The position numbers and the translations under genes were made by a program. 64,000 nt of DNA from positions 124,001-188,000 of the forward strand of contig CAACVI010000012.1 in the NCBI GenBank assembly GCA_900659855.1, in the 5' to 3' direction. The first letter of the stretch is position 1, and each line of letters opens with the position of its first letter. The notes under the pieces are model-generated. The model had not been told where the DNA came from. It saw only the letters and a list, made by a program, of their open reading frames with translations, and searched no databases. Positions 1-64,000 of the stretch are shown piece after piece. This DNA comes from Candidatus Desulfarcum epimagneticum. Its GTDB lineage: Bacteria > Desulfobacterota > Desulfobacteria > Desulfobacterales > CR-1.

Positions 1-587
1 AAAAAAACGCCCGCGCCAAAGGCTTCCGTTATGTGGCGGGCATTGACGAGGCCGGGCGGGGACCCCTGGCCGGACCGGTTGTGGCGGCGGCGGTGATCCT
101 TCCCCCCTCCTTTGACCCGGACGGGGTCACGGACTCCAAGAAGCTGACGCCGAAAAAAAGAGACGCCCTTTATGAAAAAATTTACAAAGTCGCCGTTTCC
201 ATCGGCATCGGCATGGTGGATCCCCATGAAATCGACCGTGTCAATATTTTGCGCGCCTCCCTGTCCGCCATGGCCATTTCCGCCGGAAACTTAAAACCCG
301 GGGCGGATTTTCTGCTCATAGACGGAAATTTTTCCATTCCGTCGGACATTCCCCAAAAGCCCATTGTCAAAGGGGATTCTTTGAGCGTCTCCATCTCGGC
401 GGCGTCCATTGTGGCCAAAGTGACCCGGGACCGCATGATGGTCCGGCACGCCCTGGATTACCCCGAATTCGGTTTTGAAAAACACAAAGGCTACCCCACC
501 CGGGCCCACCGGGAGGTTCTCCGGCGGCTCGGGCCCTCCCCCATCCACCGCCTGACTTTCAAGGGGAGTTTGCCAAAAACACGTTGA
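1..587 (+). CDS. rnhB: Ribonuclease HII (5' end outside window)
   Basis: Cleaves the RNA strand of RNA-DNA hybrids and excises misincorporated ribonucleotides in the cytoplasm. The reading frame is already open at base 3, so the true start lies upstream. The GTG at 33 lies inside the conserved first strand (YVAGIDEAGRG) and cannot be the start. About 194 residues are visible, against a family length near 200, so only a short N-terminal piece is missing. Family signatures are the DEAGRGPLAGP block, the TDSKKL motif, DGN, and the SIVAKVTRDR segment with a metal-binding Asp. The stop codon lies inside the -35 element of the following tRNA-Gln promoter. The assignment is firm. Confidence 0.95.
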   Translation, partial: KNARAKGFRYVAGIDEAGRGPLAGPVVAAAVILPPSFDPDGVTDSKKLTPKKRDALYEKIYKVAVSIGIGMVDPHEIDRVNILRASLSAMAISAGNLKPGADFLLIDGNFSIPSDIPQKPIVKGDSLSVSISAASIVAKVTRDRMMVRHALDYPEFGFEKHKGYPTRAHREVLRRLGPSPIHRLTFKGSLPKTR

Positions 588-612
588 CTTTTTTTTTGTT
601 TGGGTATATATG
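584..612 (+). promoter_or_regulatory. Candidate sigma-70 promoter of tRNA-Gln
   Basis: TTGACT at 584-589 is followed 17 nt later by TATATG (607-612), or 15 nt later by TATATA. This would start transcription a few bases before the tRNA. The -35 box overlaps the rnhB stop codon. Confidence 0.5.
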
Positions 613-625
613 AACCCCAAAACAC

Positions 626-699
626 TGGGAGATCGTCCAGCGGCAGGACTGCGGACTCTGACTCCGTCAACCCAGGTTCGAATCCTGGTCTCCCAGCCA
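626..699 (+). tRNA. tRNA-Gln (anticodon CTG)
   Basis: A complete cloverleaf folds by hand. The 7-bp acceptor stem is TGGGAGA with TCTCCCA, the D arm is GTCC/GGAC, and the anticodon loop CTCTGAC (656-662) carries CTG at 658-660. The T arm is CCAGG-TTCGAAT-CCTGG. The discriminator is G at 696 and the CCA end is encoded at 697-699. It decodes CAG glutamine codons. Confidence 0.95.
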
Positions 700-710
700 T
701 CATCAAACAA

Positions 711-735
711 AGGGGGCGCCTGGGCGCCCCTTCTT
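711..735 (+). terminator. Rho-independent terminator after tRNA-Gln
   Basis: GGGGCGC (713-719), a four-base loop and GCGCCCC (724-730) form a 7-bp GC stem followed by TTCTT. It sits directly behind the tRNA and ahead of the next promoter. Confidence 0.75.
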
Positions 736-749
736 CCCCTCTTGAAGCC

Positions 750-778
750 TTGACACCCCGCCGCCTGAGCCTTATTTT
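750..778 (+). promoter_or_regulatory. Candidate sigma-70 promoter of the CbpA-type gene
   Basis: A perfect TTGACA (750-755), a 17-nt spacer and TATTTT (773-778). It lies between the tRNA terminator and the ribosome-binding site of the co-chaperone gene. Confidence 0.55.
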
Positions 779-817
779 TACCCATCACTAAAAAACGATA
801 ACAGGAGAAAAAGAAAG

Positions 818-1750
818 ATGCCTGATGTGGACTATTATAAACTCCTGGGCGTGGAAAAAACCGCTTCCAAAGAGCAGATCAAAAAGGCCTACCGGAAACT
901 GGCCATGAAATGCCATCCGGATCACTGCGCCGACGACCCGAAAGCCGAGGAGAAATTCAAGCAGATCAGCGAAGCCTACGCGGTTTTGAACGACGATGAG
1001 AAACGCCGTCAGTATGACGCCTTCGGGTCCGCTGATTTCCAGCAAAGATATTCCCAGGAAGACATCCTGAGGGGCTTTGATATGGGGGACATTTTCCGGG
1101 AATTCGGATTCGGCGGCGGCGGTGGCGGCGACATGTTCGGCGGCCCCGGCGGAAACGTGAGGTTTTCCTTTGGAGGCGGCGGCTCGCCCTTCTCAAACCG
1201 GCGGCCCATGGCGGCCAAGGGAGACGACCTGGTGTATGAAATCCCCCTGACCCTGAAAGAAGTGGCCGCGGGGGCCACAAAAGACGTGAGCTTCCGGGTG
1301 GAGCAAAGCTCCGAGACCCTCTCCGTGAAAATCCCGAAAGGCATGATCCCGGGCAAGAAGCTGCGTCTGGCCGGAAAAGGGGGCCCCGGAATGAACGGGG
1401 GGCCCAGGGGCGATCTCTATATCCGGACCAGCCTTCTCAAAGACCCGGTGTTCAGCGCCGACGAATACGACCTTTATGTGAATAAAACCGTGAAGCTCAC
1501 CGACGCCATCCTGGGCGCCAGGGTGTCGGCGCCCACCATTGACGGAAACGAGCTGACCTTAAAAATCCCGGCGGGCGCCAAACACGGAACCAAGCTGCGC
1601 ATCCCCGGGCGCGGCCTCCCGGCTTTGGAAAACGGCTCAAACCCGGCAAAAACCGGGGACATGTATGTGCGCCTCCACGTGGACATCCCCAAAACCCTCA
1701 CCGCCGGGCAGAAAAAACTGATCCGAAACCTTCAAAAAGAAGGCTTGTGA
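818..1750 (+). CDS. cbpA: CbpA-type DnaJ co-chaperone (no zinc finger)
   Basis: Hsp40 co-chaperone that stimulates DnaK ATPase and binds unfolded clients. The 310 residues show an N-terminal J domain (about 1-70) with the HPD motif, then a Gly/Phe-rich linker (about 95-125, many Gly runs). Two beta-sandwich client-binding domains follow ([18 protein letters not shown] onward). The four CxxCxGxG zinc repeats of classical DnaJ are absent, so this is a type II protein, near the usual CbpA length. The ATG follows a GGAG-type ribosome-binding site. The last 19 bp overlap the 3' end of mnmG on the other strand. A role as the sole DnaJ cannot be excluded from this window. Confidence 0.9.
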
Positions 1751-3627
1751 CCCTTCTTTTTTTTTAACGCCTTAAGCGTGATCATGATGGCCGAAAACGC
1801 CGCCGGGGTGATGCCCGGGACCCGGGAGGCCCGGCCCAGGGAATCCGGACGGATTTCGGACAGTTTTTCCTTCAGCTCGTTGGAAAGCCCGTGGACCTTT
1901 GTGAAATCAAAGCCTTCCGGAATCCGGATCGCCTCAAGATCGGCGAATTTTTCCATCTCTTTTTTCTGGCGCCTGATATAGCCCTCGTACTTGATTTCAA
2001 TCTCCGCCTGCCGGGCCGCTTTGGGGCCGGGGTCTTCAGGGGCCGGGGCCAGCGCCCTGACCGCGTCGTAATCCAGCCCGGGCCGCTTTAACAGATGCCC
2101 CAGGAACACGCCGGTTTGAATGGCCGGGGCGCCCCGGCTTTCCAGGTATCGGTTGACCTCCCCGGACGGCTTGATGACGGCGGCTTTGATCCGTTTGATC
2201 TCTTTTCGGATGGTCCTTTTCCTTTCCCGGATATCTTTGGCGGCGTCGCCGTCTATGAGGCCCAGCTCATGGCCTTTTTCCATCAAACGCAAATCCGCGT
2301 TGTCCTCCCGAAGCATCAGCCGGTACTCCGCCCTTGAGGTGAACATGCGGTAGGGCTCCCGGGTCCCCCGGGTGACCAGATCGTCCACCATGACCCCCAT
2401 GAAAGCCTGGGACCGGTCCAGGATAAACGGGGGCCGTTTTTGAACTTTGAGCGCCGCGTTGATCCCGGCCCAGATTCCCTGGGCCGCCGCCTCCTCGTAC
2501 CCGGACGTTCCGTTGACCTGCCCGGCCGTGAACAGGCCCGAAATCCGTTTGGTCTCAAGGGTGGCCTTGAGCTGGGCGGGGTTGAGGTAGTCGTATTCGA
2601 TGGCGTAGGCCGGGCGAATGATCCTGGCCTCCTCCAAGCCCTTCACGGAGCGGACAAACTCGATTTGAATCTCAACGGGCAGGCTGTTTCCCAGGCCGCT
2701 GGCATAAATTTCATCGGTCCGGGCTCCCTCGGGCTCCAGGATGATCTGGTGGCTCTCCTTGTCCGGAAAGCGCGCGATCTTGTCCTCAAAGGACGGGCAG
2801 TAACGCGCCGGGGCGCCGGTGATGAACCCGCCGTAAAGCGCCGAGGACATCAAATTTTTCCGGACGATGTCATGGGTCCCGGGATGGGTTCTCCCGATAT
2901 AACTTTTGAGTCTGGGCAGGCTTGTCTCAACGGGAAAAAACGAAAAAGGAGCAGGTGCCGCGTCTGAGCCGTGCTCCTCAAACCGGCTGAAATCGATGCT
3001 TTTTCGGTCCAGACGCGGGGGCGTGCCGGTTTTCATCCGCCCGGTTTCAAAGCCCAGGCGCCTCAAATGTTCGGGAAGCCCCCGGGAGGCGAACTCCCCG
3101 GCCCGGCCCGCCTTCATGGAAGAGGAGCCGATGTGAACCACCCCTGAGAAAAAGGTTCCGGCGGCAAGGACCACGGCGTCGGCGCGGAAGCGAAATCCCG
3201 TGTGATCGACCGCCCCTGTGACCCGGCCGTCCTCGATCACAAGGCTCTCAATCATGCCCTGCCTCAGATGAAGCCTTTTTTGCCTCTCCACCGCGGATTT
3301 CATTTCCACGTGGTACCGGTTTTTATCGTTCTGGGTCCGGGTGGCGCGCACCGCCGGACCTTTTTTTGTGTTGAGCGTTCGATACTGGATGGCGGTTTTG
3401 TCCGCTATTTTGGCCATCTCGCCGCCCAAAGCGTCGATCTCCTTCACCAGCTGGCCCTTGGCCATGCCCCCGATGGAGGGGCTGCAGGGCATGGCCGCCA
3501 GTTTGTCAATGTCAATGGCCGTCAAAAGAACGTCGCATCCCATCCGGGCCGCCGCCAGGGCCGCCTCGCATCCCGCGTGGCCCGCGCCCACCACGATCAC
3601 GTCGTATTTTTTTTCGTCAAACGCCAA
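1732..3627 (-). CDS. mnmG: tRNA 5-carboxymethylaminomethyluridine synthase subunit MnmG
   Basis: FAD-dependent partner of MnmE that installs the cmnm5 group on U34 of several tRNAs. The 631 residues begin with the Rossmann motif [10 protein letters not shown]. Further signatures are [20 protein letters not shown], the conserved CGTFF-like AGTFFSG segment, [16 protein letters not shown] and a C-terminal helical domain ([10 protein letters not shown]). The best start is TTG at 3627, giving [16 protein letters not shown], preceded by AGGCGG. No ATG lies in a better position. Its 3' end overlaps the cbpA 3' end by 19 bp in convergent orientation. mnmE is not adjacent. Confidence 0.96.
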
Positions 3628-3683
3628 AACAAAACCGCCTTTCGATTTTTGTCATTTCAAAAGAAACATCCATTCAATGGAAA

Positions 3684-3712
3684 ATGATAGACCATTGGGC
3701 GCCATTTGGCAA
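3684..3712 (-). promoter_or_regulatory. Candidate sigma-70 promoter of mnmG
   Basis: Read on the minus strand: TTGCCA (3712-3707), 17 nt, TATCAT (3689-3684), about 60 nt before the TTG start. It matches five of six bases at both hexamers. Confidence 0.5.
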
Positions 3713-3766
3713 TATCCGAAAAGGCGCTTTCACGCGGCGCGGGATTTGATTTTTAAAAAAATAGGG

Positions 3767-3795
3767 TTGAAACGATTCGGACAAAATATTATAGA
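3767..3795 (+). promoter_or_regulatory. Candidate sigma-70 promoter of the radical SAM gene
   Basis: TTGAAA (3767-3772), 17 nt, TATAGA (3790-3795), 33 nt before the ATG at 3829. It diverges from the mnmG promoter. Confidence 0.45.
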
Positions 3796-3828
3796 CCACA
3801 CAGTCAAATCAAACGGGGTTTAAAAAAA

Positions 3829-4767
3829 ATGCAAAAACGTTACCGGGATTTAAACACCTACCTCAAAAGCGTGTTCGGCCGCCGTGTGCAGAAAATCGCC
3901 CTGGACGCCGGTTTCACCTGCCCAAACCGGGACGGGACCCTGTCCCGGGGCGGCTGCGTTTACTGCAATTCCCGGGGCTCGGGAACCGGCGCCCGCGCGG
4001 CCGGCCTCTCCATCACGGAGCAGATATTAAGAGGCAAAAAACATCTGGGAAAACGCTACAAGGCCGACCTGTTTATCGCGTATTTTCAGTCATTCACCAA
4101 CACCTACGCCCCGGTGGAGACCCTGGCGCGTCTGTACGGCGAGGCGCTTCAAATCAGCGACGTGGAGGGGATTTCCATCGGGACCCGGCCCGACTGCGTG
4201 AGCGGGCCGGTCATCGACCTCATGGCCGATCTGGCCCGGACCCGGATGGTGTGGGTGGAGTACGGTCTTCAAAGCGTCCACGACAAAACACTTTCCCGGA
4301 TCAACCGGGGTCATGATTTCGCCTGTTTTGAACGGGCGGTGGCCGCCACAAAAAACAGGGGAATCAAAATCTGCGCCCATGTCATTTTGGGCCTTCCCGG
4401 CGAAAGCCGGGCCGACATGCTTCAAACCGCCCGAAAAATCGGGGAAATGGGAATCGACGGGGTCAAGTTGCATCTTCTGTATGTCATCAAAGGCTCAAAG
4501 CTGGATTCCATGCGCCGGCGGGGGGAATACACATGCCTGTCCCAGGGCCGGTATGTGGAGATCGTGTGCGATTTCCTGGAGCTTCTGCCCCCGGACATGA
4601 TCATCCACCGGCTCACCGGGGAGCCCCATCAGCAGGAGCTGGCGGCGCCCATGTGGTCTTTGAAAAAAAGGGAGACCCTGGCCATGATCGAGGACATGAT
4701 GGAAAAAAGAGACTCCTTCCAGGGAAAGGCCCATTCGCCGTCCGGCCCCGGCCTTTCCCCCGAATAA
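3829..4767 (+). CDS. Radical SAM protein, YhcC/TIGR01212 type
   Basis: A 312-residue radical SAM protein of unknown substrate, in the family that includes E. coli YhcC. The iron-sulfur ligating cysteines sit in ALDAGFTCPNRDG..RGGCVYC near residues 28-46, in the spaced C..C..C pattern of Elp3-like enzymes. Further signatures are QSFTNTYAP, the glycine-rich SIGTRPDCV strand, the VEYGLQSVHDKTL segment and the LPGESRADML motif. The Pro-rich C-terminal tail (HSPSGPGLSPE) looks unstructured. It stands alone between divergent mnmG and the convergent TRAP operon. The reaction is not known, so only the family is assigned. Confidence 0.85.
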   Translation: MQKRYRDLNTYLKSVFGRRVQKIALDAGFTCPNRDGTLSRGGCVYCNSRGSGTGARAAGLSITEQILRGKKHLGKRYKADLFIAYFQSFTNTYAPVETLARLYGEALQISDVEGISIGTRPDCVSGPVIDLMADLARTRMVWVEYGLQSVHDKTLSRINRGHDFACFERAVAATKNRGIKICAHVILGLPGESRADMLQTARKIGEMGIDGVKLHLLYVIKGSKLDSMRRRGEYTCLSQGRYVEIVCDFLELLPPDMIIHRLTGEPHQQELAAPMWSLKKRETLAMIEDMMEKRDSFQGKAHSPSGPGLSPE

Positions 4768-4779
4768 ATCCCCCGCCGG

Positions 4780-6897
4780 TCATCGCCGGTCGCCGAACGC
4801 CTCCCGGATGGTCACAGCCGACCGTTTCTTTGGAATCCTGGGCCGCTGAAGCAGGTAAATGAAGCCGAAGAGCGCCGCCCCCATGGGATAGACCCAGTAG
4901 CGGAGCCCTTGCTCCAGCCCGATCCAGGACGCCACGGCGTCGGGCCTCATGCAGCAAAGCGTCACGCCCAGAAACAACGGGACCTCCCACATCCGGTTCC
5001 GGGACACAAACCACCCCTGGGTGGCCGACGCGAAGGCGAAATTCCCCACGCACGCCATGACGAAGATCAAAATTCCCTGGGGCCAGGACGACACATTGTG
5101 CAAAATCAAATCAGAGTTGAATATGAACATGAACGGCAGAATGGCGGTTCGGATGTCGTACATGAATCCCTGGATTCCCGTGGCGATGGGCCGGGATTTC
5201 GCGATGGCCGCCGCCGCGTAGGCCGCCAGGCCCACCGGCGGGGTGTCGTCGGCCAGTATCCCGAAATAAAAGCAGAACAGATGGGCCGCCATCAAAGGCA
5301 CCACGAAATCATTCATGCCGCCGATCGTGACGATGGCCGGCGCCGTCAAAGAGGCCATGACGATATAGGTGGCGGTGGTGGGAAGGCCCATGCCGATGAT
5401 CAGACTGGCGACGGCGGCGATGATCAGCATCAGGAAAATATTGCCCTGGGAAAGCGTCTCGATGATCTGGGTGATGAGCTGCCCCAGCCCCAGCGCCACC
5501 ACCCCGACAATGATGCCCGCCGCCGCCGTGGCCAGCGCCACGGACACCATCTTCAAAGCGCCTGAGGAAAACGCCGAAAAGATATTTCGAACGCCCCTTT
5601 CCAGCGCGGGTCTGAGCGGCTCTTTGTTTTTCCAGGCCCGGGCCGGCTCCTGGATCAGCATAATAATGGCCATGACCCAGATGGCGTTGAAGGCGGCCAG
5701 CTCCGGGGAATGCCTTTCCACAATCAGCTCCCACATGAGCATGAACAAAGGAATCAGAAAATGAATCCCGGAGACCAGGGTCTTTCCAAAGGGCGGCAGC
5801 TCCTCCCGGGGCAATCCCTGAATGCCCAGCTTGGAGGCCTCGATGTGGGAGATGTAAAACAGGGCCGCGTAGGAGGCGAAGGCCGGAATGGCGGCGGCCT
5901 TGATGACCTCCACATAGGGCACATTGACATATTCGGCGATGATAAATGCGGCGGCGCCCATGATGGGCGGGGCCAGCTGCCCGTCGGTGCTGGCGGCGAC
6001 CTCGGTGGCCGCCGCCTTGACCGGGGGATAGCCCACCTTTTTCATCATGGGGATGGTGAAGGTGCCGGTGGTGACGATGTTGGCGATGCTGGATCCCGAC
6101 ACCAGGCCGGTGAGGCCGCTGCCCATGATGGCGGCCTTGGCCGGCCCTCCCTTGAATCCCCCCAGAAGGCTCAAAGCCAGCCGGATGAAATACCGCCCGG
6201 CCCCGGCCTTGTCCAGCATGGCCCCGAAAAGAACAAACAGGAACACAATGGTGGCCGACACATCCAGGGGAATGCCGTAAATGCCCTCGGTGGACATGGT
6301 CATCTGCCCCACGAACCGGGAAAGGGACACGCCTTTAAAGGCGATGAGATCCGGCATATGGGGGCCGAGAAAGGAATAGATGATAAACACGATGGCGATG
6401 ACCGGAAGCGCCGGTCCGATGACCCGCCGGGCCGCCTCCAGAAGCAGCGCCGCAAGGGCGATCCCGATGACGATGTCCCGGGAGATGGGCGCCCCGTAGC
6501 GCATGGCGATGCCCGAATAGTCCAGCATCACGTACAGGGCGCAGAAAAAGGCCATCGCCGCCACGATCATGTCCGGGACGGGAACGCGGTCCCGGGCTGA
6601 GAGCCACCCGATGCTGAAACGCGGTTTTTTAAAAAAGGGATGGCTCAAAAACACAAGAAGAAGGGCGAAACTCAGGTGAACGGCCCGAATGAAAATCGTG
6701 TCAAGGATCAGCCAGCTTGCGATGGAAATCTGAAACAGGCTCCACAAAACGGCGATGGCCGGAATCAGGCGCCCCATGGCGCCTTTCGGCTTCCGGACCA
6801 CGCCCGCCTCTTCCTCGGCCAGCTTCAGGGCCAGACCCGCCGGGCTCTCTTGTCTTGTCTCCCCGTTTTCCTTTTGAAGGTCTCTGGGCTCTTTCAT
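4780..6897 (-). CDS. TRAP transporter fused permease (DctQ-DctM, TAXI type)
   Basis: Inner-membrane permease that couples ion-gradient import to a TAXI-type periplasmic binding protein. Its 705 residues hold a hydrophilic N-terminus, a block of about four helices equivalent to DctQ (about 40-150) and the 12-helix DctM-like core. The core shows GAMLDKAGAGRYFIRLALSLLGG, GLVSGSSIANIVTTGTFTIPMM and GMGLPTTATYIVMASL. This one-chain 4TM/12TM layout is typical of TAXI systems. The gene follows its binding-protein gene by about 10 nt and the two form one operon. The substrate cannot be read from sequence; small organic acids are usual for the family. Confidence 0.92.
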   Translation of the reverse strand: MKEPRDLQKENGETRQESPAGLALKLAEEEAGVVRKPKGAMGRLIPAIAVLWSLFQISIASWLILDTIFIRAVHLSFALLLVFLSHPFFKKPRFSIGWLSARDRVPVPDMIVAAMAFFCALYVMLDYSGIAMRYGAPISRDIVIGIALAALLLEAARRVIGPALPVIAIVFIIYSFLGPHMPDLIAFKGVSLSRFVGQMTMSTEGIYGIPLDVSATIVFLFVLFGAMLDKAGAGRYFIRLALSLLGGFKGGPAKAAIMGSGLTGLVSGSSIANIVTTGTFTIPMMKKVGYPPVKAAATEVAASTDGQLAPPIMGAAAFIIAEYVNVPYVEVIKAAAIPAFASYAALFYISHIEASKLGIQGLPREELPPFGKTLVSGIHFLIPLFMLMWELIVERHSPELAAFNAIWVMAIIMLIQEPARAWKNKEPLRPALERGVRNIFSAFSSGALKMVSVALATAAAGIIVGVVALGLGQLITQIIETLSQGNIFLMLIIAAVASLIIGMGLPTTATYIVMASLTAPAIVTIGGMNDFVVPLMAAHLFCFYFGILADDTPPVGLAAYAAAAIAKSRPIATGIQGFMYDIRTAILPFMFIFNSDLILHNVSSWPQGILIFVMACVGNFAFASATQGWFVSRNRMWEVPLFLGVTLCCMRPDAVASWIGLEQGLRYWVYPMGAALFGFIYLLQRPRIPKKRSAVTIREAFGDRR

Positions 6898-6907
6898 GTC
6901 CGATCCC

Positions 6908-7903
6908 CTATTTCATCAGACCGGCCTCTTTGTAATACTTCAACGCGCCCGGATGAATGGGAGCGGACAGCCCCTGGAGCATGTTCTCTTTGGTGAGAAC
7001 CTTGTAGGCGGGATGAAGTTTTTTGAAAGACTCGAAATTATCAAACACCTCTTTGGTCACCGCGTACACCACCCGGTCGGACAGTTTGGCGGAGGTGACG
7101 AACGTGGCCTTGACACCGAAGGACTCGATGTCCGAATCGTCGGCGGCCCCGGGATAATTCCCCTTCACCGGCACGATGGCCTTGGCGTAATAGGGCAGTC
7201 TTTCAATGAGCCGGTCGATGCCGGGGCCGGTTACGGGAATGAAGCGGACCTTTCGCTTTCCGGCGGTGGCCTCCTTGAAGTTGCCGTTGGGGTGGCCCAC
7301 GGTGTAAAAAAACGCGTCGATTCTCTCATCCTGGAGAAGACCGGGGGCTTCGGCGGCCTTGATTCCTTCGGCGTGGATGTCTTTTCTCCAGTCGATTCCC
7401 ACCGCGTTCAGCGCGTCGATGGCGTTCATCCGCTGGCCGGAGCCCGGGTTGCCGATGTTGACCTTTTTGCCTTTCAGATCGGCCACGGTCTCAATGCCCG
7501 CGTCCACGGCGGCCAGAAGGGTGCAGGTTTCGGGATGAATGGAAAAAACCGCCCTTAAGTCTTTCTGGGGGCGCCCCGCCCACTCGGAGCCCTTGCTTCC
7601 GTGAAACGCCTGATACTGGCGGTCGGACTGAACCACGCCGAACTCCAGGTCCCCGGACATCACCGCGTTGACGTTAAACACCGATCCGCCGGTGGATTCC
7701 ACCGTGCACCGGATCCCGTACTGCTTTCTTTTCTGGTTCACGATTTTGGCGATGGCCCCGCCGGTGGGATAATACACCCCGGTGATCCCGCCCGTGCCGA
7801 TGGTGACAAAGGTGGTTTTGGCCCGGGCGTCGGAGACAAAGGACGCCTGGAGAAAAAACGCCGCGAAAAAAACGGCCGCCGCTGAAAAAAATGCCTTTTT
7901 CAT
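6908..7903 (-). CDS. TAXI-family TRAP solute-binding protein
   Basis: Periplasmic substrate receptor for the adjacent fused TRAP permease. The ATG at 7903 is preceded by AGGAGGGACT and gives an ideal signal peptide (MKKAFFSAAAVFFAAFFLQA, cleavage near SDARA-KT). The longer open frame upstream to 7978 lacks these features. The mature protein starts FVTIGTGGITGVYYPTGGAIAKI, the diagnostic TAXI block. NIGNPGSGQRMNAIDALNA and the C-terminal HPGALKYYKEAGL are also typical. Length is 331 residues. Both genes are transcribed leftward, and the upstream spacer contains repeat copy 1. Confidence 0.93.
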   Translation of the reverse strand: MKKAFFSAAAVFFAAFFLQASFVSDARAKTTFVTIGTGGITGVYYPTGGAIAKIVNQKRKQYGIRCTVESTGGSVFNVNAVMSGDLEFGVVQSDRQYQAFHGSKGSEWAGRPQKDLRAVFSIHPETCTLLAAVDAGIETVADLKGKKVNIGNPGSGQRMNAIDALNAVGIDWRKDIHAEGIKAAEAPGLLQDERIDAFFYTVGHPNGNFKEATAGKRKVRFIPVTGPGIDRLIERLPYYAKAIVPVKGNYPGAADDSDIESFGVKATFVTSAKLSDRVVYAVTKEVFDNFESFKKLHPAYKVLTKENMLQGLSAPIHPGALKYYKEAGLMK

Positions 7904-7998
7904 TTGAAGTCCCTCCTGTTTTGCGTGAATCATCTGTTTGTTTTTTTCAATGATAACACAAAAATGGATTTCTTCCAAATTTTTTATCAGACAAAGCT

Positions 7999-8095
7999 TG
8001 ATAAGCTTGTGAAAAATTACGGGACCGCGTCGTAAAAAATTCCATATTATAAAATTTAAGCCACAAGGCGTAGTGGTTATTTTTACGATGCCGTC
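7999..8095 (+). repeat. Dispersed hairpin repeat, copy 1 (short form)
   Basis: A decayed outer flank (TTGATAAGCTTGTGAAAAA, from 7999) leads to a core at 8023-8095. The core starts GACCGCGTCGTAAAAAA and ends with the inverted terminus TTTTTACGATGCCGTC. The inner arm TTCCATATTATAAAATTT plus the motif GGCGTAGTGGTT is identical to one arm of copy 3, but the central hairpin is absent. It lies between the thiolase and TAXI binding-protein genes. Confidence 0.85.
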
Positions 8096-8201
8096 AAAAC
8101 TTTCGGGGGAAATGTTTGAAACAAAAAGCCGTCCCGCCTCCCCTCCCGAAACAAAGAGGGGAAGCGGAAGGTTTTGAGGATATTGAAAGGTTTTTTAAAG
8201 C

Positions 8202-9449
8202 CTACATCATCTCAAGCGCGCACGCCATGGAGATTCCGCCGCCCCCGCACAGGGTGGCCAGGCCGAGGGTTTTTCCCCTCTTTTTCATGGCGTGGATCAG
8301 GGTGATCATGATCCGGGCGCCGGTGGCCCCCACCGGATGGCCCAGGCCGATGCCCGACCCGTTGACGTTGGTGATCTCCCGGTCCAGGCCGAGCTGTCTT
8401 TCGCAGCCGATGTACTGGGCCGCGAACGCCTCGTTCACCTCCACCATCTCGAAGTCCTTAATGGCAAGGCCGCTTCTTTCCATGAGATCATTGACCGCCG
8501 GCGTGGGCGAAAGGCCCATGATGGCCGGATGGCAGGCCCCTCTTCCCACGGCCTTGATCCGGGCCAGGGGAGAAAGGCCCAGCTCTTTGGCCTTTTCCTC
8601 CGACATGATCATAATGGCGGCGGCGCCGTCGTTAAGGCCGCTGGAATTTCCGGCCGTCACCTTCCCGATTTTGGGCACAAAGGCCGGGGGAAGGGAGCTG
8701 AGCTGATCCATGGTCAGGCCGGGCCTGAAATGCTCGTCTTTGTCGAAAATAATCTTTTTCTTCCTTTTCACCAATTCCACCGGAACGATTTCCTCGGCGA
8801 ATGACCCGTCGTTCGTGGCCCTTTCGGCTTCGTTCTGGCTTCTGAGCGCCACCTCGTCCATCTCCTGCCTGGAGATGTCCAGATACTGGGCCACAAATTC
8901 GGCGGTGTGCCCCATGATGTAGGGTTTTCCCTTAAAAAAGCTCAGGGGGGCCTCATCGGCGTTCACCGGTCCGGTTTCGGGATGGGGAATGAGGTAGGAG
9001 CCGCAGTGAAGGGCGCGGATCATGGAATCCACAAACACCTGGTCCTGGAGACGGCATCCCCATCTGGCCGAGGGAACGGTGTAGGCCGCGCCCGACATGT
9101 GCTCCACGCCGCCGGCCAGGATCACGTCGGCCATCTCGGCCTGGATCATGGCCATGCCCGATATCACGGCCTCCATGCCCGATATGCAGACCCGGTTGAT
9201 GGTGGCCGCCGTGATGGAGTCCGGGAATCCGGCCATCAAAGACCCCACCCGGGTGGTGTTAAGGGAATCGGCGTGCTCCAGGCAGCAGCCGAAACGGATG
9301 TCGCCGATGATTTCGGGATCCACGCCCGCCCTTTTCACGGCCTCCTTCATGACGACGCTCGCAAGATAAGGGCCGTTGGAGTCCCTCAGGGTTTTGCCGA
9401 AGGCCCCAATGGCCGTTCTGCAGGCGGACACAATCACTACGTCTTTCAT
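8202..9449 (-). CDS. Acetyl-CoA acetyltransferase / thiolase
   Basis: Condenses or cleaves beta-ketoacyl-CoA thioesters in the cytoplasm. The 415-residue form starts at the ATG at 9449 (MKDVVIVSACRTAIGAFG) behind AGGAG. The longer frame to 9563 adds non-homologous residues and runs into ubiX. The catalytic set is intact: nucleophilic Cys88 in NRVCISGMEA, His371 in GLGHPVGATGAR and Cys401 in ATLCGGGG. The AGNSSGLNDGAAA loop is conserved. It lies downstream of ubiX in the Mo-hydroxylase region, so a role in a CoA-thioester catabolic route is likely, but the chain-length preference cannot be read. Confidence 0.92.
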   Translation of the reverse strand: MKDVVIVSACRTAIGAFGKTLRDSNGPYLASVVMKEAVKRAGVDPEIIGDIRFGCCLEHADSLNTTRVGSLMAGFPDSITAATINRVCISGMEAVISGMAMIQAEMADVILAGGVEHMSGAAYTVPSARWGCRLQDQVFVDSMIRALHCGSYLIPHPETGPVNADEAPLSFFKGKPYIMGHTAEFVAQYLDISRQEMDEVALRSQNEAERATNDGSFAEEIVPVELVKRKKKIIFDKDEHFRPGLTMDQLSSLPPAFVPKIGKVTAGNSSGLNDGAAAIMIMSEEKAKELGLSPLARIKAVGRGACHPAIMGLSPTPAVNDLMERSGLAIKDFEMVEVNEAFAAQYIGCERQLGLDREITNVNGSGIGLGHPVGATGARIMITLIHAMKKRGKTLGLATLCGGGGISMACALEMM

Positions 9450-9531
9450 AAAACTCTCCTTTTTTTCTTTTGAAAATTTCGGTTTTTTCCCAATCCATCC
9501 AAAAAAACAAACCCGCCCCAAACGCCGCCTT

Positions 9532-10164
9532 TTATTGACATCGCAGACGGTCCCAGCTTTCAAACAGGTCGTGGGGGATATGGAGCAGGTTTAAAATTTT
9601 TCCCACGATAAAATCGATGATATCGTCCACGGTTTTGGGACGGGTGTAAAATCCCGGGACCGGCGCCAGTATGTCCGCGCCGAACCGGGCGGCCTTAAGC
9701 AGGTTTTCCAAATGAATCGCGCTCAAAGGCGTCTCCCTGGGAACGATGACGCATTTTCTTTTCTCCTTGATCGCCACATCACACAGCCGGGCGATCAGCG
9801 AGTCTCCATGGCCGTTGACGACGCAGGACAGGGTCTTCATGGAGCAAGGCGCCACCACAGCGGCGGAAAACGCCGTGGACCCGCTGGCCATGGGCGCGAA
9901 AAAATCGTCATTTTCATACTCGTTTAAGAGAGGATTGTCAAAAAGAAACTTTTTTTTCTCAAAAAGCGTTTTCAAATCGACATATTTTTCATCGTTTTCA
10001 AAAAGCTCATATTCGATGATCCGCCTGGCCGCGGACGACACGGCGCACTGGACCTCGCGTCCGGTTTTCAAAAGCTCCTCCACCAGCCGGATTCCGATAA
10101 TGGGGCCGCTGGCGCCTGAAATCCCCACACAAATGACGTCTTTGTCCGATTTTTTATCCGTCAT
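9532..10164 (-). CDS. ubiX: UbiX-family flavin prenyltransferase
   Basis: Makes prenylated FMN, the cofactor of UbiD-type (de)carboxylases, from FMN and dimethylallyl phosphate. The ATG at 10164 (MTDKKSDKDVICVGISGASG) has GGAGAAG in front and is preferred over the longer frame to 10188. Signatures of the 210-residue protein are the flavin loop GISGASGPIIGIRLVEELL, the middle CSMKTLSCVVNG strand and the C-terminal PRETPLSAIHLENLLKAARFGADILAPVPGFYTRP block. It overlaps the start side of yqeC by 11 nt, so the two are probably co-transcribed. No ubiD is in the window, so the client decarboxylase must be elsewhere. Confidence 0.92.
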   Translation of the reverse strand: MTDKKSDKDVICVGISGASGPIIGIRLVEELLKTGREVQCAVSSAARRIIEYELFENDEKYVDLKTLFEKKKFLFDNPLLNEYENDDFFAPMASGSTAFSAAVVAPCSMKTLSCVVNGHGDSLIARLCDVAIKEKRKCVIVPRETPLSAIHLENLLKAARFGADILAPVPGFYTRPKTVDDIIDFIVGKILNLLHIPHDLFESWDRLRCQ

Positions 10165-11020
10165 GTCTTCTCCCCGGGTTGAAATCATATATCCTGGCCG
10201 CCGGGGGATTCCCCAGCGCCTGTCCGATCACCGCCCGGTCCGGGACCCGGCCTTTCATCCGCGCCATGGCCGCGCATACCCTCCGTCCCGTCTCAAGCCG
10301 CTGGGGATCGCCGGCCATGTTCAAAAACGCGATTTTGACGGCCCGGGCCGGGGCGCCTTTCATGATTCCTTTCTCATGAACGATGGAGACGGCCGCCGAT
10401 TCCCCGGACACGGGATCGCCGGGCGCCAGGCCCGACAGCCGGCCGAAGAGCCGGGAGCGGAACACATGGGCCTCGGCGAGAGGCTTGCCGATGTTTTTAA
10501 GCCCCAAAACCCCGATGATCCACTCCGATGAGGACGGAATCACGGGCTCGTGGGGCGCGGGGGCCTTGATGGGCTTCATGGCCGCGCCGTCGGCTTCGAT
10601 GATGATCCATTTAAAGAGGCCCGTCGCCGCCACCTCGTCGATAAATTCCGGCGAAAACCCCGTCAGTTTGCCCGGCCTTTCCATGGAGCCGGGACCCGAT
10701 CCGGCGGAAACATGCGGGCTTTTTTTTAATATTTTTTTCGCCCGCCGCGCCAGGTCATCGGGGGAATCCGCCCATATGACATGGCGCGACTGTTCCCAAG
10801 ACGGCTTGCGAATTCGGGTGGTGGTGGCGGTGAGAACCGAGGCGCCCTCTTCCGAAAGCTCCCGGGCCAGTCGGAACATCAGGCTGGTCTTTCCCCCGGC
10901 TCCCACGAGGCTCACCACCCCGCCGTCTTTTAAAAGAAACGACTCTTTAAGCCTTAACGACCGGCATGAGACGGCCCGGATTTCCCGCATTTTTCCCGAG
11001 CTTCCCTCCGCGCCGGACAT
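10154..11020 (-). CDS. yqeC: YqeC-type accessory protein for molybdenum hydroxylases
   Basis: YqeC-family P-loop protein that comparative genomics ties to maturation of selenium-dependent molybdenum hydroxylases; its chemical role is not settled. The 288-residue frame shows the nucleotide loop LVGAGGKTSLMFRLA, the TATTTRIRKP strand, IIEADGAAMKPIKAPAPHEPVIP and IGQALGNPP near the C-terminus. The start is uncertain: ATG 11020 (MSGAEG) overlaps the upstream gene by 67 nt, while ATG 10990 (MREIRAV) has GGAGGG about 14 nt ahead. It sits between the YqeB-MeaB fusion and ubiX on the same strand. Confidence 0.85.
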   Translation of the reverse strand: MSGAEGSSGKMREIRAVSCRSLRLKESFLLKDGGVVSLVGAGGKTSLMFRLARELSEEGASVLTATTTRIRKPSWEQSRHVIWADSPDDLARRAKKILKKSPHVSAGSGPGSMERPGKLTGFSPEFIDEVAATGLFKWIIIEADGAAMKPIKAPAPHEPVIPSSSEWIIGVLGLKNIGKPLAEAHVFRSRLFGRLSGLAPGDPVSGESAAVSIVHEKGIMKGAPARAVKIAFLNMAGDPQRLETGRRVCAAMARMKGRVPDRAVIGQALGNPPAARIYDFNPGRRHDG

Positions 11021-12612
11021 GGCCGGCGCTCGATGATATCGGCGTAAATATCGTCAAAGCCGATTCCTTTTTTTGAATCGCACAGCCGGACCGCCGGCTC
11101 CCGGCGCCCCCCCCGCCTGTCGCGGGGCGTTCCCATCCGGATGGCGGCCGCAAGGTCGGACTTCATTCTTTCCGCGCCCTTGATATCGCTTTTGTTCACC
11201 GCGAAAATGTCCGCGACCTCCATGAGCCCGGCCTTCATGGCCTGGATGATGTCTCCTCCCTCGGGCGTGGTCAGCGCGATGACCACATGGACCGCGTCCA
11301 CGATGTCCATATCCAGCTGGCCGGCGCCCGCCGTTTCGATCAAAACCACGTCTTTGCCCGAGGCGTCCAGCACATCGGCCGCTTCCCGGGCCCGGGCCGA
11401 AAAAGCGCCCCGGGCGCCCCGGGAGGCCATGCTGCGGATAAACACCCCCCTGTCCGCGGCCAGATCCCTCATCCGGATCCGGTCCCCCAGCATGGCTCCC
11501 CCGGAAAAGGGGCTGGTGGGATCCACGGCCACCACTCCCACCGTGAAATTTTTTTCCCGAAACCGCTGGCCCAGGCAGTTTAAAAAAGAGCTTTTCCCCG
11601 CGCCCGCAGGGCCCGTGACGCCCACCCTGAGCGCCCCGCCGACGCGGGGGGCGATGGATTTCAGGATTTCCCTCGCCCCCGGGGCCTCGTTTTCGACAAT
11701 GTCAATGGCCCGGGAAACGGCGGCGGGCGCTCCCGAAAGCGCGCGGGCGGCCAGGTCTGAAATTTCCCCGGACGAAGTTTCAAAACATCCGACCCGGGGC
11801 GAAGAGGGGCGCGGCCTTAAAACCGCCTCCAGAACCGACCCGGAAACGGCTCGGGCCTTGTCTGAAATGGCGTCGCAAAACGAAGGGTCGTTCCGGGGAT
11901 CAATGTCGCCCATCTTCATGTTCAACGGCGCCTTTGTCCCGGTTCGGACCAGCCCCCGGACCACCCCGTCTATCTCGGCGATCATCTCTTTTCCGCCCAC
12001 CGTACCGGCCGGCTCCCCTGCGCTGATCCGGTCCCCGATTTCAACGGCGGCCTCAAACACCCCTTCGGCCGGGGCCCTGAGCACCCTTTTCAAAGCGTGG
12101 CCCCCGATCCTGCCCGGAATCCCGGTGTTGGGCGCCGCGAATCCTTCGGTGATAATCCGGCCCAGATGATGGCCCCGGGCGGTCTCGATGACCATATGCG
12201 CGTCCCGGCCGGCCTCAAAGCCGGGACCCAGGGCGAGGGTCAAAGGGGCGTCGTCAAGACCGGTCCCCAGGTTCTTTTTGGCCAGTATGGCGTCCAGCGC
12301 CACATCCGGGCGCATACGCGAAATCATGTCCCACCGGGGATCCGCCAAAACCGCGATATGGCCCCTTTCCCATGCCCGGCGAATCCCGGCCTCATCCGAG
12401 ACCCGCGACGCCCGAACCCCTTCCACGGTCCGGCGTTTCTCATAAACCGCCTCGCAGAAAGACACCCGGCGCCTCACCGCCGAAGGATGGGAGGTCTCCA
12501 TCATGAAAACACGGCGAATCCCGGCCATATAAAGCCGCCACGCCGCGGCGCTGGCCATTTCCCCGGCGCCTTTGATCCCCACGATGATGTCTTGGCGTCT
12601 TTTTTGAATCAT
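10954..12612 (-). CDS. YqeB-like domain fused to MeaB/ArgK-type GTPase
   Basis: A 552-residue two-domain protein if started at ATG 12612; the frame extends to 12651, but that stretch runs into repeat copy 2. Residues about 8-270 match the YqeB/EF2563 family linked to selenium-dependent molybdenum hydroxylases: IVGIKGAGEMASAAAWRL, RVFMMETSHPSAVRRRVSF, GPGFEAGRDAHMVIET, GRIGGHALKRVLRAPA. Residues about 290-530 match the MeaB/ArgK G3E-type GTPases: Walker A GPAGAGKS (334-341), AVDPTSPFSGGAMLGDRIRM, LIETAGAGQLDMDIVDAV, GGDIIQAMKAGLMEVADIFAVNKSD. MeaB normally guards cobalamin mutases; here no mutase is nearby. The fusion suggests GTP-dependent assembly of the neighbouring Mo enzyme (inference). 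Confidence 0.88.
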   Translation of the reverse strand: MIQKRRQDIIVGIKGAGEMASAAAWRLYMAGIRRVFMMETSHPSAVRRRVSFCEAVYEKRRTVEGVRASRVSDEAGIRRAWERGHIAVLADPRWDMISRMRPDVALDAILAKKNLGTGLDDAPLTLALGPGFEAGRDAHMVIETARGHHLGRIITEGFAAPNTGIPGRIGGHALKRVLRAPAEGVFEAAVEIGDRISAGEPAGTVGGKEMIAEIDGVVRGLVRTGTKAPLNMKMGDIDPRNDPSFCDAISDKARAVSGSVLEAVLRPRPSSPRVGCFETSSGEISDLAARALSGAPAAVSRAIDIVENEAPGAREILKSIAPRVGGALRVGVTGPAGAGKSSFLNCLGQRFREKNFTVGVVAVDPTSPFSGGAMLGDRIRMRDLAADRGVFIRSMASRGARGAFSARAREAADVLDASGKDVVLIETAGAGQLDMDIVDAVHVVIALTTPEGGDIIQAMKAGLMEVADIFAVNKSDIKGAERMKSDLAAAIRMGTPRDRRGGRREPAVRLCDSKKGIGFDDIYADIIERRPCPARREAREKCGKSGPSHAGR

Positions 12613-12625
12613 GTCATGTCCAAAA

Positions 12626-12668
12626 TGATAAACTCGTAAAAAATAGATCAAACGGCATCGTCAAAAAT
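12626..12668 (+). repeat. Dispersed hairpin repeat, copy 2 (fragment)
   Basis: Outer flank TGATAAACTCGTAAAAAA (exact) followed by the terminus ACGGCATCGTCAAAAAT. The inner arms and the second terminus are missing. It fills the spacer between the MoeA-like gene and the YqeB-MeaB gene. Confidence 0.8.
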
Positions 12669-12677
12669 CCCGGGCCG

Positions 12678-13697
12678 TCATTTCCCGAAGGAACACTCCG
12701 GATACCGACACGTCTCGCAGTTCAGGCAAAGCCCGCCGTGGCCCATTTCGGCGATATCCTTCTTTGTGATCTCATCTCCGGCGAGAATGCGCGGAAAAAT
12801 CAGGTTGAAAACAGTGGCCCGGTGGTAATAGACGCACGCGGGAAGACCGATGATGGGAATCTCGCCCAGGCGGGCATACAAAAACATGGCGCCGGGGATC
12901 ACCGGCGATCCGTAGGCCACGAGTTTGGCCCCGGCTTTTAAAACCCCTGTCCGGGTCACATCGTCCGGATCCACGGACAGGCCCCCTGTGGCGATGATCA
13001 TGTCGCATCCCATTCCCACCAGGCGCCCAATGGCCCCGGCGATGGCCGAGGCGTCGTCCGGGACCACGATCTTTTTTTCAATGTCCTGTCCAAAGGAGGC
13101 CGCGGCCTTTTTCACGTACTCGTCGAACTCGTCGTAAATCAGCCCGTTGTAAATCTCCGTGCCGGTGACCACCGCGCCGATTTTAAACGTCCGGTAAGGC
13201 ATGATCCGCAAAACGGGGTGATGCCGGGCCGCCACGGCCTCGAACCGGTCCATCTTCTTTTTGGAAATGGTCAGCGGAATGATGCGGGCGGCGGCCACAG
13301 TCCGGCCCGTTTCGCAGGGAAAATGGGTTTTAAGGGTGGAGACAATGATATCGTCAATCCGGTTGATCTTCAAAAGACCCGCCGCGTCCACCTTGAGGAT
13401 CCCCGGGAAACGGGCGGTCATGGCCGACTTTCCCTCCGAAGGCTCGGTCCATTCAAGGCCCGGCCCGGACACGGCCCGGCATATCCTCAAAGCGGCGGCG
13501 TCTTCGTGGATCCGGGACTCGGAAACCTCCAGGGCGTAGATATGGTTTTTCCCGATCCGCTTCAATTCAGGAATGTCCTCTTCCCGGATGATATGGCCTT
13601 TTTTAAAGGCCGGACCCTTGAAACGCCCGGGGACGATCCGGGTCACATCGTGGGCCAGGGCCATGCCCAGGGCTTTTTCAACTTTGACTTTTTTCAT
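12678..13697 (-). CDS. MoeA-like molybdopterin-binding protein with Cys tail
   Basis: A 339-residue protein with the MoCF-binding fold of MoeA/MogA. Signatures include RIVPGRFKGPAFKKGHII, TGTEIYNGLIYDEFDE, IIATGGLSVDPDDVTRTGV and GAMFLYARLGEIPIIGLPACVYYH. It ends in a cysteine cluster, GGLCLNCETCRYPECSFGK, suited to a metal or redox site. This type is common beside molybdenum-hydroxylase accessory genes; by analogy it prepares or inserts the molybdopterin cofactor. The preferred start is ATG 13697 (MKKVKVEKALGMALAHD); the frame opens at ATG 13727, which would overlap the divergent mocA start. The gene is followed by the YqeB-MeaB fusion across repeat copy 2. Confidence 0.87.
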   Translation of the reverse strand: MKKVKVEKALGMALAHDVTRIVPGRFKGPAFKKGHIIREEDIPELKRIGKNHIYALEVSESRIHEDAAALRICRAVSGPGLEWTEPSEGKSAMTARFPGILKVDAAGLLKINRIDDIIVSTLKTHFPCETGRTVAAARIIPLTISKKKMDRFEAVAARHHPVLRIMPYRTFKIGAVVTGTEIYNGLIYDEFDEYVKKAAASFGQDIEKKIVVPDDASAIAGAIGRLVGMGCDMIIATGGLSVDPDDVTRTGVLKAGAKLVAYGSPVIPGAMFLYARLGEIPIIGLPACVYYHRATVFNLIFPRILAGDEITKKDIAEMGHGGLCLNCETCRYPECSFGK

Positions 13698-13720
13698 AAA
13701 ATGGGTTTTACTTTCCTCCC

Positions 13721-14422
13721 ATGTCATTCAAACGCAATGTCTCAAAAAACAGGGGCCTGAAAAAAAACACGGCCGGAATCATCCTGGCCGCGGGGATGTC
13801 GAAACGTTTCGGCTCGCCCAAGCAGCTGGCCCGCATACAGGGCGAGCGCATGATCAACCGGGTGATAGACGCCTGCCTCGACTCAAACCTGGATCCCGTC
13901 GTGGCGGTTTTGGGGGCGCGCTTTGACGCGGTTTTGGCCGCCATCGGGGAAAGGGTCCGCTCGCCGCGCCTGGCAGTGGCGAGAAACTTCGCCTACCGGC
14001 AGGGGCTGAGCGCGTCCCTTCGAGCCGGCCTGGGGGCGCTGAAATCCCCCGGCCCGGTCATGTTTGTCCACGGCGACCAGCCCTTTGTCAGCGCCGCCGT
14101 CATCAATGAGATGCTGGAAAAATTCAACGCCTCCGACAAACAAATCTGCTTCCCCGCGCTCGGCGGAAAACAAAAAACGCCGACGCTTTTCAGCGAGACG
14201 TTTTTTTTCGACCTCCTGGGGGTCACAGGCGACGCCGGGGCCCGGGAGATCATCCGCCAAAACCTTTCCGAGGCCCTGGTTCTGGAGATGAAAGCCCCCC
14301 TCCCCTTTTTCGACATCGACACCCCCGAAGACCTGGAGCGCGTCCGGTCTTATCTTAAAAATCCCGCCGGGATCAGCACAAGCCCCGGGAAAAGCATCAG
14401 CAAAATGACGCACAGCACATAG
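13721..14422 (+). CDS. mocA: MocA-like molybdenum cofactor nucleotidyltransferase
   Basis: Transfers CMP (or a related nucleotide) to molybdopterin to make the dinucleotide cofactor used by xanthine-dehydrogenase-family enzymes. The 233 residues have the MobA/MocA glycosyltransferase-like fold: GIILAAGMSKRFGSPKQLARIQGERMI, VFVHGDQPFVSAAVI and DIDTPEDLERV. The domain ends near residue 210; the extra tail (NPAGISTSPGKS...) is encoded opposite the last codons of the DctM gene. It is the only plus-strand gene of the cluster. No clear ribosome-binding site precedes ATG 13721, and its start lies only 23 bp from the start of the divergent MoeA-like gene. Cytidylyl versus guanylyl specificity is inferred from context. 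Confidence 0.88.
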   Translation: MSFKRNVSKNRGLKKNTAGIILAAGMSKRFGSPKQLARIQGERMINRVIDACLDSNLDPVVAVLGARFDAVLAAIGERVRSPRLAVARNFAYRQGLSASLRAGLGALKSPGPVMFVHGDQPFVSAAVINEMLEKFNASDKQICFPALGGKQKTPTLFSETFFFDLLGVTGDAGAREIIRQNLSEALVLEMKAPLPFFDIDTPEDLERVRSYLKNPAGISTSPGKSISKMTHST

Positions 14423-15654
14423 GCGGGCAGGAAATAGGCCACCCCTTTGAACACCTCCTCAAGGGGAAGCCCCTTGGCCATTCCCCCCACCACATAGGTG
14501 GTGGCGCCCACCGGCGGGGTGACGGCACCCAGGGTGGTGACCACGGTGATGGTCACCCCGAACCACACCGGATCGTATCCGAGCTGGATGGCCACCGGGA
14601 AAAAAATCGGGATGGTGATCAAAAGCAGCGCCAAAGCGTCCATGACCGCCCCGCCGATGATATAAACGGTGAATATGATGGCCATGACCCCCCAGCCGCT
14701 GATGGGAAGCCCGGCAACCCAGGACGCGATGTCAAAGGGAATCCGGGTAACGGCCAGAAACCGGCCGAATATCATGGCCCCGGCCACGATCACCATCACC
14801 ATGCATGACACCCGGAGGGTGTCGCTCACGGCCGCCACAAACCCCTTCCAGCTCAGACGTCTCTGGGCGGCGGTGATCAGGATCGCGAACAGGGACCCCA
14901 CGGCCCCGGCCTCGGCCGGGGTGAAAAAGCCGAAATAAAGGCCGGCCATCACCAGGGAAAAAAGAACGATCATCTCAAAGGCGCCGGAAAGGGAGGCGAT
15001 TTTCTCCATAAAAGTCGTTTTCGGCCCCGCCGGCCCCCAGTCGGGATGAATCCGGCAGATCAGGTATATGGAAAGAGCCAGAAGCAGCGTAAGCAGGGCC
15101 CCGGCCCCGATTCCGCCATAAAAAAGACGGGCGATGGACTGTTCGGTGGACAGCCCGATGATGATCAGCACCACGCTGGGGGGAATCACCACCCCCAGGG
15201 TGGACCCGCATGCGATGGCTCCGGCGCTGAGCCTGGGGTTGTATTTGTACTTGTCCATCTGGGGCAGGGCCACGGTGGTCATGGTGGCGGCGGTGGCGGC
15301 GTTGGAGCCGCATATGGCGGCAAAGGCGGAGCAGGCCGCCACCGTGGCCATGGCCAGACCGCCCCGGATGTGCCCCACCCACCTGTAGGCCGCCTGGTAG
15401 AGTTTTTCATTGACCCCGGAATAAAACGCCACCTGTCCCATGAGAATAAAAAGCGGGATCACGGTGAGGCCGTATTTGGAAAAGGTTTCCCATAACACAG
15501 AGCCGACCATGTTCAGCCCGGCCTTGAAGGACACCACATAACAAAATCCCAAAAATCCCACCAGGGCCATGGCAAAGCCCACCGGCATGCCGAACAGAAA
15601 AAGGATTAGAAGAAGAATCACAATCCCCGAAACGCCCACAAACGCAAGACTCAA
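14350..15654 (-). CDS. TRAP transporter large permease (DctM)
   Basis: Twelve-helix TRAP permease that carries the substrate across the inner membrane. I place the start at TTG 15654, which follows GGAGGAGAAAG at good spacing and overlaps the DctQ stop as TTGA. This gives 434 residues beginning MSLAFVGVSGIVILLLILFL, the normal family length. The frame up to 15726 adds a basic, non-homologous stretch. Signatures include FALWETFSKYG-like VLWETFSKYGLTVIPLFILMGQ, CGSNAATAATMTTVALPQM and GAVTPPVGATTYVVGGMAKG. Its last 73 bp overlap the mocA 3' end in convergent orientation. Confidence 0.93.
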   Translation of the reverse strand: MSLAFVGVSGIVILLLILFLFGMPVGFAMALVGFLGFCYVVSFKAGLNMVGSVLWETFSKYGLTVIPLFILMGQVAFYSGVNEKLYQAAYRWVGHIRGGLAMATVAACSAFAAICGSNAATAATMTTVALPQMDKYKYNPRLSAGAIACGSTLGVVIPPSVVLIIIGLSTEQSIARLFYGGIGAGALLTLLLALSIYLICRIHPDWGPAGPKTTFMEKIASLSGAFEMIVLFSLVMAGLYFGFFTPAEAGAVGSLFAILITAAQRRLSWKGFVAAVSDTLRVSCMVMVIVAGAMIFGRFLAVTRIPFDIASWVAGLPISGWGVMAIIFTVYIIGGAVMDALALLLITIPIFFPVAIQLGYDPVWFGVTITVVTTLGAVTPPVGATTYVVGGMAKGLPLEEVFKGVAYFLPAYVLCVILLMLFPGLVLIPAGFLR

Positions 15655-16142
15655 CTTTCTCCTCCTTTTTTTGGAAAAAAAGACGACATAAAATCCACGA
15701 AAAGCCCGAAGGACAAAACCAGACATCCGAAGGCCACCGCGTAGGTGAAGGGATAATAAATGATCCGAAGCGTCTCGGTCACCTCATGGGTCCTCATGAG
15801 ATTGGCGGCTTTAAGCGCGACCTGCCACGCCACAATGAAAAAAAAGACGGCGCACACCGCGTGGTTGACAACGCGGAAAAAGGCCCGGACTTTGGCCGGG
15901 AAGGAATTGAGCAGCACATCCACGGCGATGTGGCCTTTTTTCATCTGGGTGTGGCCCAGGGCAAAGGCCGCCGCCAGCGCCCCGAAATATCCCATCAGCT
16001 CAAAGGTCCCCTTGACCGGCACCCAGACCATGCGAAAAAAAATATTCGAGCACGTCAGCGCCATCATGGCCACCAGGAAAATCCCACCCATGAACACCAG
16101 GATCCGGTTCACCCAGTCATTGATTTTTTCCAGGACACGCAT
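15651..16142 (-). CDS. TRAP transporter small permease (DctQ)
   Basis: Four-helix small subunit that pairs with DctM. The 163 residues show the expected hydrophobic segments at about 13-35, 45-65, 85-108 and 130-155, and the family block NIFFRMVWVPVKGTFELMGYFGALAAAFALGHTQMKKGHIAVDVLL. Its stop codon TGA overlaps the TTG start of DctM, so the two are translationally coupled. It follows the binding-protein gene after about 115 nt. Confidence 0.9.
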   Translation of the reverse strand: MRVLEKINDWVNRILVFMGGIFLVAMMALTCSNIFFRMVWVPVKGTFELMGYFGALAAAFALGHTQMKKGHIAVDVLLNSFPAKVRAFFRVVNHAVCAVFFFIVAWQVALKAANLMRTHEVTETLRIIYYPFTYAVAFGCLVLSFGLFVDFMSSFFPKKGGES

Positions 16143-16257
16143 AAACGATCCTTTGTTTTGACAATCGGACGCCTCATTGGGATGTTTCCCCGGACCCCGG
16201 CGCGTCCGGCCGGGACCCGGGAGGGAAAGCCTTGTTTCCCGATGTCAAACAAAGGGA

Positions 16258-17280
16258 TCAGCGGGCGTGTTTTTTGATCAACGCCTGGATATCGCTCACA
16301 ATGGCTTTTCCGGGAAGGCCCTTTTCATTGGCCTTGGCCACCCATTTTTCAGTGAGGAAGCCCAGTTTGGCGTTCCAGTCGGCCTTGACGACTTTGGGAA
16401 GCCGGATCAGCTCCAGGCCCTGCTCGTCCAACGCCCATTTCACGGCGTCTTCCACGTGCTGGTCCATGTATTCCCCGGTCCAGAGAGACTGCTCCCGGAT
16501 CAGGTCGTTCATGACCTTTTGAACGTCCGCGGACAGCGCGTTCCAGGAATCCATGTTCATGACCACCGCGAAGGGATAGATGACCGTGTCGGTCATCGTG
16601 ACGTATTTGCACATCTCGGCGAACTTGAAGTCCTTGATGCTTTCAAGGGAGGAGAAAAGCCCCTTGACGACACCTTTCTGAAGGGCCTCCACCGTGGCCG
16701 GCATGGGCATTCCCACCGGATTGGCGCCCCAGGCGCTCAAAATCTGGGCCGCGCCCCCCGAAGCCCTGAGATCCAGCCCCTTGAGGTCCGCGAGGGTCCG
16801 GACCGGAACCTTGGACACGATATTGGCCGGCGCCGTGGTGAACATGGCCAGCACCTTGACTTTGGCGAAAGGCCCGGGTTTGTATTTGTTGTAAAGGTCC
16901 AGAAGGGCCAGGCTCCCGGTCTTGGCGTCGGGAATGCCCAAAGGAAGCCCCGTGGCGTTGGTCACGATGAACCGGCCGGGCTGGTAGGCCATGCACAGGC
17001 ATCCGATATCGGCCTGGCCCGCGATGACGCCGTCCATCATATTCTTGGCGCCGAGCAGGGTGCCGCCCGGGTATGTGTTGATCACCACCTTGCCGCCCGT
17101 CCGTTTTTCCACCTGGTTTTTCCACCTCTCCATCTGGACCGACGGGAAAGTGGGGGCCGGAGGAAAGTTGGCGTATCTTAAAAGAGTCGGCCCGGCCCAG
17201 GCGCGGGGCGCATGGCAAAAGGTCCAGGAAACAGCGGCCATAAAAAACACGGCGGTTAACAAAACAAGCTTTCTTTTCAT
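16258..17280 (-). CDS. TRAP transporter solute-binding protein (DctP family)
   Basis: Periplasmic receptor of the DctPQM system. The 340 residues start with a clear signal peptide (MKRKLVLLTAVFFMAAVSW..., cleavage near RAWA-GP). The mature protein shows the DctP hallmarks: LRYANFPPAPTFPSVQMERWKNQVEKRTGGKVVINTYPGGTLLG, GVIAGQADIG, the Arg anchor in LKGLDLRASGGAAQILSAWGANPVGMPMPATVEALQKGVVKG, and a helical C-terminus. It lies just downstream of the Mo-hydroxylase genes, so it may import the hydroxylase substrate (inference). The exact ligand is unknown. Confidence 0.92.
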   Translation of the reverse strand: MKRKLVLLTAVFFMAAVSWTFCHAPRAWAGPTLLRYANFPPAPTFPSVQMERWKNQVEKRTGGKVVINTYPGGTLLGAKNMMDGVIAGQADIGCLCMAYQPGRFIVTNATGLPLGIPDAKTGSLALLDLYNKYKPGPFAKVKVLAMFTTAPANIVSKVPVRTLADLKGLDLRASGGAAQILSAWGANPVGMPMPATVEALQKGVVKGLFSSLESIKDFKFAEMCKYVTMTDTVIYPFAVVMNMDSWNALSADVQKVMNDLIREQSLWTGEYMDQHVEDAVKWALDEQGLELIRLPKVVKADWNAKLGFLTEKWVAKANEKGLPGKAIVSDIQALIKKHAR

Positions 17281-17378
17281 CTCAAATTCCCCCTTTTCCT
17301 GTTTGGATTAAACAATGGTCAAATCGGTTCAGTCGGATTCAAGAACTTTTTACTTGTAAGCGTTCACAGTTCAATGGC

Positions 17379-19679
17379 TTAGGGTTCGGTTTCCCGGCTT
17401 TCCGAATCCTGGTTTTTTTGTCTCTGTATCCCGGCAAGCGCCTTTTCAGGCGTGATGGGCAGAGATTTGACTCGCGCCCCCACCGCGTTGTAAACGGCGT
17501 TGGCGATGGCCGGGGCGGACGGAACGCACCCGGGCTCGCCGATGCCCTTGGCTCCGTAGGGCCCGTGGGGGTCCAACGTCTCGATGACCGGGGCCTTGGC
17601 GGGAAACACGTCCTTGGCGGTGAGAATTTTATAATCCCTGAAATTGGGATTGGCGAATTCCCCGTCTTTCATGATCAGCTCTTCGGTCAGGGCGTAGCCG
17701 GCCCCCATCATCACGCCTCCGTAAACCTGGCCGTCCAGGAGCATGGGATTGATAGCCTTTCCTACATCATGGGCGGCCACATAGTCAAGAATTTTCACTT
17801 TCCCGGTCTCTTCGTCCACCTTCACCCGGACCCCGTGGACCCCGAAGGCGTAGGTCATGGACATGTTCCCTTTAAAATCCTTTCCCATGTTCTCATTTTC
17901 GGGGTCATAGAAAAACTCCGACATGAGCATCTGTCCGTTTTTCGAAAAATGGGCCTTTCGAAGCAGCTTGCCGATTCCCACGCTTTTTTCCGGATCATTC
18001 ACAGCAAAGACCCGGCGCTCCCGAATCTCGATGTCCCCGGGGTCCGCGTCCAAAAGCCCGGCGGCGTATTCCACCAGACGCTCCTTGATCTTTCGGGCCG
18101 CTCCCAGGGCCGAGTTTCCGGCCACAAAGGTGGTTCGGCTGGCGTGGGCCCCCACGTCCCAGGGGCACACGTCCGTGTCCGTGTGGATGACGCTGACATC
18201 CTCCAGCAAAACCCCCAGCTCCTCGGCCACGATCTGGGCCACGATGTTGTCCGCGCCCTGCCCCATGTCCGTGGCGCCCGTGAACACGCTGACTTTTCCG
18301 TAATCGTCCATTTTTAAAATGGTTCCGCAGCCATCGGATTTGTATATCCGGGCGCCGCCCCCCACATGAATCAGGGAGGCCATTCCCACCCCCACGCCCT
18401 TTTCCCGGGGCTGGTCCCATCCCAGCTTCTCGGCCATCTCTTCCATGCACCGCCCCATCCCGCAGGAGGAGATCTCAAGCCCCTGGGGGGTGACGTCTCC
18501 GGACTCGTTCTGATTGATTCTTCTGAACTCCAGGGGATCGATCCCCGCGGCCTCGGCCAGCATGTCCATGGAGCTTTCAATGGCGAAAGTGGCCTGGGGA
18601 TTGCCGTATCCCCTCATGGCCTGGGCGTAGGTGTTGTTGGTGTACACGCATTTGGCTTTGTACCGGACGTTTTCCACGCGGTACAGGGAGGTGATGGGCA
18701 TCATCATCACGGTGGGGGTGGTGGCCCCCCAGGAGGTGTAGGCGCCGTTGTCCAGGATCATGGACATGTCTCGAAAGAGCAGTTTTCCGTCGGCGTCGCA
18801 TCCCTGGCGAATTTTCGTGAGGGTGGGCTGACGGGCGGACGTGGCCGTGAACTCCTCTTTCCGGTTAAACAGAATCTTCACCGGCCGGCGGGCGTGAAAG
18901 GCCAGAAGAATGGCGATGTGCTCATAGGCGTAGGTGTCGAGCTTGCTTCCGAATCCCCCCCCGATGCAGGGCTTGACGACCCGGATTTTTTTGCCCGAAA
19001 GCCCCATTTCCTTCAGCGCTTCGGAAAAATCCTTATGGGCCAGGGACGGAATCTGGGTGTTGGTCCATATGGAGAGATTGTTGGAGAAATCAAACTCGGC
19101 CACGGCGCCGCTTGTCCCCAGGCAGCAATGGGTGACCCATGTGGTGGAAAAGGAATCCTCCACGCAAAAAGCCGCCTTTTCGGCGGCGGCGTCCACGTCC
19201 CCGTAATGGAGTTTCCAGGGGAGTTTGAGCACATTGCTTTTGGCCTCTTCGTGGATCAGGGGCGCGTCGTCTTTCATGGCCTCCACCGGGTCGAAAACGC
19301 CCGGAAGGGGACGGTATTCCACCCGGATGCGCCCAAGGGCCTCGGCGGCGACTTCCGGGGACACGGCGGCCACGGCCGCCACTTCGTCCCGAATGGAGCG
19401 GACTTTCCCGGATTTGATGGGGGGGTTGTCCTTGTAAAACCCCATCTTCATGCCCGGGGGAACGTCCCGGCCGGTCAGAACCACCTTGACCCCGGGAATC
19501 TTTTCGGCCTGAGAGGTGTCGATGTTCAAAATGTCGGCGTGGGCATGCTCACTGTAAAGAATTTTTCCAAAAAGCATGCCCGGAAGGGTCACATCCTGGA
19601 TGTAGCGGGCCCGGCCCGTGGCTTTGTCAATGGCGTCGAGTTTGGGAACGCCGCGACCGACAACGGAAAACGTTTTCAT
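17379..19679 (-). CDS. Xanthine-dehydrogenase-family molybdopterin-binding subunit
   Basis: Catalytic Mo-binding subunit of a two- or three-subunit hydroxylase/reductase, 766 residues. Visible sites are GGGFGSK (240-246), the substrate-channel Arg in AMRGYGN (354-360), GATDMGQGADN (468-478) for the cofactor, and catalytic Glu715 in GPYGAKGIGEPG. Length and motifs resemble 4-hydroxybenzoyl-CoA reductase and related CoA- or N-heterocycle-acting enzymes more than xanthine dehydrogenase, but substrate cannot be assigned. The start ATG overlaps the stop of the [2Fe-2S] subunit gene as ATGA. No FAD-binding middle subunit is encoded in the window. It is probably expressed with the downstream TRAP genes. 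Confidence 0.93.
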   Translation of the reverse strand: MKTFSVVGRGVPKLDAIDKATGRARYIQDVTLPGMLFGKILYSEHAHADILNIDTSQAEKIPGVKVVLTGRDVPPGMKMGFYKDNPPIKSGKVRSIRDEVAAVAAVSPEVAAEALGRIRVEYRPLPGVFDPVEAMKDDAPLIHEEAKSNVLKLPWKLHYGDVDAAAEKAAFCVEDSFSTTWVTHCCLGTSGAVAEFDFSNNLSIWTNTQIPSLAHKDFSEALKEMGLSGKKIRVVKPCIGGGFGSKLDTYAYEHIAILLAFHARRPVKILFNRKEEFTATSARQPTLTKIRQGCDADGKLLFRDMSMILDNGAYTSWGATTPTVMMMPITSLYRVENVRYKAKCVYTNNTYAQAMRGYGNPQATFAIESSMDMLAEAAGIDPLEFRRINQNESGDVTPQGLEISSCGMGRCMEEMAEKLGWDQPREKGVGVGMASLIHVGGGARIYKSDGCGTILKMDDYGKVSVFTGATDMGQGADNIVAQIVAEELGVLLEDVSVIHTDTDVCPWDVGAHASRTTFVAGNSALGAARKIKERLVEYAAGLLDADPGDIEIRERRVFAVNDPEKSVGIGKLLRKAHFSKNGQMLMSEFFYDPENENMGKDFKGNMSMTYAFGVHGVRVKVDEETGKVKILDYVAAHDVGKAINPMLLDGQVYGGVMMGAGYALTEELIMKDGEFANPNFRDYKILTAKDVFPAKAPVIETLDPHGPYGAKGIGEPGCVPSAPAIANAVYNAVGARVKSLPITPEKALAGIQRQKNQDSESRETEP

Positions 19680-20173
19680 GGCTCCCTCTTTGACTGGCTC
19701 GAAGTGGTTATGGCGGCGGCGGCCGCCTTTACCGATTCAATGATCTGGACATACCCTGTGCACCGGCAGATGTTTCCCGCCAGCGCGTGTTTGATCTCCT
19801 CCTCGTCGGGGTCGGGGTTTTCGCCCAAAAGGGCGCCCGATGACATGAGCATGCCCGGGGAGCAGAACCCGCACTGAATCCCGCCGTTTTCAACAAAGGA
19901 TTTCTGGAGGGGGTGAAGGGTCCCGTCCGGGGCCGCCAGGCCCTCCACGGTGGTGATCTTTTTGCCGTGGGCCTCCGGGGCCGGATAAATGCACGAGTTG
20001 ACGGCCGCGCCGTCCACAATGACCGAGCACGCGCCGCATTCGCCGCTTCCGCAGCCCTCCTTTGATCCCTTAAGACCCAGTTTTTCCCTCAAAAGATACA
20101 GCAGGGTCCAGTTTTCCTCAATCTCCACCGTCACCTTTTCATTGTTTAAATCCATGACGATCTTTTTTGACAT
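19676..20173 (-). CDS. [2Fe-2S] subunit of the molybdenum hydroxylase
   Basis: Electron-transfer subunit with two [2Fe-2S] clusters, 165 residues. The plant-ferredoxin-type cluster uses Cys41, Cys46, Cys49 and Cys61 (EGCGSGECGACSV...NSC). The second cluster uses Cys101, Cys104, Cys136 and Cys138 (QCGFCSPGM...NICRCTG). All eight ligands are present. It is the first gene of the hydroxylase unit and overlaps the large subunit by ATGA. GGAGG-type ribosome-binding sequence precedes ATG 20173. Length is typical for the family. Confidence 0.95.
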   Translation of the reverse strand: MSKKIVMDLNNEKVTVEIEENWTLLYLLREKLGLKGSKEGCGSGECGACSVIVDGAAVNSCIYPAPEAHGKKITTVEGLAAPDGTLHPLQKSFVENGGIQCGFCSPGMLMSSGALLGENPDPDEEEIKHALAGNICRCTGYVQIIESVKAAAAAITTSSQSKREP

Positions 20174-20720
20174 GAAATCCTCCTGTGTCTCGCGTCTTTA
20201 AATCCTCAACCGCGTCGCGCGATTTTGCCACCTTAATATATTTCGAAGCGATTGCCAAGAAAAATAAATCATAAAATGAATCCGGACCGGGTCTTTTCGC
20301 GCTCCGGACGGCCGGGAAAGCATGAGAAGACCCGATCCCGGGTCTTTCAAACTCCAGCCGGATAAAACAAAAGGAAAAAGCCCCGAAGCTGCTCCATCTC
20401 CCGGTCTGTCCTTATTTTTCCGGGCCTTAAGCACAGCGGCAGCCCTCAATATCTTCAAACCGGCGGCTTTTAAAACCGTAACGAATCGAACCGCCCGAAA
20501 TCCCCGCAACATATTGGCCTGGAAACCATAAGTGGCATTTAAGTGGCATTGTGGAGTTACAATATACCACTCTTCCTTTTTTCCTATTTTTTTCTATTTT
20601 TTTATTTTCTTTTTTAGAAAAATGATATATTCAACAGAAAATTCTATTATTTCTCTAAGATTTATATATTTATGGACTCTTCAACTCAAACCCTAAATAT
20701 TAGGAAAGAAAGAGGGAAAA
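20174..20720. other. Intergenic region, AT-rich in its right half
   Basis: This 547-bp gap must hold the promoters of the leftward Mo-hydroxylase operon and the rightward secreted-protein gene. On the minus strand TTGGCA near 20256-20251 could be a -35 or a partial sigma-54 -24 element, but no matching downstream box is convincing. An 11-bp direct repeat (aagtggcatt twice) lies at 20530-20550. From about 20560 the sequence turns strongly A+T rich. The short open frame at 20322-20531 shows no protein-like features. No RNA structure is recognised. Confidence 0.5.
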
Positions 20721-22391
20721 ATGAAGCTAAATAAAGTGTTGTCTTTTATGGCATTCACTGTGATTTTGTTCGGGGCTTCCCACTATTCAAACGCGGACGT
20801 TAATGGTCTTCGAAAATTTTCGGAATATCAATGCGCCGATCATGTAATCACGTCGTCCCATTCCGGCTTTTCGGGCGGAAATTTATGCGCCCTGACGGAT
20901 GGCGTCATGGCGCCTCAAGGAACGCCCTGGGACCACAGCGAAACCAACGTTTGGTGGGAAAACGACGACGCCCATTTTATCATCTCCTATGGAAGAGCCA
21001 CACGCGTTTGGGATTTTCAGATCCAGGCCGGCTGCGACGATCAATACCGAATTGAATATTCGAAGGACGGGGAAGAATATACAATATTAGGCGTTTTAGG
21101 GCCATCTTGCGAAGCGGATGAGGATGGAGTGATAAAAACCGCGAGTTCCCACCCCGAAAGTCCCTATTATGTCGAAGGCATGTTTCCGGATGAAAATCGC
21201 GGCGTGGAGGCCGAATTTTTGCGAATATCGGCTTTTGAAGGCGACGGCCGATATGCGGTGAGCGAATTTCAGACGATTGATGAATCTTTTGGTTTTTACA
21301 AAACATATCCTCGCTCTCTATCTCCCTTTCCCCTCCCGCCGAAGCCCGTTTTTCTTCCCGGCGATTCGATCATCGCAAACATCCCATGCGACATAATAAG
21401 TTCGCAAGAGCCATTTCTTTCCACTGAAAAACTGACAGACGGCGTTTTTGCCCCTGACCGGCTGAAATGGACCCATCCTGAAAATTTTTCCTGGCACAAA
21501 GAGACCGACTACGGAAGGAGCCTGCGGTATTTTCTCTTTGAACTTCCCGAACCGGCGGACATTTACAATATCAATGTTCAAGTGGACAACAACGACTCAT
21601 ACCTGATTGAATATTCCATAGACGGAGAAAATTATGAGTTCCTGGCGATTGTTGATCCTTCCCACAGGAAGCCCGATGTGAGATGGGGAATGAAAACGGT
21701 CAGCTCCCACCCCGAAAGCCCCTATTATGTCGAAGGCATGTTTCCGAATGACAAACGTGGCGTGACCGCCAGATTTTTGAGGATATCGGCCTTTGGCGGC
21801 GACAATGAGTATGCCGTCAACGAATTTCAGGTGTTTGACGAACCGATTAATCCGGTTCAAATTGATCCGGTTCAAATGTATCAAAATTCAACAGGAATGA
21901 ATTTTGTCGCTTATGTGCCTGACGCGCCAATCCTTTCGGGTATTACTATTTTGGAAGACCCGTTGGAAGACCCGGGCGCCGCGAAAAACATTAAAAGTGT
22001 TTTTTCTTTCGGGGACTCTTCAGGAGACGCCTCGACGGACTCCGCCGTTTATATTCGACACGCTCGGCCTGAAATATATTTTCAGACGACAGAGGTGACC
22101 CAGAGGCAGTGGCGCGCTGTGATGGGATACAACGCCTCCCACTTCGACGAATGCGGAGAGGACTGCCCTGTTGGAAATGTTTCCTTTAAAGAGGCTCTTG
22201 AATTTATAGATGAATTAAACCAATTAGAGAATGGGAGCGGATTCGTATATCGGCTTCCCACAAAAAAGGAATACGTCTTGATGCGCCAATATTTCAAAAG
22301 GACAAAAATTCCCATGAAAGGCGCCGGTCTCCGCCTTGTGATGGTCCCAGCCAGCCGAGGAGTCGATTATCCGTGGCATCTCGATCCATAA
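20721..22391 (+). CDS. Secreted protein: duplicated beta-sandwich module plus shortened FGE-sulfatase-like domain
   Basis: 556 residues, exported by a signal peptide (about 1-25, MKLNKVLSFMAFTVILFGAS). Two homologous modules (about 36-186 and 221-373) share the block SSHPESPYYVEGMFP followed by RFLRISAF; the fold may be a discoidin/F5-8C-like carbohydrate binder (inference). Residues about 452-541 match the formylglycine-generating-enzyme/SUMF1 family: TTEVTQRQWRAVMGYNASHF, CPVGNVSFKEALEFIDELN, RLPTKKEY, then directly GAGLRLV, which normally ends the domain. The middle of the domain, where catalytic cysteines sit in active enzymes, is missing. A binding rather than catalytic role is likely. 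Base composition is clearly AT-richer than its neighbours, suggesting acquisition. Confidence 0.75.
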   Translation: MKLNKVLSFMAFTVILFGASHYSNADVNGLRKFSEYQCADHVITSSHSGFSGGNLCALTDGVMAPQGTPWDHSETNVWWENDDAHFIISYGRATRVWDFQIQAGCDDQYRIEYSKDGEEYTILGVLGPSCEADEDGVIKTASSHPESPYYVEGMFPDENRGVEAEFLRISAFEGDGRYAVSEFQTIDESFGFYKTYPRSLSPFPLPPKPVFLPGDSIIANIPCDIISSQEPFLSTEKLTDGVFAPDRLKWTHPENFSWHKETDYGRSLRYFLFELPEPADIYNINVQVDNNDSYLIEYSIDGENYEFLAIVDPSHRKPDVRWGMKTVSSHPESPYYVEGMFPNDKRGVTARFLRISAFGGDNEYAVNEFQVFDEPINPVQIDPVQMYQNSTGMNFVAYVPDAPILSGITILEDPLEDPGAAKNIKSVFSFGDSSGDASTDSAVYIRHARPEIYFQTTEVTQRQWRAVMGYNASHFDECGEDCPVGNVSFKEALEFIDELNQLENGSGFVYRLPTKKEYVLMRQYFKRTKIPMKGAGLRLVMVPASRGVDYPWHLDP

Positions 22392-22666
22392 GCATATAAC
22401 CATTTAAAAAGTTTATAAAAAATTTTTAAACCTTTACGCGTTTTCCCCTCCCCTTTCATTTTCGGGAAAACCCTTTCGAACTTCCTCCGACCGGGTCCTG
22501 GACGTGCTGGCGCCTCGCTTGCCCAGGCATGACCAAGACCCGGCATCCCCCCCGTCCGGCGCCTTCTTTGTCTTCCATTCCGCAACCTTTTCCGATTTTA
22601 TTTGCAATCCGGCGGCCATGTGGTGTAAAAGGCCGTTAAAAAAAAATTGAACAGGAGAGTGAAAAA

Positions 22667-23236
22667 ATGGACGAAAAAGAAAAAACCGCGCTTTTGATCA
22701 TCGACATGGTGAAGGACAATTTTGACGAGAGCAAAAAGATGCCCATCACCTTTCTGGCCAAAGAGACCATCGGCCCCATCAACGCGCTGATCCGGGAAAT
22801 CAGGAAGTCGGGCGGGCCTGTGGTGTTTTCCACCGACGCCTTTCAAAAGGAGGATTTTATCTTTACGGGCCGTTTGAGGCCCCATTCCCTGGCGGGAACC
22901 GAAGGCGCCGAGGTGATTGACGAGCTGGACATGGGGCCGGACGATCTATGGCTGCCCAAACCCCGGTTTTCCGCTTTTTTCGGAACCGATCTGGCGAAAT
23001 GGCTCCGGGAAAGGGATGTGACCCGGTGCGCCGTGGCCGGCATCGCCACCCACATCTGCGTGCTGTCCACGGCCATGGACGCCGTGTGCCATGATTTTAA
23101 AACGGCGATCCTGGAGGACTGCTCGGCGAGCTACTCAAAAGAGATACATGAAAAAACCCTGGGGCTTTACCGGAAAAATCCCCTGGCGCCCCTTCTCAGG
23201 GTCGCCGCTTCAAAGGATATAATGGAAGAGCTTTGA
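22667..23236 (+). CDS. Isochorismatase-like cysteine hydrolase
   Basis: A 189-residue member of the nicotinamidase/isochorismatase superfamily, hydrolysing a C-N or ether bond of an unknown small molecule. The catalytic Asp lies in ALLIIDMVKDNF, the Lys is probably in the WLPKPRFSAFFGTDL strand, and the nucleophilic Cys is in VAGIATHICVLSTAMDA, with the usual cis-peptide GIATHIC motif. The ATG follows AACAGGAGAGTG. The gene stands alone; its stop codon TGA overlaps the first bases of repeat copy 3. Nicotinamidase is possible but not shown. Confidence 0.85.
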   Translation: MDEKEKTALLIIDMVKDNFDESKKMPITFLAKETIGPINALIREIRKSGGPVVFSTDAFQKEDFIFTGRLRPHSLAGTEGAEVIDELDMGPDDLWLPKPRFSAFFGTDLAKWLRERDVTRCAVAGIATHICVLSTAMDAVCHDFKTAILEDCSASYSKEIHEKTLGLYRKNPLAPLLRVAASKDIMEEL

Positions 23237-23391
23237 CAGCATCGTAAAAAAATGTGTCGCAGCGCTTATTTTTAATTGAGGCATACTACATGTATTGCCT
23301 CAATTAAAAATAACCACTACGCCTTGTGGCTTAAATTTTATAATATGGAATTTTTTACGACGCTGTCCCGTGCTTTTTTACGAGTTTATCA
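23235..23391 (-). repeat. Dispersed hairpin repeat, copy 3 (long form)
   Basis: Core 23235-23367 has termini GACAGCATCGTAAAAA and TTTTTACGACGCTGTC. The outer flank (TGATAAACTCGTAAAAAAGC on the minus strand) runs to 23391. The middle contains a long AT-rich hairpin: TTATTTTTAATTGAGGC, a short loop region, and its complement. The right arm is identical to that of copy 1. The first two bases of the element are the last two of the preceding stop codon. Confidence 0.9.
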
Positions 23392-23410
23392 GCTTTGATG
23401 GCGGGGGGTT

Positions 23411-23418
23411 AAAAAAAA
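23411..23418 (-). terminator. U-tract ending rnpB
   Basis: Eight consecutive A on the plus strand (T on the transcribed minus strand) follow the 3' strand of the RNase P helix P1 directly, so the end of the RNA can act as the terminator. Confidence 0.6.
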
Positions 23419-23814
23419 GCGGCCGGACCAGGCCGTAAGCCGAATTCTGTTCCCGTTTCAGGTCGCCCTTGAAACGGGCGGCGATCATTCATCTAAGGAC
23501 CCCGGTTGCCCGGGGCCTCTTGCGACCTACCCGGAAGCTCGGACGGGCCGCCCTCATGCGCTTCCCTATTTGGTCTTGCGCCTGGCGGGGTTTACATAGC
23601 TTTTCCGGTCGCCCGGAAAACTGGCGCGCTCTTACCGCGCCTTTTCACCCTTGCCGGCGCGCTCCCGCTTTCGAGAGCGCGCTTAGGCGGTATGCTTTCT
23701 GTTGCACTTTCCTTCGCGTCACCGCGACTCCGCGTTACGGAGCGCCATGCCCTGCGGCGTTCGGACTTTCCTCCGGCCCTGAAAGCCGGCGATCGCCCGG
23801 CCTGGTCCGGCCGC
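23419..23814 (-). ncRNA. rnpB: RNase P RNA (type A)
   Basis: Catalytic RNA that removes 5' leaders from pre-tRNA. On the minus strand the transcript opens with GCGGCCGGACCAGGCC, which pairs with GGCCTGGTCCGGCCGC at the 3' end to form a 16-bp P1. Near the 5' end is the universal GGAGGAAAGTCCGAACGCC. Near the 3' end is GAACAGAATTCGGCTTAC, another universal segment. About 396 nt fits a bacterial type A RNA. It begins six bases after the stop of the zinc-ribbon gene on the same strand, so it may be transcribed with it. Confidence 0.95.
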
Positions 23815-23820
23815 GCGGAT

Positions 23821-24543
23821 TTATTCCTCTTTTTTCCAGTAAATGATGCGCTGGCAGAAGGGGCACTGCCTCAAGCTGTCGCAGGCCTGAAGCTCATTGT
23901 AGGTCTGGGGAGGGATATTCATGTTGCATCCCTGGCAGATGGCGTCCACCACCCTGGAGATGGCCACGCCATTGGCGCATTTTTTGATGTTTAAGAACTG
24001 GCCCAATATCGCGGGATTCGCCCGCTCGGAGATCCCCCGGCTCTCTTTCTCAAGCTTTTCAAGCGCCAGACGGTCGCTTTCGCTCTCTTCCCGGATGGCC
24101 TTTTTCTCGTTTTCGATCCGCCGGGAGACTTCTTTGTGATCCGCGTGTTTAAGCGCCAGGTCTTTCTCCGCCTGGTCGATTTCCTCCATGCAAAGAATCA
24201 TCTTCTCATCGTTTTCGGAGCTTCTTTGCTTAATGTCCTCAATCTCTTTTAAAACGGACTGGTATTCCTTGTTGGTCTTGACCGAGGACAGCTTCACATT
24301 GCTTTTTTGAATCGATTCGGAAAAAAGATCGGCGTCGGATTCGTATTCCCGGCGCAGGGCTTTGAGTTCGGCCACCTTTTCCTCCAGCGTCTCAAGCTCT
24401 TTTGAGGCGGCGTCCAGCCCGGAGTCCAGACCCTGGATTTTCGTTTCCTCGGCCTCAAGGCCTCCCCTGATGACTTGTATTTTATTCTCCACATCCTGAA
24501 GCTGAACCAGGATATTGATGTCTTCCTGAATGTTTTTCGGCAT
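23821..24543 (-). CDS. Coiled-coil protein with C4-type zinc ribbon
   Basis: A 240-residue protein. Residues about 5-175 are charged, heptad-like helix (DINILVQLQDVENKIQVIRGGLEAEETKIQGLDSGLDAA...), predicted to form an antiparallel coiled coil. A C-terminal zinc ribbon has two CxxC pairs: CQGCNMNIP and CPFCQRIIYW. This layout is the widespread CT398/CdsZ-like family; its molecular role is not established. In several lineages it neighbours Nif3-like genes and rnpB, as it does here. The gap to the upstream nif3-like gene is 34 nt. Confidence 0.85.
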   Translation of the reverse strand: MPKNIQEDINILVQLQDVENKIQVIRGGLEAEETKIQGLDSGLDAASKELETLEEKVAELKALRREYESDADLFSESIQKSNVKLSSVKTNKEYQSVLKEIEDIKQRSSENDEKMILCMEEIDQAEKDLALKHADHKEVSRRIENEKKAIREESESDRLALEKLEKESRGISERANPAILGQFLNIKKCANGVAISRVVDAICQGCNMNIPPQTYNELQACDSLRQCPFCQRIIYWKKEE

Positions 24544-24577
24544 CGTCCCAACCTTGTCTTTTTTTTATGGGTCCATC

Positions 24578-25711
24578 TTAAACGTGAATATGTGTGAACG
24601 GGTCTTTCTCCAGCGGGCACGCATAAACCGTCGCCTCCACGCCCGATCTCGCCAGGCTCCGGCGCAGACGACGGGCAAGCCTTTCCACAATCCATATCTC
24701 CGAGGCGAAATGCCCGACATCAATGGCGCCCAGCCCCCTTTCGGCGATGTCCAAAGCGTCATGGTGGCCCAGATCGCCGCTGATGTACGCCTGGGCGCCC
24801 GAGGCGATAAAATCTTTCACCATCCCCGATCCGCTTCCCGCGCAAAGGGCCGCTTTTTCCACCCAAAGATCCGGGTCCCCGGCGATTTTGGCCCATCGAA
24901 GACCCAGCTTTCGGGCTGTTTGCGCGGCAAGGTCCCCCAGACGCGTCTTTTTCTCCAGATCCCCCACCCGCCCGGGCCCCGGGGCGGGGTTTTCGACGGA
25001 AAAAAGCGGGTACACATCATAGGCCATGGTCTCATAGGGATGGGCCTTTTTTACATGGGCCACAAGACCCGGCAAATCGCTTTGCTCCGCCACTGTCTCA
25101 ATGCGAACCTCATCAACTTTGGAAAATTCCCCCGGCTCTCCCGAAAAGGGCATAGAGGCGTCCCCGGGCATGAAGGAGCCCCTGCCCCCGGCCATAAATG
25201 AGCACCGGGAATATTCGCCGATGACGCCGGCGCCCGCCTCAAACATGGCCTCAAGAATCCGGTCCTCATGCCCGGCCGGGGCATAGGTCACAAACTTGCA
25301 TCTCCCGGGTCCCCGGCTGTTTCCCCGCGCCAGGGGGAGTGGATTTTTCAACCCGATTTTCTCAGCCAGCGCGTCGTTGACCCCACCGGCCGCGCTGTCC
25401 AGATTGGTGTGGGCGGCGAAAATCGCCAGCCCCCCGGCCATGGCCGTCTGGATGACGGACCCTGCGGGGGAGGCGACATCAATAGATTTAAGCGGCCGAA
25501 ATATCAAAGGATGGTGGCACACCAAGAGATCGGCCTTTTCCCGGACAGCGGCCTTCGCCACCTCTGAAGAGGCGTCCAGGGACACCCATACCACTCGGGC
25601 CGGATGGTCCTTTTTCCCGACCTGAAGCCCGGGATTGTCCCATGTCTCCGCCAGGGAGACAGGGGCGATGGACTCCATCGCCCGCATGACATCGGCCACA
25701 GTCGTCTTCAT
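24578..25711 (-). CDS. Nif3-like dinuclear metal-centre protein
   Basis: A 377-residue member of the Nif3/YqfO family, ring-shaped hexamers with a two-metal site and often an inserted domain. The start is ATG 25711 (MKTTVADVMRAMESIAPVSLAETWDNPGLQVG); the frame continues toward the tRNA but adds unrelated residues. Metal ligands appear in LLVCHHPLIF, FAAHTNLDSAAGGVNDALAE and ISGDLGHHDALDIAERG. The middle (about 130-235) contains the YqfO insert (KFVTYAPAGHEDRILEAMFEAGAGVIGEYSRCSF). Function is uncertain; GTP cyclohydrolase I type 2 naming in databases is not well supported. Confidence 0.88.
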   Translation of the reverse strand: MKTTVADVMRAMESIAPVSLAETWDNPGLQVGKKDHPARVVWVSLDASSEVAKAAVREKADLLVCHHPLIFRPLKSIDVASPAGSVIQTAMAGGLAIFAAHTNLDSAAGGVNDALAEKIGLKNPLPLARGNSRGPGRCKFVTYAPAGHEDRILEAMFEAGAGVIGEYSRCSFMAGGRGSFMPGDASMPFSGEPGEFSKVDEVRIETVAEQSDLPGLVAHVKKAHPYETMAYDVYPLFSVENPAPGPGRVGDLEKKTRLGDLAAQTARKLGLRWAKIAGDPDLWVEKAALCAGSGSGMVKDFIASGAQAYISGDLGHHDALDIAERGLGAIDVGHFASEIWIVERLARRLRRSLARSGVEATVYACPLEKDPFTHIHV

Positions 25712-25765
25712 ATTCCGTCCATGAAAATCAATAAAAAAAGCGCGGCCTTTTTGAATGCCACGCCC

Positions 25766-25787
25766 AGCCCCCTTTTGGGGGCTTTTT
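25766..25787 (+). terminator. Intrinsic terminator reading rightward, behind tRNA-Ile2
   Basis: AGCCCCC, loop TTTT, GGGGGCT, then TTTTT on the plus strand. The U-tract is only on the plus strand, yet all nearby genes are leftward. It may stop antisense transcription or serve as a processing hairpin between tRNA and the Nif3-like gene. Confidence 0.6.
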
Positions 25788-25801
25788 AAATTAAATGAAT
25801 A

Positions 25802-25874
25802 TGGGCCCACCTGGGTTCGAACCAGGGACCTACCGGTTATGAGCCGGTGGCTCTTCCAGCTGAGCTATGGGCCC
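25802..25874 (-). tRNA. tRNA with CAT anticodon, probably tRNA-Ile2
   Basis: Cloverleaf on the minus strand: acceptor GGGCCCA/TGGGCCC, D arm GCTC/GAGC, anticodon arm ACCGG-CTCATAA-CCGGT, T arm CCTGG-TTCGAAC-CCAGG, discriminator A, no encoded CCA. The acceptor has C4-G69 and C5-G68, the pairs used by TilS to recognise tRNA-Ile2, whereas elongator tRNA-Met of E. coli has U-A and A-U there. Lysidine modification would then read AUA. Elongator Met remains possible. Confidence 0.85.
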
Positions 25875-25892
25875 CAAAAAATTAAAGTGGTT

Positions 25893-25921
25893 AGTGTAAT
25901 GAAAAATTAAACCATTGTCAA
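25893..25921 (-). promoter_or_regulatory. Candidate sigma-70 promoter of tRNA-Ile2
   Basis: Minus strand: TTGACA (25921-25916), 17 nt, TACACT (25898-25893), ending about 18 nt before the mature tRNA 5' end. Confidence 0.55.
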
Positions 25922-25959
25922 GGGCGCGTCTATAAAAAGACATTATTTTCAAATCGTTT

Positions 25960-27765
25960 TTAAGAATCCACAAATCCTTTCAACTTCCGGCTCCTTGTGG
26001 GATGCCTGAGTTTCCGCAGGGCCTTGGCCTCGATCTGCCTGATCCGCTCACGGGTGACGGTGAAATCCCGGCCCACCTCCTCCAGGGTGTGGTCCGCCTT
26101 TTCCCCAATTCCAAAGCGCATCCGAATGACCTTTTCCTCCCGGGGAGTCAATGTCGCCAGGATCTTCCGGGTCTGCTCCGAAAGATTGATTTTAACCGTG
26201 GCCTCGGAGGGAAGGATGAATTTTTTGTCTTCAATGAAATCCCCCAGGTGGCTGTCCTCCTCCTCGCCGATGGGGGTTTCCAGGGAAATGGGCTCCCGGG
26301 CGATTTTCATGACCTTGCGCACCTTCTCAAGGGGGATTTCCATTTTCCGGGCGATCTCCTCCGGCGTGGGTTCCCGGCCGATCTCCTGAACCAGGTAGCG
26401 GGATGTCCGGATGAGTTTGTTGATGGTTTCGATCATGTGAACCGGAATCCGGATGGTTCGGGCCTGGTCGGCGATGGCCCGGGTGATGGCCTGCCGGATC
26501 CACCAGGTGGCGTAAGTGGAAAATTTATACCCCCGGCGGTATTCAAATTTATCCACCGCCCTCATCAGGCCGATATTGCCCTCCTGGATCAGATCCAGAA
26601 ACTGCAATCCCCGGTTGGTGTATTTCTTGGCGATGCTGACCACCAGACGCAAATTGGCCTCAGTCAACTCGCCCTTGGCCTTCTTGGCCATCCGGCGCCC
26701 CTCGTTGACCGTGCTGAGTATCCGTTTAAAAGAGCGGCAGTCGCATTTGATCTCATACTCCCGCCGGGCGATTTCATCGCGGCGCCGGCTGAGATCTTCA
26801 TACAGCGAGCAGGCGTCCCCGTCTCCCATCTCGCATTTGGACCTGATCCACTCCAGAAACCCGCGCTTGGAGGCCATTTTCTCCCGAAGGTCGGTCACCG
26901 TGACGTTGTGGGACCTGGCGCGCGTGGAGAATATTTCCCCCCGGGTTTCAAACCAGTGGATCTCGTCATGGATGGTCTGCTCAATCTTATCGACGATCCG
27001 GCTTTCCAGACGCCACTCTTTAAGCAGGGAGTAAATCTTCCGGTTTCGGCGGACAATGCGTCTTCTAAGCCGCCGCCGCTCATCCCAGGCCATTTCCTCG
27101 GTGAATAGTTTTTCCCTGAATCCGGCGATTTCCGCGTTGATCTCCGCGATGGCGTCAATGGAGACCAGAAAATTTTTAATCAGGACCTCCTCGTCCACAT
27201 AGCCATCCGCCTCGTCAATGTCTTTGAGCACATGCCGGATGCGAAACTCTTCGTTCCGGACTCTCTCCCCAAGCTCGACAATCTTGGCCACCCCGATGGC
27301 GGCCCCGATGAGGGCTTTCAGAACCGCCTGCTCCCCGGCTTCGATTTTTTTGGCGATCTCAACCTCTTCCTCCCGGCTTAAAAGGGTCACCAGACCCATT
27401 TCCCGAAGATACATCTTGACGGGATCGGTCACAGAGCCGAAATCCGGCGAGGCGCTTTTCGTGGATTTCGCCTTCTTTTTCTGGGAGGCGGCCTTTCCTT
27501 TCGGTTTTTTGTTCACCACCGCGATGTTAAAATCCTCAAGGGTCAAAAGAATGCGGTCCATTCTCTCCTGGGAAGGCGTTTCATTGGCAAGGGCCTGGTT
27601 GAGCTCATCCAGGGTCACATATCCCTGCCGGCTCCCCTTCAAAAATAATTTTTTAAAAGCCGGCGCTTCGGTTTTCAGGTCGAATTTTTTCTGAAAAGCA
27701 GAGGCGCCTTTCCGCTTTTTTTTCGCTCGCGCCCCGGGGGTTTGGGTGTCGGCTTTTTTTGTCAT
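25960..27765 (-). CDS. rpoD: RNA polymerase primary sigma factor RpoD
   Basis: Housekeeping sigma-70, 601 residues from ATG 27765 ([17 protein letters not shown]), which follows AGGAGG. Region 1.1 (about 25-95), region 1.2 ([29 protein letters not shown]), a large non-conserved insert, region 2 ([56 protein letters not shown]), region 3 and region 4 ([30 protein letters not shown]) are all present. The -10 and -35 recognition helices look canonical, which fits the promoters found in this window. It follows dnaG by 19 nt, the classical macromolecular-synthesis order. Confidence 0.97.
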
Positions 27766-27784
27766 AAAATACGGCCTCCTGCTT

Positions 27785-29620
27785 TCATGGTTTGGCTCCG
27801 GCTGGGCGCCCTGTTCCCGCGGCCCGGGACTGTTTTTCCCTGAGCAGCTCCAGCAAAAGCGCTTGGTCATTGGCCTTTTCCGCCGCTTTTATCTTCCTGG
27901 ACAGCGCGTTCTCGCCGGGTCTGCGCCTCAGGGTTTCAAACTGCTCCAGAAGGCTCATCGTCGCCTCCCGGGTCCAGGTCTCGCTTTCAATGGCGATTGC
28001 GGCGAAAACCCGCCGGGTTTCATCGTCGTCCATGCGGGCGATGACATCGGAAGGGTCCCGGCCATCTTCCTCCCGGCATTCCAGGATAAGATTCCCGATC
28101 CATTTCAATGTCTCGTTATGAAAATCATCCACGACCCGGCGCCGTCTGATCTCGGGAAACGTCCACGGGGCCTGGAGCATCATGGACAAAATTTTAAGCT
28201 CAATCCTGGATGATGGATCGCGCCCCTCTTTTGGCGCGCCGCCGCTCATGTCCGGATCGGCCCGATCCCGGCCGGGGGCGTTTGCCCCAGGGAAAATTTT
28301 CGCGGTCGGGGCTTTTTCAGAACGGCTCTGAACGGTCTTAAGGATGACGGACTCATCCATCTCCAGACGCTCGGAAAGCGCCTGTATGTAAACGGCCCGG
28401 TCCACACTGTCTTTCAGGGCCGCCAGGGGTTTTTTCATGTCCTTGATGACCCGGATTTTTCCCTCCGGGGAAAGCCCTCGCTTTTTGACAGCGGAATCCA
28501 TCAGAAAAGACATGGCGTCCGGCGCCTCTTCGGCGGCCCGGACAAAGGCGTCGGGGCCGTATTCAAACAAAAACGAATCAGGATCGTGTCCGGCGGCAAG
28601 GGACAGGATCCGGGCCCGGATAAAATGGGTTTGAAACATCTCCACGGTTTTGAGCGCCGCCTTTTCCCCGGCCTCGTCGGAGTCAAACACCAGAACCGCC
28701 ACGCCGTCCTCTCCCACAAGCCCCCGGATGAGCCGGGCATGGGAAGGGGTCAGGGCCGTTCCCAGGGTGGCCGCGGAATTCACGACGCCATGCTGATGCA
28801 GGGCGATGACATCAAAGTAGCCCTCCGCGACAAATACGGTTTTTTTTAATCGGCACTGGCTTTTGGCCATGGGAAGGCCGTACAAAGAGCGGCTTTTGGC
28901 GTAAACGGCCGACTCCGGGGAGTTTAAGTATTTGGGGACGGAATCATCCATCACCCGTCCCCCGAAGCCGATGACCTGGCCGGAGACATCGAAAATGGGA
29001 AAAATGATCCGGTCCCGGAAACGGTCATAAAAACCGCCCCGTTTCTTTCCGGCGATCAAAAGACCCGCCTGCTCCGCCAGGCCGACGGGATATCCCTTTC
29101 TCCTGAAATGGCCCAGGAGTCGGTCCCACCCGGCCGGGGCGTGTCCCAGGGAAAATTTTCGGATCAGCCCCTCCTCTATTCCCCGCTTTTTTAAATAATT
29201 TCGAGCCCGTTCTCCCGCCGGAGACCCAAGGGCGCCGCTGAAAAATTCCATGGCCGCCCGGTTGAGGTCCAGCATGGCCTCCCGCCGGACCATGCGTCTT
29301 TTCTGCTCCGGGGACATTTCCTTCAACGGAATGTCCACGCCGCAGCGCCTTGCCAGCTCTCTCGCGGCCTCGGGGAACACCATGCCGTCTTTTTTCATCA
29401 GGAAACTGAACACATCCCCCCCGACTCCGCACCCGAAACAGTAAAAAATGCCCTTGTCGGGGCTCACCGTGAACGAAGGGGTCTTTTCGGAATGAAACGG
29501 ACACAGTCCCGAATAGTTGACCCCGGTCTTTTTAAGGGCCACCGTTTCTGAAATGATGGAAACAATATCGGCGGCGTGTTTGATCTCGGCGATTTTATCT
29601 TCAGGAATAAAATGGGCCAA
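27785..29620 (-). CDS. dnaG: DNA primase
   Basis: Makes RNA primers for replication, 611 residues. The N-terminal CHC2 zinc finger reads [30 protein letters not shown] (about 40-68). The polymerase core has [29 protein letters not shown] and the TOPRIM block [28 protein letters not shown] with [10 protein letters not shown]. The C-terminal helicase-interaction domain (about 440-600) is more variable. It is the first gene of a dnaG-rpoD unit. A leader of about 90 nt carries a strong stem-loop. Confidence 0.96.
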
Positions 29621-29675
29621 AATAAGCGCTCTCCGTGTCGCAGGGGCGATTTCGGGATATAGGTCGACATCCGGC

Positions 29676-29707
29676 GGCGGACAGGGGGAGCCAATCCCCT
29701 GTCCGCC
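29676..29707. other. Perfect 12-bp stem-loop in the dnaG leader
   Basis: GGCGGACAGGGG (29676-29687), an eight-base loop, and CCCCTGTCCGCC (29696-29707). There is no T-run on either side, so it is not a simple terminator. It lies between the candidate dnaG promoter and the start codon. Confidence 0.7.
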
Positions 29708-29718
29708 CCGGCGAAAAC

Positions 29719-29752
29719 ATTATAAAATAATGATTGAAGCGACGCTTGTCAA
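29719..29752 (-). promoter_or_regulatory. Candidate promoter of dnaG-rpoD
   Basis: Minus strand TTGACA (29752-29747). A TATTTT (29729-29724) lies at 17 nt; a perfect TATAAT (29724-29719) lies at 22 nt, which is too far for a normal spacing. The first pair is preferred. Confidence 0.5.
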
Positions 29753-29758
29753 TGTTTT

Positions 29759-30301
29759 TTATGACCGTCTTTCCCCCGAATCACTCACATAATCGGAGGT
29801 TTTTCGGATAATCTGGGGAACAAATCTTTCGCAGAATCCGGCCACAAAGGACCAGAAAAAAAGTTTGGCGATATCCGGCCCGTTTTCGGGAAAAGTGGTG
29901 GAAAGCCAGACGACAAAGCTCTTAAACACATTCTCATGCTCAATGACGGGATGGACGAATGTGGGAAACATGGCCCCGTCCAGGATGCCGGCCAAAAAAA
30001 TCAGCATCAGGACAATGGCGAAAATACCGCCGTTGATCGGCGCCAGAAGGATGGAAAGCCACGAGCCGGCCAGCTCCTTGAGCTCAATCAAATCAATGGA
30101 GGGAAGCCGCTGCTGAATGCTCACAAAGCCCCCGATCAGGCCCCCCAGGAACACATACAAAACCAGGTAGCTGCGGCCCGATTCGCTTAAACGGATCACA
30201 TAAAAAATCACGGCCAGAAGCGTCGCCGACCCGCCGCACATGGCCACCAGCTTGCGTGTGACGATCTGAAGATACATCTGTCTTTCAGCGTCTTGCATCA
30301 T
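29759..30301 (-). CDS. Hypothetical membrane protein
   Basis: About 180 residues, function unknown. ATG 30301 (MMQDAERQMYLQIVTRKLV) lies behind GGAGG. Hydrophobic segments at about 18-38, 45-63 and 90-115 suggest three membrane helices, with a possible fourth near residues 145-160. The loop QQRLPSIDLIELKELAGSW and the end FCERFVPQIIRKTSDYVSDSGE are hydrophilic. No family motif was recognised. It precedes dnaG on the same strand, but the dnaG promoter separates them. Its stop codon lies next to the dnaG -35 box. Confidence 0.65.
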   Translation of the reverse strand: MMQDAERQMYLQIVTRKLVAMCGGSATLLAVIFYVIRLSESGRSYLVLYVFLGGLIGGFVSIQQRLPSIDLIELKELAGSWLSILLAPINGGIFAIVLMLIFLAGILDGAMFPTFVHPVIEHENVFKSFVVWLSTTFPENGPDIAKLFFWSFVAGFCERFVPQIIRKTSDYVSDSGERRS

Positions 30302-30356
30302 CCTTTCCTCCAATTTTCAAAGGCGGCGGGTGGCCGCCGTGACGGAAAAGAAAAAC

Positions 30357-31118
30357 TTAAGCGTCCCTGAATTCATTCCGGATGATTTTAAAAATTTTTT
30401 CCCCGGCCGAGATCCCCGCGTCGATGAAACCGGGGCCGTACTTTCGGCCGGTTTCCGTGCGAAAGGCGCCCCGGATCACACGCAGACTTTCCATGCCGGC
30501 GGGATAAAATTCGATAAACCTGGACAGGGGCGTTTTGAAGAACGACGCCATATGCCACACCGTGTCCGTGAAGTTGTCCGGACCCCAGCGGAACTTGTCC
30601 GCGTCATGCAGGCAGTCGGCGACCAGCGCGCCGGAGACGGGCCGGGGATTTTCCTTAAAGGCGGTGTGGAGCCGGATGGCCCGGCATATGTCCCGAATCT
30701 CTTCCGGGGAAAAAGGATGATTTTGAAGGGCTTTTCCAGCGAAAAGCGCCCCTTTTTCGGCGTGGTTTTTCTCTTTTCTTTTGATGTCATGCAAAATGCC
30801 GGCGCAGTGTCCCAAAACAGCCTTCCGGGCCAGCTCCGTTGGGGGCAGGCCCATTTTTCCGCCTTCGATCATGACCAGGGTTCCCGCGTCAATGGCCACC
30901 GCCTCCACATGGCGGACGCCATGCCCCAGGTCGTTGTCCATACGGGGGTACGCCTCGGCCTTGATCTTCCGGAGAACAGGATGGGTCTCAAACACGCGCC
31001 GGGACCGGGCGGACTCCTCCTGAAAATCCTGATAAAAAACCGGCTCCGGAAAATCCGCGACAACCCGGCGGGCGCGCTCTCTGATACGGGAATAAACAGG
31101 CTCCATATGGAGGCCCAT
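30357..31118 (-). CDS. HD-domain phosphohydrolase-like protein
   Basis: About 253 residues from ATG 31118 (MGLHMEPVYS); ATG 31106 is an alternative, and no strong ribosome-binding site separates them. Histidine and aspartate motifs fit the HD superfamily: DNDLGHGVRHVEAVAIDA, VLGHCAGILHDIKRKEKNHAEKGA and ADCLHDADKFRWG. Such proteins hydrolyse phosphate esters, often of nucleotides. Substrate is unknown. It follows the small exported-protein gene by about 10 nt and is probably co-transcribed with it. Confidence 0.8.
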   Translation of the reverse strand: MGLHMEPVYSRIRERARRVVADFPEPVFYQDFQEESARSRRVFETHPVLRKIKAEAYPRMDNDLGHGVRHVEAVAIDAGTLVMIEGGKMGLPPTELARKAVLGHCAGILHDIKRKEKNHAEKGALFAGKALQNHPFSPEEIRDICRAIRLHTAFKENPRPVSGALVADCLHDADKFRWGPDNFTDTVWHMASFFKTPLSRFIEFYPAGMESLRVIRGAFRTETGRKYGPGFIDAGISAGEKIFKIIRNEFRDA

Positions 31119-31128
31119 GCCCTTTTTT

Positions 31129-31596
31129 TTAGGGGAGATCAAACACGTCGCCGCAGACCTTCCACAGGCCGTTTTCCATAGACACTTCCACCAATTCGTT
31201 GATTTCATGGACCTTGGGGGCGAAAAAGGTCCGCAAAAGGGACTGTTTCCGCTTGCACTCCAGACGAATCAGGGCCCGGTCCTTTTCCATTTCGATGGTG
31301 TGGGTCTTGATATCGTAAAGACAACTTTTCAGGTAACGCAGCTTAAATCCCCGCTCCATGGCCTCTTTTTCGGCCGACTGAATATACTGGCCCACCACGT
31401 CCACATCATCGGGGGCTTTTCGCTCATCGCAAAGCCGGTCGGCCATGGCCGGATCAAATTTGAAATATTTTTCGGCAAAATCCACCACCGCGCGGTTGGG
31501 CGAGTCCGCGTTCTGGGCTTTGACAAACACAAACTGCAGAAAAACCGCGATTATGATCACAAAAACAACCGAAGAGCCTTTGCCTGTCTGCGACAT
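31129..31596 (-). CDS. Hypothetical protein with N-terminal membrane anchor
   Basis: 155 residues, family not recognised. A single hydrophobic segment at about 9-26 (SSVVFVIIIAVFLQFVFV) is a signal anchor or signal peptide. The rest is hydrophilic, with PAMADRLCDERK and three further cysteines (SCLYD, LECKRKQ, VCGDVFDLP), possibly disulfide-bonded in the periplasm. GGAGG lies just before ATG 31596. It is upstream of the HD-domain gene. Confidence 0.65.
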   Translation of the reverse strand: MSQTGKGSSVVFVIIIAVFLQFVFVKAQNADSPNRAVVDFAEKYFKFDPAMADRLCDERKAPDDVDVVGQYIQSAEKEAMERGFKLRYLKSCLYDIKTHTIEMEKDRALIRLECKRKQSLLRTFFAPKVHEINELVEVSMENGLWKVCGDVFDLP

Positions 31597-31615
31597 TTAT
31601 CCATCCTCCTTATTT

Positions 31616-31660
31616 GACAGCATCGTAAAAAATCCGATCTACTGTGTTGCGGCTGAATCT
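31616..31660 (-). repeat. Dispersed hairpin repeat, copy 4 (one arm)
   Basis: Terminus GACAGCATCGTAAAAAA followed by the arm TCCGATCTACTGTGTTGCGG, nearly identical to an arm of copy 7. The second arm and outer flank are lost. It lies upstream of the small exported-protein gene. Confidence 0.75.
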
Positions 31661-31727
31661 TAATTCATAAACGTTTCGGATAACACGAAAACGTCCTTTT
31701 GACAAGAGTTAAAAAACAAGCCCCCGG

Positions 31728-33098
31728 CTAAAACGCGCTCCCGGGAATGATTTTTTCAGAAATCTCTTTGAGTTTGCCCTCCACAATCGCCCTGATTTCA
31801 TCCAGGCGTCCGGGGGTGTCCGCCTCGAATCGAAGGGAGAGCGCCGGCTGGGTGTTGGAGGCGCGGACCAGCGCCCATCCCCCCTCGAACATGATCCGGG
31901 CCCCGTCGATGTCGATGACCTCGTGGCTTTTTTTAAAATATTCCCCCGCGGCCCGGACAATCTCAAATTTTTCACTGTCCGGGCGCTCAATGCGGATCTC
32001 CGGCGTGTTGACGGTCTCCGGCACATCGGACAAAAGCCCGGAAACGCTTTGGCCGGTGGCGGACAGAATTTCCAGAAGCCTTAAGGCCGCGTAAATGGCG
32101 TCGTCGTATCCAAAGTAGCGGTCCCCGAAAAAAAGATGGCCGGAAAGCTCGCCGGCGAAAACCGCCTTTTCCTCCTTCATTTTTCCCTTGATGAGGGAAT
32201 GGCCGGTTTTCCACATGATCCCCCGCCCCCCGAGGGCCTCGATTTCATCATACAGAACCCTGGAGCATTTGACTTCCGATATGAAGGTCGCGCCCGGGCT
32301 CTTTTTAAGGATGTCCCGGATAAACACGATCATGAGCCGGTCTCCGGCGATCATCCGGCCCTTCTCATCCACCACGCCCAGGCGGTCGCCGTCCCCGTCG
32401 TAGCCGACGCCTAAGTCCAGATTTTTTTCCCGGACCAGCCGGGAAAGCGCGCGCATGTTTTCTTCCACGGTGGGGTCGGCCTCATGGTTGGGAAAGGTTC
32501 CGTCCATGTCGCAGAAAAGATCATGGACCTCGCAGCCCATTTCCCGAAGAAGGGGCGCGACCACCGGTCCGGCCACGCCGTTTCCCGCGTCCACGCCCAC
32601 CTTAAGGGGTCTTGAAAGGCGGATGTTTTCCTTCATAAAGGCCCGGTACGCCGGCATGACGTCCTTTTGTTCCAAAGAGCCCTTTCCTTCGGCGAACTCC
32701 CGGCTTTGGATGAGGTCGGCGATCTTCAGGATATCGGCCCCGTGAATGGAATCCAGGCCCGAGCAGAGCTTAAGGCCGTTGAACTCTTTGGGATTGTGGC
32801 TGGCCGTCACCATGGCCCCGCCCTCCAGGCCCAGGCTCCGGATGGAAAAATAAAAAACCGGGGTGGGGCAAACCCCCACGTCCACCACATGGCATCCGGT
32901 GGCCACGAGCCCCTCCACGAGCCGGTCCCGGTAAAGATCGGAGGTCACCCGGCAGTCCCGGCCCACGCTCAGCCTCGTCCGGCCCCTTTGTTTGAGAAAG
33001 GTCCCCAGCGCCCGGCCGATTAAAAACAGATCGTTTTCGTCAAAATCTTTCCCCGCCACGCCCCTGATGTCGTATTCTTTAAAAATCTCCGGATTCAC
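31728..33098 (-). CDS. Phosphomannomutase/phosphoglucomutase
   Basis: Interconverts hexose 1- and 6-phosphates for sugar-nucleotide and envelope polysaccharide synthesis. The 456 residues follow the alpha-D-phosphohexomutase plan: start FKEYDIRGVAGKD, active-site phosphoserine in VTASHNPKEFNGLKL, metal loop GYDGDGDRLGVVDEKG, sugar-binding GELSGHLFFGDRYFGYDDAIYAALRLLEIL and phosphate-binding RASNTQPALSLRFEA. The match to the AlgC/ManB subgroup is good. uppP lies 21 nt upstream on the same strand, consistent with an envelope operon. Confidence 0.93.
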   Translation of the reverse strand: MNPEIFKEYDIRGVAGKDFDENDLFLIGRALGTFLKQRGRTRLSVGRDCRVTSDLYRDRLVEGLVATGCHVVDVGVCPTPVFYFSIRSLGLEGGAMVTASHNPKEFNGLKLCSGLDSIHGADILKIADLIQSREFAEGKGSLEQKDVMPAYRAFMKENIRLSRPLKVGVDAGNGVAGPVVAPLLREMGCEVHDLFCDMDGTFPNHEADPTVEENMRALSRLVREKNLDLGVGYDGDGDRLGVVDEKGRMIAGDRLMIVFIRDILKKSPGATFISEVKCSRVLYDEIEALGGRGIMWKTGHSLIKGKMKEEKAVFAGELSGHLFFGDRYFGYDDAIYAALRLLEILSATGQSVSGLLSDVPETVNTPEIRIERPDSEKFEIVRAAGEYFKKSHEVIDIDGARIMFEGGWALVRASNTQPALSLRFEADTPGRLDEIRAIVEGKLKEISEKIIPGSAF

Positions 33099-33119
33099 TG
33101 TCTTTATTATCTCCTTGTC

Positions 33120-33950
33120 TTATCCTGAAAATCCCAGGGCCATGGACGCGAGGGCCATCAGCCAGCAGTAAGGGGCGAAGGCGGAAAGCCGCCCCCGCCT
33201 CACCAGGCGCATGAGAAAGGCCAGCGCCGCGTATCCGACCCCGGCCGCCGCCGCGGTTCCCCACAAAACGGCCGAAACCGAAAAAGCGGAGTCCGGGCCA
33301 AAGGAGCCCGCGCTTAAAATCCCGGCCCCGATCACGGCCGGGACCGACAGCAAAAAAGAGTATCTCGCCGCCTTTTCCCCGTCAAGCCCCAGAAAAAGCC
33401 CCGCCGCGATGGTGGAGCCGGATCGGGATATCCCCGGGACAATGGCCAGCCCCTGGACCACCCCCATGACCAGGGCGTCTTTCACGGACAGCTCGCGGCG
33501 CCGGGGCGTTTTTCCATCCACTTTCCCGGAAAACCAAAGCAGGCATCCCGTCACGGCCAGCATGGCGCCGGCGATGAAAATGGAGGAGAAAAGACGCTCG
33601 ACCACAGGGTTGAGCAAAAGCCCGATGGCGGCGGTGGGAACCGATCCCAGCGCCACCAGAAGGGCCATCCGGGCCTTTTCATCCTCCCATATTTTTGAAA
33701 GCGGCGTTTTTTTTCGCGCCGCGAGCCACAGTAGCGTGAAAAAAGAGGCCGCCATGCCCCAAAGGTCCTTCCTGAAAAAAAAAACCACGGCCGCCAGAGT
33801 CCCCAGGTGGAGGCACACGTCGAAAAACACCTCCGGGCTCTCCAGCCCGAAAATCGTTTGAAAAATCACCAGATGGCCCGAGCTGCTCACCGGCAGAAAT
33901 TCCGTGGCCCCCTGCAGCGCTCCCAGCGCGACGGCTTTTAACATATCCAT
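33120..33950 (-). CDS. uppP: Undecaprenyl-diphosphatase
   Basis: Membrane enzyme that dephosphorylates undecaprenyl diphosphate to recycle the lipid carrier of peptidoglycan; overexpression gives bacitracin resistance. The 276 residues carry about eight hydrophobic segments and the two signatures: ALGALQGATEFLPVSSSGHL with catalytic Glu and His near the N-terminus, and MGVVQGLAIVPGISRSGSTI in the middle. It lies 9 nt after rtcB, unusual company, and before the mutase gene. Confidence 0.95.
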   Translation of the reverse strand: MDMLKAVALGALQGATEFLPVSSSGHLVIFQTIFGLESPEVFFDVCLHLGTLAAVVFFFRKDLWGMAASFFTLLWLAARKKTPLSKIWEDEKARMALLVALGSVPTAAIGLLLNPVVERLFSSIFIAGAMLAVTGCLLWFSGKVDGKTPRRRELSVKDALVMGVVQGLAIVPGISRSGSTIAAGLFLGLDGEKAARYSFLLSVPAVIGAGILSAGSFGPDSAFSVSAVLWGTAAAAGVGYAALAFLMRLVRRGRLSAFAPYCWLMALASMALGFSG

Positions 33951-33959
33951 GTGTTCGTC

Positions 33960-35405
33960 CTATCCTTTGATGGCGATGACCGGCCTGATTCTGGCCACCT
34001 TCCCGGCGATCCCGGAGCCGTGAACCACCTCCGCCACCCGGGAAATATCCTTATACGCCTCCGGGGCCTCCTCGGCCAGGGTGAGCCGGCCGGTCCAGCG
34101 GACCGCCACGCCCTTTTCGGCCAGCTCCCGGTGAATGGCCCGTCCCCGGACGGCTTTCCGGCAGGCGTTGCGGCTCAGGGCCCGTCCCGCGCCATGACAG
34201 GCCGAGGCGAAGGTCTCATCCGCGGCCCTCCGGCGGCCGGCCATCACATAGGAGCCGGATCCCATGTCGCCGGGGATCAGAATGGGCTGGCCGAAATCCC
34301 GGTATGGCTCGCAAAGGCCCTCATGCCCCGGCGGAAGGGCGCGGGTGGCCCCTTTCCGGTGCACACACAGGCGGCGTTTTTTTCCATCCACCACATGGTC
34401 TTCTTTTTTGGCCATGTTGTGGCACACGTCGTACACCAGCCTCATCCCGAAATCCCGGGGAGAGATCCCCAGGGTCTTTAAAAAAACATCCCCGGCCCCG
34501 CTCATGAGAATCTGCCGGTTGGCCCAGGCGTAATTGGCGGCGCAGGCCATGGCCGCGTAATACCGGAGCCCCGCGGCCGAGCCCACGGGCGCGCAGGCGA
34601 GCTGGCGGTCGGGCAGGTCGAACTCCTTTTTTTTCGCCTGTCTTCGGGACATGGCCCGCAGAAAATCATCGCAGACCTGGTGGCCGAACCCCCTGGAGCC
34701 GGAGTGAAGCATGATGACCACCTGGTTTTCAAACAGGTGAAAGGCCCTCGCGGTCCGGGAATCAAAAACGCGGTCCACCACGCCGACTTCCAGGAAATGG
34801 TTTCCCGACCCCAGGGTCCCGAGCTGTTTAAGGCCCCTTTTCATGGCCCGGGGACCGGGCTCGTCCGGGTCGGCGCCGGCCATGCGGCCCCCGTCCTCGG
34901 TGGCCTCCAGGTCCGAAGCCGTCCCATAGCCCCGCTCAACGGCCCACTCGCTCCCCCGGGCCAGAACCTTTTTCTGCTCCTTCACGGTGAGCTTGACGGG
35001 CCCCGAGACGCCCATGCCCGCGGGAATATTTTGCCAGAGGGCGTCCGCGAGCTTTTCCCGGAGCTTTGAAATGTCTTTTTCCTCAAGAAAAGTGGCGGCC
35101 AGACGAACGCCGCAGTTGATGTCGTACCCCACGCCGCCCGGCGAGATGATCCCGTCGTCGCAGTCAAAGGCGGCCACCCCGCCGATGGGAAACCCGTATC
35201 CCCAGTGAATGTCCGGCATGGCCAGGGAAGACTTCACCACGCCGGGCAAAGACGCCACGTTGGCCACCTGCTTGAGCGCCTCGTCTTTTTGAATGTCCTT
35301 TAAAAGAGATTCGTCGGCGTAGATGATTCCCGGGACCCTCATGGCCCCGGACCGGGGAATTTTCCACCGGTACGCGTCCATCGGGACTATCTTCATATTT
35401 CCCAT
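33960..35405 (-). CDS. rtcB: RtcB-type RNA-splicing ligase
   Basis: GTP- and Mn-dependent ligase that joins 2',3'-cyclic phosphate or 3'-phosphate ends to 5'-OH RNA. The 481 residues show the metal Cys in GGVGYDINCGVRLA, LGSGNHFLEVGVVD, MLHSGSRGFGHQV, and the C-terminal guanylylation region CHGAGRALSRNAC with its His. ATG 35405 follows AAGGACTTCGGCG. The archease gene 37 nt upstream supplies its usual activator, so the pair should act together in RNA repair. Confidence 0.94.
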   Translation of the reverse strand: MGNMKIVPMDAYRWKIPRSGAMRVPGIIYADESLLKDIQKDEALKQVANVASLPGVVKSSLAMPDIHWGYGFPIGGVAAFDCDDGIISPGGVGYDINCGVRLAATFLEEKDISKLREKLADALWQNIPAGMGVSGPVKLTVKEQKKVLARGSEWAVERGYGTASDLEATEDGGRMAGADPDEPGPRAMKRGLKQLGTLGSGNHFLEVGVVDRVFDSRTARAFHLFENQVVIMLHSGSRGFGHQVCDDFLRAMSRRQAKKKEFDLPDRQLACAPVGSAAGLRYYAAMACAANYAWANRQILMSGAGDVFLKTLGISPRDFGMRLVYDVCHNMAKKEDHVVDGKKRRLCVHRKGATRALPPGHEGLCEPYRDFGQPILIPGDMGSGSYVMAGRRRAADETFASACHGAGRALSRNACRKAVRGRAIHRELAEKGVAVRWTGRLTLAEEAPEAYKDISRVAEVVHGSGIAGKVARIRPVIAIKG

Positions 35406-35442
35406 CGCCGAAGTCCTTTCAAAAAAATAAATTCAAACAGCC

Positions 35443-35868
35443 TCACACATCAAAAAACACCCGGGCCGTCCAGACGTCGTTTTTTTTCTCCACACTTAGC
35501 TGGTGGAGCGTCACCGCCTTGATGTCATGCTTGATCTCGCGCCGGGCCGGGTCGTAAACCCCGGTCCACACATCCGCCTCCATTTTTGTCTCAGACACGG
35601 ACCGGACCCGAATTTTGTCCGCCAGCCGCCCCTTTCCCGACCAGAGATACAAAAGTTCCCCCAGCCAGGCGAACATGAGATCCGCAAGGTCCGCCCCGGC
35701 GACCTCCAGCCGGGTCTTTTCGCCGGGCGAAACCCGGGACAAATCAGCGATCTGGTCAAACAGCGCCATCCCGGCGTTTTGAAACAGTCCGGCCAGGTCA
35801 AAGGCGAACACGCGCATTCCCATGTCCGCCGTGTGATCGATCAGCTCATAGGGGATTTTTTCCATCAC
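35443..35868 (-). CDS. Archease (RtcB activator)
   Basis: 141-residue protein that speeds RtcB guanylylation and turnover. Family features are IDHTADMGMRVFAFDLAGLFQNAGMALF (metal-binding Asp), LMFAWLGELLYLWS, and HDIKAVTLHQLSVEK with the conserved His/Asp region. The start is GTG 35868 or ATG 35865. The start region touches repeat copy 5 (35870 onward), so the leader comes largely from the repeat and no good ribosome-binding site is visible. Confidence 0.88.
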   Translation of the reverse strand: MMEKIPYELIDHTADMGMRVFAFDLAGLFQNAGMALFDQIADLSRVSPGEKTRLEVAGADLADLMFAWLGELLYLWSGKGRLADKIRVRSVSETKMEADVWTGVYDPARREIKHDIKAVTLHQLSVEKKNDVWTARVFFDV

Positions 35869-35869
35869 A

Positions 35870-35910
35870 TTTTTTACGACGCTGTCTCGTGCTTTTTTAC
35901 GAGTTTATCA
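35870..35910 (-). repeat. Dispersed hairpin repeat, copy 5 (flank and one terminus)
   Basis: Minus strand: TGATAAACTCGTAAAAAAGC then ACGAGACAGCGTCGTAAAAAA, ending at the archease start codon. The flank is identical to that of copy 3. The rest of the element is missing. Confidence 0.82.
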
Positions 35911-36025
35911 TTTTTATCTCATCTTTAAAAACAAAAACTTTAACGCCGAATGGATGGGTATCTATGCCATCCCGCGCGGAAAATCAACCCAAATCTCCCC
36001 ATGAGCGAGGCAAGGACGCCCCTCT

Positions 36026-36847
36026 TCATCCGCCCGCCCGGCGGATAAAGCGGGTCATGGCGTCAAGGGTTTCAGCGGATTTTTCCTGATGGGGGCTGTG
36101 GCCGCAATCCTCAAGCATGAGAGTCTCCACACTCCCCCGGACGCGGGCGACGATGGAATCCGCATGAACCCGGGTCCCGTACGGATCGTTCTGTCCCTGG
36201 ACGACCAGAACAGGCGCCGAGATCCCGGGCAGATATTTTTCGATGTTCCAGTTTTTGAAATCCGGATGAAGCCACACGTCGCTCCACCCCCAAAACGCCC
36301 CGTCCACGCCGGCGCCGTGGTATTTCGCCAGTTTCCGGCGAAGGGGGCCCTTTTTGAACGTTTCGGAGATTTCTTCGATGGCGCGAAGGGTCGCCTCCTC
36401 GCAAAGCGCATGGGGAGCCAGGGCGATCAAGCCTTTCAGCCTCGCCCCCCCGGCCCTGTTTCCAGACCTGGCTCCAGAACCGGCTCCAGACCTGGTTCCG
36501 GAATAAATCAGCGAGATGGACGCCCCGTCGGAATGGCCAACCAAAAAAAAATCCCGAACCCCGACGCGCTCCAGGACCCGGGGAAGGATTTCAAGGGCCT
36601 CGTCATGCATGAAACGGACCGGGCGCGGAAGGCCGCAGGGATCCGAGCCCCCGTAGCCGGCCCGGCTGTAAACAAGGGCGCCGCATCCCGAAGCGTCGGC
36701 CAGCCGGGCGGGAAAGTCATGCCACATCTCCGCGCAGCCCAGACCCTCGTGGAGAAACACCAGCGTGGCCGCCTCTTCGGGAGACGGCCCATGCCACAGG
36801 GCCTCCAGACGTTTTCCGCCGACCCGGATATCGTTGAGAGGGGTCAT
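36026..36847 (-). CDS. Alpha/beta-fold hydrolase
   Basis: 273-residue serine hydrolase of unknown substrate. Oxyanion-side FLHEGLGCAEMWHDFPARLA, nucleophile elbow GHSDGAS, acid in VVQGQNDPYGT and His in EDCGHSPHQEKSAET make a full triad. After strand six there is a low-complexity insert (SGTRSGAGSGARSGNRAGG, about 115-133) encoded by a 12-bp tandem repeat. The start ATG 36847 follows a GGGGGAGAG sequence at long spacing. It is not clearly linked to its neighbours. Confidence 0.85.
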   Translation of the reverse strand: MTPLNDIRVGGKRLEALWHGPSPEEAATLVFLHEGLGCAEMWHDFPARLADASGCGALVYSRAGYGGSDPCGLPRPVRFMHDEALEILPRVLERVGVRDFFLVGHSDGASISLIYSGTRSGAGSGARSGNRAGGARLKGLIALAPHALCEEATLRAIEEISETFKKGPLRRKLAKYHGAGVDGAFWGWSDVWLHPDFKNWNIEKYLPGISAPVLVVQGQNDPYGTRVHADSIVARVRGSVETLMLEDCGHSPHQEKSAETLDAMTRFIRRAGG

Positions 36848-36893
36848 GGCGGTTTGGACTCTCCCCCTTCTCCGCCTCTTTTTTGCCCCAGCC

Positions 36894-38822
36894 TCACAAA
36901 ATCACATCCCCGGTTCTCTCCACGTGATACCCCCCCAGCGCAGAGATCCGGCGTTTGAACGCAGCGGAGGCGATGATGTCCAGAACCGTCTTGACCCGCC
37001 GCGTCTGAAAATGCCGCCCGGGGATGACCAGATCGTACTCTTCGGTGACCACGGGGACAAAATCCAGGCCCAGGGACTTCGCCGCCGCGTAAATCCCCAG
37101 GCCCGCGTCCGCCGCGCCGCTTAAAACAGCGGCGGCCACAGACATATGGGTGTGCTCCTCATTGAAGTAGCCGTTGATCTCCGAAGCGGCCACGTCCGAC
37201 TCTTTCAATTTGAAATCCAAAAGAATCCGGGTGCCCGATCCCGCCTGGCGGTTCACGAACACGATGTCGGGCCGCCGCAGGCTTTCAATCCCCTTGACGC
37301 CCCTGGGGTTTCCCGGGGGAACCATCAGCCCCTGGTCCCGTCCGGCCAGCCGGACGAGGCGGACCTCCAAATCCGGCAGATATTTTTGGATATAGGAAAT
37401 ATTGTAAGAGCCGTCGGCTTCATCCAAAAGATGGGAGCCGGCCATGTGGCAGACGCCTTTTTTGACGGCCATAAGCCCCCCCATGCTGCCCACATGGCTG
37501 GAGGACACGGACACGCCGCCGGAATCGGCCTTGGCCAGGTCGGCCAGAACATCCAGGGCGTTGTCATGGCTTCCCACAATAACCACCCGGCTCTCAATTT
37601 CGGAAAGAGGCCGGATCAGCTCCGCCTCCACAGGGTCGTCTTCGTTGAGCCCCTCAATGTGATTGGGAATTCTTAAAATGCCGTCGGCGTCCACAATGCT
37701 GGTGACGCTCCCGGCCCCCCGGGGAAGGGGCATGGCCACCACCCGGTCGTCCACTTTTCCCAGCTTGACCCGCAAAAACTCCTCGACCCCCAGCTTGGAG
37801 GCGACTTTTTTGGCCAGAGACACCGGGGTCTTTCGGGGCTCCGGGTCCGGCTGTCCCAGCATGCGGCGGATCAGGGGCCGGATCAGCCGCTCAAAGACGA
37901 TGATGGCCGAAACCGGGTACCCCGGCACACCGAACGCCGGTTTGCCCGATATCTTTCCGATGATCACGGGTTTTCCGGGCATCATGGTGACGCCGTGGAC
38001 CAGGACCTCTCCGGATTCCAGGATGGTTTTTTTGGAGTAATCCTCTGAGCCGGCCGACGATCCGCCCGTGAGAAGAATCAGGTCGAAATCTTCCCCGGCG
38101 GCGTCCAGCGCGGCTTTTTGAATGGCCGCGGGATCGTCTTTTAAAATCGGGGTCCGGGAAAACGCCCCGCCGCAGGACTCCACCAGACCGCCCAGAACCG
38201 TTGAATGGGTCTCAATGACCTGGCCGGGCTTAAGCGCCAAAGGGTCTGTGTCCCGCCAGTCCAAAAGCTCGGAGCCGGTGGGAATGATCAGGACCCGGGG
38301 CTTTTTTTTCACTGAGACAAAAAACACCCCGCCGGACAAAAGCGCGCCCACGCAGTAGGGCGTGATCACATGCCCGCCGGGAAACAAAAGCTCGGTGGCC
38401 ACGATGTCCTCGCCCATTTTTCGGACATTCTGCCAGGGAAACGCCGGGGCCTCGATCTCCAGACTCTTTTCATCTATTTCATGAACATGCTCAATCATGA
38501 TGACGGCGTCTGTCCCCGGCGGCATCACATGGCCGGTGTTGACGTAAACGGCCTCTTTTCCCACCCACAGGGTTTTGGGCGCGGATTCGGCGGCCCCGAA
38601 GGTGTCGGCGGCTCTCACGGCGATTCCGTCCATGGCGGCGGCGTTGAAGGCCGGGGAGGAGGCGGCCGCGAAAACGGGGCCGGCCAGGACCCGGCCCGCC
38701 GATTCGGCCGAAGGGACACTCTCCCCGGGCCATCGGCCGAAGGGGCCGAAAGATTTTTCCACGATCTCCCGGGCCTCCCCCAGGGTTTTCATATCCAGAT
38801 AGATGTTGCGGCCTGCGCCCAT
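36894..38822 (-). CDS. MoeA fused to a periplasmic-binding-protein-like domain
   Basis: About 642 residues. The N-terminal two thirds (to about 410) is MoeA, the enzyme that inserts Mo into molybdopterin-AMP: GRVLAGPVFAAASSPAFNAAAMDGIAVRA, NTGHVMPPGTDAVIMIEHV, LTGGSSAGSEDYSKK and FGVPGYPVSAIIVFE. The C-terminal part (about 420-640) has the type 2 binding-protein-like fold: GSHDNALDVLADL, SSHVGSMGGLMAVKKGVCHMAGSHLL, VNRQAGSGTRILLD. In similar fusions this part may sense or bind oxyanions such as molybdate or tungstate (inference). ATG 38822 behind GGAGAGG is preferred over GTG 38828. Confidence 0.9.
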   Translation of the reverse strand: MGAGRNIYLDMKTLGEAREIVEKSFGPFGRWPGESVPSAESAGRVLAGPVFAAASSPAFNAAAMDGIAVRAADTFGAAESAPKTLWVGKEAVYVNTGHVMPPGTDAVIMIEHVHEIDEKSLEIEAPAFPWQNVRKMGEDIVATELLFPGGHVITPYCVGALLSGGVFFVSVKKKPRVLIIPTGSELLDWRDTDPLALKPGQVIETHSTVLGGLVESCGGAFSRTPILKDDPAAIQKAALDAAGEDFDLILLTGGSSAGSEDYSKKTILESGEVLVHGVTMMPGKPVIIGKISGKPAFGVPGYPVSAIIVFERLIRPLIRRMLGQPDPEPRKTPVSLAKKVASKLGVEEFLRVKLGKVDDRVVAMPLPRGAGSVTSIVDADGILRIPNHIEGLNEDDPVEAELIRPLSEIESRVVIVGSHDNALDVLADLAKADSGGVSVSSSHVGSMGGLMAVKKGVCHMAGSHLLDEADGSYNISYIQKYLPDLEVRLVRLAGRDQGLMVPPGNPRGVKGIESLRRPDIVFVNRQAGSGTRILLDFKLKESDVAASEINGYFNEEHTHMSVAAAVLSGAADAGLGIYAAAKSLGLDFVPVVTEEYDLVIPGRHFQTRRVKTVLDIIASAAFKRRISALGGYHVERTGDVIL

Positions 38823-38869
38823 ATTCACCTCTCCCGTCCCGCCCTGAAAAGAGCGGGAAAATATAAAAT

Positions 38870-39463
38870 TTAATCTTTCAGATATCCCTTTGACACCGAA
38901 TCATCGACAATAGACTCGATAAGGCCCCACAGGGACTGTGAGATTTCCCTGACATGACCGGTCCGGCCCAGGACCTGCTCCCGGGAGATGCCGTGCTCCC
39001 TCCAGGACTTTCCCCGGGTGTGGAAATTGTGCAGAACCGGCATGAGGCGATCCAGGGCGGCGGCGAATTTGGCGTCCGGGGTCCGGCGGGCCTCGAACTC
39101 CTCCCATATCTCCCTGAACGCTTTGGCCTGGTCGTCGGGCAGAAGACCGAAAATCCGCTCGGCGGCCCGGTTTTCCCGCTCGCCCTTGGAAACGGCGCCT
39201 TCTTCGTCGTAGCAGTAGGTGTCCCCGGCGTCTATCTCCACGATGTCGTGAAGAAGAAGCATTTTCGCGGCCCGGCCGGGGTCCACGCCCTCATCGGCAT
39301 GTTCGGCCAGGACAATGGCCATGAGCGCCGTGTGCCAGGAATGCTCGGCCGAGTTTTCCCGGCGCCCCGGCCCCAGGAGGTAAGACTGCCGGATCACATG
39401 CTTCAGGCGGTCCATCTCCAGGATAAAATCCAGCTGTTGTCTCAAACGTGTGTCCGTCATCAT
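38870..39463 (-). CDS. HD-domain hydrolase (YfbR/HDDC2-like)
   Basis: About 197 residues from ATG 39463 (MMTDTRLRQQLDFILEMDRLKHV); a TTG at 39478 would overlap the moeA stop as TTGA. Metal-binding HD motifs are NSAEHSWHTALMAIVLAEH, MLLLHDIVEIDAGDTYCYDEE and FAAALDRLMPVLHNFHTRG. Relatives dephosphorylate deoxynucleoside monophosphates. It lies between two MoeA-type genes, but a link to molybdenum metabolism is not evident. Confidence 0.85.
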   Translation of the reverse strand: MMTDTRLRQQLDFILEMDRLKHVIRQSYLLGPGRRENSAEHSWHTALMAIVLAEHADEGVDPGRAAKMLLLHDIVEIDAGDTYCYDEEGAVSKGERENRAAERIFGLLPDDQAKAFREIWEEFEARRTPDAKFAAALDRLMPVLHNFHTRGKSWREHGISREQVLGRTGHVREISQSLWGLIESIVDDSVSKGYLKD

Positions 39464-39474
39464 TCTTTCTCGTC

Positions 39475-40704
39475 TCAAAGGGGGGTCGCGGCCACCCGGG
39501 CCCCTTTCTCAAGCCCTTCCGTGTTGATTCCGATTTCAATCAGCCCGTCGGCTTTGATCATGGTTCGGATCAGGCCGGATTTTCCCAGGACCGGGTCGGC
39601 GAACATCTCGCCGCCCTCCTCCCTTAAGCGGACCCGGACATAATCCGTCCGGCCCTGGGCCGAGGAAATGTTGCGGGAAAGGGTGGCGAAAATCCGGGTC
39701 TCTTTTTTAAACCGGGGCGAAAGGCCGGCCATGCGCTCCAGAAAGGGGCGAACCAGCCGGTCGAACACCACCATGGCCGAGGTCACATGGCCCGGAAGCC
39801 CCCAGAAGGGCTTTTCCCCGGCGGCCGCCAGAATAGTGGGTTTCCCGGGGCTGATGGAAACGCCGTGGACCAGGATCTCCGATCCGGGGATGGAGGCGAT
39901 GGCGTCCAGGGTGTGGTCCCGGGCCCCCACGGAGCTTCCCCCGGAAATCAGCGCCATGTCCGACTCTTCAAGGGCCTTTAAGCATATTTTTTGAATGTCG
40001 GAAAAGGAGTCGGGAACAATCCCCATGATCCGGGGAACGCCGCCGGACTCCAGGACCATGCCGGCCAGGGTATGGGTGTTGATGTCCCGTATCTGTCCAA
40101 GGGTCGGAGCGTTTCCCGGCGGCACGATCTCATCCCCGGTGGAGACGATGGCCACCGCCGGTTTTTCATACACCCGGACCGTCTCTTTTCCAAAGGCGGC
40201 CAGAAGCCCGGCGTCGACGGGCCTTAAGCGGGCGCCTTTGGACAAAACCGTCTCCCCCTTTTTAAAATCCTCTCCCTTTAAGATGACATGGTCCCCCGGC
40301 GCCACGGCCTTGAACACTTCGACGGCGCCTTCGCCGACGGCTTCGGAATGCTCCACCATGGACACGCTGTCCGCGCCTTCCGGAAGCATGCCGCCGGTGG
40401 GGATTTTCGCCGCCTCCCCCGGACGGATGGAAAAATCCGGCGCCTCCCCCATGGACACGGACCCTCCCAGGGAAAGGAAAGCGGGCGCCCCCTGGCTCGC
40501 GCCGAATGTCGAGGCGGCGCAAACAGCGTGCCCGTCCATGGTGGAGCGGGAAAAATCCGGCAGGTCCGCGTCGCACGACACATCCCCGGCCAGAATCCGC
40601 CCGGGGCATTCATGGACCGGAATCGTTGAGACGCCCGTCGTTGGAAAGCGTCCGGACAGCTTCAAGACATCCGGCAAATCGGTCACTTTAAAAAATTTTT
40701 TCAT
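39475..40704 (-). CDS. moeA: Molybdopterin molybdotransferase MoeA
   Basis: 409 residues, the classical length of MoeA. Motifs: CPGRILAGDVSCDADLPDFSRSTMDGHAV, PTGGMLPEGADSVSMVEHSE, AIVSTGDEIVPPGNAPTLGQIRDINTHTLAGMV, LISGGSSVGARDHT and FWGLPGHVTSAMVVFDRLV. It catalyses Mo insertion into the pterin dithiolene. It is the third MoeA-like protein in this window. The start ATG 40704 is followed closely by FKVTDLPDVLKL; a divergent helicase gene lies upstream. Confidence 0.93.
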   Translation of the reverse strand: MKKFFKVTDLPDVLKLSGRFPTTGVSTIPVHECPGRILAGDVSCDADLPDFSRSTMDGHAVCAASTFGASQGAPAFLSLGGSVSMGEAPDFSIRPGEAAKIPTGGMLPEGADSVSMVEHSEAVGEGAVEVFKAVAPGDHVILKGEDFKKGETVLSKGARLRPVDAGLLAAFGKETVRVYEKPAVAIVSTGDEIVPPGNAPTLGQIRDINTHTLAGMVLESGGVPRIMGIVPDSFSDIQKICLKALEESDMALISGGSSVGARDHTLDAIASIPGSEILVHGVSISPGKPTILAAAGEKPFWGLPGHVTSAMVVFDRLVRPFLERMAGLSPRFKKETRIFATLSRNISSAQGRTDYVRVRLREEGGEMFADPVLGKSGLIRTMIKADGLIEIGINTEGLEKGARVAATPL

Positions 40705-40823
40705 GATTTTTCCATCGCTTTTTTGTTATGCCCCCCCTTTACCACAACCCGCTCAACTATTCAATCCACAAACAGACGCGCGCTCCATCCGTTTGCGACC
40801 GGCCGATATTTTTTTTAAACGCC

Positions 40824-40852
40824 TTGATATTTCCTTAAAGAAGGTATATGTT
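40824..40852 (+). promoter_or_regulatory. Candidate promoter of the DEAD-box helicase gene
   Basis: TTGATA (40824-40829), 17 nt, TATGTT (40847-40852). The leader is about 90 nt, long enough for temperature-sensitive structure, though none was identified. Confidence 0.35.
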
Positions 40853-40950
40853 AATTATTTTGGAATTTTCACTGTGGGGCCGCCTGACTGGGTCGGCTCT
40901 CCGAGATATGTTTAAATTAAACGCAAAGGATTGATGGATAATACGCGCCC

Positions 40951-42723
40951 ATGCCCGATAAATCAGACCGGCCGGAACCCGAAACTTCCCATTTGAAAGC
41001 GGATGAGACCCATTTTTTAACCGAGACCCCATTTAAGACCTTTCAACTTCATCCTGAAATTTCCAAGGGGCTTAAACGGGCGGGCTTTGAATTCTGCACG
41101 CCCATCCAGGACCAGGTCCTTCCCGTCTCCATGGAGGGTCGGGACATCGCCGGCCAGGCCCAGACCGGCACAGGAAAAACCGCGGCGTTTCTCATCACCG
41201 TCCTGTCCAAACTCCTGGAGAAAGGGGACCCCTCCTCCTCCAAAGGCCGGCTGCCGTCCATCCTGATCATCGCGCCCACGCGGGAGCTGGCCCTCCAGAT
41301 CCATGAGGAGGCCGAGCTTCTGTCCGGAGACGCGAAACTGAAAATGGTCCGGGTCATCGGCGGCATTGATTACGAAAAACAGGCCGAGGACTTGAAAAGC
41401 GGCGCGGACGTGGTCATCTGCACCCCCGGCCGCCTCATCGATTACATGAAACAGCGAATATTCAAGCCCTCGGCCATTGATTCCGTGGTCATAGACGAGG
41501 CCGACCGGCTCCTGGACATGGGGTTTGAAAAGGACATGCGCTATATTTTAAGCAAACTCCCCCATTATGAAAAACGGCAGTCCATGCTTTTTTCCGCCAC
41601 CCTTTCCCACCGGGTGCTGGAGTTGACTTACCAGTACATGAACCTTCCCGAATTCATCTCCGTGACCCCGGACCACTCGGACATCGAAGGGATCGAGCAG
41701 TCTCTTTACCATGTGGGAAACCACCAGAAGCTCTCGCTGCTTCTGGGCATTTTAAAGTCGGAGGAAATCGTCCATCTCCTGATATTCGTCAACACCAAGG
41801 CCGGGGTGGAATGGCTCGCCGCGAAACTCAAGGGAAACAACTTCCCCGCCGAAGCCATCACCGGGGACCTCCCCCAGCCCAAACGCCTGAAGCTGATGAA
41901 ACAGTTCAAGGACGGAGACATCCGCATCCTGGTGGCCACCGACGTGGCGTCCCGGGGCATCCATGTGGAAAATATCAGCCACGTGATCAACTATGACCTC
42001 CCCCAGGAGGCCGACAATTATATCCACCGCATCGGCAGAACCGCCCGGGCCGGAAAGACCGGCAAGGCCATATCCCTGGCCTGTGAAAATTACGTGTTCT
42101 ACCTGGAGGCCATTGAAAATATAATGGAGCGCCCCATTCCTGTGGCGTGGGCCGGGGACGAGATGTTCGCCGAAGATAAATCCGGCCCCGTTTCGGTGAG
42201 ACACGCCCGAAATCCAAAAGGAAAAAACCGGGGAGAGAAGCGGGGGGAGAAAAAAGGGGGCCCCAAAAGACCGCCGAGAAAAAAAGCCTCCGGAAACGGC
42301 GGCCCCCGCCACAGCCTTGTCTGGAACCCTGAAAGAAAAAGCGACTATTTCCCCGGGACCTTTTTCGGCTTCGCGCCGCCGCCTGAGCCCAAGGACAAGC
42401 CGAAGGATAAAACAAAGGACAAACCCAAAGATAAACCCAAAGATAAAAAGGGCAAAAAGGAAACGCCCAGGGGCAAGTCCAAGGCCCCGGATAAAAAAGA
42501 CAAATCCAGGGACAGCGCCCAAAACGGGAAAAAACCCGGGAAAAGGGCCAGGGGAGGCAAATCCGGCGGGAAGAAAAACGGTTCCCGGGCCGACCAGAAC
42601 GGCGCGGGAAAGGGCCGGCGGGAAGAAAAAAATACCCGGAAGAAATCCGGCCCGAAAAAGCCCGCCGCGTCCCGGGAAAAAAAGTCGGCCCCGAAGTCGG
42701 AAAACGGCGCCGACAATCTTTAA
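40951..42723 (+). CDS. DEAD-box RNA helicase with Lys-rich tail
   Basis: 590 residues. Helicase motifs in order: Q motif (FEFCTPIQDQVLP), AQTGTGKT, PTRELALQIHEE, TPGRLIDYM, DEADRLLDMGF, SATLSHR, IFVNTKAG, ATDVASRGIHVENISHVINYDLP and HRIGRTARAGKTG. The core ends near residue 400. The last 190 residues are extremely basic and low complexity (KPKDKTKDKPKDKPKDKKGK, several KKG/RGEK blocks) and should bind RNA nonspecifically. It is closest to the RhlE/RhlB/CsdA group, likely acting in ribosome assembly or mRNA turnover. No good ribosome-binding site is seen directly before ATG 40951. Confidence 0.92.
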   Translation: MPDKSDRPEPETSHLKADETHFLTETPFKTFQLHPEISKGLKRAGFEFCTPIQDQVLPVSMEGRDIAGQAQTGTGKTAAFLITVLSKLLEKGDPSSSKGRLPSILIIAPTRELALQIHEEAELLSGDAKLKMVRVIGGIDYEKQAEDLKSGADVVICTPGRLIDYMKQRIFKPSAIDSVVIDEADRLLDMGFEKDMRYILSKLPHYEKRQSMLFSATLSHRVLELTYQYMNLPEFISVTPDHSDIEGIEQSLYHVGNHQKLSLLLGILKSEEIVHLLIFVNTKAGVEWLAAKLKGNNFPAEAITGDLPQPKRLKLMKQFKDGDIRILVATDVASRGIHVENISHVINYDLPQEADNYIHRIGRTARAGKTGKAISLACENYVFYLEAIENIMERPIPVAWAGDEMFAEDKSGPVSVRHARNPKGKNRGEKRGEKKGGPKRPPRKKASGNGGPRHSLVWNPERKSDYFPGTFFGFAPPPEPKDKPKDKTKDKPKDKPKDKKGKKETPRGKSKAPDKKDKSRDSAQNGKKPGKRARGGKSGGKKNGSRADQNGAGKGRREEKNTRKKSGPKKPAASREKKSAPKSENGADNL

Positions 42724-42737
42724 ATTCCGTTTTTCTT

Positions 42738-44243
42738 TTATTTTTCCTCTTTAATTCCAAGCCGTTCGGCGATGCGCTCCGAAACCGCTTGAACAAAGCG
42801 CGCGAATTCTTCCCCCTCAAGGGGCCTTCCCGGCTCGGGAACCCGGTCCAGCTCCGGGGGGCGGATCAGGTGGGGACGGTTGATCAAATCCGGCGACGGC
42901 GTGATTTTGTATTCCGGATCCAGCCGGTTTTCATAGTACCGTTGGGTGAATCCTGAAAATTTAAGCGCGTGCGCTGTGGAGTCCAGGATGGCTGTTTCGC
43001 CGGGGCCCACGATCCCCAGGCGCAGCGCCTCCACAAGCCCGGCCAGGCTTTCCCCGCCCTGGGTGCAGGCGATGTGCCCGTTTTGGTTGGCCACAAGCTC
43101 CCAGTCCATGATGGCCTGCTCCGCAGTCCGGACAAAGAACACATTTTCTTTCCCCGACGCCCGGTCATAATCGCCGGCCAGCTTGACCACCCGGGGCATG
43201 GAGACGGGGTTGCCGATCATGGCGGCCTGGGCCACGCTGGGTCTCACCGTCACCGGCCTGAACCGTCGCTTTGCCTCGTCCGGCTCCGCGTAATACCGCC
43301 ACACCGGGTCGGCGTGCTCGGACTGGACCCCGATGATCTTGGGAAGCGCGTCTATGATCCCCGCCTCATGAAATTTCAAAAATCCGCTCATCACAGCCGT
43401 GATGTTGCCCGCGTTTCCCACGGGAAGCGCCACGACCTTGTTTTCCATTTCATACTCAAGGTCCTGGGCGATTTCGTATGAATAGGATTCCTGACCCAGT
43501 ATTCGCCAGGGATTTTTTGAGTTCAAAAGGGCCACGTTGTAGCGGTCGGACAGGTCCTCCACCACCTTCATGCAGTCATCGAACACCCCCGGGACCTCAA
43601 ACACCGCGGAACCGCTGGAAAGGGGCTGCAAAAGCTGCTGGGACGTCACCTTCTTATGGGGCAGAATGGTGGCGGATTTCACGCTGGGACGAAGATAGGA
43701 GGCGTACAGAGCGGCGGCGGCGGATGTGTCGCCTGTGGAGGCGCATATGGCCAGAACGTCGGACACCCGCCCGGACATGAGCAGGTGGCGGATATAGCTC
43801 ATGGCGCTGGCCATGCCCCGGTCCTTGAAAGAGGCGCTGGGATTCTGGCCGTCGTTTTTAAAATAAAAGGCCATGCCGACCTTTTCGCGCAAAAATTCAT
43901 TGGCGGCCACCAGGGGGGTGTGCCCTTCCCCCAGCCACACGATGGCCTCTTCGGGAATCACGGGGCCGATGAACTCATGGTAGCGGTAAATGCCTTTAAA
44001 GGCGGGCCGGGAGAGCATTTTCCGGTAATCAAATATCCGCCTCCACTGATCGCCTGAAATTTTTTTCAGATCATCGAATTTTTTGTCCCGGATCAAAAGC
44101 ACATGCCCGCAGGCGGGGCAGGTGTAAATGAGGGCGTCAACGCCATGCCCGGCGCCGCAGGCCAGGCACTCGCACACCATCTCGCCCTTGTGCCCGGGGA
44201 TCACAAACGGCCGGATATCCTGGGGAAAATCGTGGATTCTCAT
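42738..44243 (-). CDS. thrC: Threonine synthase
   Basis: PLP enzyme that converts O-phosphohomoserine to threonine, 501 residues. An N-terminal zinc-ribbon-like segment has [10 protein letters not shown] and [10 protein letters not shown]. The PLP lysine is in [35 protein letters not shown] and the phosphate loop [18 protein letters not shown] are conserved. The C-terminal [24 protein letters not shown] block fits. Its ATG overlaps the serS stop as ATGA, so it is coupled to serS, an uncommon partner. Confidence 0.93.
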
Positions 44244-45514
44244 GAAGTCAGCCTTTCCATCCCTCCCATGAACGGGCGAAGGGCCCCGGGGATGACCACG
44301 GATCCGTCGGCGCGCTGAAAATTTTCCAGAATGGCGGCCAGCGTCCGCCCCACCGCGAGTCCGGACCCGTTTAATGTGTGAACAAACTCCGTCTTTTTGC
44401 CGCCCTCGCGTTTAAAGCGGATATTGGCCCGCCTGGCCTGAAAGTTCTCGAAATTGCTGCACGAGGAGATTTCCCGGTACACGCCCTGGGACGGCATCCA
44501 GACCTCGATGTCGTAGGTTTTGGCCGCTGAAAACCCCAGGTCCCCGGCGCACAGGTTGACCACCCGGTAGGGAATTTCCAGGAGCTTTAAAATATGCTCG
44601 GCGTTTTGAAGCAGCGCTTCCAATTCGTCATAGGACGTTTCCGGAAGGACGAATTTCACCAGCTCCACCTTGTCGAACTGGTGCTGGCGGATAAGCCCCT
44701 TGGTGTCCTTGCCGTAGGAGCCGGCCTCGGAGCGGAAACAGGGCGTGTATGCCGTGTAATACACGGGGAGGTCCTTTTCCCGGAGCGTCTCATCCCGGTG
44801 AATGTTGGTCACCGGCACTTCGGCCGTGGGAATCAAAAATCGGTCCAGCCCGGAAAGTTTAAAAATATCCTCGGAAAACTTGGGGAGCTGCCCGGTGCCG
44901 GTCATGCTCTCCCGATTGACGATAAACGGCGGAAGGACCTCCATATATCCGTGGGTCTGGGTGTGGACATCCAGCATGAAATTGATCAGGGCCCGCTCCA
45001 GCCTGGCCCCGGCCCCCATGTGAAGGGGGAATCGGGCCCCGGCGATTTTGGCGGCCCGTTTAAAATCTAAAATGCCCAGCGCCTCGCCCAGCTCGTCGTG
45101 GGATTTGGGCTTGAAATCAAACTCGGGGGGAGAGCCCTGGACGCGGACCGTCTCATTGTCCGACTCGTCTTTCCCTTCGGGAACCGACGCATGGGGCATA
45201 TTGGGGATCAGCATGACAATGGAGCGGACGGCCTCCTCCGCCTGGGCGAGATCGGCTTCAAGGGCCTTGATTTTTGAGGACACTTCCCGCATCTCAAGGA
45301 CCAGGGAATCCGCGTCCCCGCCGGCGGTTTTGATTTTGGCGATATCCTCCGAAACCACATTCCTCTTATGGCGCAGCGCCTCGATTTCTCCCAGGACCTC
45401 CCGTCTTTGGGCCTCGGCTTTGCTGAAAGTCTCAAGGTCGGCTTTCTCCCTTCGACGGGCGAGCGCTTTTTTAATTTCTGATAAATTTTCACGGATAAAC
45501 TTGATTTCCAGCAT
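44240..45514 (-). CDS. serS: Seryl-tRNA synthetase
   Basis: Class II synthetase of 424 residues from ATG 45514 ([18 protein letters not shown]). The N-terminal coiled-coil arm spans about 25-105. Catalytic motif 2 is in [37 protein letters not shown] and motif 3 in [33 protein letters not shown] and [17 protein letters not shown] are family blocks. It is transcribed leftward, divergent from the cyclo-ligase gene with only 45 bp between starts. Confidence 0.96.
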
Positions 45515-45559
45515 AATCATACCTATATTTGTTAGAGTTTTAAAAATTGGAGGATCGGT

Positions 45560-46138
45560 ATGGAAGACAGCAAAGAGACCAAAGATGAAATACGAAGCAG
45601 AATGTTTAAAAAGATGGAAGCCATCCCCGAAAGCAAAAAAACGGAGCTGACGCGGATGGTGCGAAGGCGTCTTTTCGATTTTGCCAATTTCATCGAATCC
45701 AAAATCGCAATGCTTTACGTCAACAAACCCTTTGAGGTTCCCTCCCGCGAGATCATCAAAAAAGCCTTGTCCCAGGGTAAAATCATCGTTCTGCCGGACT
45801 TCGGCCAGCCGTCCCGGCCCATCAAACTGTTCAAAATTGACGCCCCGGGCGAGGCCCCTCCGGCCGCTGCGGGGGAAGACGATTCCGAAGGGTCCAGGGC
45901 CGTTCCCATTGAATGCCTGGACATCGTCATCGTTCCGGGCCTTGCCTTTGATGAAAAGGGGGGGCGCATGGGCTCAGGAAACGGCCATTATGACAGGGTC
46001 ATGCCCCATCTTCCCATCACGGCCCGGAAAGTGGCCCTGGCGTTCGAGGAGCAGGTCATTCCCCAGGTCAATATGGAATCCCACGACAAATACGTGGACA
46101 TCATCATCACCGAAAAGCGGACCATATACAAAATTTAA
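45560..46138 (+). CDS. 5-formyltetrahydrofolate cyclo-ligase
   Basis: ATP-dependent conversion of 5-formyl-THF to 5,10-methenyl-THF, 192 residues. The family block [16 protein letters not shown] near residue 140 and the N-terminal basic helix ([18 protein letters not shown]) are clear, with the [12 protein letters not shown] strand. A short Ala-rich, acidic linker ([17 protein letters not shown]) is inserted in the middle. ATG 45560 follows GGAGGATCGGT. It ends ahead of repeat copy 6 and a bidirectional terminator. Confidence 0.9.
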
Positions 46139-46183
46139 ACCCGCTCCCCTCTTCCCGGCCCATGACCCGAATCATGAGAAAAA

Positions 46184-46329
46184 GACGACATCGTAAAAAT
46201 CCGATCTACTGCGTTCCAGCGATTTTTTGTTCGTTCGGCATATAGTATGGCCTCTCTCTCAAAAAAGCGCCGCGCCTTGTATATCGAATTTTTACAATGC
46301 CGTCTAACCCATTTTTTACGAATTTATCA
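46184..46329 (-). repeat. Dispersed hairpin repeat, copy 6 (full)
   Basis: Core 46184-46304 with termini GACGACATCGTAAAAAT and ATTTTTACAATGCCGTC, arms pairing over about 45 bp, and a central GGCATATAGTATGGCC-like turn. The outer flank (TGATAAATTCGTAAAAAATG on the minus strand) ends at 46329. It is homologous to copy 8 in inverse orientation. Confidence 0.9.
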
Positions 46330-46364
46330 AAAAAGGCGCCCGAAATTTTCCGGACGCCTTTTTT
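46329..46364. terminator. Bidirectional intrinsic terminator
   Basis: AAAAAAGGCGCCCG, loop AAATTTT, CCGGACGCCTTTTTT: a GC stem with one mismatch and a U-tract for either strand. It serves the convergent cyclo-ligase and OmpA-family genes. Confidence 0.85.
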
Positions 46365-46396
46365 CGTTCATAAAATCCGCAGGGCCCGGGCCGAGC

Positions 46397-49249
46397 CTAA
46401 CGGATGACCCTCAGATCCACCCTTCGGTTCATGGCCCGGCCTTCCTCCGTGTTATTGTAGGCGATGGGATTTTTTGACCCAAATCCCCTGGCGGAAATTC
46501 TGGAGGCGTCAACCCCGCTTTTGATAAAATATTCCAGGACCGCCCCGGCCCGCTGGATGGAAAGCGCCATATTTTTTTCATCCGATCCCCGGTTATCCGT
46601 ATGGCCATGGATCTCCAGTTTCATATCGGGATTTTTCAAAAGCGCCCCCAGCACGTCATTTAAAACCGGGTAGAATTCGGGCTTGACGTCGGCCCCGGCC
46701 CGGTCAAACACCACGCCGGTCAAGGTCCAGCAGCCTTCCGCGTTCACCCGGACGCCCTTTGGCGTTTCCTCGCATTGATCGGCGCTGTCATACACACCGT
46801 CGCCATCGGAGTCCAGAGGGCATCCGGAATTGTCCACTTTCTCCCCTTTGGATGTGTCGGGGCATTTGTCCAGGTAATCCGGGGTCCCGTCGCCATCGGA
46901 GTCCAGCAGACATCCGGACTGGTCCACCGGGGCGTTCGCCGGAGTGTCGGGGCATTTGTCCAGGTAATCCGGGGTCTGGTCGCCATCGGAGTCCAGCAGG
47001 CATCCGAACTGATCCACAGCGGCGTTCGCCGGAGTGTCGGGGCATTTGTCCAGGTAATCCGGAATCCCGTCGCCATCGGAGTTCAGCAGACATCCGGTCT
47101 GGTCCACAGCGGCGTTCGCCGGGGTGTCGGGACATTTGTCCAGGTAATCCGGAATCCCGTCGCCATCGGAGTTCAGCAGGCATCCGGTCTGGTCCACCGG
47201 GGCGTTCGCCGGAGTGTCGGGGCATTTGTCCAGGTAATCCGGGGTCCGGTCGCCATCGGAGTCCAGCAGGCATCCGGTCTGGTCCACCGGGGCGTTCGCC
47301 GGAGTGTCGGGGCATTTGTCCAGGTAATCCGGGGTCTGGTCGCCATCGGAGTCCAGCAGGCATCCGGTCTGATCCACAGCGGCGTTCGCCGGGGTGCCGG
47401 GGCATTTGTCCAGGTAATCCGGAATCCGGTCGCCATCGGAGTCCAGCAGGCATCCGGTCTGGTCCGCCGGGGCTTTCGCCGGGGTGCCGGGGCATTTGTC
47501 CAGGTAATCCGGGGTCCCGTCGCCGTCCGAGTCAATCTCCAGGGAGCACCCGATCTCGTCCACCTTCTCATCCTTGGCGGTGTCGGGGCATTTGTCCAGA
47601 TAGTCGCTGACCCCATCGCCGTCCGCGTCCAGCGGGCATCCCTTTTCATCCACCCGCTGATTCTTGGAGGTGCCGGGGCATTTGTCCAGGTAATCATACA
47701 CGCCGTCCAGATCGGTGTCCGGGTCGCAGCCCGCATTGTTCACGACCCGATCCCTGGGGGTGGAGGGGCATTTGTCAAAATGATCGTAAACGCCGTCGCC
47801 ATCCGTGTCCCATGAGCACCCGATGTTGTTGACGGGCTGGTTGGGGGGCGTTCCCGGGCATTTGTCCAGGTAGTCAAACACGCCGTCGGCGTCGGAGTCG
47901 GCCGGACATCCCCTGGCGTCGGCTTTTTCATTCACAGGGGTGTTGGGGCATATGTCCAGGTAGTCGGAAACCCCGTCCAGATCGGCGTCCGGGGGGCAGC
48001 CCTTGTCATTGACCCGCATGTTTTCCACAGTGCCGGGGCATTTGTCGAGATAATCGTAAACGCCGTCGCCGTCCGTGTCGTAGGGACAGCCCTTGTCGTT
48101 GACCCGGATGTCTTTCGGGGTGTTCAAACACTTGTCCAGATGATCGTAAACGCCGTCGCCGTCCGTGTCGTAGGGACATCCGACACTATCCACCCGCAGA
48201 TCCGTTGTGCCGGGGCACTTGTCCATGTAATCATACACCCCGTCGCCGTCCGTGTCATCCGGGCATCCGTAAACGTTGACCTTCAAACCTTCCGCAGTGC
48301 CGGGGCATTTGTCCAGGTAATCGAACACCCCGTCGGCGTCGCCGTCGGCCGGGCATCCGCTCTCATCCACCTTTTCGGCCTGGGGGGTGTCCGGGCATTT
48401 GTCCAGGTAATCCGGGGTTCCGTCGGCGTCGGAGTCAAAGGGGCATCCCTCCATATCCACCTTTTCGCTTTTCGGAGTCCCGGGGCATTGATCAATAAAT
48501 TCAAACACCCCGTCGGCGTCATCATCCACCAGGAAAATTCTTTCAACGAATCTCCCCATATTGTCCCGGGGGGTCAAAACGTCGGCCCGGGCTGAAAATC
48601 CGCAGCGTCCGGCCGCCGCTATTTTCCTCAAAACCAAACGGCCCGCCGGATCGTCGCCGATCAGAACCGGGTAGAGGCAAACCCGGTCGCCCAGGGCTTT
48701 TTTCATTTCCATGGCCGTCAGGATGGATTCGTTTCCGGAGCCCGCGCCGTCGGTCACAATCACCACCGCGGTTTTTCCATCCAAACCGGCGATGTCGCCG
48801 ATTCCCGCGGAGATGGCCCGCGCCAGGGACATGTCGCTCCTGAAATCGGTGGAGCCGGCGCGATCAATTTGATCCAAAGCCTCCTTGAAGGCGACCTTTG
48901 AATGCTGGGAAGGCCCGTAAACCAGTGAGGTGCGGTCCCTGAATATCCAGGATTTATACCCGAACACCCGGATGGCCCAGTCGGCGCCCGTGTCCGGGAC
49001 AGACTGGTTGAAGGCGATTAAAAAATCCTTGGCCAGGTTGAGTTTGACGTTTTTTTTGTATTCGTCCGTCATGGAGTGAGACGCGTCCAGAATCACCAGC
49101 ACGTTGTCCACCCTGGACGCGTATTTGCCGTCCTGGAAGCCGTAAGAGGGAAACACTCCCAAAGACGACTTGATCGGGGGAGACGCGCAGCCTGTGGCCA
49201 AAAGCCCGAACAAAGCGATCAGCAGCGCGGTTAAACCTGTCTTTTTCAT
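46397..49249 (-). CDS. VWA-TSP3-OmpA outer-membrane lipoprotein
   Basis: 950 residues from ATG 49249, which follows GGAGGTGCTGGT. The lipoprotein signal ends at LLATGC (Cys21). A von Willebrand A domain (about 45-220) has the MIDAS DASHS (55-59). Then come 20 thrombospondin type 3 calcium-binding units (DxDGDGxxDYLDKCPxT...GC, about 30 residues each, roughly 240-836). A C-terminal OmpA domain (about 840-950) has the peptidoglycan motif EIHGHTDNRGSDEKNMALSIQRAGAV. It probably bridges outer membrane and cell wall with a long calcium-stiffened rod, perhaps for adhesion (inference). Units 12-19 are nearly identical at DNA level. Confidence 0.92.
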   Translation of the reverse strand: MKKTGLTALLIALFGLLATGCASPPIKSSLGVFPSYGFQDGKYASRVDNVLVILDASHSMTDEYKKNVKLNLAKDFLIAFNQSVPDTGADWAIRVFGYKSWIFRDRTSLVYGPSQHSKVAFKEALDQIDRAGSTDFRSDMSLARAISAGIGDIAGLDGKTAVVIVTDGAGSGNESILTAMEMKKALGDRVCLYPVLIGDDPAGRLVLRKIAAAGRCGFSARADVLTPRDNMGRFVERIFLVDDDADGVFEFIDQCPGTPKSEKVDMEGCPFDSDADGTPDYLDKCPDTPQAEKVDESGCPADGDADGVFDYLDKCPGTAEGLKVNVYGCPDDTDGDGVYDYMDKCPGTTDLRVDSVGCPYDTDGDGVYDHLDKCLNTPKDIRVNDKGCPYDTDGDGVYDYLDKCPGTVENMRVNDKGCPPDADLDGVSDYLDICPNTPVNEKADARGCPADSDADGVFDYLDKCPGTPPNQPVNNIGCSWDTDGDGVYDHFDKCPSTPRDRVVNNAGCDPDTDLDGVYDYLDKCPGTSKNQRVDEKGCPLDADGDGVSDYLDKCPDTAKDEKVDEIGCSLEIDSDGDGTPDYLDKCPGTPAKAPADQTGCLLDSDGDRIPDYLDKCPGTPANAAVDQTGCLLDSDGDQTPDYLDKCPDTPANAPVDQTGCLLDSDGDRTPDYLDKCPDTPANAPVDQTGCLLNSDGDGIPDYLDKCPDTPANAAVDQTGCLLNSDGDGIPDYLDKCPDTPANAAVDQFGCLLDSDGDQTPDYLDKCPDTPANAPVDQSGCLLDSDGDGTPDYLDKCPDTSKGEKVDNSGCPLDSDGDGVYDSADQCEETPKGVRVNAEGCWTLTGVVFDRAGADVKPEFYPVLNDVLGALLKNPDMKLEIHGHTDNRGSDEKNMALSIQRAGAVLEYFIKSGVDASRISARGFGSKNPIAYNNTEEGRAMNRRVDLRVIR
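46835..47530. repeat. Tandem 90-bp repeats in the TSP3 rod
   Basis: About eight consecutive 90-bp units, each containing ggcatttgtccaggtaatcc and cgccatcgga, encode TSP3 units 12-19. Divergence between neighbours is only a few bases, which points to recent expansion by unequal recombination. Confidence 0.95.
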
Positions 49250-49419
49250 ACCAGCACCTCCTAATGAGACCATTTAAAAAATCCGTTTCTCATATCATTC
49301 CAAAGGTTAAGTCTTTCACACGCCGCCGTCCGGCCCTTCATCAAAGATATTAAAAAGCCGCCGCAGGCCCGATTTTTTTTCCGTGGCCGAGCTGTGTTTC
49401 CTGAAATTATTCATGAAAT

Positions 49420-49447
49420 TTATTACAGATCGCCGCCGGGTTGTCAA
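49420..49447 (-). promoter_or_regulatory. Candidate promoter of the VWA-TSP3-OmpA gene
   Basis: Minus strand TTGACA (49447-49442), 16 nt, TAATAA (49425-49420). The leader would be about 165 nt. The remainder of the gap to fdhD (49448-49531) shows small GC hairpins without a U-tract. Confidence 0.4.
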
Positions 49448-49531
49448 GTTTCTTTTTAACGGCCGAAACGGCCGGGCGGGCCTTCGGGAAGGAAAAACTC
49501 GCGGGTCCGAAAAAAGCGTTTCCAGACTGGT

Positions 49532-50338
49532 TTACGGACGAAGAGAGAGACGTCCGGCCGCGCCGTAAAGATAAAGGCCGGATCCTTTCGCCAGGCAGGC
49601 CAGGGAGATGTTGAACCGGGTGGCCATGCTCGCCGCGAATTCCGTGGGGCGGGATATGGAGAAAATGGCGGGAATCCTTGCCCGGCCCGCCTTCTGAACC
49701 AGCTCATAGCTGATCCTGGAGGACATCACCAGAAAGGCGGCCTGGTCCAGGACCCCTTCCATGAGGGCCTTTCCAATGGATTTGTCCAGGGCGTTGTGGC
49801 GCCCCGCGTCTTCCGATTCGGCGATGGGCTCAAAATCCGAATCGTAAATCACAGCGGCGTGGGCCGCCCGGGTTTTTTTGTGAAGGGGCTGGCGCTCAAA
49901 AAGGTTTTCAAGCCGATCCAGCGCCCTTTGGACATCAATGGAAGGGCCGTCGGGAACCGGGGACACATGCTGAAACAGCTCATCCGCCATCTCCTTTCCG
50001 CACAGCCCGCAGCTGGTCTGGCTGATGTACCCGCTCCGCTCCAGGATGTCGGCCGCCTTCTTCTGTCTTTCCCCGGTCAGCGTGACTGACACGATGTTGG
50101 GGTTTTCAGCGTCGCAGCACGCGATGGACACGCAGTCGTCCACGTGATCGATAATGCCTTCGGAAAAGCAGAAGCCCGCGGCGTGGGGAAGCTCATCCCC
50201 CGGGGTCCGGAGCACGGTGGAATAGGATTTCCCCTGCACCACGATGGACAGGGGCTCCTCCCGGATAAGACAGATGGGAGTCCGGCCCTGAACTCCCCCG
50301 TCCCACCGCCCGGCGTCCACCCATTTGAAAGGATCCAT
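49532..50338 (-). CDS. fdhD: Formate dehydrogenase accessory sulfurtransferase FdhD
   Basis: Transfers sulfur from IscS to the molybdenum/tungsten cofactor of formate dehydrogenase, 268 residues. The functional cysteine loop is SQTSCGLCGKE (CxxC). Other blocks are IREEPLSIVVQG, AAGFCFSEGII, and AESEDAGRHNALDKSIGKAL. ATG 50338 follows GGGAGGCGTTTTT. No formate dehydrogenase is in the window, so the client lies elsewhere. It adds to the molybdenum-related genes here. Confidence 0.94.
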   Translation of the reverse strand: MDPFKWVDAGRWDGGVQGRTPICLIREEPLSIVVQGKSYSTVLRTPGDELPHAAGFCFSEGIIDHVDDCVSIACCDAENPNIVSVTLTGERQKKAADILERSGYISQTSCGLCGKEMADELFQHVSPVPDGPSIDVQRALDRLENLFERQPLHKKTRAAHAAVIYDSDFEPIAESEDAGRHNALDKSIGKALMEGVLDQAAFLVMSSRISYELVQKAGRARIPAIFSISRPTEFAASMATRFNISLACLAKGSGLYLYGAAGRLSLRP

Positions 50339-50389
50339 AAAAACGCCTCCCGTTTTTAAAGCCCGTCTTTTTTAACCTGCTCCAATTTA

Positions 50390-50488
50390 TGATAAAGTCG
50401 TAAAAAAGCTTGGGATGGCTAAGTTAAAAATTCCATGTGCTAAAATTTAAGCCGCAACGCAGTAGATCGGATTTTTTACGACGCCATC
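50390..50488 (+). repeat. Dispersed hairpin repeat, copy 7
   Basis: Flank TGATAAAGTCGTAAAAAAGC at 50390, then a core 50414-50488 with a diverged left terminus (GATGGCTAAGTTAAAAAT) and an intact right terminus (ATTTTTTACGACGCCATC). The inner arms mix the TTCCAT...TAAAATTTAAGCC module of copies 1 and 3 with the CTACTGCGTTG module of copies 4, 6 and 8. It fills most of the 308-bp gap between the divergent fdhD and rplU genes. Confidence 0.85.
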
Positions 50489-50544
50489 AATTTATGCCAC
50501 AGCTTTCTTCGGTGGCGCAAGGAAAACTTTTTGTTTTATTTTTC

Positions 50545-50574
50545 TTGACAAGAGTTTCACTGTTTTATTATTGT
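50545..50574 (+). promoter_or_regulatory. Candidate promoter of rplU-rpmA-obg
   Basis: TTGACA (50545-50550), 18 nt, TATTGT (50569-50574). The leader of about 65 nt contains a small CAGCC/GGCTG hairpin that might take part in r-protein autoregulation (weak). Confidence 0.5.
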
Positions 50575-50646
50575 AGAGCGTTTTAAGCGTTTAAACAGCC
50601 GATCAGGGGCTGCAACCATTCATGACCATAAGGAGGCGGGTGTATC

Positions 50647-50964
50647 ATGTACGCTGTGTTCGCCACTGGCGGAAAACAATATAGAGTTGAGCCGGGGGAA
50701 ATCATACGGATCGAAAAAATCGAGGGAAAAGTCGGGGAAACGGTGTCGTTTGACGATGTGCTGATGTTTTCCGACGAAGACGAGGTCCGGCTGGGAACCC
50801 CCAAAGTCGATGGCGTGGCCGTCACCGGTCACATTCTGGAGCAGGGAAAATCCAAAAAAACCATTGTGTTCAAATACAAAAGGCGGAAACGGTACCGGAA
50901 GAAACAGGGACACCGTCAGCCCCACACCGCCATTCGTATTGAGGGCATTGGAAATCCATCGTAA
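50647..50964 (+). CDS. rplU: 50S ribosomal protein L21
   Basis: Binds 23S rRNA in the large subunit. 105 residues starting MYAVFATGGKQYRVEPGEIIRIEKI, with the C-terminal signature KYKRRKRYRKKQGHRQPHTAIRIEGI. AAGGAGG lies before ATG 50647. It is the first gene of the conserved L21-L27-Obg order. Confidence 0.97.
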   Translation: MYAVFATGGKQYRVEPGEIIRIEKIEGKVGETVSFDDVLMFSDEDEVRLGTPKVDGVAVTGHILEQGKSKKTIVFKYKRRKRYRKKQGHRQPHTAIRIEGIGNPS

Positions 50965-51022
50965 CCCACACATCATTTAACGCCTCCGCCGCGCGTCGGC
51001 GGGGCCTTTGGAGGACGCGCAA

Positions 51023-51277
51023 ATGGCGCATAAAAAAGCGGGCGGAAGCTCGAAAAACGGAAGGGACAGCGCGGGACAGCGCCGGGGAATCAAACGCTTC
51101 AGCGGCCAGAGAGTGTCGGCCGGCAGCATTCTCGTCCGGCAGCTGGGAACCCGGATACATCCCGGCGAAAATGTGGGAATGGGAAAAGACTACACCCTGT
51201 TCGCCAAGTCGGACGGCGTGGTTCAATATAAGAGGATCGGCCGCTCGCGCAGACAGGTCGGCATTCTGGCGGATTGA
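51023..51277 (+). CDS. rpmA: 50S ribosomal protein L27
   Basis: Large-subunit protein whose N-terminus reaches the peptidyl-transferase centre. ATG 51023 ([26 protein letters not shown]) follows GGAGG; the frame opens at 51008, but the family start is clear. 84 residues. There is no Firmicute-type N-terminal extension, so the mature end is direct. The stop overlaps the obg start as TTGA. Confidence 0.97.
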
Positions 51278-52278
51278 AATTCATTGACGAGGCCGTCATC
51301 GACATTCGTTCCGGAAACGGGGGGCGGGGCTGTGTCAGTTTCAGACGCGAGCGCTTCATTCCCCGGGGAGGCCCGGACGGGGGAGACGGCGGCAGGGGCG
51401 GCCATGTGATCTTTAAGGTCTCCGGCCGCAAAAGAACCCTTTCCCACTTCCGTCACAAAAAACATTTTTTCGCCCGAAACGGGGCGCCGGGGATGGGCAA
51501 ACAGAAAACCGGGGAAAACGGCGCCGACATGCTCATCGAAGTCCCCCCCGGCGTGGTCATCACAGACGCCGGGACCCAGTCTCCCATCCGGGACATGACC
51601 GAGCCCGGCGAATCTTTCATCGCCGCCTTCGGGGGCAGGGGGGGCAGGGGAAACCGGCGTTTTAAAACATCCACCCACCGCGCCCCCCGTTTCGCCCAGC
51701 CCGGGGAGCCCGGCCAGGCCATGAGCCTCAAGCTGGAGCTGAAACTCCTGGCGGACGCGGGACTCATCGGTCTGCCCAACGCGGGAAAATCCACCCTCAT
51801 CGGGGCCATGTCGTCGGCGCGCCCCAAAACAGGCGCCTATCCCTTCACCACCCTCTTCCCCCACCTGGGGGTCGTTCACACAGAGTGGGGAGAGCCCTTT
51901 GTGGCGGCGGACATGCCGGGACTCATCAAAGGCGCCAGCCAGGGGACGGGACTGGGCTTCAAATTTCTGCGGCATATTGAGCGGACCCGGATTCTTCTTC
52001 ATCTCATCGACGCCTCTGAAATCGATCCCGATTCTCCCCTGGAGGCATACCGGACCATCCGAAAAGAGCTGGCCGGCCACAGCGCGAATCTGGCCGGCAA
52101 AAAAGAAATCGTGGTTTTAAACAAAATGGACCTTCCCGGCGCGCGGGAAAAGGCGGGCCTCTTTCAATCGGCCTTCCAGGGGGATTTTTTTCGGATTTCC
52201 GCCCTGGCCGGGGATGGGGTGAAACGCCTGATCTCGGAAACCGCCGGAAGGCTGGACGCTTTGAATGAACGAGACTGA
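51274..52278 (+). CDS. obg: Obg GTPase
   Basis: Ribosome-assembly and stress GTPase, 334 residues. The start is TTG 51274 ([26 protein letters not shown]), coupled to rpmA by TTGA overlap. The glycine-rich Obg fold spans about 1-158 ([16 protein letters not shown]). The G domain has G1 [12 protein letters not shown]3 [16 protein letters not shown] and G4 NKMD. The variable C-terminal domain is minimal. The end overlaps proB by 14 nt. Confidence 0.96.
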
Positions 52279-53398
52279 GTTTAAATATTACCGGCAAACC
52301 AGACGGGCGGTTGTCAAAATCGGCAGCCGGGCGCTGACTGAAAAAAACGGCCTGAACCTGGGACTGATCGGCTCCATGGCCGGCCAGATCAGCCGCCTTT
52401 GGGAAAACGGCGTGGAGGTCATACTGGTCTCCTCCGGGGCCCTGGCCGCGGGCATGAAAAAGGTGGGGCTGTCCGAACGGCCCGATGAAATCCCCAAACG
52501 CCAGGCCGCCGCCGCCGTGGGCCAGGCCGGCCTGATCATGGAATACGAAAAGGCCTTTGAGTCCCACGGAAGAAAGGTGGCCCAGGTGCTTCTCACGGGC
52601 TCGGACTTAAACAGCCGGAAACGATACCTCAACGCCCGAAACACCATCCACACCCTTTTGTCCTGGAAAATCGTTCCCATTATCAACGAAAACGACACCG
52701 TGGCGGTGGACGAGATCAAATTCGGGGACAACGACAACCTGTCCGCCATGATCGCCATGCTCATGGACGCCGACATCCTCATCAACCTGACGGACACGGA
52801 CGGCCTGCACACCCGGGACCCCCGCCAGGGCGACGCGGAGCTGATCCCCACGGTGGAGAAAATCACCCCCAAAATCGAAAAACTGGCCGGGGCCATGCCC
52901 GGGTCCCTGGGCGCCGGGGGAATGTCGGCCAAAATCAAGGCCGCCAAAAAACTGGCCTCCGCCGCCGTGCCCATGACCATCGCCAACGCCTTTGAGCAAG
53001 ACATTCTCCGGAAACTTTTTTCCGGACAAAAGCGCGGCACCTTCTTTGTGCCGAAAATCAAAAAGCTGGCCAGCCGAAAATGCTGGATCGCCTATTCGAC
53101 GAAGCCCAAAGGCGCCGTCACCATTGACGAGGGGGCGGCCCGGGCCATTATCGAAAGGGGAAAAAGCCTGCTTCCCAGCGGCGTCACCGGGGTCATGGGA
53201 AATTTTAATGTGGGCGCCCCGGTGGAGTTCGCCACAGGGGAAAACCGGACCCTGGGAGTGGGTCTGGTAAACTACAGCTCGGCCCATATCCAGAAAATTA
53301 TGGGGCTTAAAACCGGCGTGATCGCAGACATACTGGGCTCCAAGCCCTATGACGAGGTGATCCACCGGGACAACCTGGTGATCACCGACGAATGCTGA
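52265..53398 (+). CDS. proB: Glutamate 5-kinase
   Basis: First step of proline synthesis, phosphorylating glutamate, 377 residues. Amino-acid-kinase motifs: VVKIGSRALT, LVSSGALAAGMKKVG, INENDTVAVDEIKFGDNDNLSAMIAMLMDADILINLTDTDGL, and PGSLGAGGMSAKIKAAK. A C-terminal PUA domain (about 280-377) is present, as in E. coli. It overlaps obg by 14 nt and precedes proA, which has its own promoter. Confidence 0.95.
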   Translation: MNETEFKYYRQTRRAVVKIGSRALTEKNGLNLGLIGSMAGQISRLWENGVEVILVSSGALAAGMKKVGLSERPDEIPKRQAAAAVGQAGLIMEYEKAFESHGRKVAQVLLTGSDLNSRKRYLNARNTIHTLLSWKIVPIINENDTVAVDEIKFGDNDNLSAMIAMLMDADILINLTDTDGLHTRDPRQGDAELIPTVEKITPKIEKLAGAMPGSLGAGGMSAKIKAAKKLASAAVPMTIANAFEQDILRKLFSGQKRGTFFVPKIKKLASRKCWIAYSTKPKGAVTIDEGAARAIIERGKSLLPSGVTGVMGNFNVGAPVEFATGENRTLGVGLVNYSSAHIQKIMGLKTGVIADILGSKPYDEVIHRDNLVITDEC

Positions 53399-53421
53399 CC
53401 CGAAAACCGGTCAAAAAAATC

Positions 53422-53449
53422 TTTACACCACGGGCGGCGATGGTATAAT
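53422..53449 (+). promoter_or_regulatory. Near-consensus sigma-70 promoter of proA
   Basis: TTTACA (53422-53427), 16 nt, TATAAT (53444-53449), with an extended TGG before the -10. It is the strongest promoter match in the window and sits between proB and proA. Confidence 0.7.
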
Positions 53450-53538
53450 GGGCTCCCATTTTGGGTTTTGAACGGCCCGGCGGAAGTCCCGACCGGGCAG
53501 TCCCCTTAACCCCCGACGCCAAAGCGAGGCAAACCGAC

Positions 53539-54795
53539 ATGTCAAACGAATCCGTTATCCGGGACATCGCCATGGCCGCCAAAGCGGCCTCCCGTGAAAT
53601 GGCCAGATGCCCTGAGGAGAAAAAAAACGAGGCGCTTTTTAAAATCGCCGACCGTCTTGAAAAAAACGCCGCGGCCATCCAGGCGGAGAATGAAAAGGAC
53701 ATCGCCTCCGCAGTGGAAAAAGGCCTTTCCGCAGCCATGATCGACCGCCTGAAGACATCGGACAAAGTCATCGAATCCATGGCCAAAGGCGTTCGGGAGG
53801 TGGCCATGCTGGAGGACCCGGTGGGGGCGGTGGCCAAAACCTGGACCCGGCCCAACCATCTCCAGGTGTCCCGGGTCCGCGTTCCTTTGGGCGTGGTGGG
53901 AATCATTTATGAATCCAGGCCCAACGTCACCATCGACGCGGCGGCGCTTTGCATGAAGGCGGGAAACGCCGTGATCCTGCGCGGGGGCTCCGAGGCGCTG
54001 CATTCCAACCGGGCGCTGGCCGGCGTCATGACCGGGGCGCTGTCCGAAATCGGCATTCCCCCGGCGGCGGCGCAGGTGGTTCCGGTCAGGGACCGCTCGG
54101 CCATCCAGTCTCTTCTGATCCAGGACGAATACGTCGACCTCATTATCCCAAGAGGCGGCGAGGGACTCATCCGCTTCGTGGCGGAAAATTCCCGAATACC
54201 CGTTTTAAAACATTACAAGGGGGTCTGCCACGTCTATGTGGATGAGGGCGCGGACCTGGATATGGCCGCCGATATCAGCTTCAACGCCAAAGTTCAGCGG
54301 CCGGGGGTGTGCAACGCCATGGAGACCCTGCTGGTCCATGAATCCGAGGCGGCGGAATTTCTGCCGGCCATGGCCCGGCGCTTTGAAGAGGCCGGGGTCG
54401 TCATCCGGGGGTGCGAAAAAACCCGGGCCTTTGCGCCCGGCGCCGAGGCGGCCTCCGAAGAGGACTGGCCCGAGGAATACCTGGACCTGATTCTTTCGGT
54501 GAAAGTGGTGGCCGACATGGACGAGGCCCTGTCCCACATCTCCCGATACGGATCCAGCCACACCGAGGCGATTGTGACCCGGGATTACGCCAGGGCCCGG
54601 CGTTTTGTCAAAGAGGCGGATTCTTCGGTGGTTCTGGTGAACGCCTCCACCCGTTTCAACGACGGGGGCCAGCTGGGCCTGGGCGCCGAGATCGGCATCA
54701 GCACATCCAAGCTCCACGCCTTCGGGCCCATGGGGCTGGAGGAGCTGACCACCACCAAATTCGCGGTCTTCGGGGACGGCCAGATCCGGGAATAA
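53539..54795 (+). CDS. proA: Gamma-glutamyl phosphate reductase
   Basis: NADPH-dependent second step of proline synthesis, 418 residues from ATG 53539 ([21 protein letters not shown]); the longer frame to 53461 runs back across the promoter. Active-site Cys lies in [20 protein letters not shown]. Further blocks are [42 protein letters not shown] and [33 protein letters not shown]. It pairs with proB but can be transcribed independently. Confidence 0.96.
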
Positions 54796-54845
54796 TCATT
54801 AGGGCTCGCTCAAAAAACCGATCACGCTCAAAGGGGGAAAAGAAC

Positions 54846-57178
<2,333 letters not shown>

Positions 57179-57197
57179 AGAAGAAAGGATTTGAAAA

Positions 57198-57479
57198 ATG
57201 AAAGAAAAATCCAGGGCGAACGTCATCGTCTCAGGCAGGGTTCAGGGGGTTTTTTTCAGAGCCGAAACCAAACGGGCCGCCGACGGCCTGGGCCTTTTCG
57301 GATGGGTGAAAAACAGGCCCGACGGAACCGTGGAGGCTGAGTTCGAGGGGAACCGGGACCAGGCGGACGCCTTGATCCGGTGGATCAGGAAAGGACCTCC
57401 GCTTTCCCGGGTGGACGGGACGAATGTCACGTGGAAAGACTTCAAAAAAGAATTTGAAACATTTGAAATCAGGCGTTGA
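57198..57479 (+). CDS. acyP: Acylphosphatase
   Basis: Hydrolyses acyl phosphates, 93 residues. Active-site Arg lies in VSGRVQGVFFRAETKRAADGLGLFGWVKNRPDGTVEAEFEG, with the catalytic Asn in VKNRPDG. GAAAGG precedes ATG 57198, which is 20 nt after ligA, so co-transcription is likely. Confidence 0.94.
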   Translation: MKEKSRANVIVSGRVQGVFFRAETKRAADGLGLFGWVKNRPDGTVEAEFEGNRDQADALIRWIRKGPPLSRVDGTNVTWKDFKKEFETFEIRR

Positions 57480-57519
57480 CGGGTCGGGGCCACGACCCCG
57501 CCGCGACCCGCCTTTGAAT

Positions 57520-57810
57520 TTACTGGATATCTTCTTTGAATTTTTTCCCGATCTTGAAGACCACCGTGTGGTGGGCCGGTATGGTCATGGGCTCTGATGT
57601 CTGGGGATTTCGACCTTGCCGTTCCTCACGCCAGACCTTTCGGAAACTTCCAAAGCCCACCAGGGTCACCCGGGCGTCGGCGCCTTTCTTTGTCTTTTTC
57701 TTCAGAGCGGACACGATGTTCTCCAGGAAAGATTCCATGGCCGCCTGGGCCTGATTTTTGTTTATCCCGGCATCGGCTGCGATTTTTTCCACCAATTCCG
57801 CTTTTGTCAT
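57520..57810 (-). CDS. HU-family nucleoid protein
   Basis: DNA-bending histone-like protein, 96 residues from ATG 57810 (MTKAELVEKIAADAGINKNQAQAAMESFLENI), behind GGGGG. The beta-arm and signature VTLVGFGSFRKVWREERQGRNPQTSEPMTIPAHHTVVFKIGKKFKE are typical. The frame extends to 57882 but crosses the promoter. HU and not IHF is favoured by the GRNPQT arm. Confidence 0.93.
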   Translation of the reverse strand: MTKAELVEKIAADAGINKNQAQAAMESFLENIVSALKKKTKKGADARVTLVGFGSFRKVWREERQGRNPQTSEPMTIPAHHTVVFKIGKKFKEDIQ

Positions 57811-57853
57811 ATTTTCCCCCTTTTTCTGATTATTTTTTTTCAAACCGTATGAG

Positions 57854-57882
57854 TAAATACAGCGCCGCGCCCGCAATGTCAA
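57854..57882 (-). promoter_or_regulatory. Candidate sigma-70 promoter of the HU gene
   Basis: Minus strand TTGACA (57882-57877), 17 nt, TATTTA (57859-57854), about 45 nt before the start codon. Confidence 0.55.
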
Positions 57883-57944
57883 CCGAAAATATCCAAGGCC
57901 GTTTCCGGGCCTCGACGCAAAATCTCATTTTGACCGGCTGATAT

Positions 57945-59120
57945 TTAGAAAAGCGAGTCGGCGAATTTCACAGCGTCAAATGTTTCAAGGTCGCCGATTT
58001 TCTCCCCCACGCCTATGTATTTGAGGGGAATTTTCAAATCGGCGCATATGGCCGCCGCGATTCCCCCCTTGGCGGTGCCGTCCAGCTTGGTCAGGACGAT
58101 CCCGGAAATTCCCTCCAGGACTTCGTCGAACATCCTGGCCTGGGACAGGGCGTTCTGTCCGGTGGTGGCGTCCAGAACCAGGAGGGTCTCATGGGGGGCC
58201 CCGGGGATTTTTTTCCCAATGGCCCGCTCCACCTTTTTAAGCTCCTCCATCAGATTGGCCTGGGTGTGAAGGCGCCCCGCCGTGTCCACAATGAGAATGT
58301 CCGCCCCCCTGGACAAGGCCGCCTGGGCCGAGTCATAGGCCACAGCGGCCGGATCGGACATGGGCCTGGCTTTGACAATCCCGGCCCCGGCCCTTTCGGC
58401 CCATATTCCAAGCTGATCGGAAGCCGCGGCCCTGAAGGTGTCCGCGGCGCCGATGAGAACCTTTTTCCCCATGGCCCCATGACGGGCGGCGAGTTTCCCC
58501 ACGGTGGTGGTTTTGCCTGTTCCGTTGACCCCCGCCACCATGATCACGCGGGGGGCGTCCCCCGGGTCTGGAGAAGCGGCCGCCCCCGGGCAGCCGGACA
58601 TGATCTTTCGAATTTCCTCTTTCAGGGCCTGTTTGAGAGCGTCCGGGCTTGAGACGCCGACGGAGCCCCCGGAAATTGCGGAGATCAGATCCAGGGCGGT
58701 TTTCACCCCCATGTCCATGCCGATGAGAAGCTCCTCCAGCTCTTCAAAAAGATCATCGTCCAGGGCCTTTTTTTTAAAAAAAAGCCCCTCTATTCTTTCA
58801 GCGGCGGCCCGACGGGTTTTTAAAAGACCCTCTTTAACGCCCGCGGCAAAGGCCGGGGGGGCCGCTTTTTCCGGCGGCCGCCGGGTTTCAGCGGCCCCGG
58901 TCTCCTCTTTTTCCCGATCCCGATCTTCGCGCTCCTGCGCTGGGGCGGGCGGCGGCTCTTTTTCCAGGGGCCGGGCGTCTTTTTTAAAAAAAAAGCGCCG
59001 CGCCGCCCAAAAAAGGACGCACGCGATCCCGATTCCCAAAACGGCCCAGGGCCAGTTCTCCATAAAAAAATTCGCCCAATCCAAATCTCCCGGAAACTGC
59101 GGAAATTCCATTTTATTCAT
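57945..59120 (-). CDS. ftsY: Signal recognition particle receptor FtsY
   Basis: Membrane-associated GTPase that docks SRP-ribosome complexes, 391 residues. An N-terminal hydrophobic segment (about 22-41) and an acidic Glu/Pro-rich stretch (about 50-95) precede the NG domain. G motifs: GVNGTGKTTTVGKLAARHG, DTFRAAASDQLGIWAERAG, DTAGRLHTQANLMEELKK, and TKLDGTAKGG, ending with GVGEKIGDLETFDAVKFADSLF. smc is the next gene upstream on the same strand. Confidence 0.95.
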   Translation of the reverse strand: MNKMEFPQFPGDLDWANFFMENWPWAVLGIGIACVLFWAARRFFFKKDARPLEKEPPPAPAQEREDRDREKEETGAAETRRPPEKAAPPAFAAGVKEGLLKTRRAAAERIEGLFFKKKALDDDLFEELEELLIGMDMGVKTALDLISAISGGSVGVSSPDALKQALKEEIRKIMSGCPGAAASPDPGDAPRVIMVAGVNGTGKTTTVGKLAARHGAMGKKVLIGAADTFRAAASDQLGIWAERAGAGIVKARPMSDPAAVAYDSAQAALSRGADILIVDTAGRLHTQANLMEELKKVERAIGKKIPGAPHETLLVLDATTGQNALSQARMFDEVLEGISGIVLTKLDGTAKGGIAAAICADLKIPLKYIGVGEKIGDLETFDAVKFADSLF

Positions 59121-59183
59121 CCTTTCGAACTAATTCCCCGGTTATGCCCGGGGGAACTGAACAGTCGATTTTTCACCACGCCC

Positions 59184-62100
59184 TCACAGCCTCACCGACA
59201 CAATCTTTGAGACCCCTTTCTTCTCCATGGTGACGCCGAACAGGGATTCGGCGAATTCCATGCTTTTTTTATTGTGGGTGATCATGACAATCTGGGATTT
59301 CTCCCCGATGATCTTAAGCAGCTCATTGAAACGAAAGGTGTTGGCCTCGTCCAGGGGCGCGTCTATCTCATCCATCAGGCAGAAAGAGGCCGGTTTGATC
59401 AGATAAATGGAAAAAACAAAGGCGATTCCCGCCAGCGCCTTTTCCCCCCCGGACAAAAGGCTCATCCGCGCGAGCTTCTTTCCCGGGGGCTGCGCCATGA
59501 ACTCCACCCCGGTCTCCAGGGGGTCATCGGGGTCCGTGAGGGAAAGGGCCGCGGAGCCGCCCTCGAACAGGCGGGGAAACACCACGCCCAGTTTTTCGTT
59601 CACAAGGTCGAAGGTTTCCATAAACCGTTTTTTGGTGGCGGCGTTGATCTTTGAGATGACCCGGTTTAAATTTTCAAGGGCGCTCATCAAATCGTCGCGC
59701 TGCCCGGACATGAATTCATGCCGCTCCCTGTGGCGCTCATACTCTTTGATGGCGCCCAGGTTGACATCCTCGGCGCGGGCCATTCTTTTTTTTAAAGACG
59801 CCAGCTCAAGCCGCGTCTTTTCCACATCCCGCTCCAGCCCCCCGCCGAAATCCCCGGACCGGCCCAGCTCCTCCAGGGAGGCGCCGTAAGAGTCAAGAAT
59901 TCTTTCCTCAATGGCTTCCATGCTCCCTTTGAGCCGGGAATCCTCAAGCTCCATCTCACCGGCCTCCCGGAGCTGATTTTCCCGTTTGAGTCTCAAATCC
60001 GATATAAGTTTTTCCCGCCGGCTTTGACTCTCCCGCAGCTCCAGAAGCCCTGCCCGGCGCTCCTCCAGGTCCTGATCCATGCCGGCCATGCGGCGGTATT
60101 CACGGGCCAGCTCTTTTTCAGCGGCCTCGCGTTTTTGCCCCAGCTCGACACGCCGCTCCTTCCGGGTCCGGATCTCCACAACGACCCGGGCCATCCTTTT
60201 TTCCTCTTCGCTTTTAAACGCCTCCAGACGGGCCAGGGTCTTTTCGGCGTTTTCAAATCCGGATTTCAAAGCGGCGCGCTCCAGCTTCAATTCCATGACC
60301 CGGCCCTCATACTCACTGATCTCCGAGTCCAGGAGCCCGGCTTCCCCGGACATTTCATCCGCCGATGCCCCGGCCTCTTTGAGCCGGGCTGAAATCCGCC
60401 GGGCCTCCCCGGCGTTTTGATCCGCCTCATCCCGAATCTCCTTTTCCTCTCCCAAAAGGCGCTCATGCTCCAGGGCGATGACCTCGCAATGGCGCCGCGC
60501 GTGCCTGAAATCCTCGGAAAGCCGGTAGGATTCTTTTTCCGTCTCCAGTTTTTGTCTTTCCAGCCGTTCCCTTGTCCCGGCCATGTCCCGGGCCGCGTTC
60601 CGGATCTCTTTCACCCGGTCCCGGGACTCTTCCAGCGCCCGGCGGCGCTCCTTCAAACCCTCATCCATCCTTTCAATGGCCGCCGCCATCTTTTTGAGAT
60701 GGTTTTTCCTTTCCAGCACACCCGAGGCGCTCTCGGCCCCGCCGCCGGTCATGATTCCCGACGGGCCGATCCAGTCGCCGGTTTTCGCCGCCACGCCGCA
60801 GCCCCGGGCGCGATGGATCTCCGCCGCGTCATGGATGTCTTCGGCCACCGCCACATGACCCAGAAAAGCCTCGGCGAGTTTCTCAAAACCGGGCCGGGCC
60901 GACACATGGTCCAGAAGCCGCGCTTCCCGGCCCTCCCCCCCGGCCCCGGGGCCGTCCGGGGCGCGAAGGGAGGAAAGGGGGATAAAGCCGCTTCTGCCCG
61001 CCTGGCCGGCCTTCAGGTAGTCCATGGCCAGCGCCCCGGATCGCGCGTCTTTGACGATGACATACTGCAAAAGCTCCCCCAGGGCCGCCTCGCAGGCGGC
61101 TTCAAAGGACGGCTCGGGCTCGATGACATCGGCCATGAGAGCGATGACCTCAGGCGCCTGGGGGTCCCGGCCGGGGCCGTCCCCCGGGGCGCGGGGGCCG
61201 CCGGCCTTCATAATGGCCTTCACCCCGTCTTTGCACCACTGGAAATCGTCGTTCATTTTTTTAAGGGCCAGATACCGGGAGCCTGTCTTTTGCCGGGCGC
61301 CTTCCAGGCCCCGGAGCTTTTCCTCCCGGCCCGAAAGGTCCCGCTCCATGGACTCCCGGCGCTTTTTGAGCCGGTCGGCCTCCCCGGCGGCCTCCTTTTC
61401 CCGACGTTTCGCGGACTCCAGGGCCGCGTCCGCTTCGGCGGCCCTTTCCCCAAGGAGGTGGATGTCTCGCTCCGCCTGTTTTTTTTCTGTGGCCGTTTTT
61501 TCAATCCTGCGCCGAATCTCTTCCCTGTTTTTTTCAGCGTTCCGGCAGATATTTTTAATCCGGGCCTCTTTGGCCGCCAGCTCCATCATCTCGGACTTTC
61601 GCCGCTCCAGGTCATGGTCCAGAAAAGACATCCGCCGCCTGCAATCCTCCAGAAGCGCCTTTTCGGCGTCCAGCTCGGCCACGATCTCTTTTTGCCCCTC
61701 ACGGGCCCGGCGCCGCTCCTTTTGAAGCCGGGAAATGTCCGATTCCATCTCCCGGGCCTTTTCCCCCATCTGGGCCCGGTCCTTTTCCATATCGGCGACG
61801 CGCTTTTTGATTCTTTCCGAATCTGTCCGGAAACGTTTGAGGTCATACTCCGTCTGATCAATGGCCCGCTGGGTTTCAAAGCGGCCGGCCTTCAAATCCG
61901 AAATCCCGGCGCTTTTTTCCGTCTCCAGAAGCCGGATCTCCTCCAGGGCCGCCTGGGCCGAAGCCAGCTCGGCGTCACAGGCCACGCCCCGGTCGGTCAA
62001 GGCCTTAAGCGCGGCCCGGTTTTTTCGGAATTTTTCCAAAAGCCGTCCATGGTCGTGGATGGATATGAGGATGTCCAGGCGCCGAAGCCGGTCCCGCTGT

Positions 62101-62759
62101 TTTTGATAGCGCCGGGCCTTTCCCGCCTGGCGGTTCAACGCGTCCATGGCGCTTTTGATTTCCGCCAGAATATCGTTGACTCTCGAAATGTTGCGGCGGG
62201 TTTCCCTCACCTTGGCCAAAGCCTCCCGGCGGCGCTGTTTGTACAGGCGGACCCCGGCGATCTCCTCGATGAACTCCCGCCGTCTTTCCGGCCCGGCCTC
62301 GGTGATCTCCCCGATGTTCCCCTGCTGGATGACGGCGTATGACCGGGAGCTGAGACCGCTTCCCAAAAACACATTGTGGATGTCCTTTAAACGGCAGGGG
62401 CGGCGGTTGATAAAATAAGCGCCCGCCCCGTCCCGGTAAAGGCGCCGGGTGATCATGATTTCGGGAAACTCGCTGAACGTGGACGGGCCGCTCCCGTTGT
62501 CGTTTAAAAGGGTCAAAGACACCTCGGCCATGTTGAGGGGGGCCTTTTGTCTGGATCCGGAAAAAATCACATCGCTCATGGATTTTCCGCGCAGATTCTT
62601 CGGTCTCTGCTCCCCCATCACCCAGACCAGGGCGTCGAGTATGTTGCTTTTGCCGCAGCCGTTGGGGCCCACCACCGCCGAAACGCCTTCGGGAAACCGA
62701 ATGGCCGAGCGCTCGACAAAGGATTTAAAACCGGTGATCTCAAGCTTCTTTAATTTCAT
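59184..62759 (-). CDS. smc: Chromosome segregation SMC ATPase
   Basis: Condensin-like ATPase, 1191 residues from ATG 62759 (MKLKKLEITGFKSFVERSAIRF). Walker A GPNGCGKSNILDAL is at the N-terminal head. Two long coiled coils (about 170-500 and 680-1020) flank a hinge (about 520-660, DVIEPEPSFEAACEAALGELLQYVIV). The C-terminal head has signature LSGGEKALAGIAFVFSIYL and Walker B FCLMDEIDAPLD. The longer frame to 62888 crosses the promoter. scpA and scpB are not adjacent. Confidence 0.96.
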   Translation of the reverse strand: MKLKKLEITGFKSFVERSAIRFPEGVSAVVGPNGCGKSNILDALVWVMGEQRPKNLRGKSMSDVIFSGSRQKAPLNMAEVSLTLLNDNGSGPSTFSEFPEIMITRRLYRDGAGAYFINRRPCRLKDIHNVFLGSGLSSRSYAVIQQGNIGEITEAGPERRREFIEEIAGVRLYKQRRREALAKVRETRRNISRVNDILAEIKSAMDALNRQAGKARRYQKQRDRLRRLDILISIHDHGRLLEKFRKNRAALKALTDRGVACDAELASAQAALEEIRLLETEKSAGISDLKAGRFETQRAIDQTEYDLKRFRTDSERIKKRVADMEKDRAQMGEKAREMESDISRLQKERRRAREGQKEIVAELDAEKALLEDCRRRMSFLDHDLERRKSEMMELAAKEARIKNICRNAEKNREEIRRRIEKTATEKKQAERDIHLLGERAAEADAALESAKRREKEAAGEADRLKKRRESMERDLSGREEKLRGLEGARQKTGSRYLALKKMNDDFQWCKDGVKAIMKAGGPRAPGDGPGRDPQAPEVIALMADVIEPEPSFEAACEAALGELLQYVIVKDARSGALAMDYLKAGQAGRSGFIPLSSLRAPDGPGAGGEGREARLLDHVSARPGFEKLAEAFLGHVAVAEDIHDAAEIHRARGCGVAAKTGDWIGPSGIMTGGGAESASGVLERKNHLKKMAAAIERMDEGLKERRRALEESRDRVKEIRNAARDMAGTRERLERQKLETEKESYRLSEDFRHARRHCEVIALEHERLLGEEKEIRDEADQNAGEARRISARLKEAGASADEMSGEAGLLDSEISEYEGRVMELKLERAALKSGFENAEKTLARLEAFKSEEEKRMARVVVEIRTRKERRVELGQKREAAEKELAREYRRMAGMDQDLEERRAGLLELRESQSRREKLISDLRLKRENQLREAGEMELEDSRLKGSMEAIEERILDSYGASLEELGRSGDFGGGLERDVEKTRLELASLKKRMARAEDVNLGAIKEYERHRERHEFMSGQRDDLMSALENLNRVISKINAATKKRFMETFDLVNEKLGVVFPRLFEGGSAALSLTDPDDPLETGVEFMAQPPGKKLARMSLLSGGEKALAGIAFVFSIYLIKPASFCLMDEIDAPLDEANTFRFNELLKIIGEKSQIVMITHNKKSMEFAESLFGVTMEKKGVSKIVSVRL

Positions 62760-62796
62760 GGCGTGTCTGACTCGTCGCGATGTGAAAATCCTGTCA

Positions 62797-62825
62797 TTAT
62801 TACCAGCACGAAATCGGATTGTAAA
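62797..62825 (-). promoter_or_regulatory. Candidate promoter of smc-ftsY
   Basis: Minus strand TTTACA (62825-62820), 17 nt, TAATAA (62802-62797), with TGG just before the -10 hexamer as in the proA promoter. Confidence 0.5.
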
Positions 62826-62958
62826 GAAAAAACAAAATCCCATCCATGCGTTGACTTTTGGCCGGACCCGGGCTATTTTTCCATTCAAAAGCCGCCATCC
62901 AAAAGCGCCCGCGATCTCGTCGAGGCGGCGAACCCAAACCCATTAAGGAGTCTCCCAT

Positions 62959-63768
62959 ATGAGCGCGCCCGCTTCCCGATTTGACGAGGACATCTTTTTT
63001 GAGCCTGTCGGCGACGGCCTTTTCAGAGGCCGGGTGTCTGAAAACTGGTCCATCAACCAAACCCCGGACGGCGGCTATATCATGGCCATTCTGGCCAACG
63101 CCATCCTGGGCCTGAGCGAAAAAAAGACCCTTTCCATCCTCACCGCCAATTTCATTTCCCGCTGCGGTCCGGGAGAGGCCGAGGTGGCTGTTGAAAAAAT
63201 CGGCGCCACCCGAAGCTTTGAAAGATGGATGGCCTCCCTTTCCATGGGGGGAAAAAGGAAAGTCCAGGCGCTGGCCACCCTTTCGGATCTGGACTCGGGC
63301 GAGCGGCGATACGAGTCGTCTCCGCCGGACATGCCTCCCCCGGGGGAATGCGTGGCCATCCGGGAAATACCGGACTTCACGCTTTTTCAAAACGTGGACA
63401 TGAGGCTGGACCCGGACTGCGCCGGATGGATGTGGGGAAAGCTTTCGGACCAGTGCGAGCAAAGGGGCTGGATCCGCTTTATAGACAACCGGCCCTTAGA
63501 CCCCCTGTCGCTTCTGCTAATGGCGGACTCTTTTCCCCCTCCGGTCATGGCGAAATACGGCATGGTGGCCTGGGTCCCCACCCTGGAGCTGTCGGTGAAC
63601 ATTCGAAACATCCCGAAAACCCGTTGGCTCAAATGCGTGTTCCGCTCCCGTTTCAACGACAGCGGCCTGGTGGACGAAGACGGGGAGCTGTGGGACGAAG
63701 AGGGGCGTCTGGCGGCCATTTCCCGTCAAATTTCCCAGTTCAGGAAAAAACAGCGAGACTCTCGATGA
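62959..63768 (+). CDS. TesB-like acyl-CoA thioesterase
   Basis: 269 residues with the double-hotdog plan of TesB-like thioesterases: an N-terminal half starting FEPVGDGLFRGRVSENWSINQTPDGGYIMAILANAIL (helix following a GGY motif) and a C-terminal half with NRPLDPLSLLLMADSFPPPVMAKYG and PTLELSVNIRNIP. It would hydrolyse an acyl-CoA to acid and CoA; chain length is unknown. ATTAAGGAG precedes ATG 62959. The stop lies 2 nt before repeat copy 8. Confidence 0.82.
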   Translation: MSAPASRFDEDIFFEPVGDGLFRGRVSENWSINQTPDGGYIMAILANAILGLSEKKTLSILTANFISRCGPGEAEVAVEKIGATRSFERWMASLSMGGKRKVQALATLSDLDSGERRYESSPPDMPPPGECVAIREIPDFTLFQNVDMRLDPDCAGWMWGKLSDQCEQRGWIRFIDNRPLDPLSLLLMADSFPPPVMAKYGMVAWVPTLELSVNIRNIPKTRWLKCVFRSRFNDSGLVDEDGELWDEEGRLAAISRQISQFRKKQRDSR

Positions 63769-63770
63769 AG

Positions 63771-63916
63771 TGATAAACCCGTAATGGATCAGACGGCATC
63801 GTAAAAATTCGATATACAAGGCGTAGTGGTTTTTTGAGAGTGAGGCCATACATATAGTATGCCGAAGGAACAAAAAACCACTACAACGCAGTAGATCGGA
63901 TTTTTACGATGTCGTC
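63771..63916 (+). repeat. Dispersed hairpin repeat, copy 8 (full, best preserved)
   Basis: Outer flank TGATAAACCCGTAATGG at 63771, core 63792-63916. Termini are GACGGCATCGTAAAAAT and ATTTTTACGATGTCGTC. The arms pair over about 45 bp, sharing GTAGTGGTTTTTTG, around a centre GGCCATACATATAGTATGCC. As RNA it would fold into one long hairpin of about 125 nt. Confidence 0.92.
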
Positions 63917-63938
63917 ACCCAATGAAGCGGAGCGCCCC

Positions 63939-64000
63939 ATGAAGTGGAAAGAAATCGCCATTCAATTCGCCCCGGGCCCCAAAGGCGCCGATCCGGAAAC
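63939..64000 (+). CDS. Start of an unidentified gene (cut by window end)
   Basis: ATG 63939 follows GGAGCGCCCC and opens MKWKEIAIQFAPGPKGADPE up to the window edge. Only about 20 residues are visible. The start weakly resembles ribosomal protein L11 methyltransferases, but this is not enough to assign a function. Confidence 0.5.
   Translation, partial: MKWKEIAIQFAPGPKGADPE

Follow-up and report, generated by a model that had tools for sequence, protein, structure and literature searches.

Apart from the protein described here, GTPase helpers of the MeaB type are, to our knowledge, known only from vitamin B12 enzymes. MeaB (MMAA) is the chaperone of methylmalonyl-CoA mutase, for which a role in holding and releasing the mutase has been proposed; its residues D182, Q185 and K188 are reported to link the hydrolysis of GTP with the transfer of the cofactor, K188 and Q185 reaching the nucleotide from the second protomer (PMC9974510). 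In xanthine dehydrogenase, the apo-enzyme is held open until the sulfurated cofactor is inserted and closes afterwards, and the mode of control of this insertion was unidentified in 2010 (PMC2997495). Of the routes by which selenium is used, the one into the labile-selenium molybdenum hydroxylases is understood least (PMC11448449). YqeB (EF2563, TIGR03309), which NCBIfam labels 'selenium-dependent molybdenum cofactor biosynthesis protein', had been described in the first-pass annotation of this DNA as linked to these hydroxylases by genome context and as having no known activity. The second of these statements is slightly dated, as deletion of yqeB in C. difficile reveals a requirement in selenium-dependent growth on purines: the benefit of uric acid is abolished and that of xanthine severely reduced, like in a selD mutant (PMC11448449).

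In the window, that is, the whole stretch of 64,000 nucleotides analysed, YqeB is joined to a MeaB-type G domain. The protein shares with known YqeB a full-length profile match, the yqeC, mocA and hydroxylase neighbours and the presence of selD in the genome, but differs by its C-terminal MeaB domain, the known YqeB fusions being with XdhC. It has in common with MeaB/MMAA the sequence family, the P-loop, switches I to III (D182/Q185/K188) and the ExxG and NKxD motifs; it differs by the attached YqeB, the molybdenum operon, the lack of a mutase nearby and, in two of four copies, a missing dimerisation arm. IcmF (isobutyryl-CoA mutase/G domain) likewise has a MeaB-type G domain built into the other polypeptide of a maturation pair; there, however, the G domain is joined to the enzyme itself, and here to a protein accessory to a molybdenum enzyme. 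Finally, the role considered below resembles that proposed for the Mo cofactor chaperone XdhC/CoxI, namely holding the finished cofactor and inserting it into enzymes of the xanthine oxidase family, although XdhC/CoxI has no GTPase domain. Kinship between YqeB and XdhC was unsupported by profile comparison at the depth used: the fusion has no Pfam XdhC match, and hhalign of YqeB against XdhC sets gave a probability of 1%. In a literature search that covered few subscription journals, no paper dealt with YqeB and MeaB together, and YqeB with ArgK returned one unrelated genome paper, so that the fusion is undescribed in the literature searched, as the annotation had supposed.

The fusion gene and its neighbours

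The genes of the region and the parts of the fusion are as follows.

9532 to 10188, minus strand: UbiX-family flavin prenyltransferase, overlapping the end of yqeC
10154 to 11020, minus strand: yqeC (TIGR03172), with a P-loop-like VGAGGKTS; likely start at about 10990, overlapping the end of the fusion
10954 to 12612, minus strand: YqeB-MeaB fusion gene, stop-free, 552 amino acids from the ATG at 12612
11026 to 11730, minus strand: MeaB-type G domain (TIGR00750/PF03308), without the MeaB C-terminal dimerisation arm
11743 to 11814, minus strand: interdomain linker of about 30 residues, variable in length and sequence among the four fusions
11815 to 12576, minus strand: YqeB domain (TIGR03309), opening with the Rossmann-like motif IKGAGEMASA (12547 to 12576)
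12678 to 13727, minus strand: MoeA-like protein with MoCF domain (PF00994, profile match), upstream of the fusion
13721 to 14422, plus strand: mocA-like Mo cofactor cytidylyltransferase (TIGR03310, E 6.5e-44, 150 bits, below the cut-off of 186)
14350 to 15726, minus strand: TRAP transporter large permease DctM (profile match)
15651 to 16142, minus strand: probable TRAP small permease, from position only, with no family match
16258 to 17280, minus strand: TRAP solute-binding protein DctP (profile match)
17379 to 19679, minus strand: molybdenum hydroxylase large subunit (xanthine oxidase family)
19676 to 20173, minus strand: hydroxylase [2Fe-2S] small subunit

The minus-strand gene at 10954 to 12612 encodes a single polypeptide consisting of YqeB, a linker and the G domain. 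Its open frame runs from 12651 to 10954 (565 codons, with TTG at the 5' end), and 12612 is the first usable ATG, in agreement with the start first assigned; the plus strand contains several stops at these coordinates. On the 565-codon frame, the NCBIfam profile TIGR03309 matches residues 26 to 279 (321 bits, E 4e-96, against a curated cut-off of 220 bits) and is covered from position 3 to 255 of 256. TIGR00750, the NCBIfam MeaB profile, matches residues 308 to 542 (250.1 bits, E 2e-74; curated cut-off 240.75 bits). This second half also matches Pfam MeaB (PF03308; 237.5 bits versus a cut-off of 23.1, E 2e-70), and the solved chains closest to it come from MeaB/ArgK structures, for instance 2P67 (E 1.6e-43) and 2QM7. 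With both profiles above their curated cut-offs, the reading of the gene as YqeB joined to a MeaB/ArgK-type G protein is confirmed. AlphaFold gave a pLDDT of 34 for the YqeB half when run without an alignment; given an alignment restricted to MeaB relatives, it folded the MeaB half mostly with confidence (blocks of pLDDT 75 to 98) and the YqeB half without.

The fusion gene sits between yqeC and the MoeA-like gene, close to mocA, the TRAP transporter and the hydroxylase. All the neighbours named at first sight (yqeC, MoeA-like, mocA and the hydroxylase) were recovered, the hydroxylase with both its subunits, and the DctP/DctM TRAP genes besides. Downstream of yqeC (8202 to 10188), the UbiX-family gene is followed by a thiolase gene, the ends overlapping; UbiX was absent from all other yqeB loci examined, and this window-specific gene is probably outside the Mo maturation system.

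Recurrence and origin of the fusion

YqeB scored above the cut-off in 89 of 389 genomes of the same class, and the domain search among these found the fusion in four: the window's own (G000) and three more (G072, G308 and G091), belonging to four different families of the order. Both halves exceed their curated cut-offs in all four. The false fusion by sequencing error that the annotation had kept in mind is rejected, since the relatives carry the same two domains in frame rather than as two genes, in four independent assemblies. A frameshift concealing the C-terminus of the window's MeaB is likewise rejected: yqeC and the end of the fusion overlap, and with the P-loop of yqeC so close behind there is no room for it. 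No fusion beyond the window's own was found among 395 genomes drawn from the phylum, nor any relative of the fusion protein in genome_contigs or of YqeB in viral contigs.

The neighbours of the fused loci are the hydroxylase, yqeC, mocA, the MoeA-like gene and XdhC, the last adjacent in G072 and in G091. Most of the operon recurs at three loci; the fourth, in G091, is on a short contig with yqeC and XdhC. The fusion is missing from the 85 other genomes with a full YqeB, and is not general to YqeB biology. Because about ten near-identical clusters, which match in hydroxylase type, TRAP genes and mocA, run with plain YqeB, the G domain is an addition and not a core part.

A tree built from 51 MeaB domains groups the four fused ones in a single clade (support 99/99). 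This clade lies in a branch with free MeaBs of KSB1, Ignavibacteria, Chloroflexi and archaea, far from the canonical MeaB of the order itself (branch 1.9). A single clade of the YqeB halves was not rejected (AU p 0.85). Since the four MeaB halves group together, the fusion appears to have arisen once, and a single event is the simplest account of these trees; its presence in four families and absence from most others then implies loss or transfer.

A free MeaB adjoining yqeB, as a possible ancestral state, was seen neither in 60 neighbourhoods of unfused yqeB nor around the best 80 free MeaBs of named genomes, in scans of named genomes that left out those nearest to the window's. In one genome (G043, locus L270, 6210 to 9292), a mutase/MeaB operon adjoins a cluster of yqeB and a double hydroxylase; hydantoinase-like genes extend as far as 13286. 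MeaB could have been captured next to yqeB from neighbours of this kind; the sister of the fused clade is not the MeaB of G043.

State of the GTPase half

We numbered the fused domains on M. extorquens MeaB (2QM7 sequence), on which the published R20, R25, R33, D92, K106, E154, D182, Q185, K188 and K189 fall on the correct letters. The motifs of the window's G domain are listed below.

11587 to 11613, minus strand: P-loop GPAGAGKSS, K68 equivalent kept
11470 to 11526, minus strand: switch I VDPTSPFSGGAMLGDRIRM, D92 equivalent kept
11317 to 11337, minus strand: switch II ETAGAGQ, with the E154 equivalent and the ExxG of G3E GTPases
11233 to 11259, minus strand: switch III GGDIIQAMK, D182, Q185 and K188 equivalents kept (PMC9974510)
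11185 to 11196, minus strand: guanine-specificity motif NKSD (G4)

All four fusions keep the equivalents of K68, D92, E154, D182, Q185 and K188 unchanged. The Asn of NKxD (N201) is kept in three, G072 alone having His. In 86 free MeaBs of the same type, 70 positions reach a conservation of 90% or more, and all four fusions retain 55 of these unaltered, while whole-domain identity of the window's G domain to such free MeaBs is 37 to 45%. A nucleotide site conserved despite this low identity points to selection for a working site, and the fused G domain is, judging from these residues, probably a working GTPase. The C-terminal dimerisation arm is missing in the window and in G072, and the full C-terminus is present in G308 and G091. 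The same two armless copies have long end branches in the MeaB half (1.24 for the window, 1.05 for G072), i.e. they evolve fast. Since in MeaB it is the second protomer that supplies switch III, copies without the arm could have an impaired switch III.

The question arises as to which protein the G domain serves. A mutase was found neither in the window nor at the fused loci, and every neighbour of the fusion belongs to the biology of the Mo cofactor and the hydroxylase. The mutases of the four genomes can do without the fused domain, since each genome encodes one or more free MeaBs as well as an IcmF-like mutase with a built-in G domain; in the window's own genome, the gene of the separate MeaB overlaps that of a mutase. 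The consistent pairing with mutases that the annotation had considered is therefore not what these loci show. Residues of the mutase contact are partly altered in the fusions, R20 being lost in all four and R25 in G072; these changes do not decide the client, since free MeaBs of the same type vary there too. Switch I is the same as in mutase-type MeaB, and hence gives no indication that it was adjusted for a different client.

A possible role of GTP in cofactor loading, and alternative readings

Several observations suggest an insertion step timed by GTP: the molybdenum operon, the need for yqeB in C. difficile, the fusions of YqeB with XdhC, the open form of apo-XDH and the holding role proposed for MeaB. 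YqeB seems to join with maturation partners, as it is frequently fused to XdhC elsewhere (PMC2276186) and, in G311, to YqeC. A GTP-powered checkpoint is also plausible in view of the catalytic and switch residues kept. We consider it an even call that the fusion is a GTP-gated chaperone or maturation factor, which would load a Mo cofactor, possibly bearing selenium, into the molybdenum hydroxylase. The YqeB half would be the cofactor factor, probably carrying or presenting the Mo cofactor or the selenium ligand to the apo-hydroxylase. The MeaB half, a G3E GTPase, would bind its partner in the GTP state, by analogy with free MeaB and methylmalonyl-CoA mutase; this partner may be the hydroxylase or YqeB's own Rossmann-like part. 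By the same analogy, the partner would be kept open during entry of the cofactor and would close after GTP hydrolysis. Joining the two halves would tie hydrolysis to insertion. We put forward more tentatively, as a little short of an even chance, the fuller statement that a MeaB-family GTPase was recruited from the cobalamin mutases and that its GTP hydrolysis licenses insertion of the finished Mo(Se) cofactor into the hydroxylase. The gate reading is weakened by the 85 of 89 genomes without the fusion, the fast MeaB halves, the lost arm, the His of G072 and the ordinary switch I.

Most of these points would also be expected if the MeaB half were a passenger or scaffold, left from an old fusion with a decaying GTPase and kept as a folding or dimer-forming module for YqeB. 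The two long-branched copies without an arm, the altered NKxD of G072 and the unfused clusters that work without a G domain fit such decay; however, all six catalytic and switch residues persist in the four copies, both fast ones included, the window's copy retains most positions conserved in free MeaBs and two copies retain the full C-terminus. We regard this explanation as unlikely.

Alternatively, the GTPase may not gate entry into the hydroxylase but act before insertion: in concert with YqeC and the MoeA-like protein, it would drive the loading of Mo or selenium onto cofactor bound to YqeB. These two proteins are the immediate neighbours of the fusion, YqeC occupies the C-terminal place in the G311 fusion, and it has a GKT loop and a weak similarity to FtsY (E 0.04). 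Nevertheless, the G311 swap is merely positional, comparison of the YqeC and MeaB profiles returned a short P-loop-like stretch only, at low probability, leaving their kinship unsupported at the depth used, and MeaB is not known to handle cofactor itself (PMC9164220); such an earlier action seems quite unlikely. That the MeaB half still serves a cobalamin mutase, its link with YqeB being a chance joining of neighbours, is very unlikely: switch I, the mutase contact, is that of an ordinary MeaB, the G043 operon proves that such neighbours exist and a mutase lies within the fetched DNA for 37 of 80 related free MeaBs, but the fused loci are mutase-free, every fused genome has other proteins for its mutases and the G043 MeaB is not the sister of the fused domains.

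If the gating of cofactor entry holds true, a checkpoint run by a G3E GTPase would be seen for the first time in a molybdopterin enzyme, and the MeaB chaperones would extend beyond vitamin B12. The fusion, a natural one whose G3E GTPase is apparently intact, offers a testable handle on both selenium entry and Mo cofactor insertion, being one protein with known catalytic residues in a defined operon.

Selenium itself may be part of the cargo. The window's own genome has selD (L050, G000:C12:51993-52922, 368 bits), and selD was found in all four fused genomes, where it may also serve selenocysteine. It carries one in-frame TGA in the five genomes checked, which is probably a selenocysteine codon.

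Other rearrangements were seen in these clusters. The YqeB-YqeC fusion of G311 (L039, 7685 to 9307) has YqeC in the place that MeaB holds in the window. In the window, YqeC (10154 to 11020) combines its P-loop-like VGAGGKTS with an EADGA motif and may, from these motifs, be a nucleotide-binding protein. One open frame in G058 (L218, 5326 to 6693) matches YqeC and then MocA, which suggests a YqeC-MocA fusion in a yqeB/XdhC cluster. In five loci (L175, L180, L198, L207 and L208), the position of the window's MoeA-like gene, between mocA and yqeB, is taken by a conserved gene encoding about 230 amino acids, which looks transglutaminase-like by eye.
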